DNA of 64,000 nt from assembly GCA_025361565.1 (NCBI GenBank), contig JANYKN010000116.1, positions 186,001 through 250,000 of the forward strand, given 5' to 3'. How positions within the stretch are numbered: position 1 is the stretch's first letter; every line of letters begins with the position of its first letter. The position numbers and the translations under genes are program-made. Below are positions 1 through 64,000 of this stretch, in pieces. The notes below the pieces were generated by a model. That model searched no databases and was not told the DNA's origin. It saw only the letters and a list, made by a program, of their open reading frames with translations. This DNA is from Bacteroidota bacterium. Lineage in GTDB: Bacteria; Bacteroidota; Bacteroidia; Bacteroidales; NBLH01.

Positions 1-751
1 CCCAGCGTTTGGTATGCGAAATACCTCCACCAACAGAAAGCAACATAATACTTGTCATATCCTTTTCTGGCAATGCATTGGTTTTCAAAACTAAAGCGGA
101 TGAAAGAGCCTGACCATATTCAGCAGAATACCCACCAGTACTAAAAACAGTTCCGCTAAACAAAAAGGGAGAAAACCTTCCCCTGGTGGGCACGTCCGGC
201 ATAGTTGATGAATAAGGGCTTTGGACAAGCATCCCATCCATGTATGTTTTTGTTTCGTAACCTTCGCCCCCGCGAACAAAAAGGCCACCTTCTTCACCTA
301 CCCTATTGGTTCCGGGCATCGTATTTAATGCGCCATATATATCAGCTTGAGCACTGGCAGTAGTTGCTATATCTAATGGACGTAAAGTTACTGCTTTCTT
401 TTCGTCACTTGCGTCAAATGAACCTGCTGTAATTGTTACTGCATTTATGTTTGTACTGCTTTCTTCCAATACAACTTCCATGGTTTGATTTGTTGCTTTA
501 TTGATTTGTTGTTCAAAAATCTTATAACCAATAAAACTAACAACTAAAATTCCAGAATCTTTTTTATCGAATTCAAATTTATACTTGCCCAGACTATCGG
601 TTGTACTACCAAAGTAAGTATCTTTAATGTACACATTGGCACCTGCTATTGGTGAACCATTATTGTCAGAAATTTTTCCCTGAATAAAATTTTGTCCAAA
701 GCTTGAAACTGAAATTAAACAAATGAATAGATTAAATAGGATTGTTTTCAT
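1..751 (-). CDS. TonB-dependent receptor, N-terminal part (runs off window)
   Basis: The minus-strand reading frame is open from an ATG at 751 to the window edge (250 codons). It begins with a signal peptide (MKTILFNLFICLISVSSFGQ). Residues about 23-95 form a CarboxypepD_reg-like beta-sandwich (GKISDNNGSPIAGANVYIKD), as is usual at the N-terminus of SusC/TonB-type receptors of this phylum. A plug domain follows from about residue 120, with ALNTMPGTNRVGEEGGLFVRGG and later GGYSAEYGQALSSAL. The protein should form an outer-membrane barrel importing an unknown ligand with TonB energy. The barrel and any partner gene lie outside the window, so the substrate cannot be guessed. It is separated from the next minus-strand operon by a terminator at 935-966. 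Confidence 0.9.
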   Translation of the reverse strand, partial: MKTILFNLFICLISVSSFGQNFIQGKISDNNGSPIAGANVYIKDTYFGSTTDSLGKYKFEFDKKDSGILVVSFIGYKIFEQQINKATNQTMEVVLEESSTNINAVTITAGSFDASDEKKAVTLRPLDIATTASAQADIYGALNTMPGTNRVGEEGGLFVRGGEGYETKTYMDGMLVQSPYSSTMPDVPTRGRFSPFLFSGTVFSTGGYSAEYGQALSSALVLKTNALPEKDMTSIMLLSVGGGISHTKRW

Positions 752-1183
752 AACTTATGCTTTATATGCAACAAATATCTGCATATAAAATTTGGAGAAA
801 AAGCAAAAATCGACGAGCTGTCGAATTGGATGGATAAATTGGGGATTATGCCGACAAGTTGCAGATTTGATAAAATTAATCCTGCATAATATATCTTTTA
901 AGATTATATTCAAAAGATTACACAGTGTATTATGATAAAAAAATCCACAATTAATAGTTGTGGATTCTAAAGTAATTCAATCTTAATTTATTTGAAATTG
1001 AAATACATTCCTTTTTAAATAAAGCTATCCAATAAATTTTCAAAACATTCATTCTGTTTTTATCCTCGACAACTATAGGAACCGATCTGATTTTTCAGTT
1101 TTACAACCTTATAGTAAGGAATGAAAAAAGCTCGAAAATCAATAAAATAATTAATCCGTCAGAGTAGAATTAAAATGCACTAT
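752..1183. other. Intergenic region, 432 bp
   Basis: No gene is visible. The stretch holds the intrinsic terminator at 935-966 and presumably the promoter of the TonB-dependent receptor; a near-consensus -7 element (GATATTTG) lies a short way upstream of its ATG but without a well-spaced -33 element. Confidence 0.5.
935..966 (-). terminator. Rho-independent terminator of the sdaA operon
   Basis: A perfect 9-bp inverted repeat, AATCCACAA (942-950) and TTGTGGATT (958-966), has a 7-nt loop. Read on the minus strand it is followed by a run of seven T. It lies about 220 bp downstream of the 183-codon gene and would end the minus-strand sdaA transcript before the receptor gene. Confidence 0.8.
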
Positions 1184-1735
1184 TTATTCATTTTCAACCG
1201 TACAGATAATTGAAAAAATTGAATATTGATCATTTACAGGTTTAAAACTGTATAATAATTTATTCATTGACCGCCTGGCAAGGTCAAGTACACCAACACT
1301 TACGCCTCTTTTTGCCATAGGTGTGTTCTTTAATTTGTGTTTATACCTTGTTTGGATTTCTTCTTTAGAATCAGCAGAATCAAAACAGCTGTTAACTTCC
1401 AAAAATTTCATATTTATTCTTTCCATTTTACTGTTATGAGCCAGGTTTTGGCTGATTAAGTAAAACTTATTATCGAAATGGCAAAGCTTAACACAATTGG
1501 TAAACAAATCATTGGAAAAAACTCCATTATGGACTACTGCCTGAATCATTTCAGAGCAAATAAAATAGATATTTTTCGAAAGCTTATCGCTAATATTTAA
1601 TTTTGTATCCAATTCTTTGATTTCGCTAAGGAAAACCTTTGTTTTAGTGATAAAATTCTTGTCTTCGGGCAAAAATAATTCCAATAACACATTGTTCATT
1701 GCGTTGTCATAAACTTTTTTATATTCTTGTTCCAT
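1184..1735 (-). CDS. SiaB-like protein with histidine-kinase-type ATPase fold (DUF6272 family)
   Basis: The 183-residue protein has no signal peptide or membrane segment. Residues 59-71 (ICSEMIQAVVHNG) look like the N box of a GHKL ATPase, with E62 and N70 in the usual spacing. Residues about 140-155 (MAKRGVSVGVLDLARRS) resemble the G-box region. This matches the SiaB/DUF6272 group, whose characterised member phosphorylates a SiaC-type partner in a PP2C/partner-switch pathway. No SiaC, SiaA or phosphatase gene is in the window. It starts 18 bp after the serine deaminase stop and is probably co-transcribed with it, ending at the terminator at 935-966. The family call is by motif recognition only. 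Confidence 0.6.
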   Translation of the reverse strand: MEQEYKKVYDNAMNNVLLELFLPEDKNFITKTKVFLSEIKELDTKLNISDKLSKNIYFICSEMIQAVVHNGVFSNDLFTNCVKLCHFDNKFYLISQNLAHNSKMERINMKFLEVNSCFDSADSKEEIQTRYKHKLKNTPMAKRGVSVGVLDLARRSMNKLLYSFKPVNDQYSIFSIICTVENE

Positions 1736-1753
1736 GCTTTGTATATTTTATGG

Positions 1754-2980
1754 TTAATCAATTTGATTTTTAATTAATGAATTACGTCCATGTAGACCCA
1801 TAGTAGCAAGTCCGCCAAGGGAAGTTTCTCTATATAAACTGGGCAAATCGTGTCCCGTTTGTTCCATTACTTCTACTACATTATCAAATGATACAAAATG
1901 TCTGCCATCTGAATGAATGGCATACAAAGCAGCATCTAGTGCTCTTTGAGACCCAAAAGCATTCCTTTCAATACAGGGAATCTGAACAAGACCAGCAATT
2001 GGATCACAGGTTAATCCGAGATGATGTTCAAGTCCGGAAGCAGCGGCATATTCAATTTGGTAAATTGTTCCTCCAAGCAATTGAGTTGCAGCAGCTGCGG
2101 CCATAGAACATGCAGCCCCTACTTCGCCCTGGCAACCAACTTTTGCTCCTGAAATAGATGCATTTTCCTTTATCAGATTTCCAATTAAACCGGCAGTGGC
2201 CAAAGCATGAATTATTTTTTGGTCAGAAAATTTGTAGTTCTTCGAAAACAAATATAAGATAGCCGGCAAAATGCCTGATGAACCGCAGGTTGGAGCAGTC
2301 ACTACTTCTCCTCCCGCAGCATTTTCCTCTGATACCGCCAATGCATACGAAAACAAATAGGTATTATCTTCGGCAAATTTATTCTGCATAAATGCTTTTA
2401 CATGATAGGATGATGCTTTTCTTTGTAACTTTAAACTTCCAGGCAAAGTGCCTTCGGTTTCAAGGCCTCGTTTGATTGATTCTTTCATGGTTTTCCATAC
2501 ATTACGCAAATGTACTTCAATTTCATCACCTTCGGCTTTATAAACATATTCCCAGAAGGTTCCTCCATTTTTTTCGAGATGCAAAAGAATATCGACCATC
2601 GTTTTTTGCTGGTATATTGTTTTGCATTCTGGCATAGTGCTTTCATCAAGAATTGCCCCACCTCCAATACTATAAACTACCCACTCATTGGTTTTTAAAT
2701 CATTTTCATCATAAGCTTCAAAAATCATCCCATTGGGATGAAGTGGCAATTGCTCATCAAATTTCCAGATTATTTCTGTTCTTTTTTCCAATGTCTTTTC
2801 AATCACAACATCTGTTAAATGTCCTTTGCCTGTAAGGGCAAGGCTTCCAAACAGCAACACTTTATAATGATCTGCAAAAGGGTTTTGTTTTTGAAAAATT
2901 TCGGCTGCTTTTTTTGGTCCCATTGTATGACTACTCGATGGGCCATTTCCTATCTTAAGAATATCGATGATTGAATCCAA
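1754..2980 (-). CDS. sdaA: L-serine ammonia-lyase (single-chain, iron-sulfur type)
   Basis: The 408-residue protein deaminates L-serine to pyruvate and ammonia with a [4Fe-4S] cluster. Residues 13-22 carry GPSSSHTMGP of the beta domain. The C-terminal alpha domain shows APTCGSSGILPA, GAKVGCQGEVGAACSMAAAA and GLTCDPIAGLVQIPCIERNA, which supply the cluster cysteines. Length fits the fused alpha/beta class. The start is a TTG at 2980: the upstream in-frame codons contain no ATG before a TGA at 3026-3028, and the TTG places the start level with E. coli SdaA relative to the GPSSSHT motif. An AAGGAAG stretch lies about 15 nt upstream. The SiaB-like gene follows in the same operon. Confidence 0.95.
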   Translation of the reverse strand: MDSIIDILKIGNGPSSSHTMGPKKAAEIFQKQNPFADHYKVLLFGSLALTGKGHLTDVVIEKTLEKRTEIIWKFDEQLPLHPNGMIFEAYDENDLKTNEWVVYSIGGGAILDESTMPECKTIYQQKTMVDILLHLEKNGGTFWEYVYKAEGDEIEVHLRNVWKTMKESIKRGLETEGTLPGSLKLQRKASSYHVKAFMQNKFAEDNTYLFSYALAVSEENAAGGEVVTAPTCGSSGILPAILYLFSKNYKFSDQKIIHALATAGLIGNLIKENASISGAKVGCQGEVGAACSMAAAAATQLLGGTIYQIEYAAASGLEHHLGLTCDPIAGLVQIPCIERNAFGSQRALDAALYAIHSDGRHFVSFDNVVEVMEQTGHDLPSLYRETSLGGLATMGLHGRNSLIKNQID

Positions 2981-3299
2981 ATTTCCAGAATTTAACTTCC
3001 TTAAAATTACATTTATTTTTCGAATTCAAAAACTACAAATTGCAAAAAAAACTTTACCTCCAGCTGTTATCATATTACGAACATATTTTTGCAAACAAAA
3101 ACAAATTTCTTTTTGTTTGCATCTAAATATAAAACAGACGCCATAAAAACCTGACAAATAGATACATATAATTGATATTTCATCTGTAATATTCTAAATT
3201 ATTGGCATCTAAATGAAATTAAATTTTATTTTATAATTCGTATTTGATTATTTTACATTATGATTGCATTAAATTAATCAGAATAAAATTTCATTATAA
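2981..3299. other. Intergenic region, 319 bp, divergent promoters
   Basis: This very AT-rich gap separates the minus-strand sdaA from the plus-strand TPR gene. It must carry the promoters of both. I see no strong hairpin, no riboswitch-like structure and no additional ORF. Confidence 0.5.
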
Positions 3300-4019
3300 A
3301 TGCAACAACATATAACTGAAATAAAAATTACCAAATCAGGTAAAATTATCATATTCATAGCGGTTCTGATAGTAATATCTGTGGTTTTTATTTCTATATT
3401 TTATTACCGGGCAGCTAAAAAATCGGAAGATCCAAGAATTACGGAAACGATTATACAATATAGCAAGTATGATGAAATGATAAAAAATAAGGATTATAAT
3501 AATGCTTTTAAAATCCTTGATAGTATTGGTATGATTTATTCAAAATATGATGATTATAAAAATTCATATGAAGTGGGACTCCTTCAAAACAGTAAAGCTG
3601 TAATCTACATTACATTAGCCGTTTCGGAACACAATGATTCCTTAAAAAGGAATTTTCTTGATAGTGCTAAGTTTTTTGCATCAAAAAGCATAATTATATT
3701 TGAACAGTGGCTAAGAGAATTTGCTCAATTATCAAGAAATGAAATCATTATAAAGATTGATGAATACCATATGCCAGAAGATACCATTTTTAAAAGTAAG
3801 AACTTGGTAGATATAATCAATAAAAGAGTTGATAATATTGTGAAGGCACAAAAAGAAACTCCTAAACATTTATCAATTGCATACACAAATCTGGGATCTG
3901 TATACCAGTATTTTGGTGAAAACAAACTGGCTATTTTAAATAACAGAAAGGCTTTGGAGATATGGAGTGGCAACAAAACTGCAAAAAACAATATTAACAT
4001 TTTAATTGATCGTCCGTAG
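3300..4019 (+). CDS. Membrane-anchored TPR-like protein of unknown function
   Basis: The 239-residue protein has a short cytoplasmic N-terminus and one hydrophobic helix at about residues 15-36 (IIIFIAVLIVISVVFISIFYYR). The rest is a charged, helical domain likely outside the membrane. Near the C-terminus HLSIAYTNLGSVYQYFGENKLAILNNRKALEI reads as one or two tetratricopeptide repeats, and the segment YDEMIKNKDYNNAFKILDSIG is another TPR-like helix pair. I do not recognise a specific family. It is a single gene followed by a terminator at 4062-4090. TPR content suggests a scaffold or protein-binding role, which is inference. Confidence 0.6.
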   Translation: MQQHITEIKITKSGKIIIFIAVLIVISVVFISIFYYRAAKKSEDPRITETIIQYSKYDEMIKNKDYNNAFKILDSIGMIYSKYDDYKNSYEVGLLQNSKAVIYITLAVSEHNDSLKRNFLDSAKFFASKSIIIFEQWLREFAQLSRNEIIIKIDEYHMPEDTIFKSKNLVDIINKRVDNIVKAQKETPKHLSIAYTNLGSVYQYFGENKLAILNNRKALEIWSGNKTAKNNINILIDRP

Positions 4020-4061
4020 AATTTGTTCTTCCAAGTTAATATTGCGGATTAATCACTTTTT

Positions 4062-4090
4062 ACCTGAAAAAGAAAATCTTTTCAGGTTTT
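4062..4090 (+). terminator. Rho-independent terminator
   Basis: Inverted repeat ACCTGAAAA (4062-4070) with TTTTCAGGT (4079-4087), 8-nt loop, then a short T-rich tail. It lies 43 bp after the stop of the TPR gene. Confidence 0.7.
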
Positions 4091-4170
4091 ACTATTAAAA
4101 ATAGGGCGAACCAATTTGCAATATCCAAGAATTTGAGAAACTATATAAAACAATATTATCAAATCTAAAA

Positions 4171-4860
4171 ATGAAAAATCTTTATAAATATCTCTTTATT
4201 GGTCTTCTAATATTTAGCAATAGCATATATGCCCAAAATACTAAAAAAGTTAAAAAGAAGTATCCATATCTGCTTTACGTACCAAAAGATTGTCAAAAGC
4301 CGGTTGATGGATTTCCTCTTGTAATTTACCTCCATGGGGCATCATGTAAAGGGAGCAATATAAATAAGCTAAAAAAATATGGATTACCTTATTATGTAAG
4401 CAAAGGAAAGCAGTATAATTTCATTATTGCATCTCCTCAGTGTCCTTCGAACAAATCGTGGTTATCCGAAAATTGGTTTGAACCATTATTTGCTGAATTA
4501 TTATCCAAATATAATATTGACAAAAGCCGAGTATATGTAGTTGGTATGAGCATGGGTGGATACGGTGCTTGGCATTTGGCCATGGATTATCCGGATAAAA
4601 TAACGGCATTGATACCACTTTGTGGCGGTTGTTATGATTCTGCCCATATCAGTAAAATAAGTAAAATTCCAATTTGGGCTTTTCACGGAGTTTTGGATAA
4701 AGCTATACCGGTAGACGAAACAGAAAGATTAATTCGTATCCTTATGAAATGCAACGCTAACATAAAATATACCAGATTGGAAGAAAGAGGACATAACATT
4801 GCCAATATTTTTGGAAACCAGGAAATTTACGATTGGTTGCTGGAACAAAAGAAAAGCTGA
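4171..4860 (+). CDS. Secreted alpha/beta hydrolase, prolyl oligopeptidase/esterase type
   Basis: The 229-residue protein has a signal peptide ending near residue 21 (NSIYAQ). The fold is that of the single-domain phospholipase/carboxylesterase and feruloyl-esterase-like hydrolases. The nucleophile elbow is GMSMGGYGAW, with Ser in G-M-S-M-G. The acid is probably the Asp in GVLDKAIPVDET and the base the His in ERGHNIANI. An oxyanion-side motif LVIYLHGA lies near residues 50-57. It is expected to act in the periplasm or outside the cell on an ester substrate that cannot be named from sequence. It stands alone, ending at a bidirectional terminator shared with the convergent M43 protease gene. Confidence 0.8.
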   Translation: MKNLYKYLFIGLLIFSNSIYAQNTKKVKKKYPYLLYVPKDCQKPVDGFPLVIYLHGASCKGSNINKLKKYGLPYYVSKGKQYNFIIASPQCPSNKSWLSENWFEPLFAELLSKYNIDKSRVYVVGMSMGGYGAWHLAMDYPDKITALIPLCGGCYDSAHISKISKIPIWAFHGVLDKAIPVDETERLIRILMKCNANIKYTRLEERGHNIANIFGNQEIYDWLLEQKKS

Positions 4861-4903
4861 GTTTATTTTCAATTTTATATGATTCTACTGAATACTTAAT
4901 TGT

Positions 4904-4942
4904 AAAAATGAAGGGAAGTATAGAACTTGCCCTTCATTTTTT
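4904..4942. terminator. Bidirectional intrinsic terminator
   Basis: A perfect 12-bp inverted repeat AAAAATGAAGGG (4904-4915) with CCCTTCATTTTT (4930-4941) lies between the convergent esterase and M43 protease genes. The A-tract on one side and T-tract on the other would serve both strands. Confidence 0.85.
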
Positions 4943-4955
4943 GCTGTCTGTCAAT

Positions 4956-7739
4956 CTATTCTTTAATAAACCTATTAAAAACAGATTGATCATTATTGAC
5001 TACCTTTATTATATATACACCTGAATTTAAATTAGATACGTCAATATTTGAAACCTCTTCAGTTAATTGTACAGTTTTAACTAAGTTTCCATTAACCGTA
5101 TAAATTTCAGCCCTTGTATTCTCATCAACATTAAACTTCACATTTAGGATTTCGCGTACTGGATTTGGATAAATCTGAAGTCCGTCTGACCATGAATCAG
5201 AGAGCCTTGCATCAGATATATCGTTCAATTTCTCAATTGAGTTTCCGACAATTTTACTGCTACCAGTGATTCCTTTAATCACCACTGCGTCAATATAGAT
5301 GTCGTCATCATTGTCACTAGCATCGCATTGGAAAGCAAATCTAGCATTAATTGGGAAAGTATTGCTTGTTTTATTGATTACAGCAGTTCCATGGTAAAAA
5401 CTTCCATTTATAAAATTTGTACCTGAAACATATGTTGCCACATTTCTCCACACCGTTCCATCAAAGTAGCCAACAAAAAAATCTTCGCCAGGTTCCATAC
5501 TAACTGCATAGAAATAGAAATCAATAGTTATTTGATTATAGCTGCGAATATCCCTGGTTGATGACAAAGTAGAAGAAGCTCCTCCTGAATTATCCTGAAG
5601 ATCAAGTGAATATGAACCCTCATATGAATAAGGACCTGAGTATCGATCAACATCTACACCACCATCTGACCAACCATCCCAGCCTGTTTCAAAATAGCTC
5701 TCAATTAAAACAGTTGTTGAGCCACCTGGATTTATGGTTATCGTAGAAGTTGTTGAATTACTACCAGTTGCACCAGCATTGTCAGTTACAGTGAGATTAA
5801 CATTGTAAGTGCCGGCTGTTGTATATGAATGCGATGGATTAGCTGCGGTACTTGTGCTACCATCACCAAAGTTCCACATATAGCCTGTAATTGTGCCATC
5901 AGAATCGGTTGAGCCTGCGCTGCTAAATGCGATTGAAATATTTTCAAATGCGGAATAAGGTCCATTTGCATGTGCAACAGGTACCACATTAACTGGATTG
6001 TTGGTTGTAATGGTTGCGGTTGTACTTGTTGATGCTGTTGCTCCTTTATTATCGGTTACCGATAAAGTAACAGTATAAATTCCTGCAGTACTATAAACAT
6101 GAGTTGGATTTGCATTAGTGCTGGTAGCCCCATCACCAAAATTCCATGATCCACTAACCAGGTTGCCATCAGGATCATGAGTTCCGGCGCTGCTAAAATT
6201 AATGGCAACACCCACTAGTGCAGCATATGGTCCATTCGCATTTGGAACCGGAGAGAGATTTGTAGAGCCTCCGGTAACTGTTGCAGTTGTGCTTGCTGTT
6301 GAAGTAGCACCCTTATTATCAGTAACAGAGAGAGAAACCGTAAATGTGCCTGCTACCGAATAAATATGTGTTGGATTTGTAGCATTAGCAACTGTTACTC
6401 CATCGCCAAAATTCCATAATCCACTAACAATGGTTCCATCTGGATCGTTTGTTCCTGCGCTGCTAAAACTAATTGCTGTTCCCACCACTCCTGTATATGG
6501 TCCATTAGGATGGGGAACAGGTGGCAGATTTGTTGAACCTGCTGAAATAGTTGCTGTTGTAACATTTGAGCCTGTTGCACCTTCATTATCGGTAACTGTT
6601 AAATTTACAGTATACGAACCTGCCAAAGTGTAAGCATGAGAAGGGTTTGCAAGTGTGCTTGTAGCTCCATCACCAAATGACCAAAGATATGATGCAATTG
6701 TTCCATTTGAATCTGTTGATCCTGCACTACTGAAGTTAATAGCTACATTTATCAAGGCATTATATGGACCATTTGCATTAGCAACCGGTGCTGGATTTCC
6801 TCCTGTATTGCCAAGATTAATCCTGCTCGAATTCAAACAAGCCCACATCCTGGCTTCCTGACCTTTTGAAAACATAAACATACAAGGATCATCAACATAA
6901 TCCATATAGTTCATAAACATATTACTTCCTCCGCAAGAAACTTGGGGATAAGCTGGGCATCCATAATAAGGGGCACCTGAAGTTGGTGTATCGTCAACAT
7001 AATCAGTGGCACAGGGTCCATCTCCCCAAATATGTCGTAAATTTAAATAATGGCCAATTTCATGGGTTGCGGTTCTTCCTTTATCAAATGGAGCACTTAA
7101 ATAGAATGAACCATCATTATAATCGGAACTTCCACAATATTGAGGTGAAAAAACCACTCCATCCGTTGCAGCATTTCCTCCCGGAAATTGGGCATAACCA
7201 AGAATTCCTCCACCAATATTACAAACCCACAAGTTGAGATGGGTGTCTGGCGTTATAGGAGCAACACCATTTTGAGATGGCATTTTCATTGCATCATTTG
7301 TTCCCCATGTGGTTTTGTTAACATATTTACGATCAATGCCTGCTAAAACAAACTGAATTCCTGTACCTGGAGAGGTAGCACCAGTGAATTCAGACGGAAC
7401 TGATGACAAATCAGGATTCGTTGCTCCATAGTCTTTATTTAATACAGCTATTTGAGAGGCAATCTGGGCATCGCTGATGTTTTCCTGCGCCAATCTGTAA
7501 ATCACATGAACATAAACTGGAATAGTTCTGGTTTCAGTGGCTTTTAAAGTTGAATAATTAATTACAAAATGTTGGGTAAAGTTTTCTAGCTCAACCGATT
7601 TTTGCTTCATTTCTGGATTTTGAGAAAATTGAAACAACATATGTTCATGCGAGGCACAAGTTCTTTGGGCAAATCCGCCTTCTGTATAGAGAAAAGCTGA
7701 TATTAAAAAGACAAAAATAATAGAGTAAATCTTTTTCAT
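4956..7739 (-). CDS. Secreted M43-type (pappalysin-like) metalloprotease with four PKD domains and T9SS sorting domain
   Basis: The 927-residue protein starts with a signal peptide (to about residue 25). The catalytic domain (about 70-310) carries the zinc site HEIGHYLNLRH (226-236) and a downstream Met-turn region (MNYMDYVDD, 276-284), as in M43 cytophagalysins. Four PKD domains follow at about 318-400, 408-490, 498-580 and 588-670, each with the WxFGDG core. Residues about 678-825 form a beta-sandwich resembling MAM/jelly-roll ligand-binding modules. The last about 80 residues are a type A C-terminal sorting domain (IYPNPVREILNVKF, then NLNSGVYIIKVV) for the type IX secretion system. It is likely a cell-surface or released protease. 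The PKD repeats are similar at DNA level too. Confidence 0.93.
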   Translation of the reverse strand: MKKIYSIIFVFLISAFLYTEGGFAQRTCASHEHMLFQFSQNPEMKQKSVELENFTQHFVINYSTLKATETRTIPVYVHVIYRLAQENISDAQIASQIAVLNKDYGATNPDLSSVPSEFTGATSPGTGIQFVLAGIDRKYVNKTTWGTNDAMKMPSQNGVAPITPDTHLNLWVCNIGGGILGYAQFPGGNAATDGVVFSPQYCGSSDYNDGSFYLSAPFDKGRTATHEIGHYLNLRHIWGDGPCATDYVDDTPTSGAPYYGCPAYPQVSCGGSNMFMNYMDYVDDPCMFMFSKGQEARMWACLNSSRINLGNTGGNPAPVANANGPYNALINVAINFSSAGSTDSNGTIASYLWSFGDGATSTLANPSHAYTLAGSYTVNLTVTDNEGATGSNVTTATISAGSTNLPPVPHPNGPYTGVVGTAISFSSAGTNDPDGTIVSGLWNFGDGVTVANATNPTHIYSVAGTFTVSLSVTDNKGATSTASTTATVTGGSTNLSPVPNANGPYAALVGVAINFSSAGTHDPDGNLVSGSWNFGDGATSTNANPTHVYSTAGIYTVTLSVTDNKGATASTSTTATITTNNPVNVVPVAHANGPYSAFENISIAFSSAGSTDSDGTITGYMWNFGDGSTSTAANPSHSYTTAGTYNVNLTVTDNAGATGSNSTTSTITINPGGSTTVLIESYFETGWDGWSDGGVDVDRYSGPYSYEGSYSLDLQDNSGGASSTLSSTRDIRSYNQITIDFYFYAVSMEPGEDFFVGYFDGTVWRNVATYVSGTNFINGSFYHGTAVINKTSNTFPINARFAFQCDASDNDDDIYIDAVVIKGITGSSKIVGNSIEKLNDISDARLSDSWSDGLQIYPNPVREILNVKFNVDENTRAEIYTVNGNLVKTVQLTEEVSNIDVSNLNSGVYIIKVVNNDQSVFNRFIKE

Positions 7740-8230
7740 GGTTTAAATGTTAATTAGTACTGATAATTGACCCGAAATTACTTCAATTGATTTTATCAAA
7801 AATGAAATAGTTTAGAAAAAACCCAAAATTGGTTACTAATCGCAGTTTTTCGTTGACTAAATGAAAAAATTCCTTTCAAATAATACACGATTTTCGGAAC
7901 TTATACAATAATTATTTGGGTGAGAAAAATGAAGGCATTCAATTTTTCATATACTAAAAGGATTCCAAATCTTTTCAAAATGGGTAAAATCGGCAATCAA
8001 ACACATTCTTTGGAATAATGAACCTCCCCACCACAAGTGGACGGGGTATCTCTACAGTATATTATTTTTATATTACACCGCAAGCGGTGGGGAATATAAC
8101 CCGATTAGATCCCGACATGCTTCGCATTTGGGATCAGTTCGACATAATGATTTTAATGCGTCTTCGACTTTTAAAATCATTGTCTCACTGATTTAACTTC
8201 GATAAAATGTTTCTGGAATTATCCTTTTTA
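7740..8230. other. Intergenic region, 491 bp, with a hairpin-rich block
   Basis: No gene is visible. The part near 7740-7850 should carry the M43 protease promoter (TTTTTG then TAATTTCG upstream of its ATG, with short spacing). The part at 8026-8184 is a chain of inverted repeats, listed separately. Confidence 0.5.
8026..8184. repeat. Cluster of palindromes / possible REP-like element or structured RNA
   Basis: At least four inverted repeats lie in 160 bp. CCCCACC (8026-8032) pairs with GGTGGGG (8086-8092). ACCGCAAGCGGT (8077-8088) is self-complementary. ATCCC and GGGAT enclose a second ATGC/GCAT repeat near 8109-8134. ATGATTTTAA (8147-8156) pairs perfectly with TTAAAATCAT (8171-8180), extended by GACA/TGTC, with an inner GTC/GAC in the loop. 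Local GC is higher than in the flanks. It lies downstream of the minus-strand TolC gene (8231) but lacks a T-tract, so it is not a simple terminator. Confidence 0.55.
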
Positions 8231-9718
8231 TCATTTATTAATTAAGTCATCAAAACTCTCGGTAAGTTGTTTTTCTTTTTCAAAGTCAAAAAGAGTTAGT
8301 CTTCGAATATTGTAATAATAGCTCCAGAACTGCCATAATGAAGATAAATAGGTTCGTTTGGCACCATCTTTTTCCTTAAGTGCAAGATTCAAATCTGTAA
8401 CTGTTATTTTGCCAATATAAAACCTGTTTTTTGAAACCTCGTAACTATTTTGTGCCACTTCATTTGCTTTTAAACTAATTACAACTTGCTCCGCCTGCAT
8501 ATTAAACTGTGCAACTTCAAGAAAAATATTTTGCTCAAAATCAATACCCTGCTGTTCAATTTGATTTTTTACAACTTCCTGGTTCGATTTTGCCATTTTG
8601 TATTTTCCCTTACCCAAACCCCAATCCAGAATTGGAATTTCAATTCCAAAACTTACTGTTTGCGCGTTTCTGGGGTCTTTATAAGCATCAGGTATATTGG
8701 AGGCACTTTGAGTTAATCCATAGTTTGCAACAATATTTGCGTTAAATCGGTTTTCTGCGCGGGCACGGGCTACATTGCTCTCAGCCTCAATAAGTTCTCG
8801 CGACATTCTAACAATTTCAGGATTGTTTTTTTTTGCTTCATCAATTGCTTTTTGAACACTTATTTCCATTCCAGGAATACTGTCAGGTATCACAAGTTCA
8901 ATGTTTTCATCGTCTTTTATCCCTAAAAATGAACGTAACCCAAACTCTTTGTCTCTTAAATTAAATCGGGCTTCGTTTAATGCAGATTTCGAATTCAATA
9001 AATTCAATTCCATTTGCAACAAATCATTTTGCGCTATTTTTCCCATATTGTATCTTCCTTGCGAGATATTATACAACGTATCGTTATTTTTGTAATTCGT
9101 TTCAGAAATGACAAGATTAATTTGAGCAAGGGCTAAATCAAAAAAACGATTAACTGCTTTTATATTAATATCTTCCAGTGTTCTAACATAAGATTTCTTG
9201 GCTTCTTCGAATTTCAAAGGCTCAATTTTTTTTTCCCACTTCAGGCTATTGTATGCAAAAACTGGTTGGCGCAGACCTATATTAATTGGATTGGTAAGGT
9301 AGGATGTCAATACACTATCTGTCATTACATCAAGTCGTTGCACGTTTGTATTTACGTATAACTGCCCCCCTGTAAGCGCTATATTTTGATTTATATTAAA
9401 ATTGAGGTAATTGCTCATATTCGTTTGATTTACAAATCCAAGAGATCCGTCGGGCATTGTAATTTGTGAAATTGCCCTATTAAAATCAGGAATAGTTGCA
9501 CTCATATTTAAAGAAGGAAGCAATAAAGCTCTATGCGAACGATATTGCCAGTAACTTGCATTAAAACTGTTTTTGGCAATTAAAGCATCGAGAGACTGCT
9601 CCGTGGCAATTTGAATAACATCATCTAAAGTAAAGACATGAAGAGTATCTTGAGCATTTAAATTTGTCAATATAAACGATAAAATGGTAATAATGAAAAG
9701 CTTATAAATTCTATTCAT
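8231..9718 (-). CDS. TolC-family outer-membrane efflux protein
   Basis: The 495-residue protein has a signal peptide (to NAQ, about residue 23) and the long, Asn/Gln- and Lys/Glu-rich helical composition of OEP/TolC proteins. Two OEP repeats are visible, with the alternating strand-helix pattern and the typical motifs NKSLNARF-like NSKSALNEARFNLRDKE (about 236-252) and NRFYIGKITVTDLNLALKE near the C-terminus. It should form the trimeric outer-membrane duct of a tripartite pump. It is the last gene of the operon fusion protein, permease, TolC, 37 bp after the permease stop, so it most likely serves that pump. Confidence 0.9.
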   Translation of the reverse strand: MNRIYKLFIITILSFILTNLNAQDTLHVFTLDDVIQIATEQSLDALIAKNSFNASYWQYRSHRALLLPSLNMSATIPDFNRAISQITMPDGSLGFVNQTNMSNYLNFNINQNIALTGGQLYVNTNVQRLDVMTDSVLTSYLTNPINIGLRQPVFAYNSLKWEKKIEPLKFEEAKKSYVRTLEDINIKAVNRFFDLALAQINLVISETNYKNNDTLYNISQGRYNMGKIAQNDLLQMELNLLNSKSALNEARFNLRDKEFGLRSFLGIKDDENIELVIPDSIPGMEISVQKAIDEAKKNNPEIVRMSRELIEAESNVARARAENRFNANIVANYGLTQSASNIPDAYKDPRNAQTVSFGIEIPILDWGLGKGKYKMAKSNQEVVKNQIEQQGIDFEQNIFLEVAQFNMQAEQVVISLKANEVAQNSYEVSKNRFYIGKITVTDLNLALKEKDGAKRTYLSSLWQFWSYYYNIRRLTLFDFEKEKQLTESFDDLINK

Positions 9719-9755
9719 ATCTCTGATATTTTGAATTTAGGATAAAAATGGTATT

Positions 9756-11159
9756 TTACTCATGTCGTAAGGATTCAACAGGATCTCTATCAGCAGCCTT
9801 TTTCGCCGGCATGTAGCCAAATGCTATTCCAATGGTTACTGAAACTCCAAATGCAATCAAAACCGAAAATGGCGAAACAATAGTTAGGATATTAAAAAAT
9901 TGGGTGATTAATTTTGAGATTACTACTCCTAAAACAACTCCAATCAATCCTCCAATAAAACTAATCATAGTTGATTCGGCCAAAAACTGAACAATTATAT
10001 CTGATTTACGGGCACCGATTGCCATACGTGTGCCAATTTCTTTAATACGTTCCATTACCGATGCCAACATAATATTCATTATTCCAATGCCTCCAACCAC
10101 CAAAGAAATACCGGCAATAGCACCCAAAACAATATTAAATATGTCTTTGGTTTTTTGCTGTTGTTTCAACAAGAGTTCAGGCACAGTAATCTCAAAATCA
10201 GATACTTCCAAATGTCTTCTCATTAACATATGTTGTATTACTTCAACAGTTGGTATCAGAAATTCTGTTTCCTTCACTTGTACAACAATTTTATCTAATT
10301 GATGATAATTTACTGCTTTTTTTTCTTTTTCTGTACCTTCTTCATCTCCATTATTGTTATTATTTGCCTGGCGAATTTTTGAAGAAGTTATTAATGCTCT
10401 GTTTTTATATCGCATAAGCATTGTATTTAGCGGGATATAAATGATTTCATTGGAAGTGTTTAAATGCAAATTTTCTGTATTTTCTGCTAAATAACGCTTT
10501 TGCAGCACACCGATTATTTGCAGCCAATTTTTTCCACATTTAATAAGCTTACCAATAGGATTTTCATTGTTGAATAATTTTTGTTTTAAACCATCGCTGA
10601 TAACACAAACTTGCTTACCATAGGTGTTATGATAATTGTTAAACAGTTCACCTTCACCTATCTGATGTCCAAAAATTTCGAAATAAAAGGGGGTAACACC
10701 GACAAGTCGTGCTGATTTTCTTTTCCCTTTTTGTATTACATATGAATCCTCCGAAATTTCAGGAGAAATTTCCTTAACCGTAGGCAAAATACTTTTAATC
10801 GCAATAACATCAAGTAAATTAAGACCGGGAGAATATTTTTGTTTTAGCTTTTCATCATTGCCTGATTGACTGGCTTCATCCTCATCAAGCACTGGAGTAA
10901 TAATAATATTGTTTACACCAACCATTTTTATTTGTCTCAAAATTTCTTCCTGGGCACCTTTTCCAATGGCAAGCATACTTATTACTGCTGCAACCCCAAA
11001 AATAATCCCCAATGCAGTCAATACCGATTTCAGTTTATTGGCTAAAATAGAATCAAAAGCAATATTAATGTCGTGTAAATATCTATCCAATTTAGAATTG
11101 ATTAAATTCAATGGATTTTTAGTTTCCGTGCTATTTTTTCTTTTCATCAGCTGGTGCAT
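9756..11159 (-). CDS. MacB/FtsX-type ABC transporter permease without ATPase domain
   Basis: The 467-residue protein has an N-terminal membrane helix at about residues 45-65 (VLTALGIIFGVAAVISMLAI), a large periplasmic MacB_PCD domain, and three C-terminal membrane helices (for example NIVLGAIAGISLVVGGIGIMN). It ends with the standard KKAADRDPVESLRHE coupling tail. There is no nucleotide-binding domain in the protein and none in the operon, so an ATPase must be supplied in trans. The first ATG (11159) overlaps the fusion protein gene by 29 bp; a second ATG at 11147 (MKRKNS) is equally plausible. Overlap implies translational coupling with the fusion protein. Confidence 0.88.
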   Translation of the reverse strand: MHQLMKRKNSTETKNPLNLINSKLDRYLHDINIAFDSILANKLKSVLTALGIIFGVAAVISMLAIGKGAQEEILRQIKMVGVNNIIITPVLDEDEASQSGNDEKLKQKYSPGLNLLDVIAIKSILPTVKEISPEISEDSYVIQKGKRKSARLVGVTPFYFEIFGHQIGEGELFNNYHNTYGKQVCVISDGLKQKLFNNENPIGKLIKCGKNWLQIIGVLQKRYLAENTENLHLNTSNEIIYIPLNTMLMRYKNRALITSSKIRQANNNNNGDEEGTEKEKKAVNYHQLDKIVVQVKETEFLIPTVEVIQHMLMRRHLEVSDFEITVPELLLKQQQKTKDIFNIVLGAIAGISLVVGGIGIMNIMLASVMERIKEIGTRMAIGARKSDIIVQFLAESTMISFIGGLIGVVLGVVISKLITQFFNILTIVSPFSVLIAFGVSVTIGIAFGYMPAKKAADRDPVESLRHE

Positions 11160-12357
11160 TCAATAGAATAACATCGTTTTCCTTTAAACCTTCGGTTATT
11201 ATAATTTCATTTTCGTTTGATTCGCCTGTCTTAACCAATTGCTTTCTGTGTGTCAAACCATCTTTTAGATAAACAAATACTGTGCTGTCAGCAGTTTGCA
11301 GCGCATCAATGGGTATAAAAAGTACATTTTTAACTGTTCTGGTTAAAATGGTATTGCTGGTTGTCATGGATGGCCTCAAAACAGTATCGGTTTCATTAAG
11401 TTTAATCATTACTTCAAAAACTTTAGCGTCGCTATTAGGTAATTGTTCACCGACATTCGCGACTGAACGAATTTCACCGGTAAAATTTTTATCTGGAAAT
11501 GCATCTATTCCTATTTTCACCTTTTGACCTTTTATTATTTTCCTTATATCAATTTCATTTACATAGGTTTTTGACATCATACTACTCAAATCAGGTAGCG
11601 TTGCAACAATATTTTGCCAGGGATCAACGGTTGAACCTACTTTCCTTTTATTGCCATTCCATTCTTTAAAGTAAATTACCATGCCTTTTTTGGGTGCAGT
11701 AATGACGAATTGATTGATAATTTGTGATATTTCATCTTTATACCGTAATTGTTTTTGTAATTCAATTTCTGCATCTTTCATTTTCGCCTGTGATTGCTGG
11801 GTTTTTAGCTTATAACTTTTTAGTGCTTGATCATAGGCACGCTCAGATTTATCAAGATCAATTTCGCCTTGCCGAATGGTTGCAGGTGCTTCATATTTCA
11901 TTTGATCCAGATTAATTTTTTTTTCTTCCAGCTCGTATTTTTTATTGATCAATTCATCGCGTAAGCTTCTCAATTCCAAAGTTGTATCAAGTTGAACTTT
12001 TGTAAAATTCGATTGTGCAGTTTCCAATGCAGACTCTGCATCCTTGAGCTTTCCTGATATTTCGGATCTGTCAAGTGTAGCCACATAAGCTCCTGAATCA
12101 ACAACAGTTCCCTCTGGTATTAAATCTGTAATTTTAACATTATATACCCTTATTTGCATCAAACCTGCCGGTCCTGAAATGTTTTCGGAATTTTCGGCAT
12201 CCAATTCTCCACTTGAGGTAACTCCAATTTCAAAATTTCCTTTTTTAACAAGCACCGTGATCATATTACTTTCAACCTCACTGCTTGAAAAGTAATAAGT
12301 TGCCAACACAACAATTAAAATAACTGACCCGATGATGATGTAAGGTTTTTTTTTCAT
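11131..12357 (-). CDS. HlyD/MacA-type membrane fusion protein
   Basis: The 408-residue protein has an N-terminal membrane anchor (IIIGSVILIVVLATYYF). After a split lipoyl/barrel-sandwich region it shows a long coiled coil at about residues 90-200 (ESALETAQSNFTKVQ through IELQKQLRYKDEISQI). The C-terminal half has the beta-barrel domain (TYVNEIDIRKIIKGQKVKIGIDAFPDKNFTGEI) and a membrane-proximal domain ending in an ADEKKK tail. It should bridge the inner-membrane permease to TolC across the periplasm. It is the first gene of the operon. Upstream a perfect TAATTTTG -7-like element lies at 12424-12431 (minus strand). Confidence 0.9.
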   Translation of the reverse strand: MKKKPYIIIGSVILIVVLATYYFSSSEVESNMITVLVKKGNFEIGVTSSGELDAENSENISGPAGLMQIRVYNVKITDLIPEGTVVDSGAYVATLDRSEISGKLKDAESALETAQSNFTKVQLDTTLELRSLRDELINKKYELEEKKINLDQMKYEAPATIRQGEIDLDKSERAYDQALKSYKLKTQQSQAKMKDAEIELQKQLRYKDEISQIINQFVITAPKKGMVIYFKEWNGNKRKVGSTVDPWQNIVATLPDLSSMMSKTYVNEIDIRKIIKGQKVKIGIDAFPDKNFTGEIRSVANVGEQLPNSDAKVFEVMIKLNETDTVLRPSMTTSNTILTRTVKNVLFIPIDALQTADSTVFVYLKDGLTHRKQLVKTGESNENEIIITEGLKENDVILLNAPADEKKK

Positions 12358-12771
12358 TTTTCAGATTTTATTTTTTATAAATAACCATTATCAATTATCT
12401 AAATCATTGGCATGGCCATATTTCAAAATTACAAATTTCTAATTTCCACGATTTGGTAAATGAGCATTATGCAAGTATAAGCTGTCAAAAAACAGTATTC
12501 ATTAAAAAAATAACATTTTTACAAAGAAAGTGAATCTAACAGGCATGATAAAAGCTAAATAAAATTTTCACTCTACGAATATAGTATTACTAAATATGAT
12601 AAACAAACTAATTGATAAAATCATGTTTTATAGCATAAGTCATTTACCAATTAGGTTTTGAAGGAGTTTATAAAAAAAATACAAATCCTTTGACTTTTCT
12701 CTAGTATTTTAATCGATACCAATATAAATATTTCGGATATAATATAGGTGACGATTGAGAGAAAGAGAGAA
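12358..12771. other. Intergenic region, 414 bp, upstream of efflux operon
   Basis: No gene is visible. It contains a TAATTTTG sequence on the minus strand (12424-12431) that could be a sigma-ABfr -7 element for the fusion-protein operon, and a weak sigma-54-like arrangement near 12404-12418. No intrinsic terminator was found for the minus-strand gene ending at 12772. Confidence 0.4.
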
Positions 12772-13239
12772 TTAATCTTTAATTCTTTCAATAAGAATGG
12801 GTCTTACAGCATTTGTTAATTCAATTTTAGAAGGATCTACTACCACAATTTCTTCGAAAAGAAATTGATTGCCAATCGTTGCATCCTTTAAAACTTGCAA
12901 AACCGGGGGTGATAATCTTTGATCAAAATGTCGGATAGAAGGCATTTGTTCATCATCCATAGAGGAAAAAACATAATAGGTGACTCTGTATTTTGCATAT
13001 TGCAACCCTTGGTTTATGACAAAAATTTGACTGTTTTTTATAAATGCCTTTAATTTTTTTGTAGACTTATAATCGATCATTTTAAAGGTATGACCTACTA
13101 TGATACAAGTATCCTTTAAAATTAAAGAGTTGCCTGAAGTGGTCTTTTTGTTATTCTTTATATTTTGGGCTGAAACATTTGGTGTAATACATAATAAATA
13201 TATTGTAAGACGACAAAAAAAAAGTACAGTTTGTTTCAT
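12772..13239 (-). CDS. Secreted protein of unknown function, possibly GldM C-terminal-like fold
   Basis: I place the start at the ATG at 13239, which gives 155 residues beginning with a clear signal peptide (MKQTVLFFCRLTIYLLCITP, cleavage after NVSAQ); the longer frame up to 13302 adds an implausible leader that would overlap the region next to the upstream gene. The mature part is beta-rich. The segment LKDATIGNQFLFEEIVVVDP followed by a PILIERI strand loosely resembles the last Ig-like domain of GldM and related proteins, in which a FENI..K..D strand pair occurs. That resemblance is weak. It is probably in one transcript with the 222-codon gene upstream. Function unknown. Confidence 0.55.
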   Translation of the reverse strand: MKQTVLFFCRLTIYLLCITPNVSAQNIKNNKKTTSGNSLILKDTCIIVGHTFKMIDYKSTKKLKAFIKNSQIFVINQGLQYAKYRVTYYVFSSMDDEQMPSIRHFDQRLSPPVLQVLKDATIGNQFLFEEIVVVDPSKIELTNAVRPILIERIKD

Positions 13240-13305
13240 TTGTATTCGAAGTTCATTACAAATTTCAATCATGGAAATTTTAACGATAAATTGTAATACC
13301 AATAA

Positions 13306-13974
13306 TTATTGATCAAAACCAAATATAGAATAATCAACCAGCATATTATTGGTCATATCTGGTACATCATCTTTCTTACGTTCACCAAAAGGATAATGTT
13401 CCCATCTGTTCAACGACATGTAAACAATACCAATCATATCGTCTTTGTTCTGACTTGCTATTTTGAGGGTCACCTTAGTAGCAAATTTTCCTATAGCAAC
13501 TGATGCTGTGTATGCAGGATTAACAGAACCTGTAATAAGTGTTGATAGATTAGTAGTAAATGTATCGAATTCAGCATCGTTAACAATATCTTCTATCATC
13601 AGCGCTGTATCGCGAAGGGATTTATCGCTTTCGTAAACAACAAATTGCCAGTCGAAATGCTCTGGAATGTTTTTCGAATGGTATAATACGTAACCCGTAT
13701 CGCCAAAAAACATAATATGGTTGTCCTTTATATTGTCTACCATAGTTAGAATTCTTGATTCAACAACTTGTGCAACAGCGGCTTTTAAAACATTCTTTCG
13801 CAATATTGGATCGTTGGTTTGCAAAAAATCAGTCATATCTGGCAATGCCATGTTGTCCGTGGTCACAAAGCTAATAATTTTTACCTGTGCAATATCTGGT
13901 CCGAAAAGCCCAAGATACTTTGGTTTTTCTTTGTTATCAATGATTCTTAACTTGTTAATCCTGAAAAAAAACAT
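13306..13974 (-). CDS. Conserved hypothetical protein of Bacteroidota, unknown function
   Basis: The 222-residue protein has no signal peptide and no membrane helix. It begins MFFFRINKLRIIDNKEKP and has a beta-rich N-terminus, a charged middle (EILKAAVAQVV-like helix) and a C-terminal part ending in YMSLNRWEHYPFGERKKDD and a SIFGFD tail. The N-terminal strands could form a C2-like sandwich, but that is a guess. I recognise it as a type of conserved hypothetical protein in this phylum without an assigned role. It precedes the small secreted protein on the same strand, 66 bp away from that gene's chosen start. Confidence 0.6.
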   Translation of the reverse strand: MFFFRINKLRIIDNKEKPKYLGLFGPDIAQVKIISFVTTDNMALPDMTDFLQTNDPILRKNVLKAAVAQVVESRILTMVDNIKDNHIMFFGDTGYVLYHSKNIPEHFDWQFVVYESDKSLRDTALMIEDIVNDAEFDTFTTNLSTLITGSVNPAYTASVAIGKFATKVTLKIASQNKDDMIGIVYMSLNRWEHYPFGERKKDDVPDMTNNMLVDYSIFGFDQ

Positions 13975-14062
13975 AGGTCGAAAATTTATTTTAATATGAT
14001 ATCATTTACTAAAACATAAAGGTACAAATTGAAATGGATTATTATAAAAATTATAATACTAA

Positions 14063-14398
14063 TTACATTAATCTCAATCCATTGTCGGTTTTTTTATCAG
14101 GAACTGCCAGCACAACTTCATTGTTTTCATTATAAAAACCAGTTACAAGACATTCAGAAATATACGGCCCAATTTGTTTTGGATGGAAATTGACAACTGC
14201 AATTATCTGTTTTCCAACTAGTTCTTCGATTGTATATAAATGAGTAATCTGTGCACTTGATTTTTTTATTCCCAAAGATCCAAAATCAATTGTAAGTTTA
14301 TAAGCCGGCTTCCTCGCTTCTGGAAAAGGTAAAACCTCGATAATTGTTCCAATGCAAAGTTCAACTTTTTCAAAATCATTCCATCCTATTTTAGCCAT
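14063..14398 (-). CDS. csaA: CsaA-like tRNA-binding-domain protein
   Basis: The 111-residue protein is a stand-alone OB-fold of the tRNA_bind (Trbp111/CsaA) family, implicated in RNA or unfolded-protein binding as a homodimer. Motifs are VELCIGTIIEVLPFPEARKPAYKLTIDFG and QIIAVVNFHPKQIGPYISECLVTGF. The start is the ATG at 14398 (MAKIGWNDFEKV), matching the family length; the longer frame to 14470 would read through the upstream gene's terminator hairpin and is rejected. It closes the minus-strand series after the SGNH-like genes but is separated from them by that terminator. Confidence 0.88.
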   Translation of the reverse strand: MAKIGWNDFEKVELCIGTIIEVLPFPEARKPAYKLTIDFGSLGIKKSSAQITHLYTIEELVGKQIIAVVNFHPKQIGPYISECLVTGFYNENNEVVLAVPDKKTDNGLRLM

Positions 14399-14411
14399 TG
14401 CAGTTATATTA

Positions 14412-14447
14412 ATAAAAAAAGCTCCCAAATTTAATAAAAGGGAGCTA
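14412..14447 (-). terminator. Rho-independent terminator after the first SGNH-like gene
   Basis: On the minus strand AGCTCCC pairs with GGGAGCT (plus-strand 14420-14446) and is followed by seven T. It lies just past the stop of the 418-codon gene and inside the spurious 5' extension of csaA, which helps fix the csaA start at 14398. Confidence 0.85.
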
Positions 14448-14470
14448 TTTAAATATCTTTTTTTAATCAA

Positions 14471-15727
14471 TTATAATTTTATCATCTTTTTAGCTGTTCT
14501 TATGCCATTTACTTCAAGTGTGTAATAATAAATGCCTTTATTAGCTGCTATTTCAGCTGGAATCTGATAATTACCAATGGATTGGTTTTTGTCAACCAGC
14601 ACTTTAATTAATTGACCATTACTGTTCCAAATTTCTAATTTTACTTTTGCATTTTCTTTTAAAGAATACTCAATCAATGTATTGTTGGTGAATGGATTGG
14701 GATAATTTTTTAATTCAGTATTTTCAACCTTTCCATTTTCTTGAACTCCTGTCGGATTTGGATTATTCCATCCGGCAAGGGTGGCCCAAAGGGACCAAGC
14801 AGCACAACCTTTCAGGACACAATGTAAGCGTGCATTATCTTTTGTTTCACCTTCAAAAACACCTTGGCTGTGCTCACAACTCTGGCAAATATTATCCGCT
14901 GATAATTTGGTTAATTCAGAATTAGAATTAGCTGTCATCCAATCTATTGCCCAATTTCTACACTCAGGATAAACAGAGCCTCCTGGTGAGGAAGAAGTGT
15001 AGGCCATATCATCATTAAGCCTTCTTATATTTGTATAAGTTTCATTATTCGTACCTGTTCCATCTCCAAAATAATTTCCATTGGGATCATAACATTCAAT
15101 ATCGTTAAAGTCAAACAAAATTCTGTTATAGTCGATGCAATGTTGACGGATGGAATCATTTTTAGCAAAAACCAAAACATTCCGCTCGGCAGTTCTTTGG
15201 CCACATGCAGTTTGGAACACAAAAGTAACTGGAACAGCTCGATTTTTGCTGCCACCCGGTCCATATTCCCCAATAAGCATCTCCATATCATCGACATATT
15301 GCTGTGCACTACATTTATAAAAATCACTGCTCCATGCCCACATTATAACATTGATTTGTGCATTAGCAGCATTATCAAGATATGACCTCGTAATTGCAAC
15401 CCAAGTGGCATTTTCAATATCAAGGCTATTCCATGGTTCTGCCGAAGTTTGGGTTGACAAAAACAAAGCACCTCCAGAGCCTGTTTTATTAAAATCATAT
15501 TTGGTTGAATTCGCTAATGAAAATCTTCGAATAGCTGCCATTCCACCAATGTCAACCTGGCTTCCATGCGATCTCCTAAAATATCTAATCTTCAGGTTTG
15601 CTTTTGCCTTAGTTAAATATACATCAGGGATCTGACTCAAATCCGTGTTTCTATGATCGATGACAATTCCTTGCGAAAATATAAACTGACTGAAAATCAG
15701 GAATAAAAAAAGAAAATAGGTTTTCAT
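14471..15727 (-). CDS. Secreted SGNH-like protein of unknown function with T9SS sorting domain (paralogue 1)
   Basis: The 418-residue protein has a signal peptide (to about residue 19, FIFSQ). Its core (about 20-325) is shared with the next two upstream genes: DHRNTDLSQIP, then YFRRSHGSQVDIGGM (about 49-63), VIMWAWSS, FVFQTACGQR, ILFDFNDIECYDPNG, ICQSCEHSQG and DNARLHCVLKG. The last about 85 residues are a type A sorting domain (NYPNPFTNNTLIEYSL, ending KMIKL). The family has no function known to me. The S-H-G-S, DFNDIE and D..RLH blocks line up with blocks of the SGNH-like lipoprotein at 19664, so a divergent GDSL/SGNH hydrolase is a reasonable inference. It ends at the terminator at 14412-14447. 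Confidence 0.7.
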   Translation of the reverse strand: MKTYFLFLFLIFSQFIFSQGIVIDHRNTDLSQIPDVYLTKAKANLKIRYFRRSHGSQVDIGGMAAIRRFSLANSTKYDFNKTGSGGALFLSTQTSAEPWNSLDIENATWVAITRSYLDNAANAQINVIMWAWSSDFYKCSAQQYVDDMEMLIGEYGPGGSKNRAVPVTFVFQTACGQRTAERNVLVFAKNDSIRQHCIDYNRILFDFNDIECYDPNGNYFGDGTGTNNETYTNIRRLNDDMAYTSSSPGGSVYPECRNWAIDWMTANSNSELTKLSADNICQSCEHSQGVFEGETKDNARLHCVLKGCAAWSLWATLAGWNNPNPTGVQENGKVENTELKNYPNPFTNNTLIEYSLKENAKVKLEIWNSNGQLIKVLVDKNQSIGNYQIPAEIAANKGIYYYTLEVNGIRTAKKMIKL

Positions 15728-15790
15728 AATCGTAAATTTAAGTTTTAAATATAGGTAAGATTATTTTAATCGTTCTAATTACTATTTATA

Positions 15791-16750
15791 TTATTTGTTT
15801 ACAGAAGCATCGTTCCAGCCTGCAAGTTTGGCCCACATCCACCAAGCTGCCTGGCCTTTTAACACACAGTGGATACGTGAATTATCTTTGGTTTCGCCTT
15901 CGTGCACACCCATTGAATGCTCACATTTAACACAAATATCATCACTTGATAATTTAGCCAATTCTGTATCTGGATTTTTCTTTATCCAATCAATTCCCCA
16001 GTTTGCACGACCACCTTTTGTTTTATACGATAAATCGTCATTTAGTAAAAATTTACCGGTATAAGCTCCATCTGCACTTCCGTCACCAAAGTATTCTCCA
16101 TCAGGGTTGTAACATTCAATATCATTAAAATCAAATAATACCCTGTTGTTTTTTTTGCAATGTTCTCTTATTTTTTGATTATCCAGATAGAGTATTTTGT
16201 TTCGATCATCAGATGATTGTGAGCATCCAGTTTGAAAGATAAATAAAACAGGTGTTTTCCGTTTGCCGGACTTAACTTTACTTCCACCTTGACCATATTC
16301 ACCAATAAGCGTTTCCATGTCTTTCAAATATTGATCTGCATCTGCTTTATAGAGGTAACTGCTCCAAGCCCACATTACAACATTTATTTGGGCATTGGCT
16401 GGATTATCAAGAAAACCCCTGGTAATTGCGACCCATTTATCATTTTCAAAATCAAGACTTTGCCAAGTAGTGGATAAAAAAAGATCGCCATTGGCTCCTG
16501 TAGGGTTATAACCATATAACTTTTCGTAATTTTTTGAATATCTTTTTAATGCAGCCATTCCTCCAAAATCGATATGGCTGCCATGTGAGCGCCTGAAATA
16601 CTGAATTTTTAATTTCTTTTTCGCTTCATTGATGTATTGAGCCGGAATTTTTGAAAGATCAGTATTCCTGTGATCAATAATGAAGCCTCTTTGTGCACTC
16701 AAAATAGTTGTCATACAAAATATCGCTAAAAGCATTAACGTTTTCATCAT
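15791..16750 (-). CDS. Secreted SGNH-like protein of unknown function (paralogue 2, core only)
   Basis: This 319-residue paralogue consists of a signal peptide (to about residue 20) and the core domain alone; there is no sorting domain. Conserved blocks are RRSHGS (53-58), MWAWS (126-130), DFNDIECY (207-214), CVKCEHS (273-279) and DNSRIH (289-294). Two ATGs are in tandem at 16750 and 16747; either gives an equivalent leader. Without a T9SS domain it probably stays periplasmic, unlike its neighbours. It lies 63 bp upstream of paralogue 1 on the same strand and 37 bp downstream of paralogue 3, so the three likely form one transcript. Confidence 0.68.
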   Translation of the reverse strand: MMKTLMLLAIFCMTTILSAQRGFIIDHRNTDLSKIPAQYINEAKKKLKIQYFRRSHGSHIDFGGMAALKRYSKNYEKLYGYNPTGANGDLFLSTTWQSLDFENDKWVAITRGFLDNPANAQINVVMWAWSSYLYKADADQYLKDMETLIGEYGQGGSKVKSGKRKTPVLFIFQTGCSQSSDDRNKILYLDNQKIREHCKKNNRVLFDFNDIECYNPDGEYFGDGSADGAYTGKFLLNDDLSYKTKGGRANWGIDWIKKNPDTELAKLSSDDICVKCEHSMGVHEGETKDNSRIHCVLKGQAAWWMWAKLAGWNDASVNK

Positions 16751-16787
16751 AGCATCAATAATTTAAAAATAAAATTAATTCATTTTC

Positions 16788-19316
16788 CTATTCAATAATC
16801 AGTGATTTGACGAACCGGTTTTTTGTATCTTTTAAAATAATCAAATAATTGCCTTTTTTATAACTGCTAAAATCAAGATTTATATGGTTTTCTGATATGG
16901 AATTATATTTCTGGCTAAATACTACTTTCCCATTTAAATCGAGCAATTCTATTATCAAAATATTGAATTTTTGGTCTGAAAATTCAATAGTGAAATTTCC
17001 TTTACCAGGGTTTGGGAATAATTTTATGTTAATTTCTTTTTCAGGATTTATAATGATATTCTCATTTTCTGCAAGTATAGTTAAAGCATTTGTTAAAAGA
17101 TCCTTATTACCCACAAGTGCATTTCTACCTACCAAAACACGAAAATTGCTGCTATCTGCATCAAAATCAGATCCATCAAATAAAACTGTCAGGTTAACCA
17201 ACGTATCATTAATAGATTGAATATTGCCAAAACTTAAGCCCAATGGTGCATTTTCAGGAGCAAAATTTTCCAATATTATTCCATTTGGGTTAAATGTTTC
17301 GTTCTTTAATATTACTTTAAGGATTGCACCATTTAGTTTTGATTCTATTAAACTTCCAGTAGTATCAAGCATTGCACTTGGACTACTTTCATCAATACCT
17401 CTAATTATTAACTCATTACTAGTCAAATTATGATAACCATTTAGTTCAATTTCATTTATTGTGATAGTAAAATGCGGATAATCGATATCAAAGTCAGTAC
17501 CATCAAAATCTAATGCAATTTGGATTTGTTGGTTGCTAATATAAGTGACTGATGCAGCTGAAAATCCTGGGGGTGAATTGTTTAGTAGAATATTGTTCAG
17601 ACTTATTTGATTATCAATAAAAGCATCTTGAGTAAGCTGGACCGTTAAAACTGCATTAGCCAAATTATTCTCATTCAGTGAAGTATTTGGAGTAATCGTC
17701 ACACTTTCATTGTATGCCGCTATATTTAGCGAATTACTGGTAAGATTATCGCCACCGCTCAATTCAGCAGCCAGAATGGTAATTTTAAATAATGGATAAT
17801 TTACATCAAAGTCGGTTCCGTTATAATTCAAAGCTATTTGAACGCGCTGGTTGTTTATATATGTATAACTAGCAACTGACAAACCAAGAGGCGCATTGAC
17901 TAATTGGATATTGCTCAGGTTTATTTGGTTATCAATAAAATATTCGTCAGTAAGTTGAACAGTTAACACTGCATTAGTCAAATTGAATTCAGTCATAGCA
18001 TTATTTGAGGTAATGGCTACGCTCTCTTTAAGACCATGTATATTCAGGGCATTGCTTATCATGTCGGCACCACCAGAAAGTTCAGATCCTAAAATAGTAA
18101 TCTTAAATTGCGAATAATCAATGTCGAAGTCTGTTCCATCATATGCAAGAGTTAAAGTAACATTTTGTGCACCATTATAATTAACCGACTTAATAGTAGT
18201 TCCTGGAGGAGCTCCATTTAAATGAAAATTAGATAAAGAAAGCGTAGCATCTGCAAACGTTTCTCCAACTAATGAAATATTGATGGTTGCGTTATTTAAA
18301 GATGATTCTACCAAAGCCGAACTGATAGTCAATGATTTTTGCTGCCAACCGGCAAGCCGTGCAAATAACCACCATGCTGCCCTGCCTTTAAGTACACAGT
18401 GCAAACGGGAATTGTCTTTAATTTCTCCTTCAGCAGTACCTTCGGAATGTGCACAAGATGTACAAATAGTATCTGCTGCCAATTTAGTTAATTCAGAAGT
18501 TGGATTTGCATTCATCCAATCAATTCCCCAATTGCGGCATCCATCCCAAACAGAACCACTTGGTGAAGAAGAAATGTAAGCTAAATCATCATTTAGTCTA
18601 CGCACATCAGTATAATTACCATTCGCATCACCATCACCAAAATAAACACCATTGGGATTATAACATTCAATGTCGTTAAAGTCATATAATATTCTGTTAT
18701 GACTAATACAATGATTTCGAATGCTGTCATTTTTTGCAAACACCAAATCATTTCGACCAACTGTTCTTTGCCCACAAGCTGTCTGAAAAACAAAAGTAAC
18801 GGGCACAGTTCTTTTACCCGACAGAATTTTAGTGCCATTTGGGCCATATTCCCCAATAAGCATTTCCATGTCATTAACATATTGTTCGACACTGCATTGA
18901 AAAAAATTGCTGCTCCATGCCCACATCACTACATTAATTTGTGCATTAACCGGATTATCCAAATAATCACGGGTTATTTTCACCCAGGTTGCATTTTCAA
19001 CATCCAGGCTTACCCATACGGTCGAATTTTTAGGTACTGATAAAAGCAAATTACCATTAGCACCTAAAGTATCATAGCTATATTTTGAATAATAATCAGT
19101 TGAAAACCTTCTGAGTGCAGCCATTCCACCCATGTCAACCTGGCTACCATGTGAGCGCCTGAAGTATCGTATTTTTAAGTTTTGTTTTGCAGCAGCAATC
19201 CATGTATCCGGAATTTGTGAAATATCTGTGCTGGTGTGGTCGACAATAAATCCATCCTGAGACTTCATTGTTGCTGTGATGAGCAGGAAAATGATAATTT
19301 TGAAAATAAATTTCAT
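16788..19316 (-). CDS. Secreted SGNH-like protein with four beta-repeats and T9SS sorting domain (paralogue 3)
   Basis: I start at the ATG at 19316 (842 residues), where a signal peptide MKFIFKIIIFLLITATMKSQ begins; the frame extends 11 codons further up without a leader-like sequence. The core (about 20-335) shares all blocks with paralogues 1 and 2 (YFRRSHGSQVDMGGM, VVMWAWSS, DFNDIECYNPNGVYFGDG, CTSCAHSEG, DNSRLHCVLKG). Then come four repeats of roughly 88-95 residues, each ending with a DGTDFDIDY-type strand and an ELSGG..L(T/I)SN.L.I segment. The last about 85 residues are a T9SS type A sorting domain (LFPNPGKGNFTIEF, ending SLIIE). The repeats probably form stacked beta-sandwiches for adhesion or spacing. 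It is the first gene of the three-paralogue series. Confidence 0.72.
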   Translation of the reverse strand: MKFIFKIIIFLLITATMKSQDGFIVDHTSTDISQIPDTWIAAAKQNLKIRYFRRSHGSQVDMGGMAALRRFSTDYYSKYSYDTLGANGNLLLSVPKNSTVWVSLDVENATWVKITRDYLDNPVNAQINVVMWAWSSNFFQCSVEQYVNDMEMLIGEYGPNGTKILSGKRTVPVTFVFQTACGQRTVGRNDLVFAKNDSIRNHCISHNRILYDFNDIECYNPNGVYFGDGDANGNYTDVRRLNDDLAYISSSPSGSVWDGCRNWGIDWMNANPTSELTKLAADTICTSCAHSEGTAEGEIKDNSRLHCVLKGRAAWWLFARLAGWQQKSLTISSALVESSLNNATINISLVGETFADATLSLSNFHLNGAPPGTTIKSVNYNGAQNVTLTLAYDGTDFDIDYSQFKITILGSELSGGADMISNALNIHGLKESVAITSNNAMTEFNLTNAVLTVQLTDEYFIDNQINLSNIQLVNAPLGLSVASYTYINNQRVQIALNYNGTDFDVNYPLFKITILAAELSGGDNLTSNSLNIAAYNESVTITPNTSLNENNLANAVLTVQLTQDAFIDNQISLNNILLNNSPPGFSAASVTYISNQQIQIALDFDGTDFDIDYPHFTITINEIELNGYHNLTSNELIIRGIDESSPSAMLDTTGSLIESKLNGAILKVILKNETFNPNGIILENFAPENAPLGLSFGNIQSINDTLVNLTVLFDGSDFDADSSNFRVLVGRNALVGNKDLLTNALTILAENENIIINPEKEINIKLFPNPGKGNFTIEFSDQKFNILIIELLDLNGKVVFSQKYNSISENHINLDFSSYKKGNYLIILKDTKNRFVKSLIIE

Positions 19317-19663
19317 TTGTTTAGTAATTTGGTTTAGTTTTAAAAACAATGGACTAACTTTAATTAAAAAAGGTTGTTTGTTTTTTTGTCAAATTTAAGT
19401 CAAGTTAATTTAACACAAGTCATTTTTCTTGTCATGAAATCTTGCAATTCGTCTGCTTTTTCAAAAAAATCATGGAAGTAGTCAAATATCTAATCTCTTC
19501 TACCAAAAATGCTTTCTATAAGCAACTCAATAAATATATATTTGTTAAAATGAATTTCATTCTAATTATTGAAAGAATTAGAAATTAGGAATTATTAATA
19601 ATACGTTTAAATTTATCTCTAACAATTGGCTTATATAAATGTAAAACAACAAAAATATAAGTA
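19317..19663. other. Intergenic region, 347 bp, divergent promoters
   Basis: It separates the minus-strand SGNH-like series from the plus-strand lipoprotein series and must hold both promoters. An 8-bp inverted repeat TTCTAATT (19560-19567) with AATTAGAA (19576-19583) and a short run of degenerate heptads (AATTAGA, AATTAGG, AATTATT, AATAATA; 19576-19603) are present. No ORF is visible. Confidence 0.45.
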
Positions 19664-20515
19664 ATGAAAATTATAAATTTATCAAACTTATTGGCAGGAT
19701 TATCCGCCATTATATTAATTAGTTGTAATGATTCAAATCAAAATCAGGAACAAATGGCAAAAACAAATAAGGTTCTTTTTATACACCACAGCACTGGGCA
19801 AACAGTTTTACGAGGTGATGTATCAAAAATCTCATGGAAAATATTTAAAGAAGGCTCATTTATCAGGTGGTTAAAAGCATATAACAAAAAAAATAAAAGT
19901 AATTTAATTGTTGATGATCTAAAATTTCCGAAAAAAGAACCATATGGATGGAGAAATCAACCAGTAGACTACTACAATATTTGGGTAAAACATGCTGGTG
20001 ACAAACCTTATATGGAAGAACCAACTCTTGAAATGCTTACTAAAGAATATGGTTTAATCATATTCAAACATTGCTATCCAGTAAGTGCAATCGAAGCGGA
20101 TAGTGATATTGCTAATATTGAATCTGAAAAAAAACAAATCCAGCATTACAAACTACAATATGATGCACTAAAGGCAAAAATGAAGAGTTTTCCGGATACC
20201 AAATTTATGGTTTGGACCGGTGCAACTCATGTTAAGGCAAATACTACAGAAGAGAATGCAATTCGCATGAAAGAGTGGACCAATTGGGTTAAAAATGTAT
20301 GGGATGAAAAAGGTGACAATATTTTTCTCTGGGATTTTTATGAACTTGAAACCCAAGGTGGATTGTATTTCAAAGATGAATATTCATCGTCTCCAGGTGA
20401 TTCTCATCCGAGCCAGGCTTTTGCTGCAAGTGTAGTGCCTTATTTTGGTCAGAGAATTATAGATGTTATATCTGGTAATGGTGATTCAAAGCCAATTACA
20501 GGTAAAAGTGAATGA
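19664..20515 (+). CDS. SGNH/GDSL-like hydrolase lipoprotein
   Basis: The 283-residue protein has a lipoprotein signal with lipobox L-I-S-C (Cys21). The block KVLFIHHSTGQTVLRG (36-51) carries HHSTG at 41-45, a block-I-like site seen in SGNH-related proteins. FMVWTGATH (181-189) and FLWDFYELE (221-229) are internal strands. GDSHPSQ (245-251) gives a D-x-H block V typical of SGNH catalytic dyads. The layout suggests a lipid-anchored esterase or deacetylase acting on glycan. The downstream acyltransferase (21 bp) and methyltransferase (20 bp further) are on the same strand, which suggests a glycan-modifying operon. The order of blocks also resembles the divergent secreted paralogues at 14471-19316. 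Confidence 0.7.
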   Translation: MKIINLSNLLAGLSAIILISCNDSNQNQEQMAKTNKVLFIHHSTGQTVLRGDVSKISWKIFKEGSFIRWLKAYNKKNKSNLIVDDLKFPKKEPYGWRNQPVDYYNIWVKHAGDKPYMEEPTLEMLTKEYGLIIFKHCYPVSAIEADSDIANIESEKKQIQHYKLQYDALKAKMKSFPDTKFMVWTGATHVKANTTEENAIRMKEWTNWVKNVWDEKGDNIFLWDFYELETQGGLYFKDEYSSSPGDSHPSQAFAASVVPYFGQRIIDVISGNGDSKPITGKSE

Positions 20516-20536
20516 TGGATATTTAATACGAGATGA

Positions 20537-21094
20537 ATGGTTAATGGTCTTTATAAAAAAATAAAAAACGGAATTCTCAAAGCCCGGGTTAAAACAGCAA
20601 GTAATAAAGTTAGGATTGAATTTTTAAGATCGAAAGGTGCTGCAATAGGCGAAAATTGTTTGATTTTCACTATTGCGTTTTCAACAGAACCTTATCTAAT
20701 ATCCATTGGTAATCATGTGGTTGTATCAGCCGGTACAACTTTCATAACTCATGATGGAGCAGTTTGGATATTTAGAGAAAAATACCCAAATCTTACGATT
20801 TTTGGCCGGATTATAATCGGAAACAATACATTTATAGGAATGAATTGTACTATTCTGGCAGGAACAGAAATTGGCTCAAATTGCATTATTGGGGCAGGCT
20901 CTGTGGTTCGGGGAAATATTCCTGATAATTCAGTGGTTATGGGAAACCCTGCTAAAGTGATTATGAAAACGAGTATTATTGAAATGTTTATGATTAAGAA
21001 CAAGAATCGGATAGATACCAAACATATGAATCCGATTCAGCGAAAAGAAGCTCTGATGAAACATTTTTTCCCAAACACAGATACAAAACAATAA
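20537..21094 (+). CDS. Hexapeptide-repeat (left-handed beta-helix) acyltransferase
   Basis: The 185-residue protein shows hexapeptide repeats of the LbetaH fold from about residue 40 to 150, clearest in IIIGNNTFIGMNCTILAGTEIG and NCIIGAGSVVRGNIPDNSVV, ending with the MGNPAKVI turn typical of serine/maltose-type O-acetyltransferases. A catalytic His candidate is in ITHDGAVW (about residue 75). The probable role is acetyl or acyl transfer to a sugar on a surface polysaccharide. The ATG at 20537 is preferred; an earlier ATG at 20533 is followed at once by a stop. It lies between the SGNH-like lipoprotein and a methyltransferase, all on one strand with short gaps. Confidence 0.85.
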   Translation: MVNGLYKKIKNGILKARVKTASNKVRIEFLRSKGAAIGENCLIFTIAFSTEPYLISIGNHVVVSAGTTFITHDGAVWIFREKYPNLTIFGRIIIGNNTFIGMNCTILAGTEIGSNCIIGAGSVVRGNIPDNSVVMGNPAKVIMKTSIIEMFMIKNKNRIDTKHMNPIQRKEALMKHFFPNTDTKQ

Positions 21095-21114
21095 AAACAA
21101 TCTAAAATTATTCA

Positions 21115-22083
21115 ATGGGTCTAAAAAATATATTAAAGGAAAAATTGAAGAATCATTTTTTCCCCATTCCTGATGGTTTGAAGAAAAATCACCTATATTT
21201 ATCTAAAGAAAAGATGAATGAGATAGAAGCATCTATCAGAACGAATTATCATACAGGTTGGCGGAGTGAAGCTAAATTTACTCCTGAAGCATACAAAGAA
21301 GATTTGCAGGCACATTTAATCAATCGTCTTGAAGATGACAGACGCAGGATTATTCCCTGGTTAAATGCAGCAGGTTCTTTAAAAGGAAAAAAAATACTTG
21401 AGATCGGCTGTGGAACAGGTTCTTCTTCCATCGCACTTGCTGAGCAAGGAGCTATAGTTATAGGTGTTGATTTGGATACGGATGCGTTAAAAGTAGCTGA
21501 AGACCGAAAAAGGCTTTATAATCTCGACATTCAGTTTCATTATTTAAATGCAGTTGAAGTTCATAAAACCTTCAAAGATATTGATTTTGATTTTGTTATC
21601 TTTTTTGCAACCATTGAACATATGATTCATGAAGAGCGAATGACTGCACTCCAAGAAACCTGGAATATGTTGAAACCAGGTGCACTTTGGGTTGTGCTTG
21701 AAACTCCAAACCGTATGTGGTATTTTGATGGACATACTTCAGGATTACCATTTTTTCAATGGTTGCCCGATGATTTGGCTTTTAAATATTCGAAATATAG
21801 CCCCAGAAAAGAATTCTCTGGCATCTATCGCGAATATAATGATGAAACTGCCTTGCATTTTTTACGTAGAGGTCGTGGCTTAAGTTTTCATGAATTTGAC
21901 CTGACTATGGGTGACAGCTCAAAATTGGATGTAGTAAGTAGCAAAATTCAATATGAAAAATACCAGTGGTTGAGAATGGCTAAGCTAGAAAAACGTTTCA
22001 AATCTTTTCTTAAAATGGCTCATCCGGGTTTGCACGATGGTTTTTACGATAAAAGCATGGATTTAATTATCCGTAAAAAATAA
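21115..22083 (+). CDS. Class I SAM-dependent methyltransferase
   Basis: The 322-residue protein has a Rossmann methyltransferase core from about residue 88. Motif I is KKILEIGCGTGSSSIALAE (92-110); the acidic end of strand 2 is GVDLD (117-121); motif IV-like is DFVIFFATIEHM. An N-terminal helical extension of about 85 residues and a C-terminal part rich in aromatic residues probably bind the acceptor. The acceptor is unknown; the gene context with an acyltransferase and an SGNH-like lipoprotein suggests a glycan or lipid. It ends only 8 bp from the convergent STAS-like gene, with no visible terminator between them. Confidence 0.85.
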   Translation: MGLKNILKEKLKNHFFPIPDGLKKNHLYLSKEKMNEIEASIRTNYHTGWRSEAKFTPEAYKEDLQAHLINRLEDDRRRIIPWLNAAGSLKGKKILEIGCGTGSSSIALAEQGAIVIGVDLDTDALKVAEDRKRLYNLDIQFHYLNAVEVHKTFKDIDFDFVIFFATIEHMIHEERMTALQETWNMLKPGALWVVLETPNRMWYFDGHTSGLPFFQWLPDDLAFKYSKYSPRKEFSGIYREYNDETALHFLRRGRGLSFHEFDLTMGDSSKLDVVSSKIQYEKYQWLRMAKLEKRFKSFLKMAHPGLHDGFYDKSMDLIIRKK

Positions 22084-22091
22084 TGAATTTT

Positions 22092-22445
22092 TTATTTGAC
22101 AAGATATTCAAGTGCTTCTTCTTTCGTATCGAAAGGCATTTGTTTTTTCTTGACAAAAGCATTATAACCATTCAAAAGAATTTTTTTTATTCCGGTAATT
22201 CCAAGAACAGCTGTTTTTATGGTTTTTGAATCAAACAATTCTTTATGTTTTGATGCTGCATTCATAAATTCAGTACTCCCATAAGTACCCGTAAAATCAT
22301 TGAGAGTGAGATATTGGCCTCCAGGTTTTTCATATTCCATTATTACCTGTTCAAGTACTTTTATCATTTCTTCAATGTTTTTACAGCTCGTATAATCAAT
22401 AAACATAATACGTTTCCCTTTATGTGTAATAAAGCTCAGGCTCAT
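22092..22445 (-). CDS. SpoIIAA/STAS-like protein
   Basis: I start at the ATG at 22445 (117 residues, MSLSFITHKGKRIMFIDYTS); the frame continues 40 codons upstream through AT-rich, leader-like sequence that I do not trust. The protein alternates beta strands and helices in the manner of the SpoIIAA-like/STAS fold (KRIMFIDYTSCKN, VIMEYEKPGGQYLTLNDFTG, IKTAVLGITGIKKILL, PFDTKEEALEYL). Similar Bacteroidota proteins are often annotated as STAS/SEC14-like. The usual phosphorylated Ser of anti-sigma antagonists is not obvious. It is convergent with the methyltransferase gene and stands alone. Function is uncertain. Confidence 0.55.
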   Translation of the reverse strand: MSLSFITHKGKRIMFIDYTSCKNIEEMIKVLEQVIMEYEKPGGQYLTLNDFTGTYGSTEFMNAASKHKELFDSKTIKTAVLGITGIKKILLNGYNAFVKKKQMPFDTKEEALEYLVK

Positions 22446-22644
22446 GTTGAAAACTATTTTAAAAATAAAAAGCATTGTAATTATTAGGTTAAAGTTATTA
22501 AAACATTTCAATTTTTTATCCAAATAGATTATAATTTCTGAAAATAGGCGATTATAATTGAACAAATGAAAGTAAAATCCTTCAAATATTAATGCTTTCC
22601 TAAATTAATTGATTAGCAAGCTTTAAAAGCTGTTAAGAACAATG

Positions 22645-22652
22645 TATCTTTG
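22645..22652 (+). promoter_or_regulatory. Bacteroidota -7 promoter element (TATCTTTG)
   Basis: TATCTTTG matches the sigma-ABfr -7 consensus TAnnTTTG exactly and lies 59 bp before the helicase start codon. The -33 region at the right distance reads CTTTA rather than TTTG, so the promoter is only half supported. Confidence 0.5.
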
Positions 22653-22710
22653 CAGCTAATTTTATGCAGGCAATAATCATTGTTTTATTGCAGCAATAAT
22701 ATTATTTAAG

Positions 22711-23955
22711 ATGAGATTCGAAGATTACCATATTTCATATGAAATAAAGAAAAACCTGTCAAAATTAGGTTTTATAAAGCCTACAGACATTCAGTTTAAA
22801 TCAATTCCTCCAATATTAAAGGGTGAAGATGTCCTCGCAATTGCGCAAACAGGAACAGGTAAAACGGCAGCTTTTGCTATTCCGGTAATTGATATGTTGG
22901 CTAAGCGAAAAAACACCGACCGTAAAGACGGTATTAAATGCCTGGTAATGGTTCCAACGCGTGAACTTGCTCAACAGATTGCTGATGTATTTGAAAAGTT
23001 GAGCAAACACACCAGGCTGAAATCATATAGTCTTTTCGGTGGGGTTGAACAGGATGCTCAAATATCAAGGCTTTCAGAAAGCATTGATATACTCATTACA
23101 ACACCAGGCCGTATGTTCGATTTAATAAGTCAAGGGCATATCAGGCTTGATCGTATCGAAATACTTATTCTAGACGAAGCCGATCACATGCTTGATTTGG
23201 GATTTATTAAAGATATCATTGATGTTAAAAGGAAATTGCCTTCCAAACATCAAACTTTGTTTTTTTCGGCAACTATTAACGAAAAAATAAAGAAACTGGC
23301 TTATTCATTGGTCAAAAATCCAATCCGGATACAAATTTCACCCAACGATCCTGTGTCAAAAAATGTGAATCACTCTGTTGCTTACATTAAAATGGACGAT
23401 AAACGCTTTTTTTTGGAACGGTTGGCAAATGAAAATCCGGAGAGCAAAATATTGGTTTTTGTACGTACAAAAGTAAGGGCAGAACGTGTGTTCAAAGCGA
23501 TGGAAAGGGTAAATATTAAAAGTGTGACCATCCATGGCGATAAAGAACAAGATGATCGATTTGATGTGATGAGCCAGTTTAAAAAGGGTGAAGTAAAAAT
23601 GCTGATTGCCACTGATATTAGCGCGAGAGGAATAGATATACCAAATGTTGAATATGTGGTGAATTATGATTTACCTGATGTGCCTGAAAATTACGTACAC
23701 CGTGTTGGGCGAACCGGGCGTGGAAAAGAAAAAGGATTTGCAGTTTCGTTTTGTGGCGAAGAAGAAAAATTAGTCCTGAAAGAGATAGAAGATTTTCTAG
23801 GTAAAGAAATAACAGAAACGAAAATTGACAAAGAGGATTATCATACAACGCTTGATCTTACAGAAGATACTGATAACAATTGGAAGGCTTTACTCAAACA
23901 AAATGAAGAATTTCTCAAAAATAAGAAAAAACCGAGATTGAGTAAGAAAAAATAG
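22711..23955 (+). CDS. DEAD-box ATP-dependent RNA helicase
   Basis: The 414-residue protein carries the full set of helicase motifs: Q motif (FIKPTDIQ, 21-28), motif I AQTGTGKT (45-52), Ia PTRELAQQ (82-89), TPGR (131-134), motif II DEAD (155-158), motif III SAT (186-188), and in the second RecA domain RGIDIPNVEYVVNYD and HRVGRTGRG (motif VI). The C-terminal tail is short, basic and lysine-rich, without a DbpA-type RNA-binding domain. It resembles the RhlE-type helicases that remodel ribosomal or messenger RNA, often at low temperature. It is a single-gene unit with a TATCTTTG -7 element upstream and a shared terminator downstream. Confidence 0.95.
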   Translation: MRFEDYHISYEIKKNLSKLGFIKPTDIQFKSIPPILKGEDVLAIAQTGTGKTAAFAIPVIDMLAKRKNTDRKDGIKCLVMVPTRELAQQIADVFEKLSKHTRLKSYSLFGGVEQDAQISRLSESIDILITTPGRMFDLISQGHIRLDRIEILILDEADHMLDLGFIKDIIDVKRKLPSKHQTLFFSATINEKIKKLAYSLVKNPIRIQISPNDPVSKNVNHSVAYIKMDDKRFFLERLANENPESKILVFVRTKVRAERVFKAMERVNIKSVTIHGDKEQDDRFDVMSQFKKGEVKMLIATDISARGIDIPNVEYVVNYDLPDVPENYVHRVGRTGRGKEKGFAVSFCGEEEKLVLKEIEDFLGKEITETKIDKEDYHTTLDLTEDTDNNWKALLKQNEEFLKNKKKPRLSKKK

Positions 23956-24040
23956 GATTATTTTATCATATCCTGATAATTATAAAACACTTTAGTCAAA
24001 ACAAAATGTAATAACCTATATTATCTATTGAGGATCAATA

Positions 24041-24072
24041 AACCCCAAGATTTGAAGTATCTTGGGGTTTTA
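24041..24072. terminator. Bidirectional terminator between helicase and lepB
   Basis: A perfect 11-bp inverted repeat AACCCCAAGAT (24041-24051) with ATCTTGGGGTT (24059-24069) and 7-nt loop lies between convergent genes. The plus-strand tail is TTTAAT, the minus-strand tail is TATTGA after GGGGTT. Confidence 0.75.
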
Positions 24073-24113
24073 ATATAATTATTTAAGCGCTTAAAACAGA
24101 AAGGGTTATCTCA

Positions 24114-25448
24114 TTATTCTTTCCTAACTACTTTAAAAAGCCTGTCCCAACGAATATTTGAAGGGAAACTTTTTTCTTCATTTAATGAATAGAAAATTAA
24201 AACCGGTTTTCCAACAATGTGATCTTCAGGTACAAATCCCCATGAACGTGAGTCTGCAGAGTTGTCGCGGTTATCACCCATCATCCAGTAATAATTTTGC
24301 TTAAAGGTGTATGTTTCAACCTGTTTTCCATCGATAAATACTTTTCCACCTTTTTCTTCGTAATTATTGTACTCGTAAACATCAATTACCCTTCGATATA
24401 AAATAATATTGTCTTCGGTAAGTTGAATGGTCATTCCTTTTTTAGGTATTACCAATGGTCCAAAGTTATCATTATTCCATTTAAATTTAGGATCTCGCGG
24501 GAAAATCAACATATCTGGTTCACCTTTTGGACTTATCATTTTTACTACTGAAGTAATGGATGGAAATTTCTTTAATTCAGCCACTTTTTCATCAGTCAAA
24601 TCTATTTGATAATTTGCTGTTCCTCCAATATTTTCTTTGTCTTTGCTTGTAATTTCAAGACGCTCAAAAGTCTTAGGATTAATGCTTGAACCATCAGTTG
24701 TTACAAGATACTTGTACATGATACCTTTATATGCCTTCTGTGGCTTACTGTCAATAAAAACTTTGCTGTCAATAATATTTAAAGTATCGCCAGGTAAAGC
24801 AACACATCGCTTAACAAAATTTTCTTCTTTATCTATTGGCCTAGTTTTTATTTCGTAATTATTCTGAACTGCCTCTCTCCCATTTAATAAAATATGAGCA
24901 TAATAATCGGGATTTTCATTTCCTACCAAAATAGTATCGCCAACAGGAAAATTAAATACAACGATATCATCCCGTTCAACATTACCAAATCCGGTTAATC
25001 GCTTATAGTCCCATTGAGGCCAGTCCAGGTATGAATTAACACCAAAAATAGTATTGTGCACCAAGGGAACAGCCAAAGGGGTTATTGGCATTTGAGGACC
25101 AAAGCTTAATTTACTCACAAATAAACGATCTCCAATTAAAAGTGTCTTTTCGAGCGATCCAGTTGGGATAGCATACAGTTGAAAAATGAATATTTTAATT
25201 AAGGAAGACACCACCAGTGCAAAAATTAAAGCATCGGCCCATTCTTTCCATTTTTTCTTTTCACCTTCTTTTTGTTTAAATACATTCCATTTTACCTTTT
25301 TAGAAATGTAAATATCAAATATAATAGCCAGTCCAATAAACATCCAATAACTGTGCATCCATAAAATCCACAATACATAAAGAGTTGATACAATGGCAAA
25401 TTTAATATACTGTTTACGCGTTGGTTTATTTTCTATCAATTTTATCAT
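24114..25448 (-). CDS. lepB: Signal peptidase I
   Basis: The 444-residue inner-membrane protease removes signal peptides of exported proteins. It has N-terminal membrane helices (about 15-47 and 73-93), then catalytic Ser98 in YAIPTGSLEKTLL and general-base Lys213 in NFVKRCVALPGD, separated by an insertion. Box E is GDNRDNSADSRSWGFVPEDHI near residue 395. The length is greater than the E. coli enzyme because of the large middle insert (about 220-370), which is normal for this phylum. A promoter with CTTG and TATATTTG lies 51 bp upstream. The gene stands alone, ending toward the shared terminator. Confidence 0.95.
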   Translation of the reverse strand: MIKLIENKPTRKQYIKFAIVSTLYVLWILWMHSYWMFIGLAIIFDIYISKKVKWNVFKQKEGEKKKWKEWADALIFALVVSSLIKIFIFQLYAIPTGSLEKTLLIGDRLFVSKLSFGPQMPITPLAVPLVHNTIFGVNSYLDWPQWDYKRLTGFGNVERDDIVVFNFPVGDTILVGNENPDYYAHILLNGREAVQNNYEIKTRPIDKEENFVKRCVALPGDTLNIIDSKVFIDSKPQKAYKGIMYKYLVTTDGSSINPKTFERLEITSKDKENIGGTANYQIDLTDEKVAELKKFPSITSVVKMISPKGEPDMLIFPRDPKFKWNNDNFGPLVIPKKGMTIQLTEDNIILYRRVIDVYEYNNYEEKGGKVFIDGKQVETYTFKQNYYWMMGDNRDNSADSRSWGFVPEDHIVGKPVLIFYSLNEEKSFPSNIRWDRLFKVVRKE

Positions 25449-25498
25449 TTTGTACTTTTTTCATTTACCAATTAATCATTTGTTTTTTAAACAAGGGT

Positions 25499-25530
25499 CA
25501 AATATAGATACTTCCATGCTTTATAGCAAG
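25499..25530 (-). promoter_or_regulatory. Sigma-ABfr-type promoter of lepB
   Basis: On the minus strand CTTG (25530-25527) and TATATTTG (25506-25499) are separated by 20 bp, matching the TTTG-N19to21-TAnnTTTG pattern of Bacteroidota housekeeping promoters. It lies 51 bp upstream of the lepB ATG. Confidence 0.6.
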
Positions 25531-25710
25531 TTTTGAAAAAAAAATGCTTCTAAATTATCAGTTAAGCAATTGAAATTTTGAAATTGTTAAGATTTAAAAG
25601 TGTATACTGCATGTAAAAGTGTTGTTCTCTGTTATATCCTGAAATACTAAAACTTGTTGTAGATTTGTGTAACCAATCATATCTTTTATCTGATTTTGTG
25701 TAAAATTACG

Positions 25711-25746
25711 ATTTCTTAAATCAAACTTTTTCTTGATTTAAGAAAT
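25711..25746. repeat. 14-bp perfect inverted repeat
   Basis: ATTTCTTAAATCAA (25711-25724) and TTGATTTAAGAAAT (25733-25746) flank an 8-nt spacer. No T-tract follows in either direction, so a terminator is unlikely. It lies about 150 bp upstream of the M28 peptidase gene and could be an operator or a 5' leader hairpin. Confidence 0.55.
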
Positions 25747-25894
25747 ACTATTTAAGTTAAAATGATGTTTATATTAATACTTTTAAAAGTGTTAATTTCT
25801 GAAAACTATTCAATAAGCAACAGTCGTTTTATTGGTCATGATATTTTCAATGAACAATTTATTGACCCATGTGTTAAATTAATAAATCAAAATT

Positions 25895-27514
25895 ATGAAA
25901 AATTCACTAATCATATTCCTGATATTTTTATACAAATTTAGTGCATTTGCCCAAAATCAAGCTCCGGATATATTGAAGTATGGTACTGAATTAAATTCAG
26001 GAGATAACTTTGTTAAAATAGTATATGATCTAGTTGATAATGAAAATGATGATATTAAAATCAGTCTAAAAATCTCAAACAATGGAGGAAAAACTTACAC
26101 TTTCCCTGTTGGAGTAGCTAATGGAGATATTGGGTTTCCGGTAAAACCCGGAACAGGTAAAACTATTCTTTGGTATTTTCCAGATACTGTAAGTTTTAAT
26201 AGCTTAATTTCAGGGCGATTTATATTAAAACTGGTTGCAGATGATTTGCATGATTATGATATTCAACAGATTGTTGATCAGGTAGATATGAACAGTCTTT
26301 ATCAAAATCTCAGTTTTATACAGGGAATTAGACATAGAACCGAAGGAGTGCAGCATCTGCAAGAGGTAAAAGATCTAATCGAAAACAAGTTTCTTCAATA
26401 TGGTTTAAATCTGGAAAAAGATGAATTTTCTTACACAAATGATGATGGAAGTAAATATCTTGGCCAAAATATCATTGGTAAACTATGTGGAAATTATGAT
26501 GAAACTGTTTACTATATTATTGATGGTCATTATGATAGCGTAGGTTGGGGGCCTGGAGCTGATGATAATGGATCTGCAGTAGCTGGTGTACTTGAAGCTG
26601 CCCGGATTCTGTCAATAATTCCTTTTGAAAAAAACATTAGGTTTATTGGTTTTGACATGGAAGAAACCAGGATAACCGGAAGTCGTAATTACGTTAGTAA
26701 GGCAATTCCAGCCAATGAACAATTGGCTGGAGTTTTAAATTTTGAAATGATTGGATACTATAAAGACATTCCAAATACCCAAGAAATCCCAGATGGATTT
26801 AATATATTATTCCCAACATTCTATCAACAAGTTGCTGCAAATAATTTCAAAGGTGATTTTGCTTTTAATGTTGCCAATGTTGCATCAAACGATTTAAAAA
26901 TAGTTTTTGATAATTGTGCAGCACAATTTGTTCCTCAATTAAAAGTATATTCTCTTGCTACACCTGGAGTGGGAGAAAGCACTCTAGATCTCCGACGTAG
27001 TGACCATTCAAGCTTCTGGGATGGAGGCTACAAAGCGTTGATGATTAACGACGGTGCCAATTTTAGAAACAAAAATTATCATACAGCCACTGATGTAATT
27101 GACTCGTTGAATTTTACATTTATGAGCAATATAGTAAAAGCAACTATTGCAACCCTTTGTAAACTCGCAGTGCCAATACATGGAATTGCAAGACCATTTC
27201 CGATAAGCGAATATTCAGTAAATGCACCCTTAATTTCAAATAATGCAAAAAGTAAATTAGTAAGAGTTATACCAAATCCTGTTTCAGGCAATGCCACCAT
27301 TTATTATAAAGTACCTAAGGCGGGTATTGTAAAATTAGAAATTTATAATTCCAATGGCATTTTAATTAAAGAACTGGTTAATACTAAACTAGATGCAGGT
27401 GAATATGAGAGTTCAATTTACAATGATGTTTTAAATACAGGCATCTATTTATATAAATATTCCATTGATAAAAGTGTAACTGAAAGTGGTAAAATAGTTT
27501 TTATGAATAAATAA
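25895..27514 (+). CDS. Secreted M28-family metallopeptidase with T9SS sorting domain
   Basis: The 539-residue protein starts with a signal peptide (to about residue 20, SAFAQ). Residues 22-115 form an Ig-like beta domain. The M28 aminopeptidase domain (about 130-430) shows zinc ligands in DGHYDS (H212, D214), GADDNGS (D224), the EE pair E256-E257 in GFDMEETRITGS, and HSSFWDGG toward its end. Several of the five usual co-catalytic ligands are therefore visible. The C-terminal about 80 residues are a type A sorting domain (VIPNPVSGNATIYYKV, then GIYLYKYSID). It should be exported through T9SS and release amino acids from peptides. Upstream lies a 14-bp inverted repeat. Confidence 0.92.
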   Translation: MKNSLIIFLIFLYKFSAFAQNQAPDILKYGTELNSGDNFVKIVYDLVDNENDDIKISLKISNNGGKTYTFPVGVANGDIGFPVKPGTGKTILWYFPDTVSFNSLISGRFILKLVADDLHDYDIQQIVDQVDMNSLYQNLSFIQGIRHRTEGVQHLQEVKDLIENKFLQYGLNLEKDEFSYTNDDGSKYLGQNIIGKLCGNYDETVYYIIDGHYDSVGWGPGADDNGSAVAGVLEAARILSIIPFEKNIRFIGFDMEETRITGSRNYVSKAIPANEQLAGVLNFEMIGYYKDIPNTQEIPDGFNILFPTFYQQVAANNFKGDFAFNVANVASNDLKIVFDNCAAQFVPQLKVYSLATPGVGESTLDLRRSDHSSFWDGGYKALMINDGANFRNKNYHTATDVIDSLNFTFMSNIVKATIATLCKLAVPIHGIARPFPISEYSVNAPLISNNAKSKLVRVIPNPVSGNATIYYKVPKAGIVKLEIYNSNGILIKELVNTKLDAGEYESSIYNDVLNTGIYLYKYSIDKSVTESGKIVFMNK

Positions 27515-27605
27515 GTTATATATTCGGACTATATGAAGAAGATAAAAAAATAGAAATTAATTGAAACTATTGCAAAAAACCAATTCTGGGATTTTCAAAT
27601 TTACA

Positions 27606-28352
27606 TTATTGAATTGATTTTTTTTGTCTTAACATCTCATATAGCAATATTCCGGTTGCTACTGAAACATTTAACGATTCAATTGAACCATAAACTGGAA
27701 TCGATATAAGTTGATCCGAAATTTCCAAAAGTTGAGGAGATATCCCTTGATCTTCTGAACCCATTACAACAGCTGTTGGCTTTAAATATTCTATCGAATT
27801 ATAGTTGGTTGTGGATTTTTCTGTGGCCGCAATGATTTGCAAGCCATTATCTTTTAGCATTTTTATGGTATTCAAAAGACTTTTTGATCGGCAAATTGGA
27901 ATTTTATGCAATGCTCCAGCCGAAGCCTTTATAGCATCAGCATTAATCGCAGCGCTTCCTTTTTCCGGAATTATTATTGCATGAACGCCCGCACATTCAG
28001 CCGTTCTTGCAATTGCACCAAAATTTCTCACATCGGTAACCTGATCAAGTATCAAAATAAATGGATCTTCGCCATCTTCATATATTCCTGGTAAAATGGT
28101 TTGAATATCGTAATAAACTATTTCTGAAAGAAAGGCAACAACTCCTTGATGATTTTTTGAATCCCACACCTTAAATTTCTCAGCTGGAAGATATTGAAAA
28201 GGAATTCCATAAGTTTTTGTTGCCTGATGTAGTTCCTTAATTAAAGGACTATTTAAACTTCGTTGAATAATAACTTTATCTATTTCTTTTCCAGCCTTTA
28301 TTGCTTCCAAAACTGCCCTGATACCAAAAATTGAATTTTTACCTTTTTCCAT
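27606..28352 (-). CDS. rlmB: 23S rRNA (guanosine-2'-O-)-methyltransferase RlmB (SpoU family)
   Basis: The 248-residue protein has an N-terminal SpoU substrate-binding domain (IFGIRAVLEAIKAGKEIDKV) and a C-terminal SPOUT knot domain. The three SpoU motifs are visible: DQVTDVRNFGAIARTAECAG, VVMGSEDQGISPQLLEISD and IPVYGSIESLNVSVATGILLYE. The last holds the knot that binds S-adenosylmethionine. It should 2'-O-methylate a guanosine in 23S rRNA, or a related RNA, in the cytoplasm. It lies 35 bp after the GWxTD lipoprotein gene on the same strand and may be co-transcribed with it. Convergent with the M28 gene. Confidence 0.93.
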   Translation of the reverse strand: MEKGKNSIFGIRAVLEAIKAGKEIDKVIIQRSLNSPLIKELHQATKTYGIPFQYLPAEKFKVWDSKNHQGVVAFLSEIVYYDIQTILPGIYEDGEDPFILILDQVTDVRNFGAIARTAECAGVHAIIIPEKGSAAINADAIKASAGALHKIPICRSKSLLNTIKMLKDNGLQIIAATEKSTTNYNSIEYLKPTAVVMGSEDQGISPQLLEISDQLISIPVYGSIESLNVSVATGILLYEMLRQKKSIQ

Positions 28353-28387
28353 TCTATTCCTTTTCTCTATTATTGAATATTTATTTT

Positions 28388-29671
28388 TTAATTAAAGACG
28401 TTATAAACTTTTCCTTCGCGCCAGCTTTCAACGGCTTTTGACCAGAATTGCCTGAAATCAATATTTCTTTCCAATAAAAAATCATTATCAGTATATTGAT
28501 TTGGCACCCGATTAAAAACAAATTGCAAATATCTGGAGTTTAGTTTATCAGAATAAATCCAGGTTTCTTTTTCTGGAGTTTTTGTAACTGATTTTGGTGG
28601 TCCGAAAATAAGATATATCATTCCTCTATCAGTTCGCCAACCTTCTGTAAAAGAAGTAAAGTAAGTATTGGCATAAAATGCCCGATTGTAATAAATCCTT
28701 ATCAACTCCCTCGATCTGTTAATATCTTTGGCAGCTCCTAACCAAAATTTATCGACCGATAATTTTTTATTAGAACTTTTTAATATTTCATTGAATTCGA
28801 TTGTACTGGTCAAATATTCCAAAGGAAATACAAGACTTTCGCTTGTTTTGAGATATGGAAAATCAACCCCCGCATTTAATAAACCTAAGCCCTCAACGGA
28901 ATTTGTATCAACCTGAATAAAATAAAAACCATTTTTTTGTTCTCTGAACTGAAACTCATTTTGTCCACTAACTGAAAATATACTATCAGTAGTTAAAGCA
29001 ACTGGTGGTCGAATCATTGATGAATATGGCGGGTATGGCAATGGTTCTTGTCTACTACAATATCGTATATATAAACTATCAACAGATTTTTTATGGTGAA
29101 TTGCAAATACCTGATCATTTCTAAAATAATTTTTAAAATATGGCAGGTTGGTGCCTTTTTGCTCAATCAGGAAATTTTGTCGTGCGCCAAGACCTTCTTT
29201 ATTAACAAGAATATACTCCTCAACACTTGCTTGTCTTAAAACATCGGTAGTAATAATGTGTAGATAATATTTCGATAAACCTGTTTCTTTAATATTAAGA
29301 TAAGTAATGGCATTGTTTTGATCTTTTCTTTTCTTTATTTCGTATAATGCACTAGCGCTGTCAATATAATTTGATAGATTATCGAAAGGATAAATTTGAT
29401 ATTCAATTTTAACTTTTCCCTGTGAACTTCTGTTTGGGCCAATAGGAGCAAACATCAATTCATCAAGGTAAATTTTTGTGTATAAACGACTATTTTGTGA
29501 TTCAGTATGATAAACAAAATATTCTGGATGAATACGATAAATAAACGGGTTATATATTGCACTTGAAACCTGTTTTTTATCATTCGATGTAGTAGTTGTC
29601 AAAGGAAAACATGATGACAAAAGAAACAATATTGCTGTAGTATAAAATAAATATAAAATATGCTTTTTCAC
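28388..29671 (-). CDS. GWxTD-domain lipoprotein
   Basis: The 427-residue protein has a lipoprotein signal with Cys at about residue 21 (LFLLSSCFP). The GWxTD domain covers the C-terminal third: GWRTDRGMIYLIFGPPKS, then KETWIYSDK and LQFVFNRV. The middle contains Ig-like strands seen in members of this Bacteroidota family, whose role is unknown. It is likely anchored in the outer or inner membrane facing the periplasm. The start codon is GTG at 29671 (GTG AAA AAG CAT), supported by the immediate basic-hydrophobic leader. rlmB follows by 35 bp on the same strand. Confidence 0.88.
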   Translation of the reverse strand: MKKHILYLFYTTAILFLLSSCFPLTTTTSNDKKQVSSAIYNPFIYRIHPEYFVYHTESQNSRLYTKIYLDELMFAPIGPNRSSQGKVKIEYQIYPFDNLSNYIDSASALYEIKKRKDQNNAITYLNIKETGLSKYYLHIITTDVLRQASVEEYILVNKEGLGARQNFLIEQKGTNLPYFKNYFRNDQVFAIHHKKSVDSLYIRYCSRQEPLPYPPYSSMIRPPVALTTDSIFSVSGQNEFQFREQKNGFYFIQVDTNSVEGLGLLNAGVDFPYLKTSESLVFPLEYLTSTIEFNEILKSSNKKLSVDKFWLGAAKDINRSRELIRIYYNRAFYANTYFTSFTEGWRTDRGMIYLIFGPPKSVTKTPEKETWIYSDKLNSRYLQFVFNRVPNQYTDNDFLLERNIDFRQFWSKAVESWREGKVYNVFN

Positions 29672-30176
29672 AAGTAAATGATTTAGTTTTGAGCGTATTA
29701 TTTAAAAATATTCCAAATTGACTTAATTTTCGAATTTATTTAATCATCCTTCAAATCTATTCATTTTTTCTTTGTCTGTAAAAATAGACTGTCATTTTGG
29801 CCTCAAAAAAGTGATGTTTGCAGTATTAACAATTTAATCCACCTTAATTTTTGAAATGCTTAAAATTATGTGCTTGATAAACGTCCAAAATTAATAAAAA
29901 GTTTTTGTCCATCTGCATTTTTGAATTTTGTTTTTGAATTGGGATATTTTTAATTCAGATTTATTTCGAAATTAGTCTCTAATTTTCATATTAATTGAAA
30001 GAAAAAAATGAAGATCCGATTATTAATTCAGCAATAAGTATTTCATTTTCAAAAGTATCTAATTTCTTTATAAAATGATATGCTGATATCATCATCATTC
30101 ATTGCTGCACATTTAAATAATCATATTTTAATAAATATAACCCCAAATTGATAACCGGGCAATTTAAAATGGTTGT

Positions 30177-30205
30177 ATAAAAAAAGCCACTCAAAAGAGT
30201 GGCTT
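30177..30205 (-). terminator. Rho-independent terminator of a minus-strand small transcript
   Basis: AAGCCACTC (30184-30192) pairs perfectly with GAGTGGCTT (30197-30205) around a 4-nt loop; on the minus strand it is followed by TTTTTAT, giving seven consecutive T after GGC. No annotated minus-strand gene lies within 340 bp upstream of it, so it must end a short transcript. Confidence 0.85.
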
Positions 30206-30301
30206 CCAACCTATTACCTTTAATTATTAATCCGAATCTTAGCCAAACAATCCAATATTTTTCTGAAAATGTTTAGTTAAAAAGGATAACTTCATTAACC
30301 G
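30184..30301 (-). ncRNA. Candidate sigma-54-dependent small RNA (about 120 nt)
   Basis: A sigma-54-like promoter (30327-30312, minus strand) predicts transcription start near 30301, and the intrinsic terminator ends it near 30180, giving about 120 nt. The body has no long ORF. GTTAA/TTAAC segments near its 5' end could form a weak stem. It contains a short ORF (see 30241-30295), so it may instead be a micropeptide mRNA. The boundaries are predictions from promoter spacing and the hairpin. Confidence 0.45.
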
Positions 30302-30304
30302 CAT
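30239..30304 (-). CDS. Possible micropeptide, 18-21 codons
   Basis: From ATG at 30304 the frame reads MRLMKLSFLTKHFQKNIGLFG and stops at 30239-30241. The inner ATG at 30295 (MKLSFLTKHF...) is preferred, because the predicted transcription start is near 30301, downstream of the first ATG. The peptide would be small, basic and moderately hydrophobic. The leader of only about 6 nt argues for weak or leaderless translation. It is divergent from an ABC exporter operon and could be its cargo or just chance; there is no homology evidence. Confidence 0.2.
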   Translation of the reverse strand: MRLMKLSFLTKHFQKNIGLFG

Positions 30305-30311
30305 AGATTTA

Positions 30312-30327
30312 TTCAAGTAATGTGCCA
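30312..30327 (-). promoter_or_regulatory. Sigma-54-like promoter, minus strand
   Basis: On the minus strand TGGCACA-TTAC-TTGAA matches the sigma-54 consensus TGGCACR-N4-TTGCW at all positions but one (A for C in the -12 element). GG and the -12 G keep the N10 spacing. Predicted start about 30301. It fires into the candidate small RNA. Confidence 0.55.
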
Positions 30328-30394
30328 AAACTTATAATTACCTGATATGCAATACTTTTATGTAATTATATTTAATTAAATTTTTTGTGGGGAT

Positions 30395-30430
30395 TGTCCG
30401 AAAATGGGATTATGTGTTCATTTTCGGGCA
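30395..30430. promoter_or_regulatory. Palindromic candidate activator-binding site
   Basis: TGTCCGAAAATG (30395-30406) and CATTTTCGGGCA (30419-30430) are reverse complements with one mismatch, separated by 12 bp. Its centre (30412.5) is 93 bp from the centre of each flanking sigma-54-like promoter, the usual range for an NtrC-type enhancer-binding protein. No such regulator gene is in the window. Confidence 0.6.
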
Positions 30431-30497
30431 TATTTAAATCTTCCACAATCTACAACAAATCATATTAAACATTTGAATTATAACATATTATAAAAAA

Positions 30498-30513
30498 TGG
30501 CACGGAAACTGTA
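30498..30513 (+). promoter_or_regulatory. Sigma-54-like promoter of the ABC efflux operon
   Basis: TGGCACG-GAAA-CTGTA has a perfect -24 element and a degenerate -12 element (CTGT instead of TTGC), with GG-N10-G spacing kept. The predicted start near 30523 leaves a leader of about 26 nt before the ATPase ATG at 30549. Confidence 0.55.
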
Positions 30514-30548
30514 AATTCAATTTCAACCATTATCTTATAATTATTTTC

Positions 30549-31265
30549 ATGATCCGAATAGAAAATTTGCACAAGAGTTATACAACAGGCGTAAATAAAC
30601 TGCATGTAATTAAAGGTATTGACTTAAGGATTGAGGCCGGAGAGCTTGTTTCAATCATGGGCTCTTCAGGTTCTGGAAAATCGACCTTGTTAAATATAGT
30701 TGGCATTCTTGACAATTATGATCAGGGAAGTTATCACCTTGACAATATGCTGATTACTGAAATGTCTGAAAAAAAAGCCGCCCTTTTACGAAATAAATAC
30801 ATCGGTTTTGTTTTTCAATCGTTTAATCTAATTTCATTTAAAAATGCAATGGAAAATGTTGCACTGCCACTATATTATCAAAATGTGAGCAGAAAAAAAA
30901 GGAATATTGCAGCCATGGAATTTTTAGATAGAATGGGACTAAAGGATTGGGCCAATCATTTGCCAAATGAGCTTTCGGGAGGACAAAAACAACGAATTGC
31001 CATTGCTCGGTCAATGATCACAAAACCAAAGATAATTCTTGCCGATGAACCAACAGGTGCACTTGATACTGCAACTTCATACGATGTAATGAAACTTTTC
31101 AAAGAAATCAATGATTTAGGAATTACTGTAATTATAGTAACCCACGAAAAAGACATCTCTGAAATGACCAACAAGATCATCCGCTTAAAAGACGGATTAA
31201 TTGAGTCGGTAAATGGAACAAAGATTTTAGTTGAAGATCATGTAAATGAAATGAGCAATGTTTGA
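30549..31265 (+). CDS. ABC transporter ATPase, MacB/LolD type
   Basis: The 238-residue ATPase has Walker A GSSGSGKST (38-46), Q-loop in FVFQSFNL (88-95), signature LSGGQKQR (142-149), Walker B IILADEPTGALD (162-173) and the switch His in VIIVTHEKD. It drives the two following permeases, whose genes start with an 8-bp overlap (31258). It belongs to the group that powers mechanotransmission-type export from the periplasm or lipoprotein release. It is the first gene of a four-gene operon under a sigma-54-like promoter. It might also serve the ATPase-less permease at 9756, which is speculation. Confidence 0.95.
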   Translation: MIRIENLHKSYTTGVNKLHVIKGIDLRIEAGELVSIMGSSGSGKSTLLNIVGILDNYDQGSYHLDNMLITEMSEKKAALLRNKYIGFVFQSFNLISFKNAMENVALPLYYQNVSRKKRNIAAMEFLDRMGLKDWANHLPNELSGGQKQRIAIARSMITKPKIILADEPTGALDTATSYDVMKLFKEINDLGITVIIVTHEKDISEMTNKIIRLKDGLIESVNGTKILVEDHVNEMSNV

Positions 31266-32487
31266 TCAAGATAAATGGCAGGAAATTTTAAGTACCATTA
31301 AGAAAAACAAGCTTCGGTCTTTTTTAACCGGATTTAGTGTTGCATGGGGTATATTTATGCTTATTATATTGCTAGGTTCAGGAAAAGGACTTCAAAATGG
31401 TGTTGAAACTGAATTTAAACAAGACGCTATTAATAGCATTTGGATTTATCCTGGCCAAACGAGTATACCTTATAAAGGTTATTCGCTGGGCAGACAAATT
31501 AAAATGACAAATAATGATTATGATGAGGTAAACAAAAATGTAAAGGATCTGGAATACATTTCTGCCAGGTTTAATGCAAGTTGGTCAGGTAGTATTTCGT
31601 ATAAAAACGAATATGGCAGTTTTGATATCATTAGTTGTAATCCTGGCTGTCAACAAATTGAAAATGCAAGTATAAAAGAGGGTAGATTCATTAATCAGCC
31701 CGATATTGAAAAATTTAGAAAAGTTGCAATTATAGGATTAAAAGTAGTAGATGCATTATTTAAAGATAGCGTAAATCCTATTGGAAAGTATTTAAAGGTG
31801 AACGGAATACCATTTGAGGTAGTTGGGGTATTTTCAGATCCAAACGAGCGCGACATGAATCGAATATACGTACCCGTTTCAACAGCACAAAAAGTATTTA
31901 ACGGAGGCAATACCATTCATAACCTTTCATTTACGACTACTGGAACTCCAGAGGAAAGTAAAAAATTGGTTGAGTATTTACGAAACGATTTTGCAAAACG
32001 GCATAATTTTGATCCAACTGATATGCAAGCCCTTTATATAAACAATACCCTAGAAAGATACGAACAGTTTCAAAACATGTTTAAAGGCATCCGGATTTTT
32101 GTATGGATTATTGGAATCGGAACTATTATAGCAGGAATCGTTGGTGTTAGCAACATTATGATGATTGTTGTTAAAGAAAGAACCAAAGAAATTGGAATTA
32201 GAAAAGCAATTGGAGCTTCGCCGGGATCTATTATTTCTTTGATTTTGCTTGAAAGTGTATTGATTACCAGCTTTGCAGGTTATGTTGGACTTGTTTTAGG
32301 AGTAGGGCTGCTTCAGCTTCTTTCAAAAGCTATGGAGAACGTTCCTTTTATCAAAGATCCACAAGCAGATTTTTCAGTAGCAATTTACGCAACACTATTA
32401 TTGATTATATCCGGTGCTATTGCAGGATTTGTGCCAGCAAACAGAGCGGCTAGAATAAAACCAATTATTGCTTTGCGCGATGAATAA
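31258..32487 (+). CDS. MacB/FtsX-type ABC permease (first of two)
   Basis: The 409-residue protein starts MFDQDKWQEILSTIKKNKLR and has one membrane helix at about 25-45, a periplasmic MacB_PCD domain, and three C-terminal membrane helices (IFVWIIGIGTIIAGIVGVSN, LILLESVLITSFAGYVGLVL, LLLIISGAIAGFVPA). The coupling helix region is KERTKEIGIRKAIGASP. The gene overlaps the ATPase stop by 8 bp, implying translational coupling. It is a close paralogue of the next gene, so the exporter may be a heterodimer. Substrate unknown. Confidence 0.92.
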   Translation: MFDQDKWQEILSTIKKNKLRSFLTGFSVAWGIFMLIILLGSGKGLQNGVETEFKQDAINSIWIYPGQTSIPYKGYSLGRQIKMTNNDYDEVNKNVKDLEYISARFNASWSGSISYKNEYGSFDIISCNPGCQQIENASIKEGRFINQPDIEKFRKVAIIGLKVVDALFKDSVNPIGKYLKVNGIPFEVVGVFSDPNERDMNRIYVPVSTAQKVFNGGNTIHNLSFTTTGTPEESKKLVEYLRNDFAKRHNFDPTDMQALYINNTLERYEQFQNMFKGIRIFVWIIGIGTIIAGIVGVSNIMMIVVKERTKEIGIRKAIGASPGSIISLILLESVLITSFAGYVGLVLGVGLLQLLSKAMENVPFIKDPQADFSVAIYATLLLIISGAIAGFVPANRAARIKPIIALRDE

Positions 32488-32494
32488 GTCACTG

Positions 32495-32561
32495 GAAATT
32501 AGAAATTAAAAATTGAAAATTCTCCAATAATCAATATTCAATAATCAATAATCAATACAAT
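32495..32561. repeat. Degenerate heptanucleotide repeats before a start codon
   Basis: The gap between the two permeases contains 7-nt units: GAAATTA, GAAATTA, AAAATTG, AAAATTC, then CAATAAT, CAATATT, CAATAAT, CAATAAT, CAATACA from 32525 to 32559, abutting the ATG at 32562. It resembles the array at 58856-58970. Confidence 0.7.
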
Positions 32562-33827
32562 ATGTTCGATCTGGATAGATGGCAGGAAATTTACACAGCA
32601 TTAAAGAGCAATAAGCTTAGAACCTTCCTCACTGCCTTTGGAGTTTTCTGGGGTATTTTTATGCTAATGGTTATGTTAGGTTCCGGTAAAGGACTCGAAA
32701 ATTCTGTATTTGAAGATATGGGCGATTTTGCATCAAACAGTGCATTTATTTGGGCTCAAAAAACCAGTATGCCTTATGAAGGATATCCGCGTGGTAGAAA
32801 TTATAATTTCACCAATGACGACATGAAGGCTCTTAAAGATAATATTGATGAAATCGATTTACTCTCACCTAGGCTTCAAGGCTGGGCTGCAGGCGATGGA
32901 CAGAATAATGTTACTAGAGGCCTCAAAACTGGAGCATTTAACATTCAGGGGGATTATCCTCAAATAAATTTGATTGATCCGAACAAAATGTTGAAAGGAA
33001 GGTTTGTTAATGACAAAGATATTGAAGAAAGCAGAAAAGTGTGTGTGATAGGCCCTCGCGTTCTTGAAGTTTTGTTCAATAAGGAAGAAGAGCCAATTGG
33101 TCAATATATTCGAATAAAAGGAGTTTATTTTCAGGTGGTAGGAGTTTTTAAACCTAAAAATAAGATTAATATTGGTGGTGACAAGGAGCAAACTATTTTT
33201 CTACCTTTTACATCACTTCAGAAAGCTTATAATTTTGGAGATGAAGTGCATTATTTTTCTGTTACCGCTAAAGAGAATATTCCAGTTTCTATTGTAGATA
33301 AAAAATGTAGAGACTTAATACGTGAAAGACACCATATAAACCCTGCTGATGATCAAGCAGTCGGCGGCTTTAACCTCGAAGAAGAATTTAATAAAATGAG
33401 AGGGCTTTTTAAAGGAATAGCTGCTCTTATGTGGATTGTAGGCGTAGGAACGCTTCTGGCTGGTGTAATTGGAGTAAGTAACATCATGCTTATTATTATT
33501 AAAGAAAGAACAAAGGAGATTGGCATTCAAAGGGCTTTAGGAGCAACACCGGCAAAAATTATTAGCCAAATTATTATGGAATCTGTGTTTCTAACTGCAT
33601 TTGCAGGATACATAGGTATGGTTTTTGGAGTCTTTTTAATCGAAGCCATCAATTATTTGCTCGAAACGTCAGGTGCAAATACCGATATGTTTAAACATCC
33701 CGGAGTGGATTTTAATATAGCTATTTCAGCTTTAATTATACTTGTTGTTTCAGGCATTTTTGCAGGAATGATACCTGCGCAAAGGGCAATAAGCATTAAA
33801 CCGATCGATGCACTTCGCGATGAGTAA
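32562..33827 (+). CDS. MacB/FtsX-type ABC permease (second of two)
   Basis: The 421-residue protein parallels the preceding one: MFDLDRWQEIYTALKSNKLR, an N-terminal membrane helix, the periplasmic domain, and a C-terminal three-helix bundle with KERTKEIGIQRALGATP and the tail RAISIKPIDALRDE. Identity with the first permease is obvious along the membrane parts and low in the periplasmic part, which is the pattern expected of a duplicated heterodimer. The 74-bp gap from the first permease is filled with heptanucleotide repeats. It is followed after 78 bp by the fusion protein. Confidence 0.92.
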   Translation: MFDLDRWQEIYTALKSNKLRTFLTAFGVFWGIFMLMVMLGSGKGLENSVFEDMGDFASNSAFIWAQKTSMPYEGYPRGRNYNFTNDDMKALKDNIDEIDLLSPRLQGWAAGDGQNNVTRGLKTGAFNIQGDYPQINLIDPNKMLKGRFVNDKDIEESRKVCVIGPRVLEVLFNKEEEPIGQYIRIKGVYFQVVGVFKPKNKINIGGDKEQTIFLPFTSLQKAYNFGDEVHYFSVTAKENIPVSIVDKKCRDLIRERHHINPADDQAVGGFNLEEEFNKMRGLFKGIAALMWIVGVGTLLAGVIGVSNIMLIIIKERTKEIGIQRALGATPAKIISQIIMESVFLTAFAGYIGMVFGVFLIEAINYLLETSGANTDMFKHPGVDFNIAISALIILVVSGIFAGMIPAQRAISIKPIDALRDE

Positions 33828-33905
33828 TTGGAATCTATTATGGTCATCAGAATTACCTTTTTAACTTCAGGCACTAAATAAAATATTAATATAAAATCAA
33901 TTAAA

Positions 33906-35018
33906 ATGAAGCGTGTACTCAGAATAACCCTAATTGTAATTGTTTTGGTAATTTTTATATCAACCATTGTTTTTCTTTACAAGAAATCTCAGGAGAAACC
34001 AAAAATTTATAAAACAGAAAAAGCATTTATTACAAATATTATAAAAAAGACTGTGGCTACAGGCTCTGTTGTTCCACGTAAAGAAATTGAAATTAAGCCT
34101 CAGATATCTGGTATTATTGATGAAATTTATGTTGAAGCAGGTAAAATAGTCAGAAAAGGCGATCTACTAGCTAAGGTTATTATCATTCCTGATATGTTAA
34201 GTATTAACAATGCTGAATCGAGACTCAAACAAGCAAAACTCAAATTGCAAGATGTTGAAATAGTATACAACAGACAAAAAGAATTATTTCAAAAAAGTGT
34301 AATTGCTAAAGCAGAATTTCAAAAAAACGAAATCGAATATAGCAGTGCAAAAGAGGAAGTTGAGGCAGCAGAAAATAATCTTGAATTGCTTAAAGAAGGT
34401 GTTTTAAAGAAATCGGGCAAAGCAACAAACACATTAATCAGATCCACAATCGAAGGTATGGTATTGAGTGTTCCAGTTGAAGTCGGAAATTCAGTAATAG
34501 AAAGCAATGCTTTTAATGCCGGCACTACCATTGCAATTGTTGCAGATATGAACGATATTATTTTTAAAGGAAAAGTAGATGAAACCGAAGTTGGAAAAAT
34601 AAGGCAAGGAATGGATTTGATGTTGCGCATTGGAGCAATTGAAACGGATACTTTTTATGCTACTCTTCAATATATCGCACCAAAAGGTGTTGAAGAAAAT
34701 GGAGCGATTCAATTTGAAATAAAAGCTGATGTTAAGTTGAAACCTTCGCAATTTATTCGTGCCGGATACAGTGCAAATGCAGATATTGTACTCGATAGAA
34801 AAGATAAAGTATTGGCAATTAAGGAAAGCTTGATTACTTTCAAAGACGATTCAGCCTTTGTTGAAGTGGAGACCTCTCCTCAGGTTTTCAAAAAGATAAA
34901 TATTAAAACAGGCCTCTCAGATGGAATTAATATTCAGATTCTTACTGGTTTAGATACTACTAAATTAATAAAAGCAGGGCTAAAAGAAGATGAACCTGTT
35001 AAATTGGCCAATAAATAA
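33906..35018 (+). CDS. HlyD/RND-type membrane fusion protein
   Basis: The 370-residue protein has an N-terminal anchor (LRITLIVIVLVIFISTIVFLY), a lipoyl-type half motif (GSVVPRKEIEIKPQISGII), a coiled coil at about 98-165 (RLKQAKLKLQDVEIVYNRQ through EEVEAAENNLELLKEGV), and the beta-barrel domain (GKVDETEVGKIRQGMDLML). It should connect the two permeases to an outer-membrane duct, but no TolC gene is in this operon. The TolC at 8231 is one candidate partner in trans. It is the last gene of the sigma-54-like operon, followed by a terminator at 35090-35128. Confidence 0.92.
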   Translation: MKRVLRITLIVIVLVIFISTIVFLYKKSQEKPKIYKTEKAFITNIIKKTVATGSVVPRKEIEIKPQISGIIDEIYVEAGKIVRKGDLLAKVIIIPDMLSINNAESRLKQAKLKLQDVEIVYNRQKELFQKSVIAKAEFQKNEIEYSSAKEEVEAAENNLELLKEGVLKKSGKATNTLIRSTIEGMVLSVPVEVGNSVIESNAFNAGTTIAIVADMNDIIFKGKVDETEVGKIRQGMDLMLRIGAIETDTFYATLQYIAPKGVEENGAIQFEIKADVKLKPSQFIRAGYSANADIVLDRKDKVLAIKESLITFKDDSAFVEVETSPQVFKKINIKTGLSDGINIQILTGLDTTKLIKAGLKEDEPVKLANK

Positions 35019-35089
35019 ACACAAATAAACAACTACTAAACAGTTATTGCTTAAGGAAATCAAGAAATTATCACCTGAGCAATTTTAAC

Positions 35090-35128
35090 AATGTCCAGAA
35101 GTAGAAAATACTACTTTTGGACATTTTT
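35090..35128 (+). terminator. Rho-independent terminator of ABC efflux operon
   Basis: A 15-bp stem (35090-35104 with 35111-35125) containing one G-U pair, 6-nt loop AAAATA, then a T-tract. It lies 72 bp after the fusion-protein stop and confirms the operon end. Confidence 0.88.
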
Positions 35129-35194
35129 AATAAATCTGTATCACGTATTTAATTTTAACATTAGTTATAATTTCATAAATAAGTATTTAATTAT

Positions 35195-37621
35195 ATGATT
35201 AAAAGCATTTTAATTTTATTTTTCCTCCTTTTATCCGGAGCACTTATTTCGCAAGATTCAATAAAAACAGCACAAGCAGTGCGAATTACCATTTCACCTA
35301 TAATAGATGGAGTTTTGGACGATGATTGTTGGAAAGGAGTTGAACCTGCTTCAGATTTCATACAACTAAGACCAAATAACGGCAAAAAAGCAAGCTATCC
35401 TTCTAAAGTAAAAATAGTTTATGATAATCAAGCTATTTATATTGGAGCAATGTTATACGATCCTGCACCGGATAGTATTATGAAACAGTATACTCCTCGT
35501 GACGAAATAAATGTTTCGGATTATTTTGGAATATATATTGATCCATATAATAATGGATTAAATGCTTTTGGATTTTTTGTAACCCCGGTGAATGTTCAGG
35601 TAGATATGGCCGCATCAAGCGATGGCAATGAAGATGGAAATTGGAATGCTGTTTGGAAAAGCTCAGTTAAAATTACGGATAGTGGATGGGTTGTAGAATA
35701 TAAAATCCCATATTCGGCATTGCGATTTCCAAAAACAGATGTTCAGGTCTGGGGTTTAAATTTTTTCAGGAATATTGCACGCTACCGCGAAAATAGCAGT
35801 TGGAGTTTTATTGATAATGAAAAACAAGGCTGGGTTCGTCAACAAGGAGTGCTAAAAGGAATAAGCAATGTTGTACCACCGCTCCGTTTATCTGTTACGC
35901 CTTACATATCAACATATCTTGAAAAAAATCCAAATAATGAGAACTGGACTAATTTTTATAGGGCAGGAATGGATTTAAAATATGGCATAAATGAAAGCTA
36001 TACGCTTGATATGATGCTTATTCCTGATTTTGGCCAAGTCCAGTCTGATGATGTGGTATTGAATCTTAGCCCGTTTGAAATTTTTTATGACGAAAAAAGG
36101 CAATTCTTTATTGAAGGCAATGAATTATTTAATCGAGCAAACATTTTTTATAGCCGACGAATTGGAAACACACCCACGAAATTCTATAATGTTGAAGAAC
36201 AGCTTTCTGCAAATGAAGTAATAGAAAAAAATCCGTCCGCATCGCAGCTCATCAATGCCACTAAAATATCAGGGAGAAACACAAATGGTCTGGGAGTTGG
36301 CTTTCTTAATGCAATGACCATAAATACTTATGCTAAAATCAAGGATACTTTAAATGGAGGTGAACGAGAATTTATGACTGAACCTTTTACCAATTATAAT
36401 GTACTTGTTTTTGATCAATCATTAAAAAACAGTTCTTATGCTAGTATAATCAATACAAATTATTCACGCTTTGACGATAAATATTATGCTAATGTTACAG
36501 GAACAGAATTTCTATTGAACAATAACAGCAAAACATATTCCATATTTGGATCAGGTGCATTAAGTCAGATTTTCAACAAAAATTCAAAAGCTGATTTAGG
36601 TTTTTATTCCCATTTAAGCTTTTCAAAAACAAGCGGTCAGTTTCGTTTTTCTTTAAACAATCGGATTGAAAGTGACACCTATAACCCCAATGATTTAGGA
36701 TATATTATGAATCCAAATGAAATTTCTTCAAGCATCAACCTATCGTATAATTTCTACAAACCATTTGGACGTTTTTTAAATTTTTATAACAATCTAACCT
36801 TTTGGCATGCATCACTTTATAGGCCATATAAATATACTGGTTTTGAAATTTATTTAAATTCCAATGCAACTTTCAGGAACCATTTTACTGTTGGGTATTT
36901 TATTGGTATTGTTCCTATCGAATCACATGATTATTTTGAAGCAAGAGTGCCAGGACGCTTATTTATTAGGCCCGCATCAATTCATTTTGAACCATGGATT
37001 TCGACAGATTTCAGAAAGGAACTCGCATTGGAAATACAGCTTGGAATTTCGCCAACAAATAGTATCAGCCAAAGTAAGCTTAATATTAGTATAGCTCCTA
37101 GATTTAAGCCAAATGACAGGTTACTTTTTGTCCTACAAATGAATTTATCAGATAATAAAAACGATCTTGGATATGTAGATAATACTATGAATGAGGACAC
37201 TATATATTTTGGAAGAAGGAATGTTATTGAGTTGGAAAACACAATTGAGGCACGATATATTTTCACTGAAAATGCTTCATTAAGTTTCAATTTAAGACAT
37301 TATTGGTCAACTGTAAAATATGATAAATTTTACACATTAAATTTAGATGGGACACTAGATAATGATGATAAATACAATGGGAATTCGGATATAAATTTCA
37401 ATTATTTCACAATAGATGTAGCCTATCGATGGATTTTTGCGCCTGGAAGTGAACTTTCATTGGTTTGGAAAAACTCAATTAACACAGATTCAAATGAAAT
37501 TGAAAAACATTATTTTAAAAATTTAACGAATACATTGGGTTTACCACAAACAAATAGTTTCTCGTTACGTGTTTTGTATTATTTAGATTCTCAATATTTT
37601 AAGAAAAAACAGCTTAAGTAA
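35195..37621 (+). CDS. DUF5916 outer-membrane protein with CBM9-like domain (paralogue 1)
   Basis: The 808-residue protein has a signal peptide (to about residue 19, ALISQ). Residues about 25-220 are a CBM9-like beta-sandwich (ITISPIIDGVLDDDCWKGVEPASDFIQL, DNQAIYIGAMLYD, VVEYKIPYSALRFP). The remainder matches DUF5916, which in this phylum looks like a large outer-membrane beta barrel (FGQVQSDDVVLNLSPFEIFYDEKRQFFIEG as the family hallmark, and many alternating aromatic strands to the C-terminus). Function is unknown; carbohydrate binding or transport is suspected. It is followed by a C69 dipeptidase and then a second DUF5916 gene on the same strand, each separated by gaps. Confidence 0.9.
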   Translation: MIKSILILFFLLLSGALISQDSIKTAQAVRITISPIIDGVLDDDCWKGVEPASDFIQLRPNNGKKASYPSKVKIVYDNQAIYIGAMLYDPAPDSIMKQYTPRDEINVSDYFGIYIDPYNNGLNAFGFFVTPVNVQVDMAASSDGNEDGNWNAVWKSSVKITDSGWVVEYKIPYSALRFPKTDVQVWGLNFFRNIARYRENSSWSFIDNEKQGWVRQQGVLKGISNVVPPLRLSVTPYISTYLEKNPNNENWTNFYRAGMDLKYGINESYTLDMMLIPDFGQVQSDDVVLNLSPFEIFYDEKRQFFIEGNELFNRANIFYSRRIGNTPTKFYNVEEQLSANEVIEKNPSASQLINATKISGRNTNGLGVGFLNAMTINTYAKIKDTLNGGEREFMTEPFTNYNVLVFDQSLKNSSYASIINTNYSRFDDKYYANVTGTEFLLNNNSKTYSIFGSGALSQIFNKNSKADLGFYSHLSFSKTSGQFRFSLNNRIESDTYNPNDLGYIMNPNEISSSINLSYNFYKPFGRFLNFYNNLTFWHASLYRPYKYTGFEIYLNSNATFRNHFTVGYFIGIVPIESHDYFEARVPGRLFIRPASIHFEPWISTDFRKELALEIQLGISPTNSISQSKLNISIAPRFKPNDRLLFVLQMNLSDNKNDLGYVDNTMNEDTIYFGRRNVIELENTIEARYIFTENASLSFNLRHYWSTVKYDKFYTLNLDGTLDNDDKYNGNSDINFNYFTIDVAYRWIFAPGSELSLVWKNSINTDSNEIEKHYFKNLTNTLGLPQTNSFSLRVLYYLDSQYFKKKQLK

Positions 37622-37789
37622 ACTTAATGATATCGACAACATTTAATATCCATACTGGAAATAGGTTAACTACAACAATAACGCTAGGTTTATATAATTT
37701 AATTATGCTTTAACTTTTCAATTTATTTGTCTTGCGATATTTTTCATTGATTTATGACTTAAGTCTTAAAAAATAACGAATAAAAAATC

Positions 37790-37797
37790 TATTTTTG
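37790..37797 (+). promoter_or_regulatory. Bacteroidota -7 element (TATTTTTG)
   Basis: Exact match to TAnnTTTG 30 bp before the C69 dipeptidase start. No clear -33 TTTG at the usual distance. Confidence 0.45.
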
Positions 37798-37826
37798 CCC
37801 ATATTCAAATAATAATCCAAATAATT

Positions 37827-39494
37827 ATGATGAAAAAAATATTATTTCGTGCTTTATTAAGTTTAATTTTAATTGTATTTAGCTTAATAAAGATAGATGC
37901 TTGTACAAATTTTTTAATTACAAAAGGCGCCACTGTTGACGGTTCATGCATGATTTCGTATGCAGCTGATTCACATGTACTTTTTGGAGAACTTTATTAC
38001 TGGCCCGCAGCAAATTATCCTGAAGGAAGTATGCTGGATATCTATGAATGGGATACTGGCAAGTATCTTGGTAAAATCAAACAAGTAGCACATACATTTT
38101 CAGTTGTTGGAAATATGAACGAAAATCAGGTTTCTATCGGCGAAACCACTTATGGTGGAAGAGAAGAGCTTGTTGATCCCAGTGCTATTATGGATTACGG
38201 GAGTTTAATATATATTGCATTACAAAGGGCTAAATCAGCTCGTGAAGCAATTAAAATCATGACCGATTTAGTTGCTGAATATGGATATGCAAGTGAAGGT
38301 GAGTCTTTTTCAATTGCCGACCAAAATGAAGTCTGGATAATGGAAATGATTGGAAAAGGTCCTGGAAACAAAGGGGCAGTTTGGGTTGCACAAAGAATTC
38401 CTGATGGATACATCTCAGGTCATGCAAACCATGCAAGAACCAGGCAGTTTCCGCTTAACGATCCTACCAATTGTTTGTATGCTTCAGACATTTTCACTTT
38501 TGCCAAGGATAAAGGTTACTATGACAAAGATAAAAAAAATGAAAATTTCAGCTTTGTTGATGCTTATGATCCGATGACTTTTGATGGTATGCGCTTTTGC
38601 GAAGCCAGAGTTTGGGCAGGTTTTAGAAAATTTAACTCAAAAATGGACATGTATCAGAATTATGCTACAGGCGAAAATGCAAATAACGCTATGCCATTGT
38701 GGATCAAACCTGATAGAAAACTAACAGTCCAGGATGTAATGTCATTGATGCGCGACCATTATGAAGGTACAGTGCTTGACATGACTCAAGATGTAGGTGC
38801 TGGCCCATTTAAGAATCCTTATCGATGGAGACCATTAACATGGAGCGTCGATAGTGTTGAATATTGCAATGAACGTGCTACTTCAACTCAGCAAACAGGA
38901 TTTTCATTTATTGCCCAAAGCAGAAATTTTTTACCAAATCCTGTTGGCGGTATTATATGGTTTGGTGTTGATGATGCTTCAAGCACTGTATATACTCCTA
39001 TGTATTGTGGAATTACAAGAGTTCCTGAATCATTTGCAGTTGGCAATGGTTCTATGATGGATTTTTCACCTGATGCTGCATTTTGGGTATTTAATCAAGT
39101 AAGCAATTTTGCATATACCCGATATAGTTTAATTCATCCTGAAATTCAAAAACTACAACAAGAACTTGAAAACAAATATGTAGCATATAGTGCAGGTGTA
39201 GATAAAGCTGCTGCAGAATTATATAAAAAAGACAAGAACCTTGCTGTTGAATATTTAACTGATTTTTCTGTTAATCAGGGAAATTATACAGTAAAAACAT
39301 GGCAAGGATTATATGCCTACCTGTTTACTAAGTACATGGATGGAAATGTGAAAACAAAGAAAGCTGTACCTGAAAATTATAAATATGTTACACCAACAAT
39401 TGAACAGCCAGGATATGGTGACGACTATTACCGTGCAATTATCAATCAAAAAGGTGAGCATTTTAAGGTCAAAAAAGAAGAAGCGAAACATTAA
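37827..39494 (+). CDS. C69-family dipeptidase (secreted)
   Basis: The 555-residue protein is an Ntn-hydrolase of peptidase family C69 (PepD-like). After a signal peptide (to about residue 25) the mature chain begins at Cys26 in DACTNFLITKGATVDGS, the expected autocatalytic N-terminal nucleophile exposed by signal cleavage. Further family marks are VSIGETTYGGREEL, SFSIADQNEVWIMEMIGKGPG, YISGHANHARTRQFP and CGITRVPES. It should cleave dipeptides outside the cytoplasm. Two tandem ATGs (37827, 37830) are equivalent. A TATTTTTG element lies 30 bp upstream and a strong terminator follows, so it is likely monocistronic. Confidence 0.93.
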   Translation: MMKKILFRALLSLILIVFSLIKIDACTNFLITKGATVDGSCMISYAADSHVLFGELYYWPAANYPEGSMLDIYEWDTGKYLGKIKQVAHTFSVVGNMNENQVSIGETTYGGREELVDPSAIMDYGSLIYIALQRAKSAREAIKIMTDLVAEYGYASEGESFSIADQNEVWIMEMIGKGPGNKGAVWVAQRIPDGYISGHANHARTRQFPLNDPTNCLYASDIFTFAKDKGYYDKDKKNENFSFVDAYDPMTFDGMRFCEARVWAGFRKFNSKMDMYQNYATGENANNAMPLWIKPDRKLTVQDVMSLMRDHYEGTVLDMTQDVGAGPFKNPYRWRPLTWSVDSVEYCNERATSTQQTGFSFIAQSRNFLPNPVGGIIWFGVDDASSTVYTPMYCGITRVPESFAVGNGSMMDFSPDAAFWVFNQVSNFAYTRYSLIHPEIQKLQQELENKYVAYSAGVDKAAAELYKKDKNLAVEYLTDFSVNQGNYTVKTWQGLYAYLFTKYMDGNVKTKKAVPENYKYVTPTIEQPGYGDDYYRAIINQKGEHFKVKKEEAKH

Positions 39495-39839
39495 GATTAA
39501 AAACTACTTTATTTAATACCAAGCCATACAAATTGAATTTGTATGGCTTTTTTTATTAAATATATCTATAAATATTCCTTTCCAAAAACCACTTCAAATC
39601 TCAAATGCGATTGGATTGCGCATCTCGTCATTTTCCTTTATCAGCAGCCAAAAGTAATAAAGAACGTTCAATCGCAAATTCATCTAATTCCAACAATAAA
39701 AAAATGGTATAATTTCTGCAATACAATAATTTAGTTGATATCAAACCATTTAATTATAAAATCAGATTCCAAAATCATTAAACATCTCTTTTATTCAATT
39801 GATGGATTGTGATAACAAGATTGAATTTAAAATACAAAC
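39495..39839. other. Intergenic region, 345 bp
   Basis: Apart from the terminator at 39521-39555 the stretch shows no gene or strong structure. It must carry the promoter of the second DUF5916 gene. Confidence 0.45.
39521..39555 (+). terminator. Rho-independent terminator
   Basis: AAGCCATACAAATT (39521-39534) pairs perfectly with AATTTGTATGGCTT (39536-39549), then TTTTT. It lies 27 bp after the C69 dipeptidase stop. Confidence 0.9.
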
Positions 39840-42284
39840 TTGAGAGTTATAAGGTACTTCCATATCATTATTTTATTGATACTGATTTTCAGTATGGATA
39901 TGCTATATTCGCAGGCACCAAAAAATCTTTATGTAGCAAAACGTGTTTTTGAATCTCCTGATATTGATGGTTTTATTGGCGAAGATATTTGGAATATGGC
40001 TGATATAGATAGCTTAAGTGTTCAATACGCTCCTTATAATGGTAAAAAGCCTTCAAAAAAAACTGAATTCCGAATCTTATATGATGACAAGGCGCTTTAT
40101 ATAGCAGCTTATTTGTATGATAATCCAGATTCAATCCGCTCAGGGCTGGGTAGGCGGGATGACGCTTTTGACATGAATGCAGATCAGTTTATTGTTGATA
40201 TAGGACCATATGATGATGGAATTAACTCCTTTTCTTTCATGGTTTCAAGCTCCGGAGTACAATCCGATTTTAAAAATTACTATGACACAAGAGATTTAAG
40301 TTGGGACGCAGTCTGGAAAAGCAGAACCAGAATACTTGACAGAGGATGGGTAGTTGAAATAAGAATTCCTTATTCCGCCATCCGTTTTTCAAAAAATATT
40401 TTTCAGGTTTGGAGTTTAAATATATTTCGTCTAATCAAACGAAAAGAAGAAACTTGCTCATGGAACTTTGTTGATCGTGAAATTTCTGGAGTAATAAATC
40501 AATCTGGTCAACTTATTGGAATTGAAAACATTAAAGCTCCACTTAGATTATCTCTATCACCCTGGGCCAGCACCAATACGGAAAGAGGACCAGCATTGAA
40601 TAAATGGCAACAGAATTACAATGCTGGTATTGATCTTAAATATGGTATTAACCAGGCTTTTACTCTTGATGCCTCTTTATTTCCCGATTTTAGCCAAGTA
40701 GAATATGATGATGTAGTTTTAAATTTGAGTCCTATCGAAACAAAATATGATGAACATAGGCAATTTTTTAATGATGGGGCAGAAATGTTTTCAAAAGCCA
40801 ATATTTTTTATTCAAGAAGAATAGCCTTGATTCCAGAAAAATATTTAAGCATAGCTGGTGGTTTGCAAAAAAATGAAATTATAATAGAAAATCCAGCGCA
40901 ACTTGATATAATAAATGCCATAAAACTTACCGGACGGACCAGTCAAAAGTTAGGCTTGGGATTTGTAAACACTATGAGTAAGCCAGGATTTGCAACATTT
41001 AAAGATACTTTAACAGGATTACAAAGACAAGTTGAAACACAATCTTTTACTAATTACAATGTATTTGCATTGGATAAATCGCTTCAAAACAATTCATTTA
41101 TTAGCATTATCAATACCAATTTGTCCAGAGACAATATGAAATATGTCTCAAATGTAACTGGCACAGAATTCAAATTTTCCAATGATGGAAACTCATATGC
41201 AATTAGCGGAATTGGTGCACTTAGTCAGTTATTTGATACTATTAATGGTATTGAACTTGGTTTTAAATCTAACTTTTATATTGATAAGACAAGTGGTAAA
41301 TTTCTTTTTCGCTTGGGCAATGAAATAATAAGCGAAAATTATAATCAAAACGACATGGGTTATTTACCCTGGGTAAATGAAATTTCCAGTTTTTCAAAAT
41401 TTGAATACAATATATATCAACCTTTTTGGGAAATTTTGAGCTGGAAAAATTATATTGAAGCAAGATATACAAGTTTATATAAACCACAATCATTTGTTGA
41501 TTTTAAAACAAGCATCAATACTGAGATATTATTTTCGAACCAGTTTAATTTAATCATTTATGGATTTTGGAGGCCTAAGGGAAATCATGATTATTACGAA
41601 GCAAGAGAACCCGGACAAGTTTTTATTAAGGCTCCCTCCTATTCTGGTTTTGTTAAAATAAATACAGATCCTCGCAAAATGCTATCTGCAAGTGTTTTTT
41701 ATCGATATTGGGGAAATACAGCCAAAATAGGAATGGTTTGGAATACCATTGGAGTCTCTCCATATTTGCGAATTCAAAGCCGTTTTCAGGTTGGACTAGA
41801 TTTATTTTATGACAAGTTCAATAATTCAATAGGACATGTTTATACAATTAATGACAGTATATATATGGGGAAGAGGGATTTACAATCTTATTCCAACACA
41901 CTTACAATCATATATTCATTTACAAATAAAGCATGGCTTAATCTTAAAGTCAGGCATTACTGGTCAACAGCGGTTCACAATAAATATTACTTATTAAATA
42001 ATGAGGGGAAATTAGAATCATCAGATAAAATTCCTTATAATGCGGATATTGATTTTCAGATGCTTAATCTCGATTTCGCAATCAAATGGGAATTTGCCCC
42101 CGGAAGTCAACTTTCAATTGGCTGGAAAAACTTGTTTTCCAAAAAGGGTATTCCATCAACCAACGACTACTTTTCCACAATAGATAATATGTTAGAAAGC
42201 CCCAATTATAATAGCTTTTCCATTCGTCTCCTCTATTATTTCGATTTCCTTTACTTAAAAAAGAATGAAAGCACCAATTATTAA
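39840..42284 (+). CDS. DUF5916 outer-membrane protein with CBM9-like domain (paralogue 2)
   Basis: The 814-residue protein starts at a TTG codon (39840): there is an in-frame TAA at 39828 and no ATG before the hydrophobic leader RVIRYFHIIILLILIFSMDM, whose cleavage site is near LYSQ. Residues about 30-225 are the CBM9-like domain (VFESPDIDGFIGEDIWNMA, VVEIRIPYSAIRFS); the rest is DUF5916 with the hallmark FSQVEYDDVVLNLSPIETKYDEHRQFF. It is clearly paralogous to the gene at 35195, with which it flanks the C69 dipeptidase. Probably an outer-membrane barrel of unknown substrate. Confidence 0.9.
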   Translation: MRVIRYFHIIILLILIFSMDMLYSQAPKNLYVAKRVFESPDIDGFIGEDIWNMADIDSLSVQYAPYNGKKPSKKTEFRILYDDKALYIAAYLYDNPDSIRSGLGRRDDAFDMNADQFIVDIGPYDDGINSFSFMVSSSGVQSDFKNYYDTRDLSWDAVWKSRTRILDRGWVVEIRIPYSAIRFSKNIFQVWSLNIFRLIKRKEETCSWNFVDREISGVINQSGQLIGIENIKAPLRLSLSPWASTNTERGPALNKWQQNYNAGIDLKYGINQAFTLDASLFPDFSQVEYDDVVLNLSPIETKYDEHRQFFNDGAEMFSKANIFYSRRIALIPEKYLSIAGGLQKNEIIIENPAQLDIINAIKLTGRTSQKLGLGFVNTMSKPGFATFKDTLTGLQRQVETQSFTNYNVFALDKSLQNNSFISIINTNLSRDNMKYVSNVTGTEFKFSNDGNSYAISGIGALSQLFDTINGIELGFKSNFYIDKTSGKFLFRLGNEIISENYNQNDMGYLPWVNEISSFSKFEYNIYQPFWEILSWKNYIEARYTSLYKPQSFVDFKTSINTEILFSNQFNLIIYGFWRPKGNHDYYEAREPGQVFIKAPSYSGFVKINTDPRKMLSASVFYRYWGNTAKIGMVWNTIGVSPYLRIQSRFQVGLDLFYDKFNNSIGHVYTINDSIYMGKRDLQSYSNTLTIIYSFTNKAWLNLKVRHYWSTAVHNKYYLLNNEGKLESSDKIPYNADIDFQMLNLDFAIKWEFAPGSQLSIGWKNLFSKKGIPSTNDYFSTIDNMLESPNYNSFSIRLLYYFDFLYLKKNESTNY

Positions 42285-42421
42285 AACTTGTTATACTTCA
42301 TTATTTCATAGAAAACATTTCTTTTATCACAGAATTCTTTACTTTCATCAAGTAATAGTAGGAAAAAGACAATAAGGATGCAAAATAAACCGTTTAGCTA
42401 GGCAAACAATGTTTTTTTTCT

Positions 42422-42429
42422 TAAATTTG
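42422..42429 (+). promoter_or_regulatory. Bacteroidota -7 element (TAAATTTG)
   Basis: Exact TAnnTTTG match 27 bp before the DUF1573 gene start. The -33 position has no TTTG, only GTTTA some 25 bp upstream. Confidence 0.45.
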
Positions 42430-42455
42430 TATTATAAACTTAAATTATCGATATT

Positions 42456-42887
42456 ATGAAACTTAAACACATTTCTGCTTTAATTCTATTTTTGTTTGTA
42501 TTTTCTTTTGCAGGTATAAGCCAGGTTGAAGACGAAGAAGTTCAAATGTTTTCATTTAGCAATTCTAGAGGCATTGGATCTGCAAACGTGCATGATTTTG
42601 GAGTAATTAAAAATCTGCCTGCAACTTTCCTTATTGAGTTGCAAAATACTGGAACAACAGACATGAAAGTTGGAAGACTTACTCTCCCAACAGGAGTTGG
42701 TGTTACTCTTATTAAAGAAACTATTAAACCAGGTGAAAAGGGTGGTATCTTAGTTACCATTGATCCTAAATACATGGATAAAGGTGATTTTAATAAACAG
42801 GTAATCCTTTCTACTACTACTGTAAGCGACAAAGGTGTAATAACTACAAAAACAGCTGCATACGGATTAAAAGGACAGGTATTGTAG
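42456..42887 (+). CDS. Secreted DUF1573-domain protein
   Basis: The 143-residue protein has a signal peptide (to about residue 22, AGISQ) followed by one DUF1573/ASH-like Ig domain: HDFGVIKNLPATFLIELQNTG, then LTLPTGVGVTLIKETIKPGEKGGILVTID and the last strand TAAYGLKGQVL. The usual Cys or double-Cys motif of some DUF1573 proteins is absent. Such small domains occur singly in Bacteroidota as secreted or periplasmic proteins of unknown role. It is monocistronic, between a TAAATTTG element and a strong terminator. Confidence 0.85.
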   Translation: MKLKHISALILFLFVFSFAGISQVEDEEVQMFSFSNSRGIGSANVHDFGVIKNLPATFLIELQNTGTTDMKVGRLTLPTGVGVTLIKETIKPGEKGGILVTIDPKYMDKGDFNKQVILSTTTVSDKGVITTKTAAYGLKGQVL

Positions 42888-42904
42888 TCATATAAAGTAA
42901 CTTA

Positions 42905-42938
42905 AAAAAACCATCCAATCTTTGGATGGTTTTTTTTT
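42905..42938 (+). terminator. Rho-independent terminator
   Basis: ACCATCCAA (42910-42918) pairs with TTGGATGGT (42922-42930) around a 3-nt loop, followed by eight T. It lies just after the DUF1573 gene. Confidence 0.92.
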
Positions 42939-42978
42939 GTCTAGAAATGATTCAAATGGAAAAATGAATGCTTATTTT

Positions 42979-44184
42979 TTAATTATAATATGGTACCTTT
43001 TCTTTTAATTTCTTAATTGGAATTATATTCACATTATGATAATAATATTTAATAATATCATCAAATTTGCAGCCTTTTTTTGCCATATTCATTGCCCCTT
43101 CCTGACACATTCCAACACCATGACCATATCCTCTTCCTGAAAAAACTAATTGCTCCCCATTAGGTTTAATGCTAAAAAAAGTTGAACGGAGATTTAATCC
43201 TGATCGAATAGTTGTAAGTCTAATTTCCTGATTTTCTACCGTATATGAAATTTTTCTGGATAATTGCTCAAAACTCAATGAATCCAAGGGGATCGTATCC
43301 GGAATATGAATTGATTTTTCTTTTAAAAAGCTAATAAATTCTTTTGCATCTATAATTTTTGTCCAAGTTGCTTGCCTTTGATCCATACAAAATTGATCTT
43401 GAATAGACCTTAAATAGGAAACTTTATTCGTCCAAACATCTTCTGAATTATTTGTTTGCCCTCCACAATTCGCACTAAAAACAGAAGAAATTAGTTCATT
43501 GTTTTCATCTACCACAACCATAGCATCTGTATTAGTAACAGCTTTTTGTATTAAAGGATTCAATGTGCTCTTTCCTTTATATGCCTGACAATGAACTCCA
43601 TCGCATAAGTTAAATCCATCAGGTTTGTGTTTTTCAGGATTTTTAAGCGCATATGTACGGCAAATTACTGCCTGGTTTTTATAATATTCCAATTCAGCTT
43701 TAGACCCACTTTCGGCCTCAACTACAGCTGATAAATAATCAGATAATCCAATTTGATTAACCGGAACCATATTTTTTTCTTTAACAGAAAACTTAATATT
43801 GCCTTGATAAATCCGGGCATCCATCTTCGGTTCAATGATTTTCAAAGTAAGCTCACAATTCTTTTTTGAATTAGTTTGATCATGGCTTTTTTCATATTTA
43901 TATTTTTTATCTGTAATTATCAAATTCTGGTATAAACCAAAATCTCTTTTTGCATTGCTTACATTAATATATCCTTTGGTATAGTTTAGTATGATGGAAC
44001 GCCCTTTTTTTAAACGATAAACTGTTCTATTTTCTGACTTTATTTTATATTTTCCTGACGAGGCTTCGATCAATAGCTTTTTGGGATTTCTATCATTCAA
44101 TATTCCAATATCAATTTTTTGAGCATTTAATTGGTCTGCAATAAAAATGGAAATGATTGCAAATAATAATTTCAGAAATTTCAT
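42979..44184 (-). CDS. SpoIID/LytB-domain protein
   Basis: The 401-residue protein has a signal peptide (to about residue 21, DQLNAQ). The SpoIID domain starts near residue 140 (IGLSDYLSAVVEAESGSKAELEYYKNQAVICRTYA) and shows NLCDGVHCQAYKG and the terminal motif FSGRGYGHGVGMCQEGA. In Firmicutes SpoIID is a lytic transglycosylase on denuded peptidoglycan; homologues in Bacteroidota are widespread and presumably act on the cell wall. The first 140 residues are beta-rich and family-typical. It starts 27 bp after lpxB on the same strand, so the surE-lpxB-spoIID series probably forms an envelope operon. Confidence 0.9.
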   Translation of the reverse strand: MKFLKLLFAIISIFIADQLNAQKIDIGILNDRNPKKLLIEASSGKYKIKSENRTVYRLKKGRSIILNYTKGYINVSNAKRDFGLYQNLIITDKKYKYEKSHDQTNSKKNCELTLKIIEPKMDARIYQGNIKFSVKEKNMVPVNQIGLSDYLSAVVEAESGSKAELEYYKNQAVICRTYALKNPEKHKPDGFNLCDGVHCQAYKGKSTLNPLIQKAVTNTDAMVVVDENNELISSVFSANCGGQTNNSEDVWTNKVSYLRSIQDQFCMDQRQATWTKIIDAKEFISFLKEKSIHIPDTIPLDSLSFEQLSRKISYTVENQEIRLTTIRSGLNLRSTFFSIKPNGEQLVFSGRGYGHGVGMCQEGAMNMAKKGCKFDDIIKYYYHNVNIIPIKKLKEKVPYYN

Positions 44185-44211
44185 TTATGATACGATTTTG
44201 CGTTAAATTCC

Positions 44212-45339
44212 TTATTTTACAATTGATTTTAAATCATGAACAATAATTTCAGCAGTCCTTTTTGATGCTCCAATTTCGCCTAACTTATCTTTTAATAATT
44301 TATAATTATCAAGCATTTGATTTCTATAAATTTTATCGTTTAACAATCTGTCAAGTTCAATTTTAATTAATTGTTCCAGATTATTTTGAAGCAACTCCTT
44401 TACTATCTCCTTGTCCATTATGATATTTACAAGTGAAAAGAATTTTACTTTGATAAAATATTTTCCAATATCATACTGAAATTGAATCATTTTATAAACA
44501 ACAATCTGGGGGATATTAAACAATGCAGCTTCAAGCGTTGCTGTGCCTGAAGTTACAATTGCTGTATGCGCATGTTTAAGTAAATCATAAGTTTGGTTAA
44601 ATACCACTTTCACAGGCAAATTGCCAATGATCGGTTGGTAAATTTCCATATTAAATGATGGAGCTCCTGCAAGCACAAATTGATAATCGGGATATTGATT
44701 GACCATTTTAAGCATTTCTGGCAAAATGATACTAATCTCTTGTTTTCTGCTGCCCGCAAGTAATGCAATTATTGGTTTCTCGTTTAGTTTGTTATTTAAA
44801 ATAAAGTCCGAACTATTTTGCAGTAGTAGTTTTTTCTTTTCTATTTCGTCAAGTAATGGATTTCCGACATATTCAACTGGATAATCATATGTTTTATAAA
44901 AATCTTTTTCAAAAGGAAAAATAACAAACATTTTATCAATATTTCTCTTTATTTTCCAAGCTCTTGATTTTTTCCATGCCCATATTTTTGGCGAAATATA
45001 ATAATAGGTCTTAATTTGATTTTCATGCGCAAATTTTGCAATGCGCAAATTAAAACCAGGGTAATCGACAAGAATAAGTATATCTGGCATAAATTCAAGC
45101 AGATCAAACTTGCAGATTTTAAAATTTTGCTTTATCGACCAAATATTTTGCAGAACTTCTATCATACCCATAAAAGCCAAATCCCTGTAATGTTTCACAA
45201 GGGTTCCACCTTCACTTTGCATTAAATCACCACCCCAGAATCTGAACTCTGCATTTGAATCAAGCAATTTTATTTCTTTCATCAAATTTGAAGTGTGCAA
45301 ATCTCCCGATGCCTCACCAGCAATTATATAGTATTTCAT
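44212..45339 (-). CDS. lpxB: Lipid-A-disaccharide synthase
   Basis: The 375-residue protein is a GT19 glycosyltransferase that joins UDP-2,3-diacylglucosamine and lipid X into the lipid A disaccharide at the inner membrane. Marks are YYIIAGEASGDLHTSNLM at the N-terminus, FRFWGGDLMQSEGG, LVDYPGFNLRIAKFA, YYISPKIWAWKKSRAWKI, YVGNPLLDE, LLAGSRKQEI and TSGTATLEAALFNIPQIVVYK. Its presence shows an outer membrane with lipid A. It lies downstream of surE and a small membrane gene with a 186-bp gap, and upstream of the SpoIID gene. Confidence 0.95.
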   Translation of the reverse strand: MKYYIIAGEASGDLHTSNLMKEIKLLDSNAEFRFWGGDLMQSEGGTLVKHYRDLAFMGMIEVLQNIWSIKQNFKICKFDLLEFMPDILILVDYPGFNLRIAKFAHENQIKTYYYISPKIWAWKKSRAWKIKRNIDKMFVIFPFEKDFYKTYDYPVEYVGNPLLDEIEKKKLLLQNSSDFILNNKLNEKPIIALLAGSRKQEISIILPEMLKMVNQYPDYQFVLAGAPSFNMEIYQPIIGNLPVKVVFNQTYDLLKHAHTAIVTSGTATLEAALFNIPQIVVYKMIQFQYDIGKYFIKVKFFSLVNIIMDKEIVKELLQNNLEQLIKIELDRLLNDKIYRNQMLDNYKLLKDKLGEIGASKRTAEIIVHDLKSIVK

Positions 45340-45525
45340 AGGAAAGTTTTAAGATTTATTTTGAAAAAGGACTGTTCTTATTGAATTTACCACAAAAAAA
45401 TATTAATATTTGATAGGGTTTTACACAAATCAACATCCAAATAATTAAACCAGCTCTAATAAAACATCATTTTTGCACTTTCAAAAAATCTTTATAATTA
45501 TTAATTGTACTTATATTCTTTCACA

Positions 45526-45828
45526 CTATGTAGCATATTTAAGAATAACAAAAAGAAGCAAATAAATCAGTGATGCAATACTAATACCTTCAGCTGCTCT
45601 AAGTTGAGATTTTAATCTGAAATAGAAATACAACAAAAAATTAGGTACAATTGCAAATCCTATTAATTTGTTATATAGGCCATACAAAAGAGCTTGCTTA
45701 AGAAATAGGCCAAGGTCTCCTGGTTGCAAATAAAAATAAAGTATAAAAATTGCTAAAATTGGAACGATCAGGCCAATGAAAAGTCCGACTTTTTCAGAAT
45801 TAATTTTATCTATTTTTTTAGTTTCCAT
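45526..45828 (-). CDS. Small membrane protein of unknown function
   Basis: The 100-residue protein has three probable membrane helices: about 14-32 (VGLFIGLIVPILAIFILYFY), 50-70 (YNKLIGFAIVPNFLLYFYFR) and 80-98 (GISIASLIYLLLFVILKYA). It has no motif I can assign. The gene starts only 7 bp after the surE stop, so it is very likely co-transcribed with surE. Small membrane proteins in this position next to lpxB occur in related genomes, but no role is known to me. Confidence 0.7.
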   Translation of the reverse strand: METKKIDKINSEKVGLFIGLIVPILAIFILYFYLQPGDLGLFLKQALLYGLYNKLIGFAIVPNFLLYFYFRLKSQLRAAEGISIASLIYLLLFVILKYAT

Positions 45829-45835
45829 AAATAAT

Positions 45836-46612
45836 TTAAAAATTCCATTTTTTTAATTCATTCAAAACATGGTAGGAGGTTAAATCTACTTCGATTGGAA
45901 CAATTGAAACATAATTATTAAAAAGTGCCCATTCATCAGTATCTTCAGCAAGAGGTTCCATGTTTGAAAATTGTCCGGTAAGCCAAAAATAATCTTGTTT
46001 TGATGGATTTGTACGCTGATCGAATTCCTCAATCCATTTTCCTTTTGTTTGTCTGCAAATTTTTATGCCTACAATTTCATTAAGGTCCAAATCAGGAATA
46101 TTCACGTTTAAACAAGTATGATCAGGTATCCCATTTTCAAACACTTTAGCAATTATAATTCTTACATAATGAGATGATGCAGTAAAATCGGCATCTGAAG
46201 AGTGATTAAGCAAAGAAAAACCAATAGAAGGAATTCCATGCATACTTCCCTCTCGCGCAGCTGCAACGGTTCCAGAATAAATTGCACTTACTGAGGCATT
46301 AGAACCATGGTTAATCCCTGAAATAATTAAATCGGGCTTTCGTTTAAGTACTTTATGAAGTGCCAGTTTTACACAATCAGCAGGAGTTCCGCTGCAACTA
46401 TATAACAAATGTCCATTATCGCTCTTATGCGATTTTAAAAATAATGGTATATTTAAACTCACGGAGTGAGACATTCCCGATTGGCCTTTTTCAGGAGCAA
46501 CCACAACCACTTCACCAAACTCTTTTGCAATTTCGGTTAAATACGAAATTCCTTTCGCCTGAAAACCATCATCATTGGTTACCAAAATCAGTTTTCTTGC
46601 ATCTTTTTCCAT
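45836..46612 (-). CDS. surE: 5'/3'-nucleotidase SurE
   Basis: The 258-residue cytoplasmic phosphatase hydrolyses nucleoside monophosphates. The metal site is given by LVTNDDGFQAKGI (D14, D15), SGMSHSVSLN, and GINHGSNASVSAIYSGTVAAAREG; all classical SurE motifs are intact. Length is normal. It heads the operon with the small membrane protein, lpxB and the SpoIID gene. A strong sigma-ABfr-type promoter lies directly upstream (46632-46662), leaving a short leader of about 13 nt. Confidence 0.95.
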   Translation of the reverse strand: MEKDARKLILVTNDDGFQAKGISYLTEIAKEFGEVVVVAPEKGQSGMSHSVSLNIPLFLKSHKSDNGHLLYSCSGTPADCVKLALHKVLKRKPDLIISGINHGSNASVSAIYSGTVAAAREGSMHGIPSIGFSLLNHSSDADFTASSHYVRIIIAKVFENGIPDHTCLNVNIPDLDLNEIVGIKICRQTKGKWIEEFDQRTNPSKQDYFWLTGQFSNMEPLAEDTDEWALFNNYVSIVPIEVDLTSYHVLNELKKWNF

Positions 46613-46631
46613 AATTCTACAATTTGTAGTG

Positions 46632-46662
46632 CAAAGATATCAAAGATAAACTGTTTCACAAT
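46632..46662 (-). promoter_or_regulatory. Sigma-ABfr-type promoter of surE operon
   Basis: On the minus strand ATTG (46662-46659) and TATCTTTG (46639-46632) are separated by 19 bp, a near-perfect TTTG-N19-TAnnTTTG promoter. A second TATCTTTG overlaps the spacer. Transcription would start near 46625, 13 nt before the surE ATG. Confidence 0.75.
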
Positions 46663-46733
46663 CTGAGTTTATTGTTTGGGATTGATAATATATTTTCAAA
46701 ATTCTTATTCAAATATTAAGAATATTCTTATAA

Positions 46734-47513
46734 TTATTTCACCATATCACCAAAACTTGCCCTTAATTTTACTGTAGTGAGTACTTTTTTTGTGTATAAT
46801 GGAAAATCTGCATTCATAATCCAGTTATAGTAACCGGGTTCTTTTTCAAAAACTGATTCTACAGTTTCACCTTTATGCTTGCCAAAATTGAATGTTTCTT
46901 TATTTTGCTCATTAAACAATACCATTCCTGCAAAATCAGCTGTATTCATTTGTGATGAAAATTTTGATATATGGCCAACATCATTTTTTAGGTCATCATA
47001 TTTTTCTATTTGCGCCTTTAAAACTTCATAAGTAGCTATAACATCTGCTGTGGCTGAATGTGCATTTTCATGTTCTTTGTTGCAATAAAAACGATATGCT
47101 GCTCCAAGTGTACGTGGTTCTTTTTTAAAGAATATTACCTGAACGTCAATTAATTTCCTTTTTTTAATATCAAAATCAATATCTGCTCTCAGGAATTCTT
47201 CAACCAACAATGGAACATCAAATTTATTTGAATTATAACCTGCTAAATCACAAATATCAATAAATTGATTTATTTCTTTTCCAAGTTCAGCAAAACTTGG
47301 TTTATCAGCTACATCTGCATCGTAAATTCCATGTATTTTTGAAGCTTTCTCCGGAATTGGAATGGTTGGGTTTACCCGCCATGATTTTATTATCTCAGTT
47401 CCGTCTGGCGCTACTTTTAGAATTGATATTTCTACTATTCTGTCTTTAGTTACGTTAATACCCGTAGTTTCAAGATCGAAAAATGCAATTGGTTTACTTA
47501 AGTTTAAGATCAT
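46734..47513 (-). CDS. DnaQ-like 3'-5' exonuclease
   Basis: I start at the ATG at 47513 (259 residues, MILNLSKPIAFFDLETTG), just before the first exonuclease motif; the frame runs 21 codons further without conserved sequence. Exo I is FFDLETTGINVTKDRIVEI, Exo II is DLAGYNSNKFDVPLL, and Exo III is AHSATADVIATYEVL, so the DEDDh set is complete. The C-terminus has a FGKHKGETVESVFEKEPGYYNWIM motif seen at the end of ExoX-like and DUF3820-like proteins. It is a stand-alone DNA or RNA proofreading or repair nuclease. It lies between surE and the PorE-like gene, same strand, with its own start region. Confidence 0.9.
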   Translation of the reverse strand: MILNLSKPIAFFDLETTGINVTKDRIVEISILKVAPDGTEIIKSWRVNPTIPIPEKASKIHGIYDADVADKPSFAELGKEINQFIDICDLAGYNSNKFDVPLLVEEFLRADIDFDIKKRKLIDVQVIFFKKEPRTLGAAYRFYCNKEHENAHSATADVIATYEVLKAQIEKYDDLKNDVGHISKFSSQMNTADFAGMVLFNEQNKETFNFGKHKGETVESVFEKEPGYYNWIMNADFPLYTKKVLTTVKLRASFGDMVK

Positions 47514-47638
47514 TTCAGAACATTTAAGAAGAAATTTTAAATCAGAATAAATAGAAACAAGCTGCAAAAGTAGCATTTAATCAATGCGAGAGAAATAATA
47601 ATGCAGATTATTTATAAGGCTAAAAAGAAAAACAAACT

Positions 47639-49147
47639 TTAATTTGTATCTTTTCTATTTAGATAAATCTTTATCTCTTTTTGGGGATTCAAATAATAAT
47701 TCTCATCCAGGGTTATTTTTTTTCTAAACGGTTTGAAATTCTCTGAGTTTATTTCAAGAATATATTCACCTGGAGACAAGGCAAGTATAAATGAATTATT
47801 ACGTTTATCAAATGAATAAATCCCATAGGTTTCGTTCGATTTATATGCGGTAAGAGATAATTCTTGAAATTCACTAACAAATGGAGTTTTTTCATTGTTC
47901 TCATCAATAAAAACCTGTGCTTTAATAATTAGAAACTCAGGATCTTTATCTAAAAAAATCACTTTATAAATATCGAAATCACCCAATGAATTTCTGTCCA
48001 CAGTTGAAATATAGGCATATCGTTCATCTTGTGTGAAAGCAATGTTTTTGTTGTCGTATGCATTATTTATCGGATAACCAAAATTTACAGGAGCCGACCA
48101 GGTTTTTCCAATTGTATCATAAGTAGAATAGTAAACGTCATAACCTCCGATTGAGCCATGACCTTTTGACGCAAAATATAATTTCTTCCCATCTAAAGAA
48201 AGATTTGGATAATTGTCATCAGAAGAAGAATTGATAAGTTTTCCCATATTAATAGCTGGACCCCAAATACCTTCAGGAAGATTAAAACAATAATAAATAT
48301 CAAATCCACCAAATCCTCCAGGTCTGTCGCTGGCAAAGTACATAATTTGACCATCGGGCGAAATACAAGCTCCTTCTTCGCGATACTCGGAATTGACTTT
48401 GGTGCCTGGATTTTCTAATTCACGGAATAAGCCCTTACTTCTTTGACTTTGATTAATGTCTTCAAAACCGCTAACCTGATTGTAATGAACAAATAATTCG
48501 TTACCAGATGGTGATAATCCAGCTACAAATTCATCATTTACAGTATTTACCAAATTACCGGCAAGTTTTGATTGCTCCCATAAAGTAGATGGTGAGTTTT
48601 TTTTACTTACATAAATATCAAAATTATTATTTCTCTTAGAACTATATACTAATAAATTTTCCAGGGATGTTATATAAGGATTGATATCTGCATATTTACT
48701 ATTAATTTGTGGGCCTAAATCCATAAGAATAACATTGAGCGGACTTGCAGCAAGTCGTTTTGCATTCTCAAATTTTTCCAGTTCAATTTTGGCTTCCTTT
48801 TTTAACTTGATGTTTTTTTCTTTCTCCATGTATTCCATCAGTAATTTTACAGCTAAATCATATGATCCATTATAATAATAAGATTGAGAAAGCATATAAT
48901 ATACTTCAGGTTTAACCGATTTATCAGCATCAATAATATATTCGAGGTAGGGAATTGCTTTTCTTTGTTCGGTTTGGCTTTTCAGGAAATCCTCTGCCAA
49001 TCTATAGCAAGCATCAAGACTATAACCACGATTTTTAATAAACAATGCTTTTTTATCATCATCATTTTTAATATCCTGGGCACTAATATGGTTTGATGCT
49101 AAAATTAGAATAATAAAAATCCTTATAAATCTTTGCACTACCATCAT
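47639..49147 (-). CDS. TPR-PD40-CRD protein resembling PorE but without OmpA domain
   Basis: The 502-residue protein has a signal peptide (MMVVQRFIRIFIILILASN, cleaved near ISAQ). Residues about 35-135 form TPR helices (YYMLSQSYYYNGSYDLAVKLLMEYM). Residues about 150-400 are a PD40/TolB-like beta propeller (SPDGQIMYFASDRPGGFGGFDIYY, LSLDGKKLYFASKGHGSIGGYDVYY). Residues about 410-497 are a CarboxypepD_reg-like domain. This order equals that of PorE-type T9SS-associated lipoproteins, but the C-terminal peptidoglycan-binding OmpA domain is missing, and the signal has no lipobox Cys. A role in T9SS or gliding is possible. A TAGTTTTG element lies 28 bp upstream. Confidence 0.75.
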   Translation of the reverse strand: MMVVQRFIRIFIILILASNHISAQDIKNDDDKKALFIKNRGYSLDACYRLAEDFLKSQTEQRKAIPYLEYIIDADKSVKPEVYYMLSQSYYYNGSYDLAVKLLMEYMEKEKNIKLKKEAKIELEKFENAKRLAASPLNVILMDLGPQINSKYADINPYITSLENLLVYSSKRNNNFDIYVSKKNSPSTLWEQSKLAGNLVNTVNDEFVAGLSPSGNELFVHYNQVSGFEDINQSQRSKGLFRELENPGTKVNSEYREEGACISPDGQIMYFASDRPGGFGGFDIYYCFNLPEGIWGPAINMGKLINSSSDDNYPNLSLDGKKLYFASKGHGSIGGYDVYYSTYDTIGKTWSAPVNFGYPINNAYDNKNIAFTQDERYAYISTVDRNSLGDFDIYKVIFLDKDPEFLIIKAQVFIDENNEKTPFVSEFQELSLTAYKSNETYGIYSFDKRNNSFILALSPGEYILEINSENFKPFRKKITLDENYYLNPQKEIKIYLNRKDTN

Positions 49148-49174
49148 TAATCGTAAATTTTACAATACAGTTTT

Positions 49175-49182
49175 CAAAACTA
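49175..49182 (-). promoter_or_regulatory. Bacteroidota -7 element (TAGTTTTG)
   Basis: Exact TAnnTTTG match on the minus strand 28 bp before the PorE-like gene. The -33 element is not at standard spacing. Confidence 0.4.
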
Positions 49183-49312
49183 AATAGTTGCGACAAATTT
49201 ATAAAAAAAGATAAATAAAAAAAGTAAAGAATTTTTAATTAGATTCATCCATGTTATTGATTATGCACCATTAGACGATATGGATAAAATTGCTAATCAT
49301 GGAGATAATATA

Positions 49313-49340
49313 ATAAAAAAGGCCGGAATGACCGACCTTT
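49313..49340 (-). terminator. Rho-independent terminator of dnaN
   Basis: On the minus strand AAAGGTCGG pairs with CCGGCCTTT (plus strand 49318-49326 with 49332-49340, one G-U pair) and is followed by a T-rich tail. It lies 20 bp after the dnaN stop. Confidence 0.85.
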
Positions 49341-49359
49341 TCATCTATAAAATCAATTA

Positions 49360-50490
49360 TTAAGAGTTAATCATCATTGGCATTAATAACATAAGCTCAT
49401 CTTCGGTAGTGTTGTCTTTATCTAATGGAAGAATTAGTCCAGCCCTGCTAGGATCTGATAATTCGAAAACTACACTGCTTGAATTTATGTTTAGCAATAT
49501 TTCTGTGAGAAATACAGATTTAAAACCAATTTCCATTTCTTCGCCATCATACTGGCAATTTAATTTTTCGTAAGCTGAAATTGAAAAATCAATATCCTGA
49601 GCAGAAATAATCAATTGATTGGGTTCTAGCTTTATCTTAATTAAATTGCTGGCCTGGTTCGAAAAAACAGCTACACGCTTAATTGTATTTGCAATTGCCA
49701 ACCTGTCGGCTATAACTTTATATGGATTATTTGTTGGTATTACTGCATCATAAGTTGGATACTCGCCTTCGACTAAACGACAGATTAACTGATATCCGTT
49801 AATACTAAAAAATGCATTGTTTTTATCAGTTTGAAGGGTAATTTCAGTTTCATCGGAAGGAAGAATGTTCTTCAATAATGAAGCGGGTTTCTTTGGCAAA
49901 ATAAATTTGGCAGAACTTGCAAGTTTAACATCCAATCTGCGATAACGAACTAATTTATGCGAATCGGAGGCTACAAATGTGATACTTTCTGGAAGAATTT
50001 CAATAAAAATACCATTCATTACTGGCCTTAATTCATCGTCAGCAGTAGCAAATAGCGTTTTATTGATTCCAACAGAAAACATATTGGAACTTAATTTTAA
50101 GCTGGTGCTATTTTCTTCCTGTATTTCAGGTAATTGTGGAAAATCCTCACCATTCTGACCAACAATTGAAAACTTACCATTTTCACTTAGTATTTCAACC
50201 TTCAAGGTATCCATATCAATTTCAAAAGTTAAAGGTTGCTCAGGAAACTCTCTTAACATGGTGGTTAGCCTGCGGGCTTCAAGCGCAATAATTCCTTCAC
50301 CTTCAGCATTGTCAAGTTCAATCCTGGTAATCATAGTGGTTTCCAAATCGGTAGCTGTAATCACAAGCTCCGAGTTCTGAAGGTTAAATAAGAAATTATC
50401 TAAAATGGGCAAAGTATGCTTGCTGCTAATCACTTTATTTATAGAAGCTAAATGACCTAACAACTCTGTACTTGAAATAACAAATTTCAT
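49360..50490 (-). CDS. dnaN: DNA polymerase III beta subunit (sliding clamp)
   Basis: The 376-residue protein forms the ring clamp that tethers the replicative polymerase. All three clamp domains are present: MKFVISSTELLGHLASINKVI at the start, the second domain around LFATADDELRPVMNGIFIEI with FVASDSHKLVRYRR, and the third ending with LMPMMIN. Length is standard. It sits downstream of the gldF-gldG-DUF4340-C45 series on the same strand with 170 bp in between. No dnaA or recF is nearby, and no origin-like DnaA box cluster was noticed. Confidence 0.96.
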   Translation of the reverse strand: MKFVISSTELLGHLASINKVISSKHTLPILDNFLFNLQNSELVITATDLETTMITRIELDNAEGEGIIALEARRLTTMLREFPEQPLTFEIDMDTLKVEILSENGKFSIVGQNGEDFPQLPEIQEENSTSLKLSSNMFSVGINKTLFATADDELRPVMNGIFIEILPESITFVASDSHKLVRYRRLDVKLASSAKFILPKKPASLLKNILPSDETEITLQTDKNNAFFSINGYQLICRLVEGEYPTYDAVIPTNNPYKVIADRLAIANTIKRVAVFSNQASNLIKIKLEPNQLIISAQDIDFSISAYEKLNCQYDGEEMEIGFKSVFLTEILLNINSSSVVFELSDPSRAGLILPLDKDNTTEDELMLLMPMMINS

Positions 50491-50660
50491 CGACTTTTAA
50501 TTTAGTTATTGTGTGATTAATATCAATTATGAATGTGCAAAATAAATAAATTTTAGGTTCTTTTTGAATATCCTTTTCATTTTTTTATTTGCATTTTGAT
50601 AAATTATCGCTACATCTGGCTGCACGGAATAAAAAAACTTATCAACAATGATAAAATTAT

Positions 50661-51998
50661 TTACTTCTTAATTGTAATTGGACTGAAAAAATCTTTTAAA
50701 TTATAAGTTTCGGGTTGGAAATTGAATGCGCCTTTGCCATCTTTCCATACTGATAATTTTAAAATTGACAATTCAGGTATTATCTGAATCATTTGAAGGT
50801 TAACATCTTTGAGACAAGAAGAAGTAGCCATAATATCCCATGATTTAGCTGGATCGAGTTGTGTTTTATTATCAAAAGAACGTATTGTATTATCATATCT
50901 TGTACAATAACGATGTTCATTATTCCGCGAAATAGGATAGTTTGCGGCATAAAGAATATCTCCTTCAATTTTATCGTCAAAATCTGAATTTCTGAATGTA
51001 AAATAGGGTTTGTCAGGACCAAGTTCTGCCACCATTGCTATTAAACTGTCAGCTCCAGCAGTAGACGGAGCCATTGCGGTTAAAATATATCCACTGGCAT
51101 AACCATCTTTATTTTTTAAAATAACTGATTTTAGATCGTTTACATCATTTTTTCCGCTTCCATCAAAGTCTTTTTGCTCTAGCGCTTTTCTGATTGAAAA
51201 CCAAACAGGCTCATATTTTGAGAATTTCTTTACATCAAACTTATCGTACATTACATGTTGAAAAACTGATAATCCGCTTTTATTAGTTCCGGATAAAGCA
51301 CCTATGTTACCAATGTACCCAATTGTCAACCAAGGTTGTTCATCCTTTTCGGAAGGAATACTAATTAAAATAAGGTTATTATTGATTAGTTTGCTAGCTG
51401 CAGTCCAGTCAAGATTACGTGTGATAATTGATTTTCCTTTTAATTCTGTGTTCTGTGTTGCACTGCCCCAAGCCATTAAACTTGAACAACCATTTGATAA
51501 TTCATTACTTTTTGTCAGTGCCTGCAAATCCAGAAAAGAGTTTGCAATAATAATATCAATATAGCTGAAATTGTCAACATTTACGCCAGCAGAATCCATG
51601 CCATCAACAATTCCTTTACACTCTTCAATATATTTAGCATCTATCTTTAAGAATTGATTGGAAGCGACTATTTTTTTTGCTGTAGCAAGATTTTGCTTCA
51701 TTGCTTTTCCAACATAACCATCGTAAACCATTTTTATTTTGTCACCCAGGATATAACCATATGCAAAACCTCTTTCCTTATGAGTTCCCCAAACCTTTAA
51801 AATAGTAGTATAATCATTTTTTGAAATAATTTCTCCATTTACATTTAATATGTGCTTAGGTTTTTCAATCGTTGTAATTTCATCTTCAATATCATTTTGA
51901 ATTTCTTTTTCTTCCTGGCTGAGAAAGTATGGTTTGGCTGAAAGAACCAAAAGCGCTACTGAAGCAATTATAATAGTTAAAATAATGATTTTTTTCAT
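50661..51998 (-). CDS. C45-type Ntn-hydrolase (acyltransferase/amidase-like)
   Basis: The 445-residue protein has an N-terminal hydrophobic leader (KKIIILTIIIASVALLVLSA) and an about 25-residue acidic linker. The mature fold is that of the peptidase C45/acyl-CoA:6-aminopenicillanate acyltransferase and phospholipase-B-like group: GTHKERGFAYGYILGDKI near residues 71-88 and the probable nucleophile Cys171 in NGCSSLMAWGSAT, followed by SIITRNLDWTAAS. Autocleavage before Cys171 is expected by analogy. The leader suggests membrane anchoring with the enzyme facing the periplasm. Substrate unknown. It lies between DUF4340 and dnaN on the same strand. Confidence 0.8.
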   Translation of the reverse strand: MKKIIILTIIIASVALLVLSAKPYFLSQEEKEIQNDIEDEITTIEKPKHILNVNGEIISKNDYTTILKVWGTHKERGFAYGYILGDKIKMVYDGYVGKAMKQNLATAKKIVASNQFLKIDAKYIEECKGIVDGMDSAGVNVDNFSYIDIIIANSFLDLQALTKSNELSNGCSSLMAWGSATQNTELKGKSIITRNLDWTAASKLINNNLILISIPSEKDEQPWLTIGYIGNIGALSGTNKSGLSVFQHVMYDKFDVKKFSKYEPVWFSIRKALEQKDFDGSGKNDVNDLKSVILKNKDGYASGYILTAMAPSTAGADSLIAMVAELGPDKPYFTFRNSDFDDKIEGDILYAANYPISRNNEHRYCTRYDNTIRSFDNKTQLDPAKSWDIMATSSCLKDVNLQMIQIIPELSILKLSVWKDGKGAFNFQPETYNLKDFFSPITIKK

Positions 51999-52169
51999 TC
52001 TCTAATGTTTAAAATTTTCCTAATCAATTAAAAAACTACAATTGAGTATTAGTTATACAAAATTAGCAAATCTAGTTATCAATTAATTTTAGTTTGATTA
52101 ACGCTACTTTTTCTTGGTTTAGTGTAAAATGCTTGGTGGTAATTAGCTTCAAAAGCTTTTAAGCAGTAT

Positions 52170-53147
52170 TTATTTTTCAGAAATACTGTTCTTGAAATAG
52201 TCTATTTCTTTTATTATTGGGTCAACTGCGAAATAATTAATCACAACTATGGGTTGCCGGTTATTTATAATTCCGTACGCTTTATTCAAATCATATTGAT
52301 TTTGTTGATTTTGAATTGCTATTGGCAGTAATTTCAATTCAGATTCTTGGCCATTGCTACTTTTGACTTTTATCATATAATTAGCTGATTGCTTAATTAC
52401 AGAATCGGCTTTTTGCGAGGAAAGTCCATCTGCAACAGACTCAAAATCAATATTTTTAAAATAACTGATATAGCGCGAAACTTTTTCTTTATCAAATTGA
52501 TATGGCTGATGATTTTGATCGAAAAGATGATAATCTTCACCTTGAATATCTATTTGAAACGAATTGGCAGGTTTTCTAAAATCAAAAAAAATAATGGAGC
52601 TTATTTCAGTTGGCTCAAATTGAAAAATTCTTTTATTCCGCCAAAAAACAGGATCAGCCTCAACAAATTTTCGGATATCAGATGTTAAACCAGGTGCAGA
52701 TACATATATTGGAAGTTCTTCATCTGTCATTAATAGAGTACTTTTTTTATTTTCGTCATAGTTTCCAATATAATAAATTGCCAGCAGGTTTTTATTTTCA
52801 TAAAAGCTAATTGCAATTCCAGTTTGTTTCAAATGATTCACTATGCTATCATGTTCAATTTCAGGCAATAGAGTGCCAATTTCAAGATTCATGAAAATGC
52901 GAAACAATCTTTTAATTGCAACTTCATTGGCATTGTACACTTTATCAACCAACCATTTATTAGCCACTTTGCTGATTTTTACTACATTATTGGCTTGAGT
53001 AATGCTAATTTCCGAAATCTGGTCTGTATCCCGAAGATCAATTTCCATTTTTTCGTCATAGGTAGTATGATTTCGGAAAAAACCAAAGTAAATACTTAGC
53101 AATGCCATTAAGAATATGGCAACCAAAAGAAATGGTTTTTGTTTCAC
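52170..53147 (-). CDS. DUF4340-domain protein
   Basis: The 325-residue protein has an N-terminal membrane helix (PFLLVAIFLMALLSIYFGFF) and a periplasmic DUF4340 domain with repeated beta-rich units (ISEISITQANNVVKISKVANKWLVDK, then SSIIFFDFRKPANSFQID). DUF4340 proteins commonly follow gldG-like genes for ABC-type auxiliary transport proteins, and here the gene starts 31 bp after gldG on the same strand. The start codon is GTG (53147). It probably forms part of the GldFG transporter or its regulation, which is inferred from context. Confidence 0.85.
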   Translation of the reverse strand: MKQKPFLLVAIFLMALLSIYFGFFRNHTTYDEKMEIDLRDTDQISEISITQANNVVKISKVANKWLVDKVYNANEVAIKRLFRIFMNLEIGTLLPEIEHDSIVNHLKQTGIAISFYENKNLLAIYYIGNYDENKKSTLLMTDEELPIYVSAPGLTSDIRKFVEADPVFWRNKRIFQFEPTEISSIIFFDFRKPANSFQIDIQGEDYHLFDQNHQPYQFDKEKVSRYISYFKNIDFESVADGLSSQKADSVIKQSANYMIKVKSSNGQESELKLLPIAIQNQQNQYDLNKAYGIINNRQPIVVINYFAVDPIIKEIDYFKNSISEK

Positions 53148-53178
53148 TCGTCTATTTTTTTATAGAAATGTTAATGGG

Positions 53179-54888
53179 TTACCAAGATCTGGTATATTTT
53201 CTTTTTCTTAAAAAGCTCGCTAATAAACCAAATAAAACGATAATTATTACTGGTAATGCCGTGTTTTCAGCTTTCCAAAATGCTTTTTCTTTAGAAATTT
53301 TTTCTTTACTAAGCAACCTCATTTTAATTTCTCTTAACCGAATACTCATCAAGCCTTCATCGTCACACAAATAATTAATGGCATTGAGCATAAAATCCTT
53401 ATTTCCCTGAAAGGTTTGTTGGGAGTTGACATCAAATCCAATCGGGTAAACTTCACCTTTGGACGAAACTTTATTAACCGGAATATCACCGTCGGATGCA
53501 ATTATCATTTTTGTTGGCTTGCTTGACTTAATTATTTTTTCATTTGTAAGCGCCAAACCTGAAAGTAAACGGTTCTTGAAATTTGATTCAAACTTACCTT
53601 CAAGCAAAACAGCCACAGGGAGTTTTCTGCTTTTGAATTGGGTTTCATCAACTTGTCTCTGAATATTTTCGATAGAAACCTGTGCCGGTGCATATTCAAA
53701 TTTCGATTTATCGGAAGAAGTAAGTAAAATAAGCTTTTTAACTTCAGGTGATGAATCAACCGTATCAAGAGTGGACCCAAATTCCAACCTTAAAAGATTT
53801 AAATATTTATTAATTTCATGCGAATTGTCCGATAAAATTATTGGGAAATATGGCCAGGGTATCAAATCTATTTTTGGCCTTCCATCTGGACCCTGCCTGG
53901 TCATTCCAATTGAGGCACATTGAACGTCCTGCAATAATCCTGGGTTTAATCGTACTCCATAGCGAAACAACTGATCATCAAGATTTAAATCCAAAGGCAT
54001 GGCAACCGTAACAGGCAAATTTCTTAAACTATCCAAATCCATTTTGGCGCCTTCGAGCAACCAAAGCACTTTACCTCCATGCATAATATACTGGTCTATA
54101 ACTAGTTTGTCGTTTTCGTTAAACCTTTGCATTGGTTTGGCAATGATTATGGCGGCAAACTGATCGAGAATTCCAGGTGTACCATTCATGGTTCCCCTTT
54201 GTACTTCATAATATTCCGAAAGAATTGTAGTTATATCCATTACCTGATATTCGTTAAGCTCTCCATGGCCCTCAACAAAAGCAATTTTTTGTTTTTTAGG
54301 AGCACTCAATTTCCGAATGGCATTGGTCAACTCGTATTCCATCGATTGGATTGAATTATTTATATTATCCTCACTATCAGAACGATATCTGGGATCATTT
54401 TTTAATAAATTAACACCTAAATCTTTTCCTTTGTAAACCACAACTACTCCGGGGAAAACCATTTTTGAGCTTGTTTTGCCTTCTTCTGACGTTTCGTTAG
54501 ATTCTATTGGAACTAATCCCTTTTCATATAGTTGTTTATACAATCCAAATCTAACTTTTTTATCGGGATTTTCGCTTGGATTGATAAACCTGAAATTAAT
54601 TTCTTTTTTGCCATGATAGCTGAATTCTTCAAGCAAATCGCTAATTGACCGGCGCATTCTTTTGAATCCAACAGGAAGATCGTCTCCTTCTAGATAAACT
54701 TTAACATATACCTGATCATCTATCTCTGAAAGAAGCCTAATGGTCTGTTTAGAAAGTGTATAGCGCCCTTCTGATGTTAGATCAAGCCTAACAATAAGAA
54801 ACGAAACAATATAATTAAGCAGTAATACAATGATGAATACTGAAATTAGCTGTATGATATTTTGTTTTTTAATTTTTCTTCGATCCAT
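53179..54888 (-). CDS. gldG: Gliding-motility-associated ABC transporter component GldG
   Basis: The 569-residue protein starts with a membrane helix (NIIQLISVFIIVLLLNYIVSFLI) and has a large periplasmic ABC_transp_aux/GldG domain (LTSEGRYTLSKQTIRLLSEID, KQKIAFVEGHGELNEYQVMDI, GGKVLWLLEGAKMDLDSL). A C-terminal membrane helix (VIIIVLFGLLASFLRK) ends the chain. GldG works with GldF and the ATPase GldA in gliding-related transport in Flavobacteriia. It lies 87 bp after gldF on the same strand. gldA is not in the window and is commonly elsewhere. Confidence 0.93.
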   Translation of the reverse strand: MDRRKIKKQNIIQLISVFIIVLLLNYIVSFLIVRLDLTSEGRYTLSKQTIRLLSEIDDQVYVKVYLEGDDLPVGFKRMRRSISDLLEEFSYHGKKEINFRFINPSENPDKKVRFGLYKQLYEKGLVPIESNETSEEGKTSSKMVFPGVVVVYKGKDLGVNLLKNDPRYRSDSEDNINNSIQSMEYELTNAIRKLSAPKKQKIAFVEGHGELNEYQVMDITTILSEYYEVQRGTMNGTPGILDQFAAIIIAKPMQRFNENDKLVIDQYIMHGGKVLWLLEGAKMDLDSLRNLPVTVAMPLDLNLDDQLFRYGVRLNPGLLQDVQCASIGMTRQGPDGRPKIDLIPWPYFPIILSDNSHEINKYLNLLRLEFGSTLDTVDSSPEVKKLILLTSSDKSKFEYAPAQVSIENIQRQVDETQFKSRKLPVAVLLEGKFESNFKNRLLSGLALTNEKIIKSSKPTKMIIASDGDIPVNKVSSKGEVYPIGFDVNSQQTFQGNKDFMLNAINYLCDDEGLMSIRLREIKMRLLSKEKISKEKAFWKAENTALPVIIIVLFGLLASFLRKRKYTRSW

Positions 54889-54975
54889 TTGTTCAATTTA
54901 TTATTGCGGAGTTATCATTTAGAAAGATCCGAATGTTTTCTCTTCAAATTTTAATATACCTTGGTTAGAAAAGGA

Positions 54976-55707
54976 TTACCATTTACGGCTTTCGAGAACA
55001 GTTTTAGTTGTAAATAAAAATAGAATAATAACGCTTATAAAATATACAATATCACGTATGTCAAGCACTCCCCTACTCATTGATTTATAATGCTCATTTA
55101 TTCCTAAATTCAGGATTGTTTCAGATATCCCTTCAAGAAAACTCAAACTGCTGATAGATTCAAAACCTATATAAAAAAAGAAAGATAGTATAACACCTAT
55201 AAGAAATGCAATTATTTGATTTTCAGCAAGTGAAGATGAAAAAAGGCCAATTGCAACATAAATAGCGGCAAGAAAAAACAATCCTATGTATGAACCCCAT
55301 GTACCTCCAACATCTAGGTTACCAACTTCACTACCAAGCAGATAAACTGAAATATAATAAATAAATGTAGGGATAAGTGAAAACAATACCAAAACCAATC
55401 CTGATAAGTATTTTGCCAATATAATCTGTAAATCGGTAAAAGGTTTGGTAAACAACAATTCAATAGTGCCGGATTTTTTTTCGTCAGCAAAAAGCCTCAT
55501 GGTAACTGCCGGAACTAAAAAAAGGAAAACCCATGGAGCTAATATAAAAAGTGGATCAAGAGTGGCGTATCCATTATCGAGAATATTAAATTCGCCAGGA
55601 AAAACCCACAGAAACATTGCTGTTGCCAGCAAAAAAACAACAATTACAATATAACCGATTAGGGAACTAAAAAAGCTACTAATTTCTTTTCGTAATAATT
55701 GGAGCAT
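54976..55707 (-). CDS. gldF: Gliding-motility-associated ABC permease GldF
   Basis: I choose the ATG at 55707 (243 residues, MLQLLRKEISSFF). The frame has an earlier ATG at 55728, but a perfect TAAATTTG -7 element at 55737-55730 would put the transcription start at about 55723, inside that extension. The protein has six membrane helices, among them IGYIVIVVFLLATAMFLWVF, APWVFLFLVPAVTMRLFADE, GLVLVLFSLIPTFIYYISVY and IVYFISVIILFLFTT. It is the ABC-2 type permease of the Gld transporter and pairs with GldG just downstream. It should need the GldA ATPase. Confidence 0.92.
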   Translation of the reverse strand: MLQLLRKEISSFFSSLIGYIVIVVFLLATAMFLWVFPGEFNILDNGYATLDPLFILAPWVFLFLVPAVTMRLFADEKKSGTIELLFTKPFTDLQIILAKYLSGLVLVLFSLIPTFIYYISVYLLGSEVGNLDVGGTWGSYIGLFFLAAIYVAIGLFSSSLAENQIIAFLIGVILSFFFYIGFESISSLSFLEGISETILNLGINEHYKSMSRGVLDIRDIVYFISVIILFLFTTKTVLESRKW

Positions 55708-55729
55708 AATATACAGTTTGATTGACATG

Positions 55730-55737
55730 CAAATTTA
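55730..55737 (-). promoter_or_regulatory. Bacteroidota -7 element of gldF (TAAATTTG)
   Basis: Exact TAnnTTTG match on the minus strand, 22 bp before the ATG at 55707. Because it abuts the alternative ATG at 55728 it decides the gldF start. No clear -33 element. Confidence 0.55.
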
Positions 55738-55803
55738 AACTATTTTTACATCTATTGAAAAAATAGCAGCTAAAAGGAAAAAAAAGGAACTGGAATTATC
55801 AAT

Positions 55804-56772
55804 TCAATTATGCCAATTCAAAATGACACCTACCTTTATTGCCCAAATATCTGTAGAACTATAATAGTTTTGATAGATTCCACCTACAGAGAAGTAACCG
55901 TTTAGGTTTTTAGCATTCATAAAACGCTTGTTATAATGAATACCAACTTCTGTAAAAGGAAATACATTGTCATCCGGGTTGGCAGCATCATTAAAATCGA
56001 TTGAAATTCTTCCACCAATATCTATATAATCGCGGTTTTGTAATAGGCCAAATTTCGCACCCAAATAATATTCAAAAAAAGTGGTTTGACTATATTCTTC
56101 TCTATGCATTCCTGCCCCAAAAATCAATTTTGCATTTTCGTTTGCCTTTAGATTTAATAAAAACAACAAATCCCATGTTTTAAAAGCATCAGGTAAATCC
56201 TGGCTAAATTCGGTAAGTATATTATAACGATAATCAATGAGGAACCACGCTAGATTAGCCCTAATGCCAGGTAAAAAATCGTAATATTTGTAAGTTTTTT
56301 CTTTCGAATACTCAAAACCTAAGGCAAAATTGGCATTCAAGTCCAATGAAAATTCTTTCGGTTCTTTTTTAATATTTAAATTTTGGTTTTCATTGTTTAT
56401 TATGGGATTATCTGTAATCACATTATTCTCGGGATTTTTATATGGTATAACAGCACTATCCGGAGGAATTAGATTTTGATTTTCCTGAACATTATTATTC
56501 ACAACATTATCATTATTGTTTTCAGAATTATTGTGACCGGAAAAAAGACAACCTGTAAAAATATCAAATATTGAACTGAAACACCCGGTAGCTATTTCAC
56601 TTCCAATATCTGAGCTTGAAGAACTACTATTTGATGAGTTGCTGTTTGAATTATTACTCTTGTTCTCGTTCGAATTTTTTTTAATATCCTGAATTTGTGC
56701 ACTTAAAGAAAATTCAAAAAAAAGAAATATAATAATAGCAAATATTGTCGGTAATTGAATTTGGTTTTTCAT
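55804..56772 (-). CDS. Secreted beta-barrel-like protein with Asn/Ser-rich linker (tandem paralogue A)
   Basis: The 322-residue protein has a signal peptide (to about residue 26, FSLSAQ). Residues 31-56 are a low-complexity Asn/Ser tract, then a short cysteine segment (ATGCFSSIFDIFTGC, Cys64 and Cys75) and a second Asn-rich tract to about residue 140. The C-terminal half (about 143-322) is made of alternating aromatic strands (GFEYSKEKTYKYYDFLPGIRANL, LIFGAGMHREEY, VGGIYQNYYSSTDIWAIKVG), consistent with a small outer-membrane barrel. It is a paralogue of the next gene upstream. No family recognised. Confidence 0.65.
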   Translation of the reverse strand: MKNQIQLPTIFAIIIFLFFEFSLSAQIQDIKKNSNENKSNNSNSNSSNSSSSSSDIGSEIATGCFSSIFDIFTGCLFSGHNNSENNNDNVVNNNVQENQNLIPPDSAVIPYKNPENNVITDNPIINNENQNLNIKKEPKEFSLDLNANFALGFEYSKEKTYKYYDFLPGIRANLAWFLIDYRYNILTEFSQDLPDAFKTWDLLFLLNLKANENAKLIFGAGMHREEYSQTTFFEYYLGAKFGLLQNRDYIDIGGRISIDFNDAANPDDNVFPFTEVGIHYNKRFMNAKNLNGYFSVGGIYQNYYSSTDIWAIKVGVILNWHN

Positions 56773-56823
56773 GTTGTTTGTGATTTGAGGTGAATAACTT
56801 GTTTAATAAAAATCAAAACATTA

Positions 56824-57606
56824 TCAATGAAAATTTAATGCAATTCCTCCACGGGCAGCCCAAATATCATGAGAACTATAGTAGTTTTGATACATAGCTC
56901 CCAATGTAATATATGCATAAACATGGCTGAAACTGATTATCCGTGTGTTGTACCTTATTCCTCCTTCAAAAAAAGGAAGTTTAGAAGTTGAATAATCAAA
57001 AACAACACGAGAATCCATATCGATAAAATCATGTTGATTTGGCATACCTATTTTAAATTCAAGATAATTCTCATTGTAATATGAATCGGTAAACGTTTCG
57101 TTGTATATTCCAGAACCAAAGATAATTTTAAAGCTTTCATCAGGTATAATATTCAATAGGAACAAAAGTTCCCACGATTTAAATGAATTGGGAAAATCAT
57201 TGGTATATTCAGTTAACATATTAAACCTGAAATCGGTTGAAAAAATGCCCAGATTTCCTCTTACTTCCGGCAAATAATTAATGTAGTTAAAGACTGTATC
57301 ATGAGCAAAATGGAGTGCATATGCAAATTGTCCATTGATTTCGAAAGATAAAACAGTGGGATCCAAATAGCGCATATTCATGATTTCCTTGTGATGATCA
57401 ATCAAAAAATCAATGAAATAAAATCCGCCATCCCAACAGCAGCTTAATGCAGAACATCCTGCATCAACATCAGAGCCTGAACAACCTGAAAAAATATCAC
57501 CTGCCCCATTGGCAAGATCCTTAATGTCACCAATTTGACTAAATGATTTGCATGGAGTCAATAAACTTAAAAATATAGTAGTAAGTATTAATAATAACTT
57601 CTTCAT
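56824..57606 (-). CDS. Secreted beta-barrel-like protein with Cys-rich N-terminus (tandem paralogue B)
   Basis: The 260-residue protein has a signal peptide (to about residue 24, KSFSQ), then GDIFSGCSGSDVDAGCSALSCCWDGG with Cys42, 51, 56 and 57 in place of the Asn/Ser linker of paralogue A. The rest (about 78-260) is clearly homologous to paralogue A: FINYLPEVRGNLGIFSTDFRFNML, FPNSFKSWELLFLLNI, IIFGSGIYNE and LGAMYQNYYSSHDIWAARGG. It lies 51 bp upstream of paralogue A on the same strand, so both are probably co-transcribed. An outer-membrane barrel is likely. The cysteine cluster could bind metal or form disulfides. Confidence 0.65.
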   Translation of the reverse strand: MKKLLLILTTIFLSLLTPCKSFSQIGDIKDLANGAGDIFSGCSGSDVDAGCSALSCCWDGGFYFIDFLIDHHKEIMNMRYLDPTVLSFEINGQFAYALHFAHDTVFNYINYLPEVRGNLGIFSTDFRFNMLTEYTNDFPNSFKSWELLFLLNIIPDESFKIIFGSGIYNETFTDSYYNENYLEFKIGMPNQHDFIDMDSRVVFDYSTSKLPFFEGGIRYNTRIISFSHVYAYITLGAMYQNYYSSHDIWAARGGIALNFH

Positions 57607-57668
57607 AGTTTATTATTTGATAACAAATAAATAACGAAAAAAAAATTAATTTCCATATCTAATTCTAT

Positions 57669-57676
57669 TAATTTTG
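57669..57676 (+). promoter_or_regulatory. Bacteroidota -7 element (TAATTTTG)
   Basis: Exact TAnnTTTG match 81 bp before the mltG start; -33 element not clear. Confidence 0.4.
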
Positions 57677-57757
57677 CAGCAATTGTCAAATTTGGAATCA
57701 TTGTACATTCAAAACTATTAAAAAGCTTTTAAAAATATAACAACTAAAGTTAAAGAT

Positions 57758-58810
57758 ATGCTATTTAAAAACAAAATCTTTAGAAGTATACTACTTGTGA
57801 TCTTAATCATTATGCTTTTAGCAATTACAGTGGCTTACTTTTTCTATCAGAGAATTTATACCGATAATGTTTCAATTGGCGATGCTAAAGCCTTTTATTT
57901 GTACATTCCTACCAACAGTAAATTTGAAGATGTTGTTGATTCACTTGAAAATAATCATGTTTTAAAGGAAACTGCAAGTTTTATTTGGGTAGCTAACAGA
58001 AAGAAATATGAAAACAAAATTAAGGCAGGAAGATATGAGATTACACCCGGAATGAGTAACAATGAAATTGTTAACATGCTTAGAATTGGAAATCAAAAGC
58101 CCGTAAATTTGACTTTCAATTCAATTCGTACAAAATCTGAATTGGCAAAAAAGATTTCGGACCAATTGGAATTTGACTCATTATCGCTGATTAATTTGTT
58201 AAATGATAGAGTTTATCTTAAAGAATATGGATTTACCCCACAGTCTGTAATTAGTATGTTTATTCCCAATACCTATCAGTTTAACTGGAATAAAACTGCT
58301 GAGGAGTTTTTTGTAAAAATGAATAGTGAATATGAAAAGTTTTGGAACATTAATCGCCTTAAAAAGCTTAAATCATTAAAATTAAGCAAATTAGAAGTAT
58401 CAACACTTGCATCCATTGTTCAAGCTGAACAATCAGTGCGAAATGATGAAAAAGCAAGAGTGGCAGGGCTTTATATAAACCGAATTAAGCAAGGCATGTT
58501 GCTGGAATCGGACCCTACCATTGTTTATGCAATAGGTGATTTTAATATACGCAGGGTGCTTAATCGCGACAAGGAAATTGATTCGCCATACAATACCTAT
58601 AAATATGCGGGACTACCACCAGGGCCTATCAATTTGCCTGAAATTTCATCGATTGATGCCGTTTTAAATTACGAAAAGCATGACTACATTTTTATGTGTG
58701 CCAAAGAAGATTTTTCGGGTTACCATAATTTTTCGACCAACCTAACTCAACATAATATTTATGCAAGGAAATATCAATTGGCTTTGAATAAAAAGGGAAT
58801 AAAAAGGTGA
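57758..58810 (+). CDS. mltG: Endolytic murein transglycosylase MltG (YceG-like)
   Basis: The 350-residue protein has one N-terminal membrane helix (SILLVILIIMLLAITVAYFF) and a periplasmic YceG domain. A LysM-like subdomain lies at about 55-110 (GRYEITPGMSNNEIVNMLR). The catalytic domain shows LASIVQAEQSVRNDEKARVAGLYINR and MLLESDPTIVYAIG and the closing NYEKHDYIFMCAKEDFSGYHNFS. The family motif usually reads IVEKET; here it is IVQAEQ, so the first Glu is Gln while the second is kept. It cuts nascent glycan strands during peptidoglycan synthesis. It is followed after a repeat array by a phosphohexomutase gene. Confidence 0.93.
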   Translation: MLFKNKIFRSILLVILIIMLLAITVAYFFYQRIYTDNVSIGDAKAFYLYIPTNSKFEDVVDSLENNHVLKETASFIWVANRKKYENKIKAGRYEITPGMSNNEIVNMLRIGNQKPVNLTFNSIRTKSELAKKISDQLEFDSLSLINLLNDRVYLKEYGFTPQSVISMFIPNTYQFNWNKTAEEFFVKMNSEYEKFWNINRLKKLKSLKLSKLEVSTLASIVQAEQSVRNDEKARVAGLYINRIKQGMLLESDPTIVYAIGDFNIRRVLNRDKEIDSPYNTYKYAGLPPGPINLPEISSIDAVLNYEKHDYIFMCAKEDFSGYHNFSTNLTQHNIYARKYQLALNKKGIKR

Positions 58811-58855
58811 AATTTTCAAGATAAAAGATGAAAGGAAAAAGATAAAAGTGAAATT

Positions 58856-58970
58856 CAAATAACAAATAACAAATAACAAATAACAAATAACAAATAACAA
58901 ATAACAAATAACAAATAACAAATAACAAATAACAAATAACAAGTAATCAATAATCAATAATCAATAGCAA
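58856..58970. repeat. Heptanucleotide tandem repeat (CAAATAA) array
   Basis: Twelve perfect copies of CAAATAA run from 58856 to 58939, followed by degenerate heptads CAAGTAA, TCAATAA, TCAATAA, TCAATAG and CAAATGA, the last containing the ATG of the next gene at 58971. The array fills most of the 160-bp gap after mltG. Copy number could change by slippage. It contains stop codons on the plus strand and gives a spurious leucine/cysteine-rich ORF on the minus strand. Confidence 0.95.
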
Positions 58971-60323
58971 ATGAAGGCTTTTCACGCATACGACATTAGA
59001 GGAATATACAACCAGGACTTTGATAAAAATGATGTTTACAAAATAGGCTATTTTTTGCCGGGGCTCTTAAAAACCAACCGGGTATTGGTAGGCAGGGATG
59101 TTCGGCTATCATCTCCAGAAGTTTTCGAGTATTTGGCTAAAGGTATAATTGACAGTGGAGCAAATGTTTATGATGTTGGATTATCAACCACTCCTATGAT
59201 TTATTTTGCAACTGCAAAATATGAATTTGATGCTTCTGTAATGATAACAGCATCTCATAATGGAAAGGAATATAATGGATTAAAAGTTTCAACCACAGGT
59301 GCTGCTCCTGTGGGATACGACAATGGTCTAAAAGAGCTTGAAATCCTTATGAATACTGGGAAGATTATTATCACTGAAAAACCAGGTGCAATTATTCCTT
59401 TCAATGCAAAAGATGATTATCTAACTTTTTTAAAAAGCTATTTGCCGGATATTTCAAATCTGAATTTGTCTATTGATTGTTCAAATGGAATGGCCGGCTT
59501 ATTTATTAAAGATATTTTGGGCAATAGACCTCTTTATTTATTTGACGATCTTGATGGCAGTTTTCCTAACCATGCACCAAACCCTTTGGTAATGGATAAC
59601 GTCAAACAATTGCAAAAAGCGGTAATTGACAACAAAAGTGATATTGGAGTTATTTTCGATGGTGATGCTGATAGAGTAATGTTTGTTGATGAAAACGGTA
59701 AATTTATTCCTCCGGATTTGATGATTGCATTGATGGCACCTCATTTTCTTAAAAATAATAAATCGCAAAAACCTTTGGTAATCCACGATATCAGAACATC
59801 AAAATCAGTAATAGAATATATTGAAAATTTAGGTGGAATCCCTTATATGTGGAAGGTGGGCCGTGCTTATGCTGCAATTAAGCTTAAAGAAATAGATGGC
59901 CTTTTTGGAGGTGAACTAGCTGGACATTATTACTTTAAGGATTTTTATTTTTCCGATTCTGGTATTCTGGCTTGTCTGATTATTCTTGAAATATTAAGCA
60001 AACTCAAAGCTGAGGGCAAAAAAATTTCGGAACAGATACAATCAATTGTTAAATACAGCAATTCAGGTGAAATCAATTTTACTATCGAAAAAAAGATGGA
60101 AGCTATGCTTCGATTAAAAGAATATTTTACAGAAAATGATCAAGTACTTCATTTTTATGATTTTGATGGTTACCGAATCGAGTTCGCCGATTGGTGGTTT
60201 AACATTAGACCCTCAAATACAGAACCTTATTTGAGGTTGTTGGTTGAGGCAAAGACAGATGAGATGCTGGCAGAAAAATTAATCACGATAAAAAAGATAT
60301 TAGGCGATTTTATCCTGAAATAA
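58971..60323 (+). CDS. Phosphomannomutase/phosphoglucomutase
   Basis: The 450-residue alpha-D-phosphohexomutase converts hexose-6-phosphate and hexose-1-phosphate for nucleotide-sugar synthesis. The phosphoserine loop is TASHNGKEYNGLK (Ser95; Gly replaces the common Pro). The metal loop is IFDGDADRVMFVD, the sugar-specificity loop GGELAGHYYFKD, and the phosphate-binding loop RPSNTEPYLRLL. The GELAGHYYF sequence resembles the PMM/PGM type. The N-terminus AFHAYDIRGIYN fits the start chosen, which directly follows the heptad array. It ends at a non-T-tract hairpin near 60402-60429. Confidence 0.93.
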   Translation: MKAFHAYDIRGIYNQDFDKNDVYKIGYFLPGLLKTNRVLVGRDVRLSSPEVFEYLAKGIIDSGANVYDVGLSTTPMIYFATAKYEFDASVMITASHNGKEYNGLKVSTTGAAPVGYDNGLKELEILMNTGKIIITEKPGAIIPFNAKDDYLTFLKSYLPDISNLNLSIDCSNGMAGLFIKDILGNRPLYLFDDLDGSFPNHAPNPLVMDNVKQLQKAVIDNKSDIGVIFDGDADRVMFVDENGKFIPPDLMIALMAPHFLKNNKSQKPLVIHDIRTSKSVIEYIENLGGIPYMWKVGRAYAAIKLKEIDGLFGGELAGHYYFKDFYFSDSGILACLIILEILSKLKAEGKKISEQIQSIVKYSNSGEINFTIEKKMEAMLRLKEYFTENDQVLHFYDFDGYRIEFADWWFNIRPSNTEPYLRLLVEAKTDEMLAEKLITIKKILGDFILK

Positions 60324-60401
60324 ATTATCAAACCAAATTATTACCCGTTTAATATTATATAAAAAGTCTAGAACCAAATTAACTTGTCGCAATTAATCGT
60401 C

Positions 60402-60429
60402 AAGCCATTGAACAATATTTCAATGGCTT
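60402..60429. repeat. Hairpin between convergent genes
   Basis: AAGCCATTGA (60402-60411) pairs with TCAATGGCTT (60420-60429). It lies between the phosphohexomutase and the small convergent gene, but no T-tract follows on either strand, so terminator function is uncertain. Confidence 0.5.
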
Positions 60430-60438
60430 AGCAACTCA

Positions 60439-60810
60439 TTAGGACAGTTTATTGTTTAAATCTTTTTTAAATTTGGCAGTAATATTAAAAGCATGGGTAA
60501 TAACTCCTTTATCTTTGGTCACATTTAAAAAAGGACCAAAAAGAAAGGTATATGGCAGATTAATTCCTTCAATAAATTCATTTAAATCATTGATATCTTC
60601 TTTGCTATTGAACATACATTTAATTTTTTCCTCGTAACCTGTGATGGTTTCATCCAAAGGCCCATAAGTCATGATTGTAACAGAAAGACTTTTATCTTTA
60701 AGGTATCCATATTTCACCAAAGTCTTTTCACGATTTATTTTTATTTTGCCAATGTATTCGGCTAAATTATCCTTGTTTTCGAGAAAAAAACGGACAGCAG
60801 AATTTTCCAT
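60439..60810 (-). CDS. Hypothetical protein, 123 residues
   Basis: The protein lacks a signal peptide and membrane helices. It is a single mixed alpha/beta domain: MENSAVRFFLENKDNLAEYIGKI, then KSLSVTIMTYGPLDETITGYEEKIKCMFN, then YTFLFGPFLNVTKDKGVITHAFNITAKF. The pattern of helix, two strands, helix, two strands might be a ferredoxin-like or similar small fold, but I do not recognise a family. It is convergent with the phosphohexomutase and has a promoter region facing the RNB gene. Codon use is like its neighbours. Confidence 0.55.
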   Translation of the reverse strand: MENSAVRFFLENKDNLAEYIGKIKINREKTLVKYGYLKDKSLSVTIMTYGPLDETITGYEEKIKCMFNSKEDINDLNEFIEGINLPYTFLFGPFLNVTKDKGVITHAFNITAKFKKDLNNKLS

Positions 60811-61089
60811 AATGTATTTTTATTAAAATTTTCAAAAGTATAAATAAATCCAGTAAAATATATAATAGAATTAAAAAGGTGCATAAACCCGTATACTCCT
60901 ATTAAGACGAGAACTTACAAAAAAGTTTCCCCAAAAAAACTTTATTGCCATTGAGGGCTTCACCGTATATATCTGACCACTTCGTAGTTATTTATTCGAC
61001 CCTTAATCCAAATTATTAGATGGATTTTATTATCGATTTTATTTTTATCTTAGGCTTTTAAAACACACCACCATAAAATAAAGGCTACC

Positions 61090-62556
61090 ATGGAAAAGAA
61101 TACTCAACGGATTGCTCTACAGAAAATTGCTAGAAAAGTAATGATTGAAAGAGGATTTAATACGGATTTTCCTTCTGAAGTACTTGATGAATTAATGGAA
61201 ATAAAGGATCCTTTCAATTCTAAACAGAACACAGTAAAAGATTTGCGCAACTTGTTGTGGTGTTCTATTGACAATGAAGAATCACGCGATCTCGACCAAT
61301 TATCAGTTGCTGAACAACTACCTGAAAACAAGGTGCGTATATTGGTTGCCATTGCCGATGTGGACGCTCTGGTCAACGCCCAATCCAATATTGATCATTA
61401 TGCTAGCCAAAATACATCTACCATTTATACAATAGCACAAATATTCCCTATGCTTCCTGAGAAATTATCTACAGATCTTACTTCTTTAGGTTTCGATGAA
61501 GTCCGCTATGCAGTTGTAGTTGAAATGATCGTTGATGATAATGGTTCGGTGATACAATCGGATGTTTATTGTGCAACTGTTTGCAACCATGCAAAACTTG
61601 ATTATAACCCAGTTGGCGCCTGGCTTGAAGGAACCTTACCCTTGCCTGACGAAATAATGAAAGTGGAAGGTTTGGCTGAAAATATAATACTCCAGGACAA
61701 AGTTGCACAAAAGATGAAAGATTTGCGGTATGAACATGGTGCATTAGATTTTGAAACTATTGAGTCCCGACCTGTCTTTGATGGAGATAGATTGTGTGAG
61801 ATGAAAGGTGAAAAGAAAAACAGGGCCAAAAGCCTGATTGAAGATTTCATGATTGCGTGTAATGGAATAACAGCACAATATCTGGCAACAAAGAAGTTTC
61901 CTTCGTTGCGCAGGGTTGTTCGTACACCTAAGCGATGGGATAGGATAGTTGAACTAGCCACAGAGCATAATTTTAGGCTGCCCACTGAGCCTGACCCCAA
62001 ATCTCTTTCAGAATGTTTTAAATTTATTAAACAAAACCTACCGGAACATTATACCGATTTTTCGTTTAGTGTGCTAAAACTAATGGGTGGTGGTGAGTAT
62101 GTTATGGAATTGCCAGGTTCCACCCCACAAGGACATTTTGGTCTGGCTGTGAAAAATTATTCACATTCAACAGCTCCAAACCGTCGCTATCCTGATTTGA
62201 TTACTCATCGTTTGCTTAAATCTGCTATGGTGGGTCAGAATATTCCTTATTCAGCAGAACAACTTGAGCTTATTGCAAAGAATTGTACAGTAAAAGAAGA
62301 CGACGCAAAGAAAGTAGAACGTCAAGTCGAAAAGTCTGCTCATGCAATGTTAATGGAAACGAGAATAGGTGAGATATTTGAAGCCATTGTAAGTGGAGCT
62401 GCAGCAAAAGGAACATGGATCAAGCTTTTGAATCCACATCTCGAAGGAAAATTAGTGAAAGGATTTGAAGGATTAGAAGTGGGGCATAAAATAAAAGTAC
62501 GACTTGTAAATGTTGATGTTCAATCCGGTTTTATCGATTTTGAAAGGGTTGAATAA
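61090..62556 (+). CDS. RNB-domain exoribonuclease (RNase II/R family)
   Basis: The 488-residue protein is a 3'-5' exoribonuclease of the RNB family. The catalytic cluster SIDNEESRDLDQL gives D61, D67, D69 and Q70, so the fourth acidic residue of E. coli RNase II (DDAL) is Gln here. Other RNB marks are VRILVAIADVDALV, FPMLPEKLSTDLTSL, LIEDFMIACNGITAQYL and HSTAPNRRYPDLITHRLL. The C-terminus (about 425-488) is an S1-type OB fold (GAAAKGTWIKLLNPHLEGKLVKG). No cold-shock domains precede the RNB domain, so it is a short form. A separate zinc-ribbon gene follows after 222 bp. Confidence 0.9.
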   Translation: MEKNTQRIALQKIARKVMIERGFNTDFPSEVLDELMEIKDPFNSKQNTVKDLRNLLWCSIDNEESRDLDQLSVAEQLPENKVRILVAIADVDALVNAQSNIDHYASQNTSTIYTIAQIFPMLPEKLSTDLTSLGFDEVRYAVVVEMIVDDNGSVIQSDVYCATVCNHAKLDYNPVGAWLEGTLPLPDEIMKVEGLAENIILQDKVAQKMKDLRYEHGALDFETIESRPVFDGDRLCEMKGEKKNRAKSLIEDFMIACNGITAQYLATKKFPSLRRVVRTPKRWDRIVELATEHNFRLPTEPDPKSLSECFKFIKQNLPEHYTDFSFSVLKLMGGGEYVMELPGSTPQGHFGLAVKNYSHSTAPNRRYPDLITHRLLKSAMVGQNIPYSAEQLELIAKNCTVKEDDAKKVERQVEKSAHAMLMETRIGEIFEAIVSGAAAKGTWIKLLNPHLEGKLVKGFEGLEVGHKIKVRLVNVDVQSGFIDFERVE

Positions 62557-62778
62557 CACTCAATCAATATAGGACTATAACTTTATAATGTGGCTGTTCT
62601 AAATAAATACGATATATTTAAACAGTTATTACTAATCCATTAGGGATAAAACTTATTCATACAATTTTATAAGTAAAAATATATTGCAATCCAAATTACA
62701 GCTTTAAAGGTTTATATACGCTCTATACATTTTGTACCTTTATTTATCATTAATCTTAAACTTCTAAATTTATTAATC

Positions 62779-64000
62779 ATGATAGGATTATGTTTTGAAG
62801 CTGAAACCACTTGCAGCTCCTGTGGTAAGCCGCTACCAATCAATGCTCTTGTTGAAAATATTATTTGTACCCAATGTATGCACAAGAACACATTCACGGT
62901 AAATGAATGGAAAGATTTACTGGAATCGATGTTTAAAGAAGGCCCAAATTATAACGAAAACGATGGCACACCTTCAACAGTGATGGGTGCAAGGAATTAC
63001 AGCATCATGTATGGAAGGCAAAATCCTAAATTCCTTGATACTAGAAAATATATAGATGCTGCCGAAATTATTAAATACACCACAATTGGGAAAATAGTAA
63101 ATCCTGAAACCAATATGGAACATTCTATCAGGCCATTGCCTGAGAATTTCAAGGAAGCTTGTCCGAATGTCACCCACTTGCTTTGCGAAGATTTCACTCA
63201 ACTTCCATTTTACAATGGAGCATCACAAGTGCTCGATCAAGTTCCGCAAGGAAATATTATTCCGTTTAAATGCCCTAATTGTGGTGGTTCCATGCAAATT
63301 GACGGTTCTGAAAGATTGCTAAAATGCCAATTCTGTTCGACTGAATCTTTTATCCCCGACGAAGTATGGCAAAAACTGCACCCTGTTAAAACAAAACAGC
63401 GGTTCTATTTTTGGTTTGATGAAAACAAATCAACATTTGATTGGGACTCCGATCTGTGGGATATGGCAACTGACGCCGATGGTATTTTATATCTTAGTGT
63501 TGAACCAATTTGGGGTTCTAATGGTGACCTATGTGTGGTGGCGCTAAAACCAGATCTTACTGTTAAATGGAAAAGGGATAATTTAAAATTCAAAACCACA
63601 ACTTCGGGCGGAGAGGCAAAATTGGGGTTAACCGCCAATGGCGAACTAATGGTGTGGAGTGGAGATCGCAATACCATGCTCCTACTTTCTACAATTGATG
63701 GTTTGGAAATAAAACGCATCGGAAAAAAATTTGAAGGAACAGACAAACAGGAAAACACATTGATGGATTTTGCTCAATGCCGTTATATAGCCGGGGATAT
63801 TGATGGTAATTATTTTGCACTGATCAACCGCGAACGGAAAGATTCAGATTCAGACGCTTATTGCGAATTCATGGTTATTGATAAAGATGCATACCTGCAT
63901 AAACCTTGGGGATTGGATGAAACACAAAGCAAAGGTTTCTTTGGTTCATTAAAGAAAGCGTTTTCGGGTATGAGTGAAGCTCCTTATTTTGAAAAAATAA
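62779..64000 (+). CDS. Zinc-ribbon protein with beta-propeller-like region (partial, runs off window)
   Basis: The frame is open from ATG at 62779 to the window end (407 codons). Residues 12-33 form a zinc ribbon (CSSCGKPL and CTQC). Residues 165-186 form a second one (CPNCGGSM and CQFC), of the type found in RNA-binding and vesicle-associated zinc-ribbon proteins. From about residue 205 the chain shows propeller-like blades: DSDLWDMATDADGILYLSVE, LGLTANGELMVWSGDRNTML and YIAGDIDGNYFALI. This combination is unusual and I do not know the family. It probably works with nucleic acids or another protein partner in the cytoplasm (no signal peptide). The upstream RNB gene is 222 bp away on the same strand; the C-terminus is missing. 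Confidence 0.7.
   Translation, partial: MIGLCFEAETTCSSCGKPLPINALVENIICTQCMHKNTFTVNEWKDLLESMFKEGPNYNENDGTPSTVMGARNYSIMYGRQNPKFLDTRKYIDAAEIIKYTTIGKIVNPETNMEHSIRPLPENFKEACPNVTHLLCEDFTQLPFYNGASQVLDQVPQGNIIPFKCPNCGGSMQIDGSERLLKCQFCSTESFIPDEVWQKLHPVKTKQRFYFWFDENKSTFDWDSDLWDMATDADGILYLSVEPIWGSNGDLCVVALKPDLTVKWKRDNLKFKTTTSGGEAKLGLTANGELMVWSGDRNTMLLLSTIDGLEIKRIGKKFEGTDKQENTLMDFAQCRYIAGDIDGNYFALINRERKDSDSDAYCEFMVIDKDAYLHKPWGLDETQSKGFFGSLKKAFSGMSEAPYFEKI

Follow-up and report, generated by a model that had tools for sequence, protein, structure and literature searches.

What transcript does an intrinsic terminator end when no gene on its strand precedes it? Such a terminator lies within the 64,000-nucleotide stretch of DNA analyzed here (the window; contig G000:C149 of a 6.76-Mb Bacteroidales-type assembly in 199 contigs). 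The original prediction had proposed that it ends an RNA of about 120 nt made from a sigma-54-like promoter, with either a micropeptide or an antisense regulator of efflux as the product. The locus was compared across seven genomes of the genus, including the window genome (G000), and across 393 genomes of the order.

A terminated unit on the minus strand

On the minus strand, the hairpin AAGCCACTC-TTTT-GAGTGGCTT (30205-30184) has a 9-bp stem and a TTTT loop and adjoins a run of seven T's (30185-30179), two of which fall within the stem. The earlier description of a perfect 9-bp hairpin with a T7 tail was therefore exact. A hairpin of this kind (9-bp stem, at least five G/C pairs, and a T6 run) occurs once across the 64 kb and was found in 0 of 2,000 dinucleotide shuffles of the 877-bp intergenic region. 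A generic terminator scan did not pick it up, probably because the scan extends the stem into the T tail. The next gene upstream is a plus-strand ABC ATPase gene at 30549, in agreement with the claim that no minus-strand gene leads into the terminator.

A sigma-54-like sequence, TGGCACA-TTAC-TTGA, is present on the minus strand at 30327-30313, within the -24/-12 element assigned to 30327-30312. Its -24 GG is present, and its -12 dinucleotide reads GA; the canonical sigma-54 -12 dinucleotide is GC. The pattern TGGCAYRN4TTG matches only this site in the 64-kb window and appeared in 22 of 2,000 shuffles of the intergenic region. The predicted RNA start, 30301, is 12 nt beyond the element, which is the correct spacing for a sigma-54/bEBP-dependent small RNA (sRNA). 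With the start set by this spacing and the end set by the terminator, the predicted RNA (30301-30179, minus strand) is about 123 nt long and runs from 5' CGGUUAAUGAAG to a U tail. It is a discrete noncoding unit with an intrinsic terminator, as such an sRNA should be. No Rfam match was obtained in the window, and a tRNA search was likewise empty. A promoter for the primary sigma factor (TAnnTTTG) was considered and rejected, since one imperfect match is found in the window genome and none is common to four species.

Of the six other genomes of the genus, five encode an ortholog of the ABC ATPase, with 81 to 85% identity. In G001 and G003, a minus-strand unit comprising the promoter, the start spacing, GGTTAAT, AGGTAATAGGTT, and the terminator stands at the same position beside the orthologous MacB-type exporter. 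The sequences invariant among these two species and the window genome are TGGCA..A....TTG, GGTTAAT, AGGTAATAGGTT, and the GCCACTC/GRGTGGC stem with its trailing T's. In each of the three species, GGTTAAT begins at the base that follows the predicted +1, and its distance from the -12 element is identical among them. When the window genome is compared with G003, the 5' block that contains this motif (30281-30301, minus strand) is identical at 20 of 21 positions and the 3' block plus terminator at 50 of 58, with corresponding values of 27 of 44 for the middle of the sRNA and 298 of 504 for the DNA past the terminator. The 3' block, AGGTAATAGGTT (30208-30219, minus strand), is a candidate pairing region; in the predicted folds of the three RNAs, the segment from AGG to the terminator stem is mostly unpaired. 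All nine stem pairs are retained in the three species (27 of 27 pair cells), with one two-sided change. The covariation signal is weak, since three sequences contribute to it. The promoter reaches one species further: TGGCAYA-N4-TTG is present in the window genome, G001, G003, and G004, with GA or GT as the -12 dinucleotide. The G004 contig stops exactly at the predicted +1 and that of G005 stops short of the sRNA region, so both assemblies are incomplete there.

The sRNA was not found in G002, although that genome has the exporter and its promoter. A covariance model search of the 393 order genomes recovered it only in the window genome, G001, and G003, and no divergent pair of sigma-54 element and terminator was seen at the named exporter-ortholog loci outside the genus. 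A 37-bit match in G246, from the same 393 genomes, lies across the end of a coding gene; it was set aside as a terminator resemblance. A repeat family or multicopy RNA was also rejected, since AGGTAATAGGTT with the terminator occupies one locus per genome in three genomes and a search of the genus turned up no others. Confinement to one genus and absence from G002 are what would be expected of a dispensable by-product, that is, a short, terminated, nonfunctional RNA from a divergent sigma-54 promoter that happens to lie beside the exporter enhancer. We regard this explanation as quite unlikely, given that the terminator and two blocks inside the unit are far better conserved than the flanking DNA in three species and that the promoter is retained at mirror-symmetric spacing in four.

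The unit also contains an ATG-started open reading frame (ORF) of 18 codons, MKLSFLTKHFQKNIGLFG, the basis of the earlier proposal of a micropeptide; such a peptide could be secreted or regulatory, as cargo of the adjoining ABC system. In G003, the frame stops after 11 codons (MKLSFFSGHIP-stop), and in G001, it has no ATG. ATG-started ORFs of at least 18 codons are comparably common in the intergenic region (12 observed) and in its shuffles (9.0). The micropeptide was dropped because the ORF is unconserved and its frequency is at chance level, which makes this reading hardly credible. Of the two features originally put forward, the hairpin is thus kept in both G001 and G003, whereas the ORF is not.

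The unit might instead be the leader of the GWxTD/rlmB-like genes (28388-29671 onward), with the hairpin serving as a regulated terminator. The GWxTD gene (28388-29671) does lie on the same strand as the sRNA and starts about 510 bp past the hairpin. In G001, however, a plus-strand gene with its own terminator sits between the sRNA and the GWxTD gene; therefore, the hairpin would end a stand-alone transcript and the unit is independent. There is neither a conserved alternative antiterminator structure nor special conservation of the DNA past the terminator, and an attenuator is accordingly very improbable. The originally predicted promoter and RNA of about 120 nt are well supported by conservation in two sister species, by the exact promoter-start spacing, and by an enhancer shared with the exporter. 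The locus is very probably a real, conserved gene for a sigma-54-type sRNA, together with its sigma-54 promoter.

A predicted enhancer shared with the exporter operon

The divergent neighbor is an ABC exporter, as had been recognized. Its plus-strand operon encodes an ATPase (30549-31265; ABC_tran, MacB/LolD-like, below equivalog cut-offs), two MacB_PCD/FtsX permeases (31258-32487 and 32562-33827), and a periplasmic adaptor of the RND_mfp/HlyD type (33906-35018). The presence of these components in one operon identifies it as a MacB-type exporter. Its proteins score below the NCBIfam cut-offs for the MacAB macrolide exporter equivalog (permeases, 106 to 115 bits versus 966; adaptor, 76 versus 342). 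The operon has a sigma-54-like -24/-12 element of its own, TGGCACGGAAACTGT (30498-30512, plus strand; predicted +1 at 30524), which is found in the window genome, G001, G002, G003, G004, and many Bacteroidales orthologs.

Between the two sigma-54 promoters lies a tandem palindrome of the form TGTYCGN4YGRRCA with a spacing of 20 to 21 bp. In the window, the two predicted upstream activator sites are TGTCCGAAAATGGGAT (30395-30410) and, 20 bp from it, TGTTCATTTTCGGGCA (30415-30430), and the same arrangement is seen at exporter orthologs across Bacteroidales. The midpoint of the palindrome pair lies at the same distance from either predicted start in the four species assembled there: 111.5/111.5 bp in the window genome, 111/111 bp in G001, 109.5/109.5 bp in G003, and 110/110 bp in G004. 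The sites therefore stand at enhancer distance, about 110 bp, from both starts, as would suit a sigma-54/bEBP-dependent sRNA. In many Bacteroidales, exporter orthologs are likewise preceded by the palindrome and a plus-strand sigma-54 element. Control of the exporter by sigma-54 thus appears to be widespread, in contrast to the genus-restricted divergent sRNA. This recurrence suggests an RpoN exporter regulon at the scale of the phylum.

Among the Bacteroidales exporter orthologs at L120-L199, the DNA upstream of the ATPase gene often contains one or two TGTYCGN4YGRRCA palindromes, about 120 to 165 bp from the start of that gene, and, at about 40 to 90 bp, a TGGCAY-type sigma-54 element. Some palindrome matches elsewhere are terminators and were rejected as activator sites (G001:C4:53195-53230). 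Likewise, hairpins after the adaptor gene (window 35091-35128; L097:11196-11231), which read TGTCC...GGACA plus a T run, are terminators, although pattern searches pick them up as activator palindromes. Just past the exporter operon, two DUF5916/CBM9-like outer-membrane proteins (35195-37621 and 39840-42284; the Pfam check covers the first) flank a secreted dipeptidase-like gene. Elsewhere in the window, at 14471-19349, the minus strand carries a tandem array of three genes for paralogous secreted proteins (VDHRNTDLSQIP... type); apparent C-terminal sorting domains are seen in the first and the third.

In each of the seven genomes of the genus, rpoN and several genes for NtrC-type activators are present, the factors on which a sigma-54/bEBP-dependent sRNA would rely. 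In one orthologous group of activators, the C35 type (G000:C35 in the window genome; also in G001, G004, G005, and G006), a response regulator gene is followed by a histidine kinase gene. The palindrome is present upstream of these genes with at most one mismatch in four of the five genomes, and degenerate palindrome-like DNA is found in G005. Sigma-54-like TTGGCAYGATTTTT-type sequences also precede the C35-type activator genes, and the TGTYCGN4YGRRCA palindrome is absent at the other activator groups. The C35-type response regulator/kinase pair is thus the likely activator of both promoters, an assignment that is circumstantial because the search for C35-type genes was negative in the assemblies of G002 and G003. 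The G000:C35 activator (L096:4205-5590) has receiver, AAA+, and Fis-type HTH domains, with the histidine kinase next to it. Its motif reads GAYTDA; sigma-54 activators normally carry GAFTGA. Activators of the C296 type were rejected as the regulator, since TGTYCG-type sites were found near neither C296-type gene and the palindrome at G002:C296 differs (TGTTTCAN3TGAAACA). At G002:C296 (L098:1861-1901), a paralogous activator gene is divergent from another ABC exporter, and two copies of TGTTTCAN3TGAAACA, 24 bp apart, lie between them.

Comparison with known sigma-54-controlled RNAs

Proteobacteria have sigma-54-controlled regulatory RNAs, such as Qrr, GlmY, and CrcZ. In the open literature, of which our coverage is incomplete, we found none described for Bacteroidota. 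To our knowledge, sigma-54 regulons and sRNA circuits have been little mapped in this phylum, for which the present element offers a defined (predicted) transcript, promoter, enhancer, and probable activator.

Qrr1-4 of Vibrio have sigma-54 promoters under the phosphorylated NtrC-family regulator LuxO and act by base-pairing (PMC4878744). The unit described here is similar to them in being a short terminated RNA with a sigma-54 promoter and a putative NtrC-family response regulator (PMC4878744). It differs from them in that it has no Rfam match, is present in a single copy per genome, and has its predicted enhancer in common with a divergent exporter operon; in addition, with 306 bits on the LuxO model (cut-off, 800), the C35 activator does not qualify as a LuxO ortholog. 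GlmY of enterobacteria has a sigma-54 promoter under the two-component NtrC-type system QseF/GlrR (PMC7073468). The predicted control here is alike in both respects, but there is no sequence match, and the neighborhood and the phylum are different. CrcZ/CrcY of Pseudomonadaceae are directly activated by the NtrC-type regulator CbrB (sigma-54) through subdivided upstream sites (PMC8871633). The present locus likewise combines a predicted regulatory RNA with subdivided upstream sites for a putative NtrC-type regulator, yet it has no sequence match to CrcZ, and CrcZ does not share an enhancer with a divergently transcribed exporter. Neither a covariance-model match nor a sequence match to GlmY or CrcZ was found in the window. 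Because there is no Rfam match and the activator falls under the LuxO cut-off, the RNA is not a member of the Qrr, GlmY, or CrcZ family; its control appears to resemble theirs by analogy.

Within Bacteroidota, Rfp18 is a flavobacterial, genus-restricted sRNA with predicted base-pairing targets (PMC9723704). The sRNA described here shares its genus restriction and the prediction of base-pairing targets and differs in its sigma-54 promoter, for which the accessible part of that report describes no equivalent (PMC9723704). For COG0577 permeases, of the ABC antimicrobial-peptide type, an enrichment among the predicted sigma-54 targets of Bacteroidia has been reported, an independent inference of their sigma-54 control (PMC12316311). 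The exporter sigma-54 promoter agrees with that study, in which small RNAs are never mentioned (0 occurrences); the divergent sRNA is additional here. The element ties an sRNA to a widespread exporter operon with recurrent sigma-54 control in Bacteroidales, and the pump is probably produced along with a small RNA regulator, via one control site.

Proposed mechanism and candidate partners

RNAs built in this way usually act on mRNAs by base-pairing or on a protein by titration. On balance, and with moderate confidence, we lean toward a stand-alone, RpoN/bEBP-controlled base-pairing sRNA of about 123 nt that is co-induced with the exporter. RNA polymerase carrying RpoN (sigma-54) would transcribe the minus strand from 30301 to 30179. 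An NtrC-type response regulator acting as a dimer, most likely that of the autoregulated response regulator/histidine kinase pair represented by G000:C35, would bind the palindrome pair at 30395-30430 and activate the sRNA promoter. The same pair would activate the divergent MacB-type exporter operon, so that the sRNA and the exporter would be induced together. The RNA would end at the intrinsic terminator and probably base-pairs via its conserved, largely unpaired 5' GGUUAAU and 3' AGGUAAUAGGUU.

Targets were sought as pattern matches in the genomes and by duplex energies within the 64-kb window. The duplex between the sRNA 3' block and the exporter leader with its start codon (30521-30557, plus strand) has an energy of -28.3 kcal/mol, the best of 8,515 66-nt windows (both strands, 64 kb), which was reached in 0 of 500 shuffles. 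The predicted partners are AGGUAAUAGGUU in the sRNA and CAACCAUUAUCUU in the exporter leader, and they pair in the window genome only. The equivalent duplexes of G001 and G003 do not exceed those of shuffled sequences, and the exporter leader is therefore a tentative target. On the plus strand, the complementarity takes the form of an imperfect direct repeat (30204-30228 and 30521-30545) and may thus stem from local duplication. We offer the exporter leader tentatively, as a species-specific hypothesis and not as a conserved function. The proposal of an antisense regulator of efflux accordingly finds complementarity in this genome but lacks it in two sister species, which leaves a general function unsupported. 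In this species, the 3' segment could bind the first exporter gene's mRNA at its leader and start codon, which would damp exporter synthesis after induction and form an incoherent feed-forward loop. A single enhancer midway between two divergent sigma-54 promoters, one for the exporter and one for an sRNA that pairs with the exporter leader, would hard-wire such a circuit in Bacteroidota, a picture that we consider rather doubtful.

GlmY sequesters RapZ, and CrcZ sequesters Hfq/Crc. By analogy, the sigma-54-controlled RNA might titrate a protein through its repeated G-rich GGUUAAU/GGUAAUAGGUU motifs, without pairing with mRNA. Repeated short, single-stranded, G-rich motifs are present in all three species, and no base-pairing target is conserved between species, both of which would fit titration. 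Against it, the strong exporter-leader complementarity in the window genome would have to be chance. We judge titration unlikely and retain base-pairing as the preferred mode of action.

The target prediction originally called for yielded the strong match to the exporter leader in the window genome but no target common to the species. Two further leaders, containing AACCTATTACCT and ACCTATTACCTCATTAACC, were rejected as conserved targets, since no target is supported across species. In G003, a gene for an outer-membrane beta-barrel-like protein is preceded, at about 135 nt, by ACCTATTACCTCATTAACC (L215, G003:C434:2926-2935), a sequence with complementarity to each of the two conserved sRNA blocks, 3' and 5'. 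This G003 gene is without a close counterpart in the window genome, and its best match in G001 is 30% identical. In the window genome, all 12 nt of AACCTATTACCT (G000:C166; L200:4319-4330) are complementary to the sRNA 3' block. They lie 12 to 23 nt before the ATG of a gene that encodes a predicted secreted protein of 861 amino acids.
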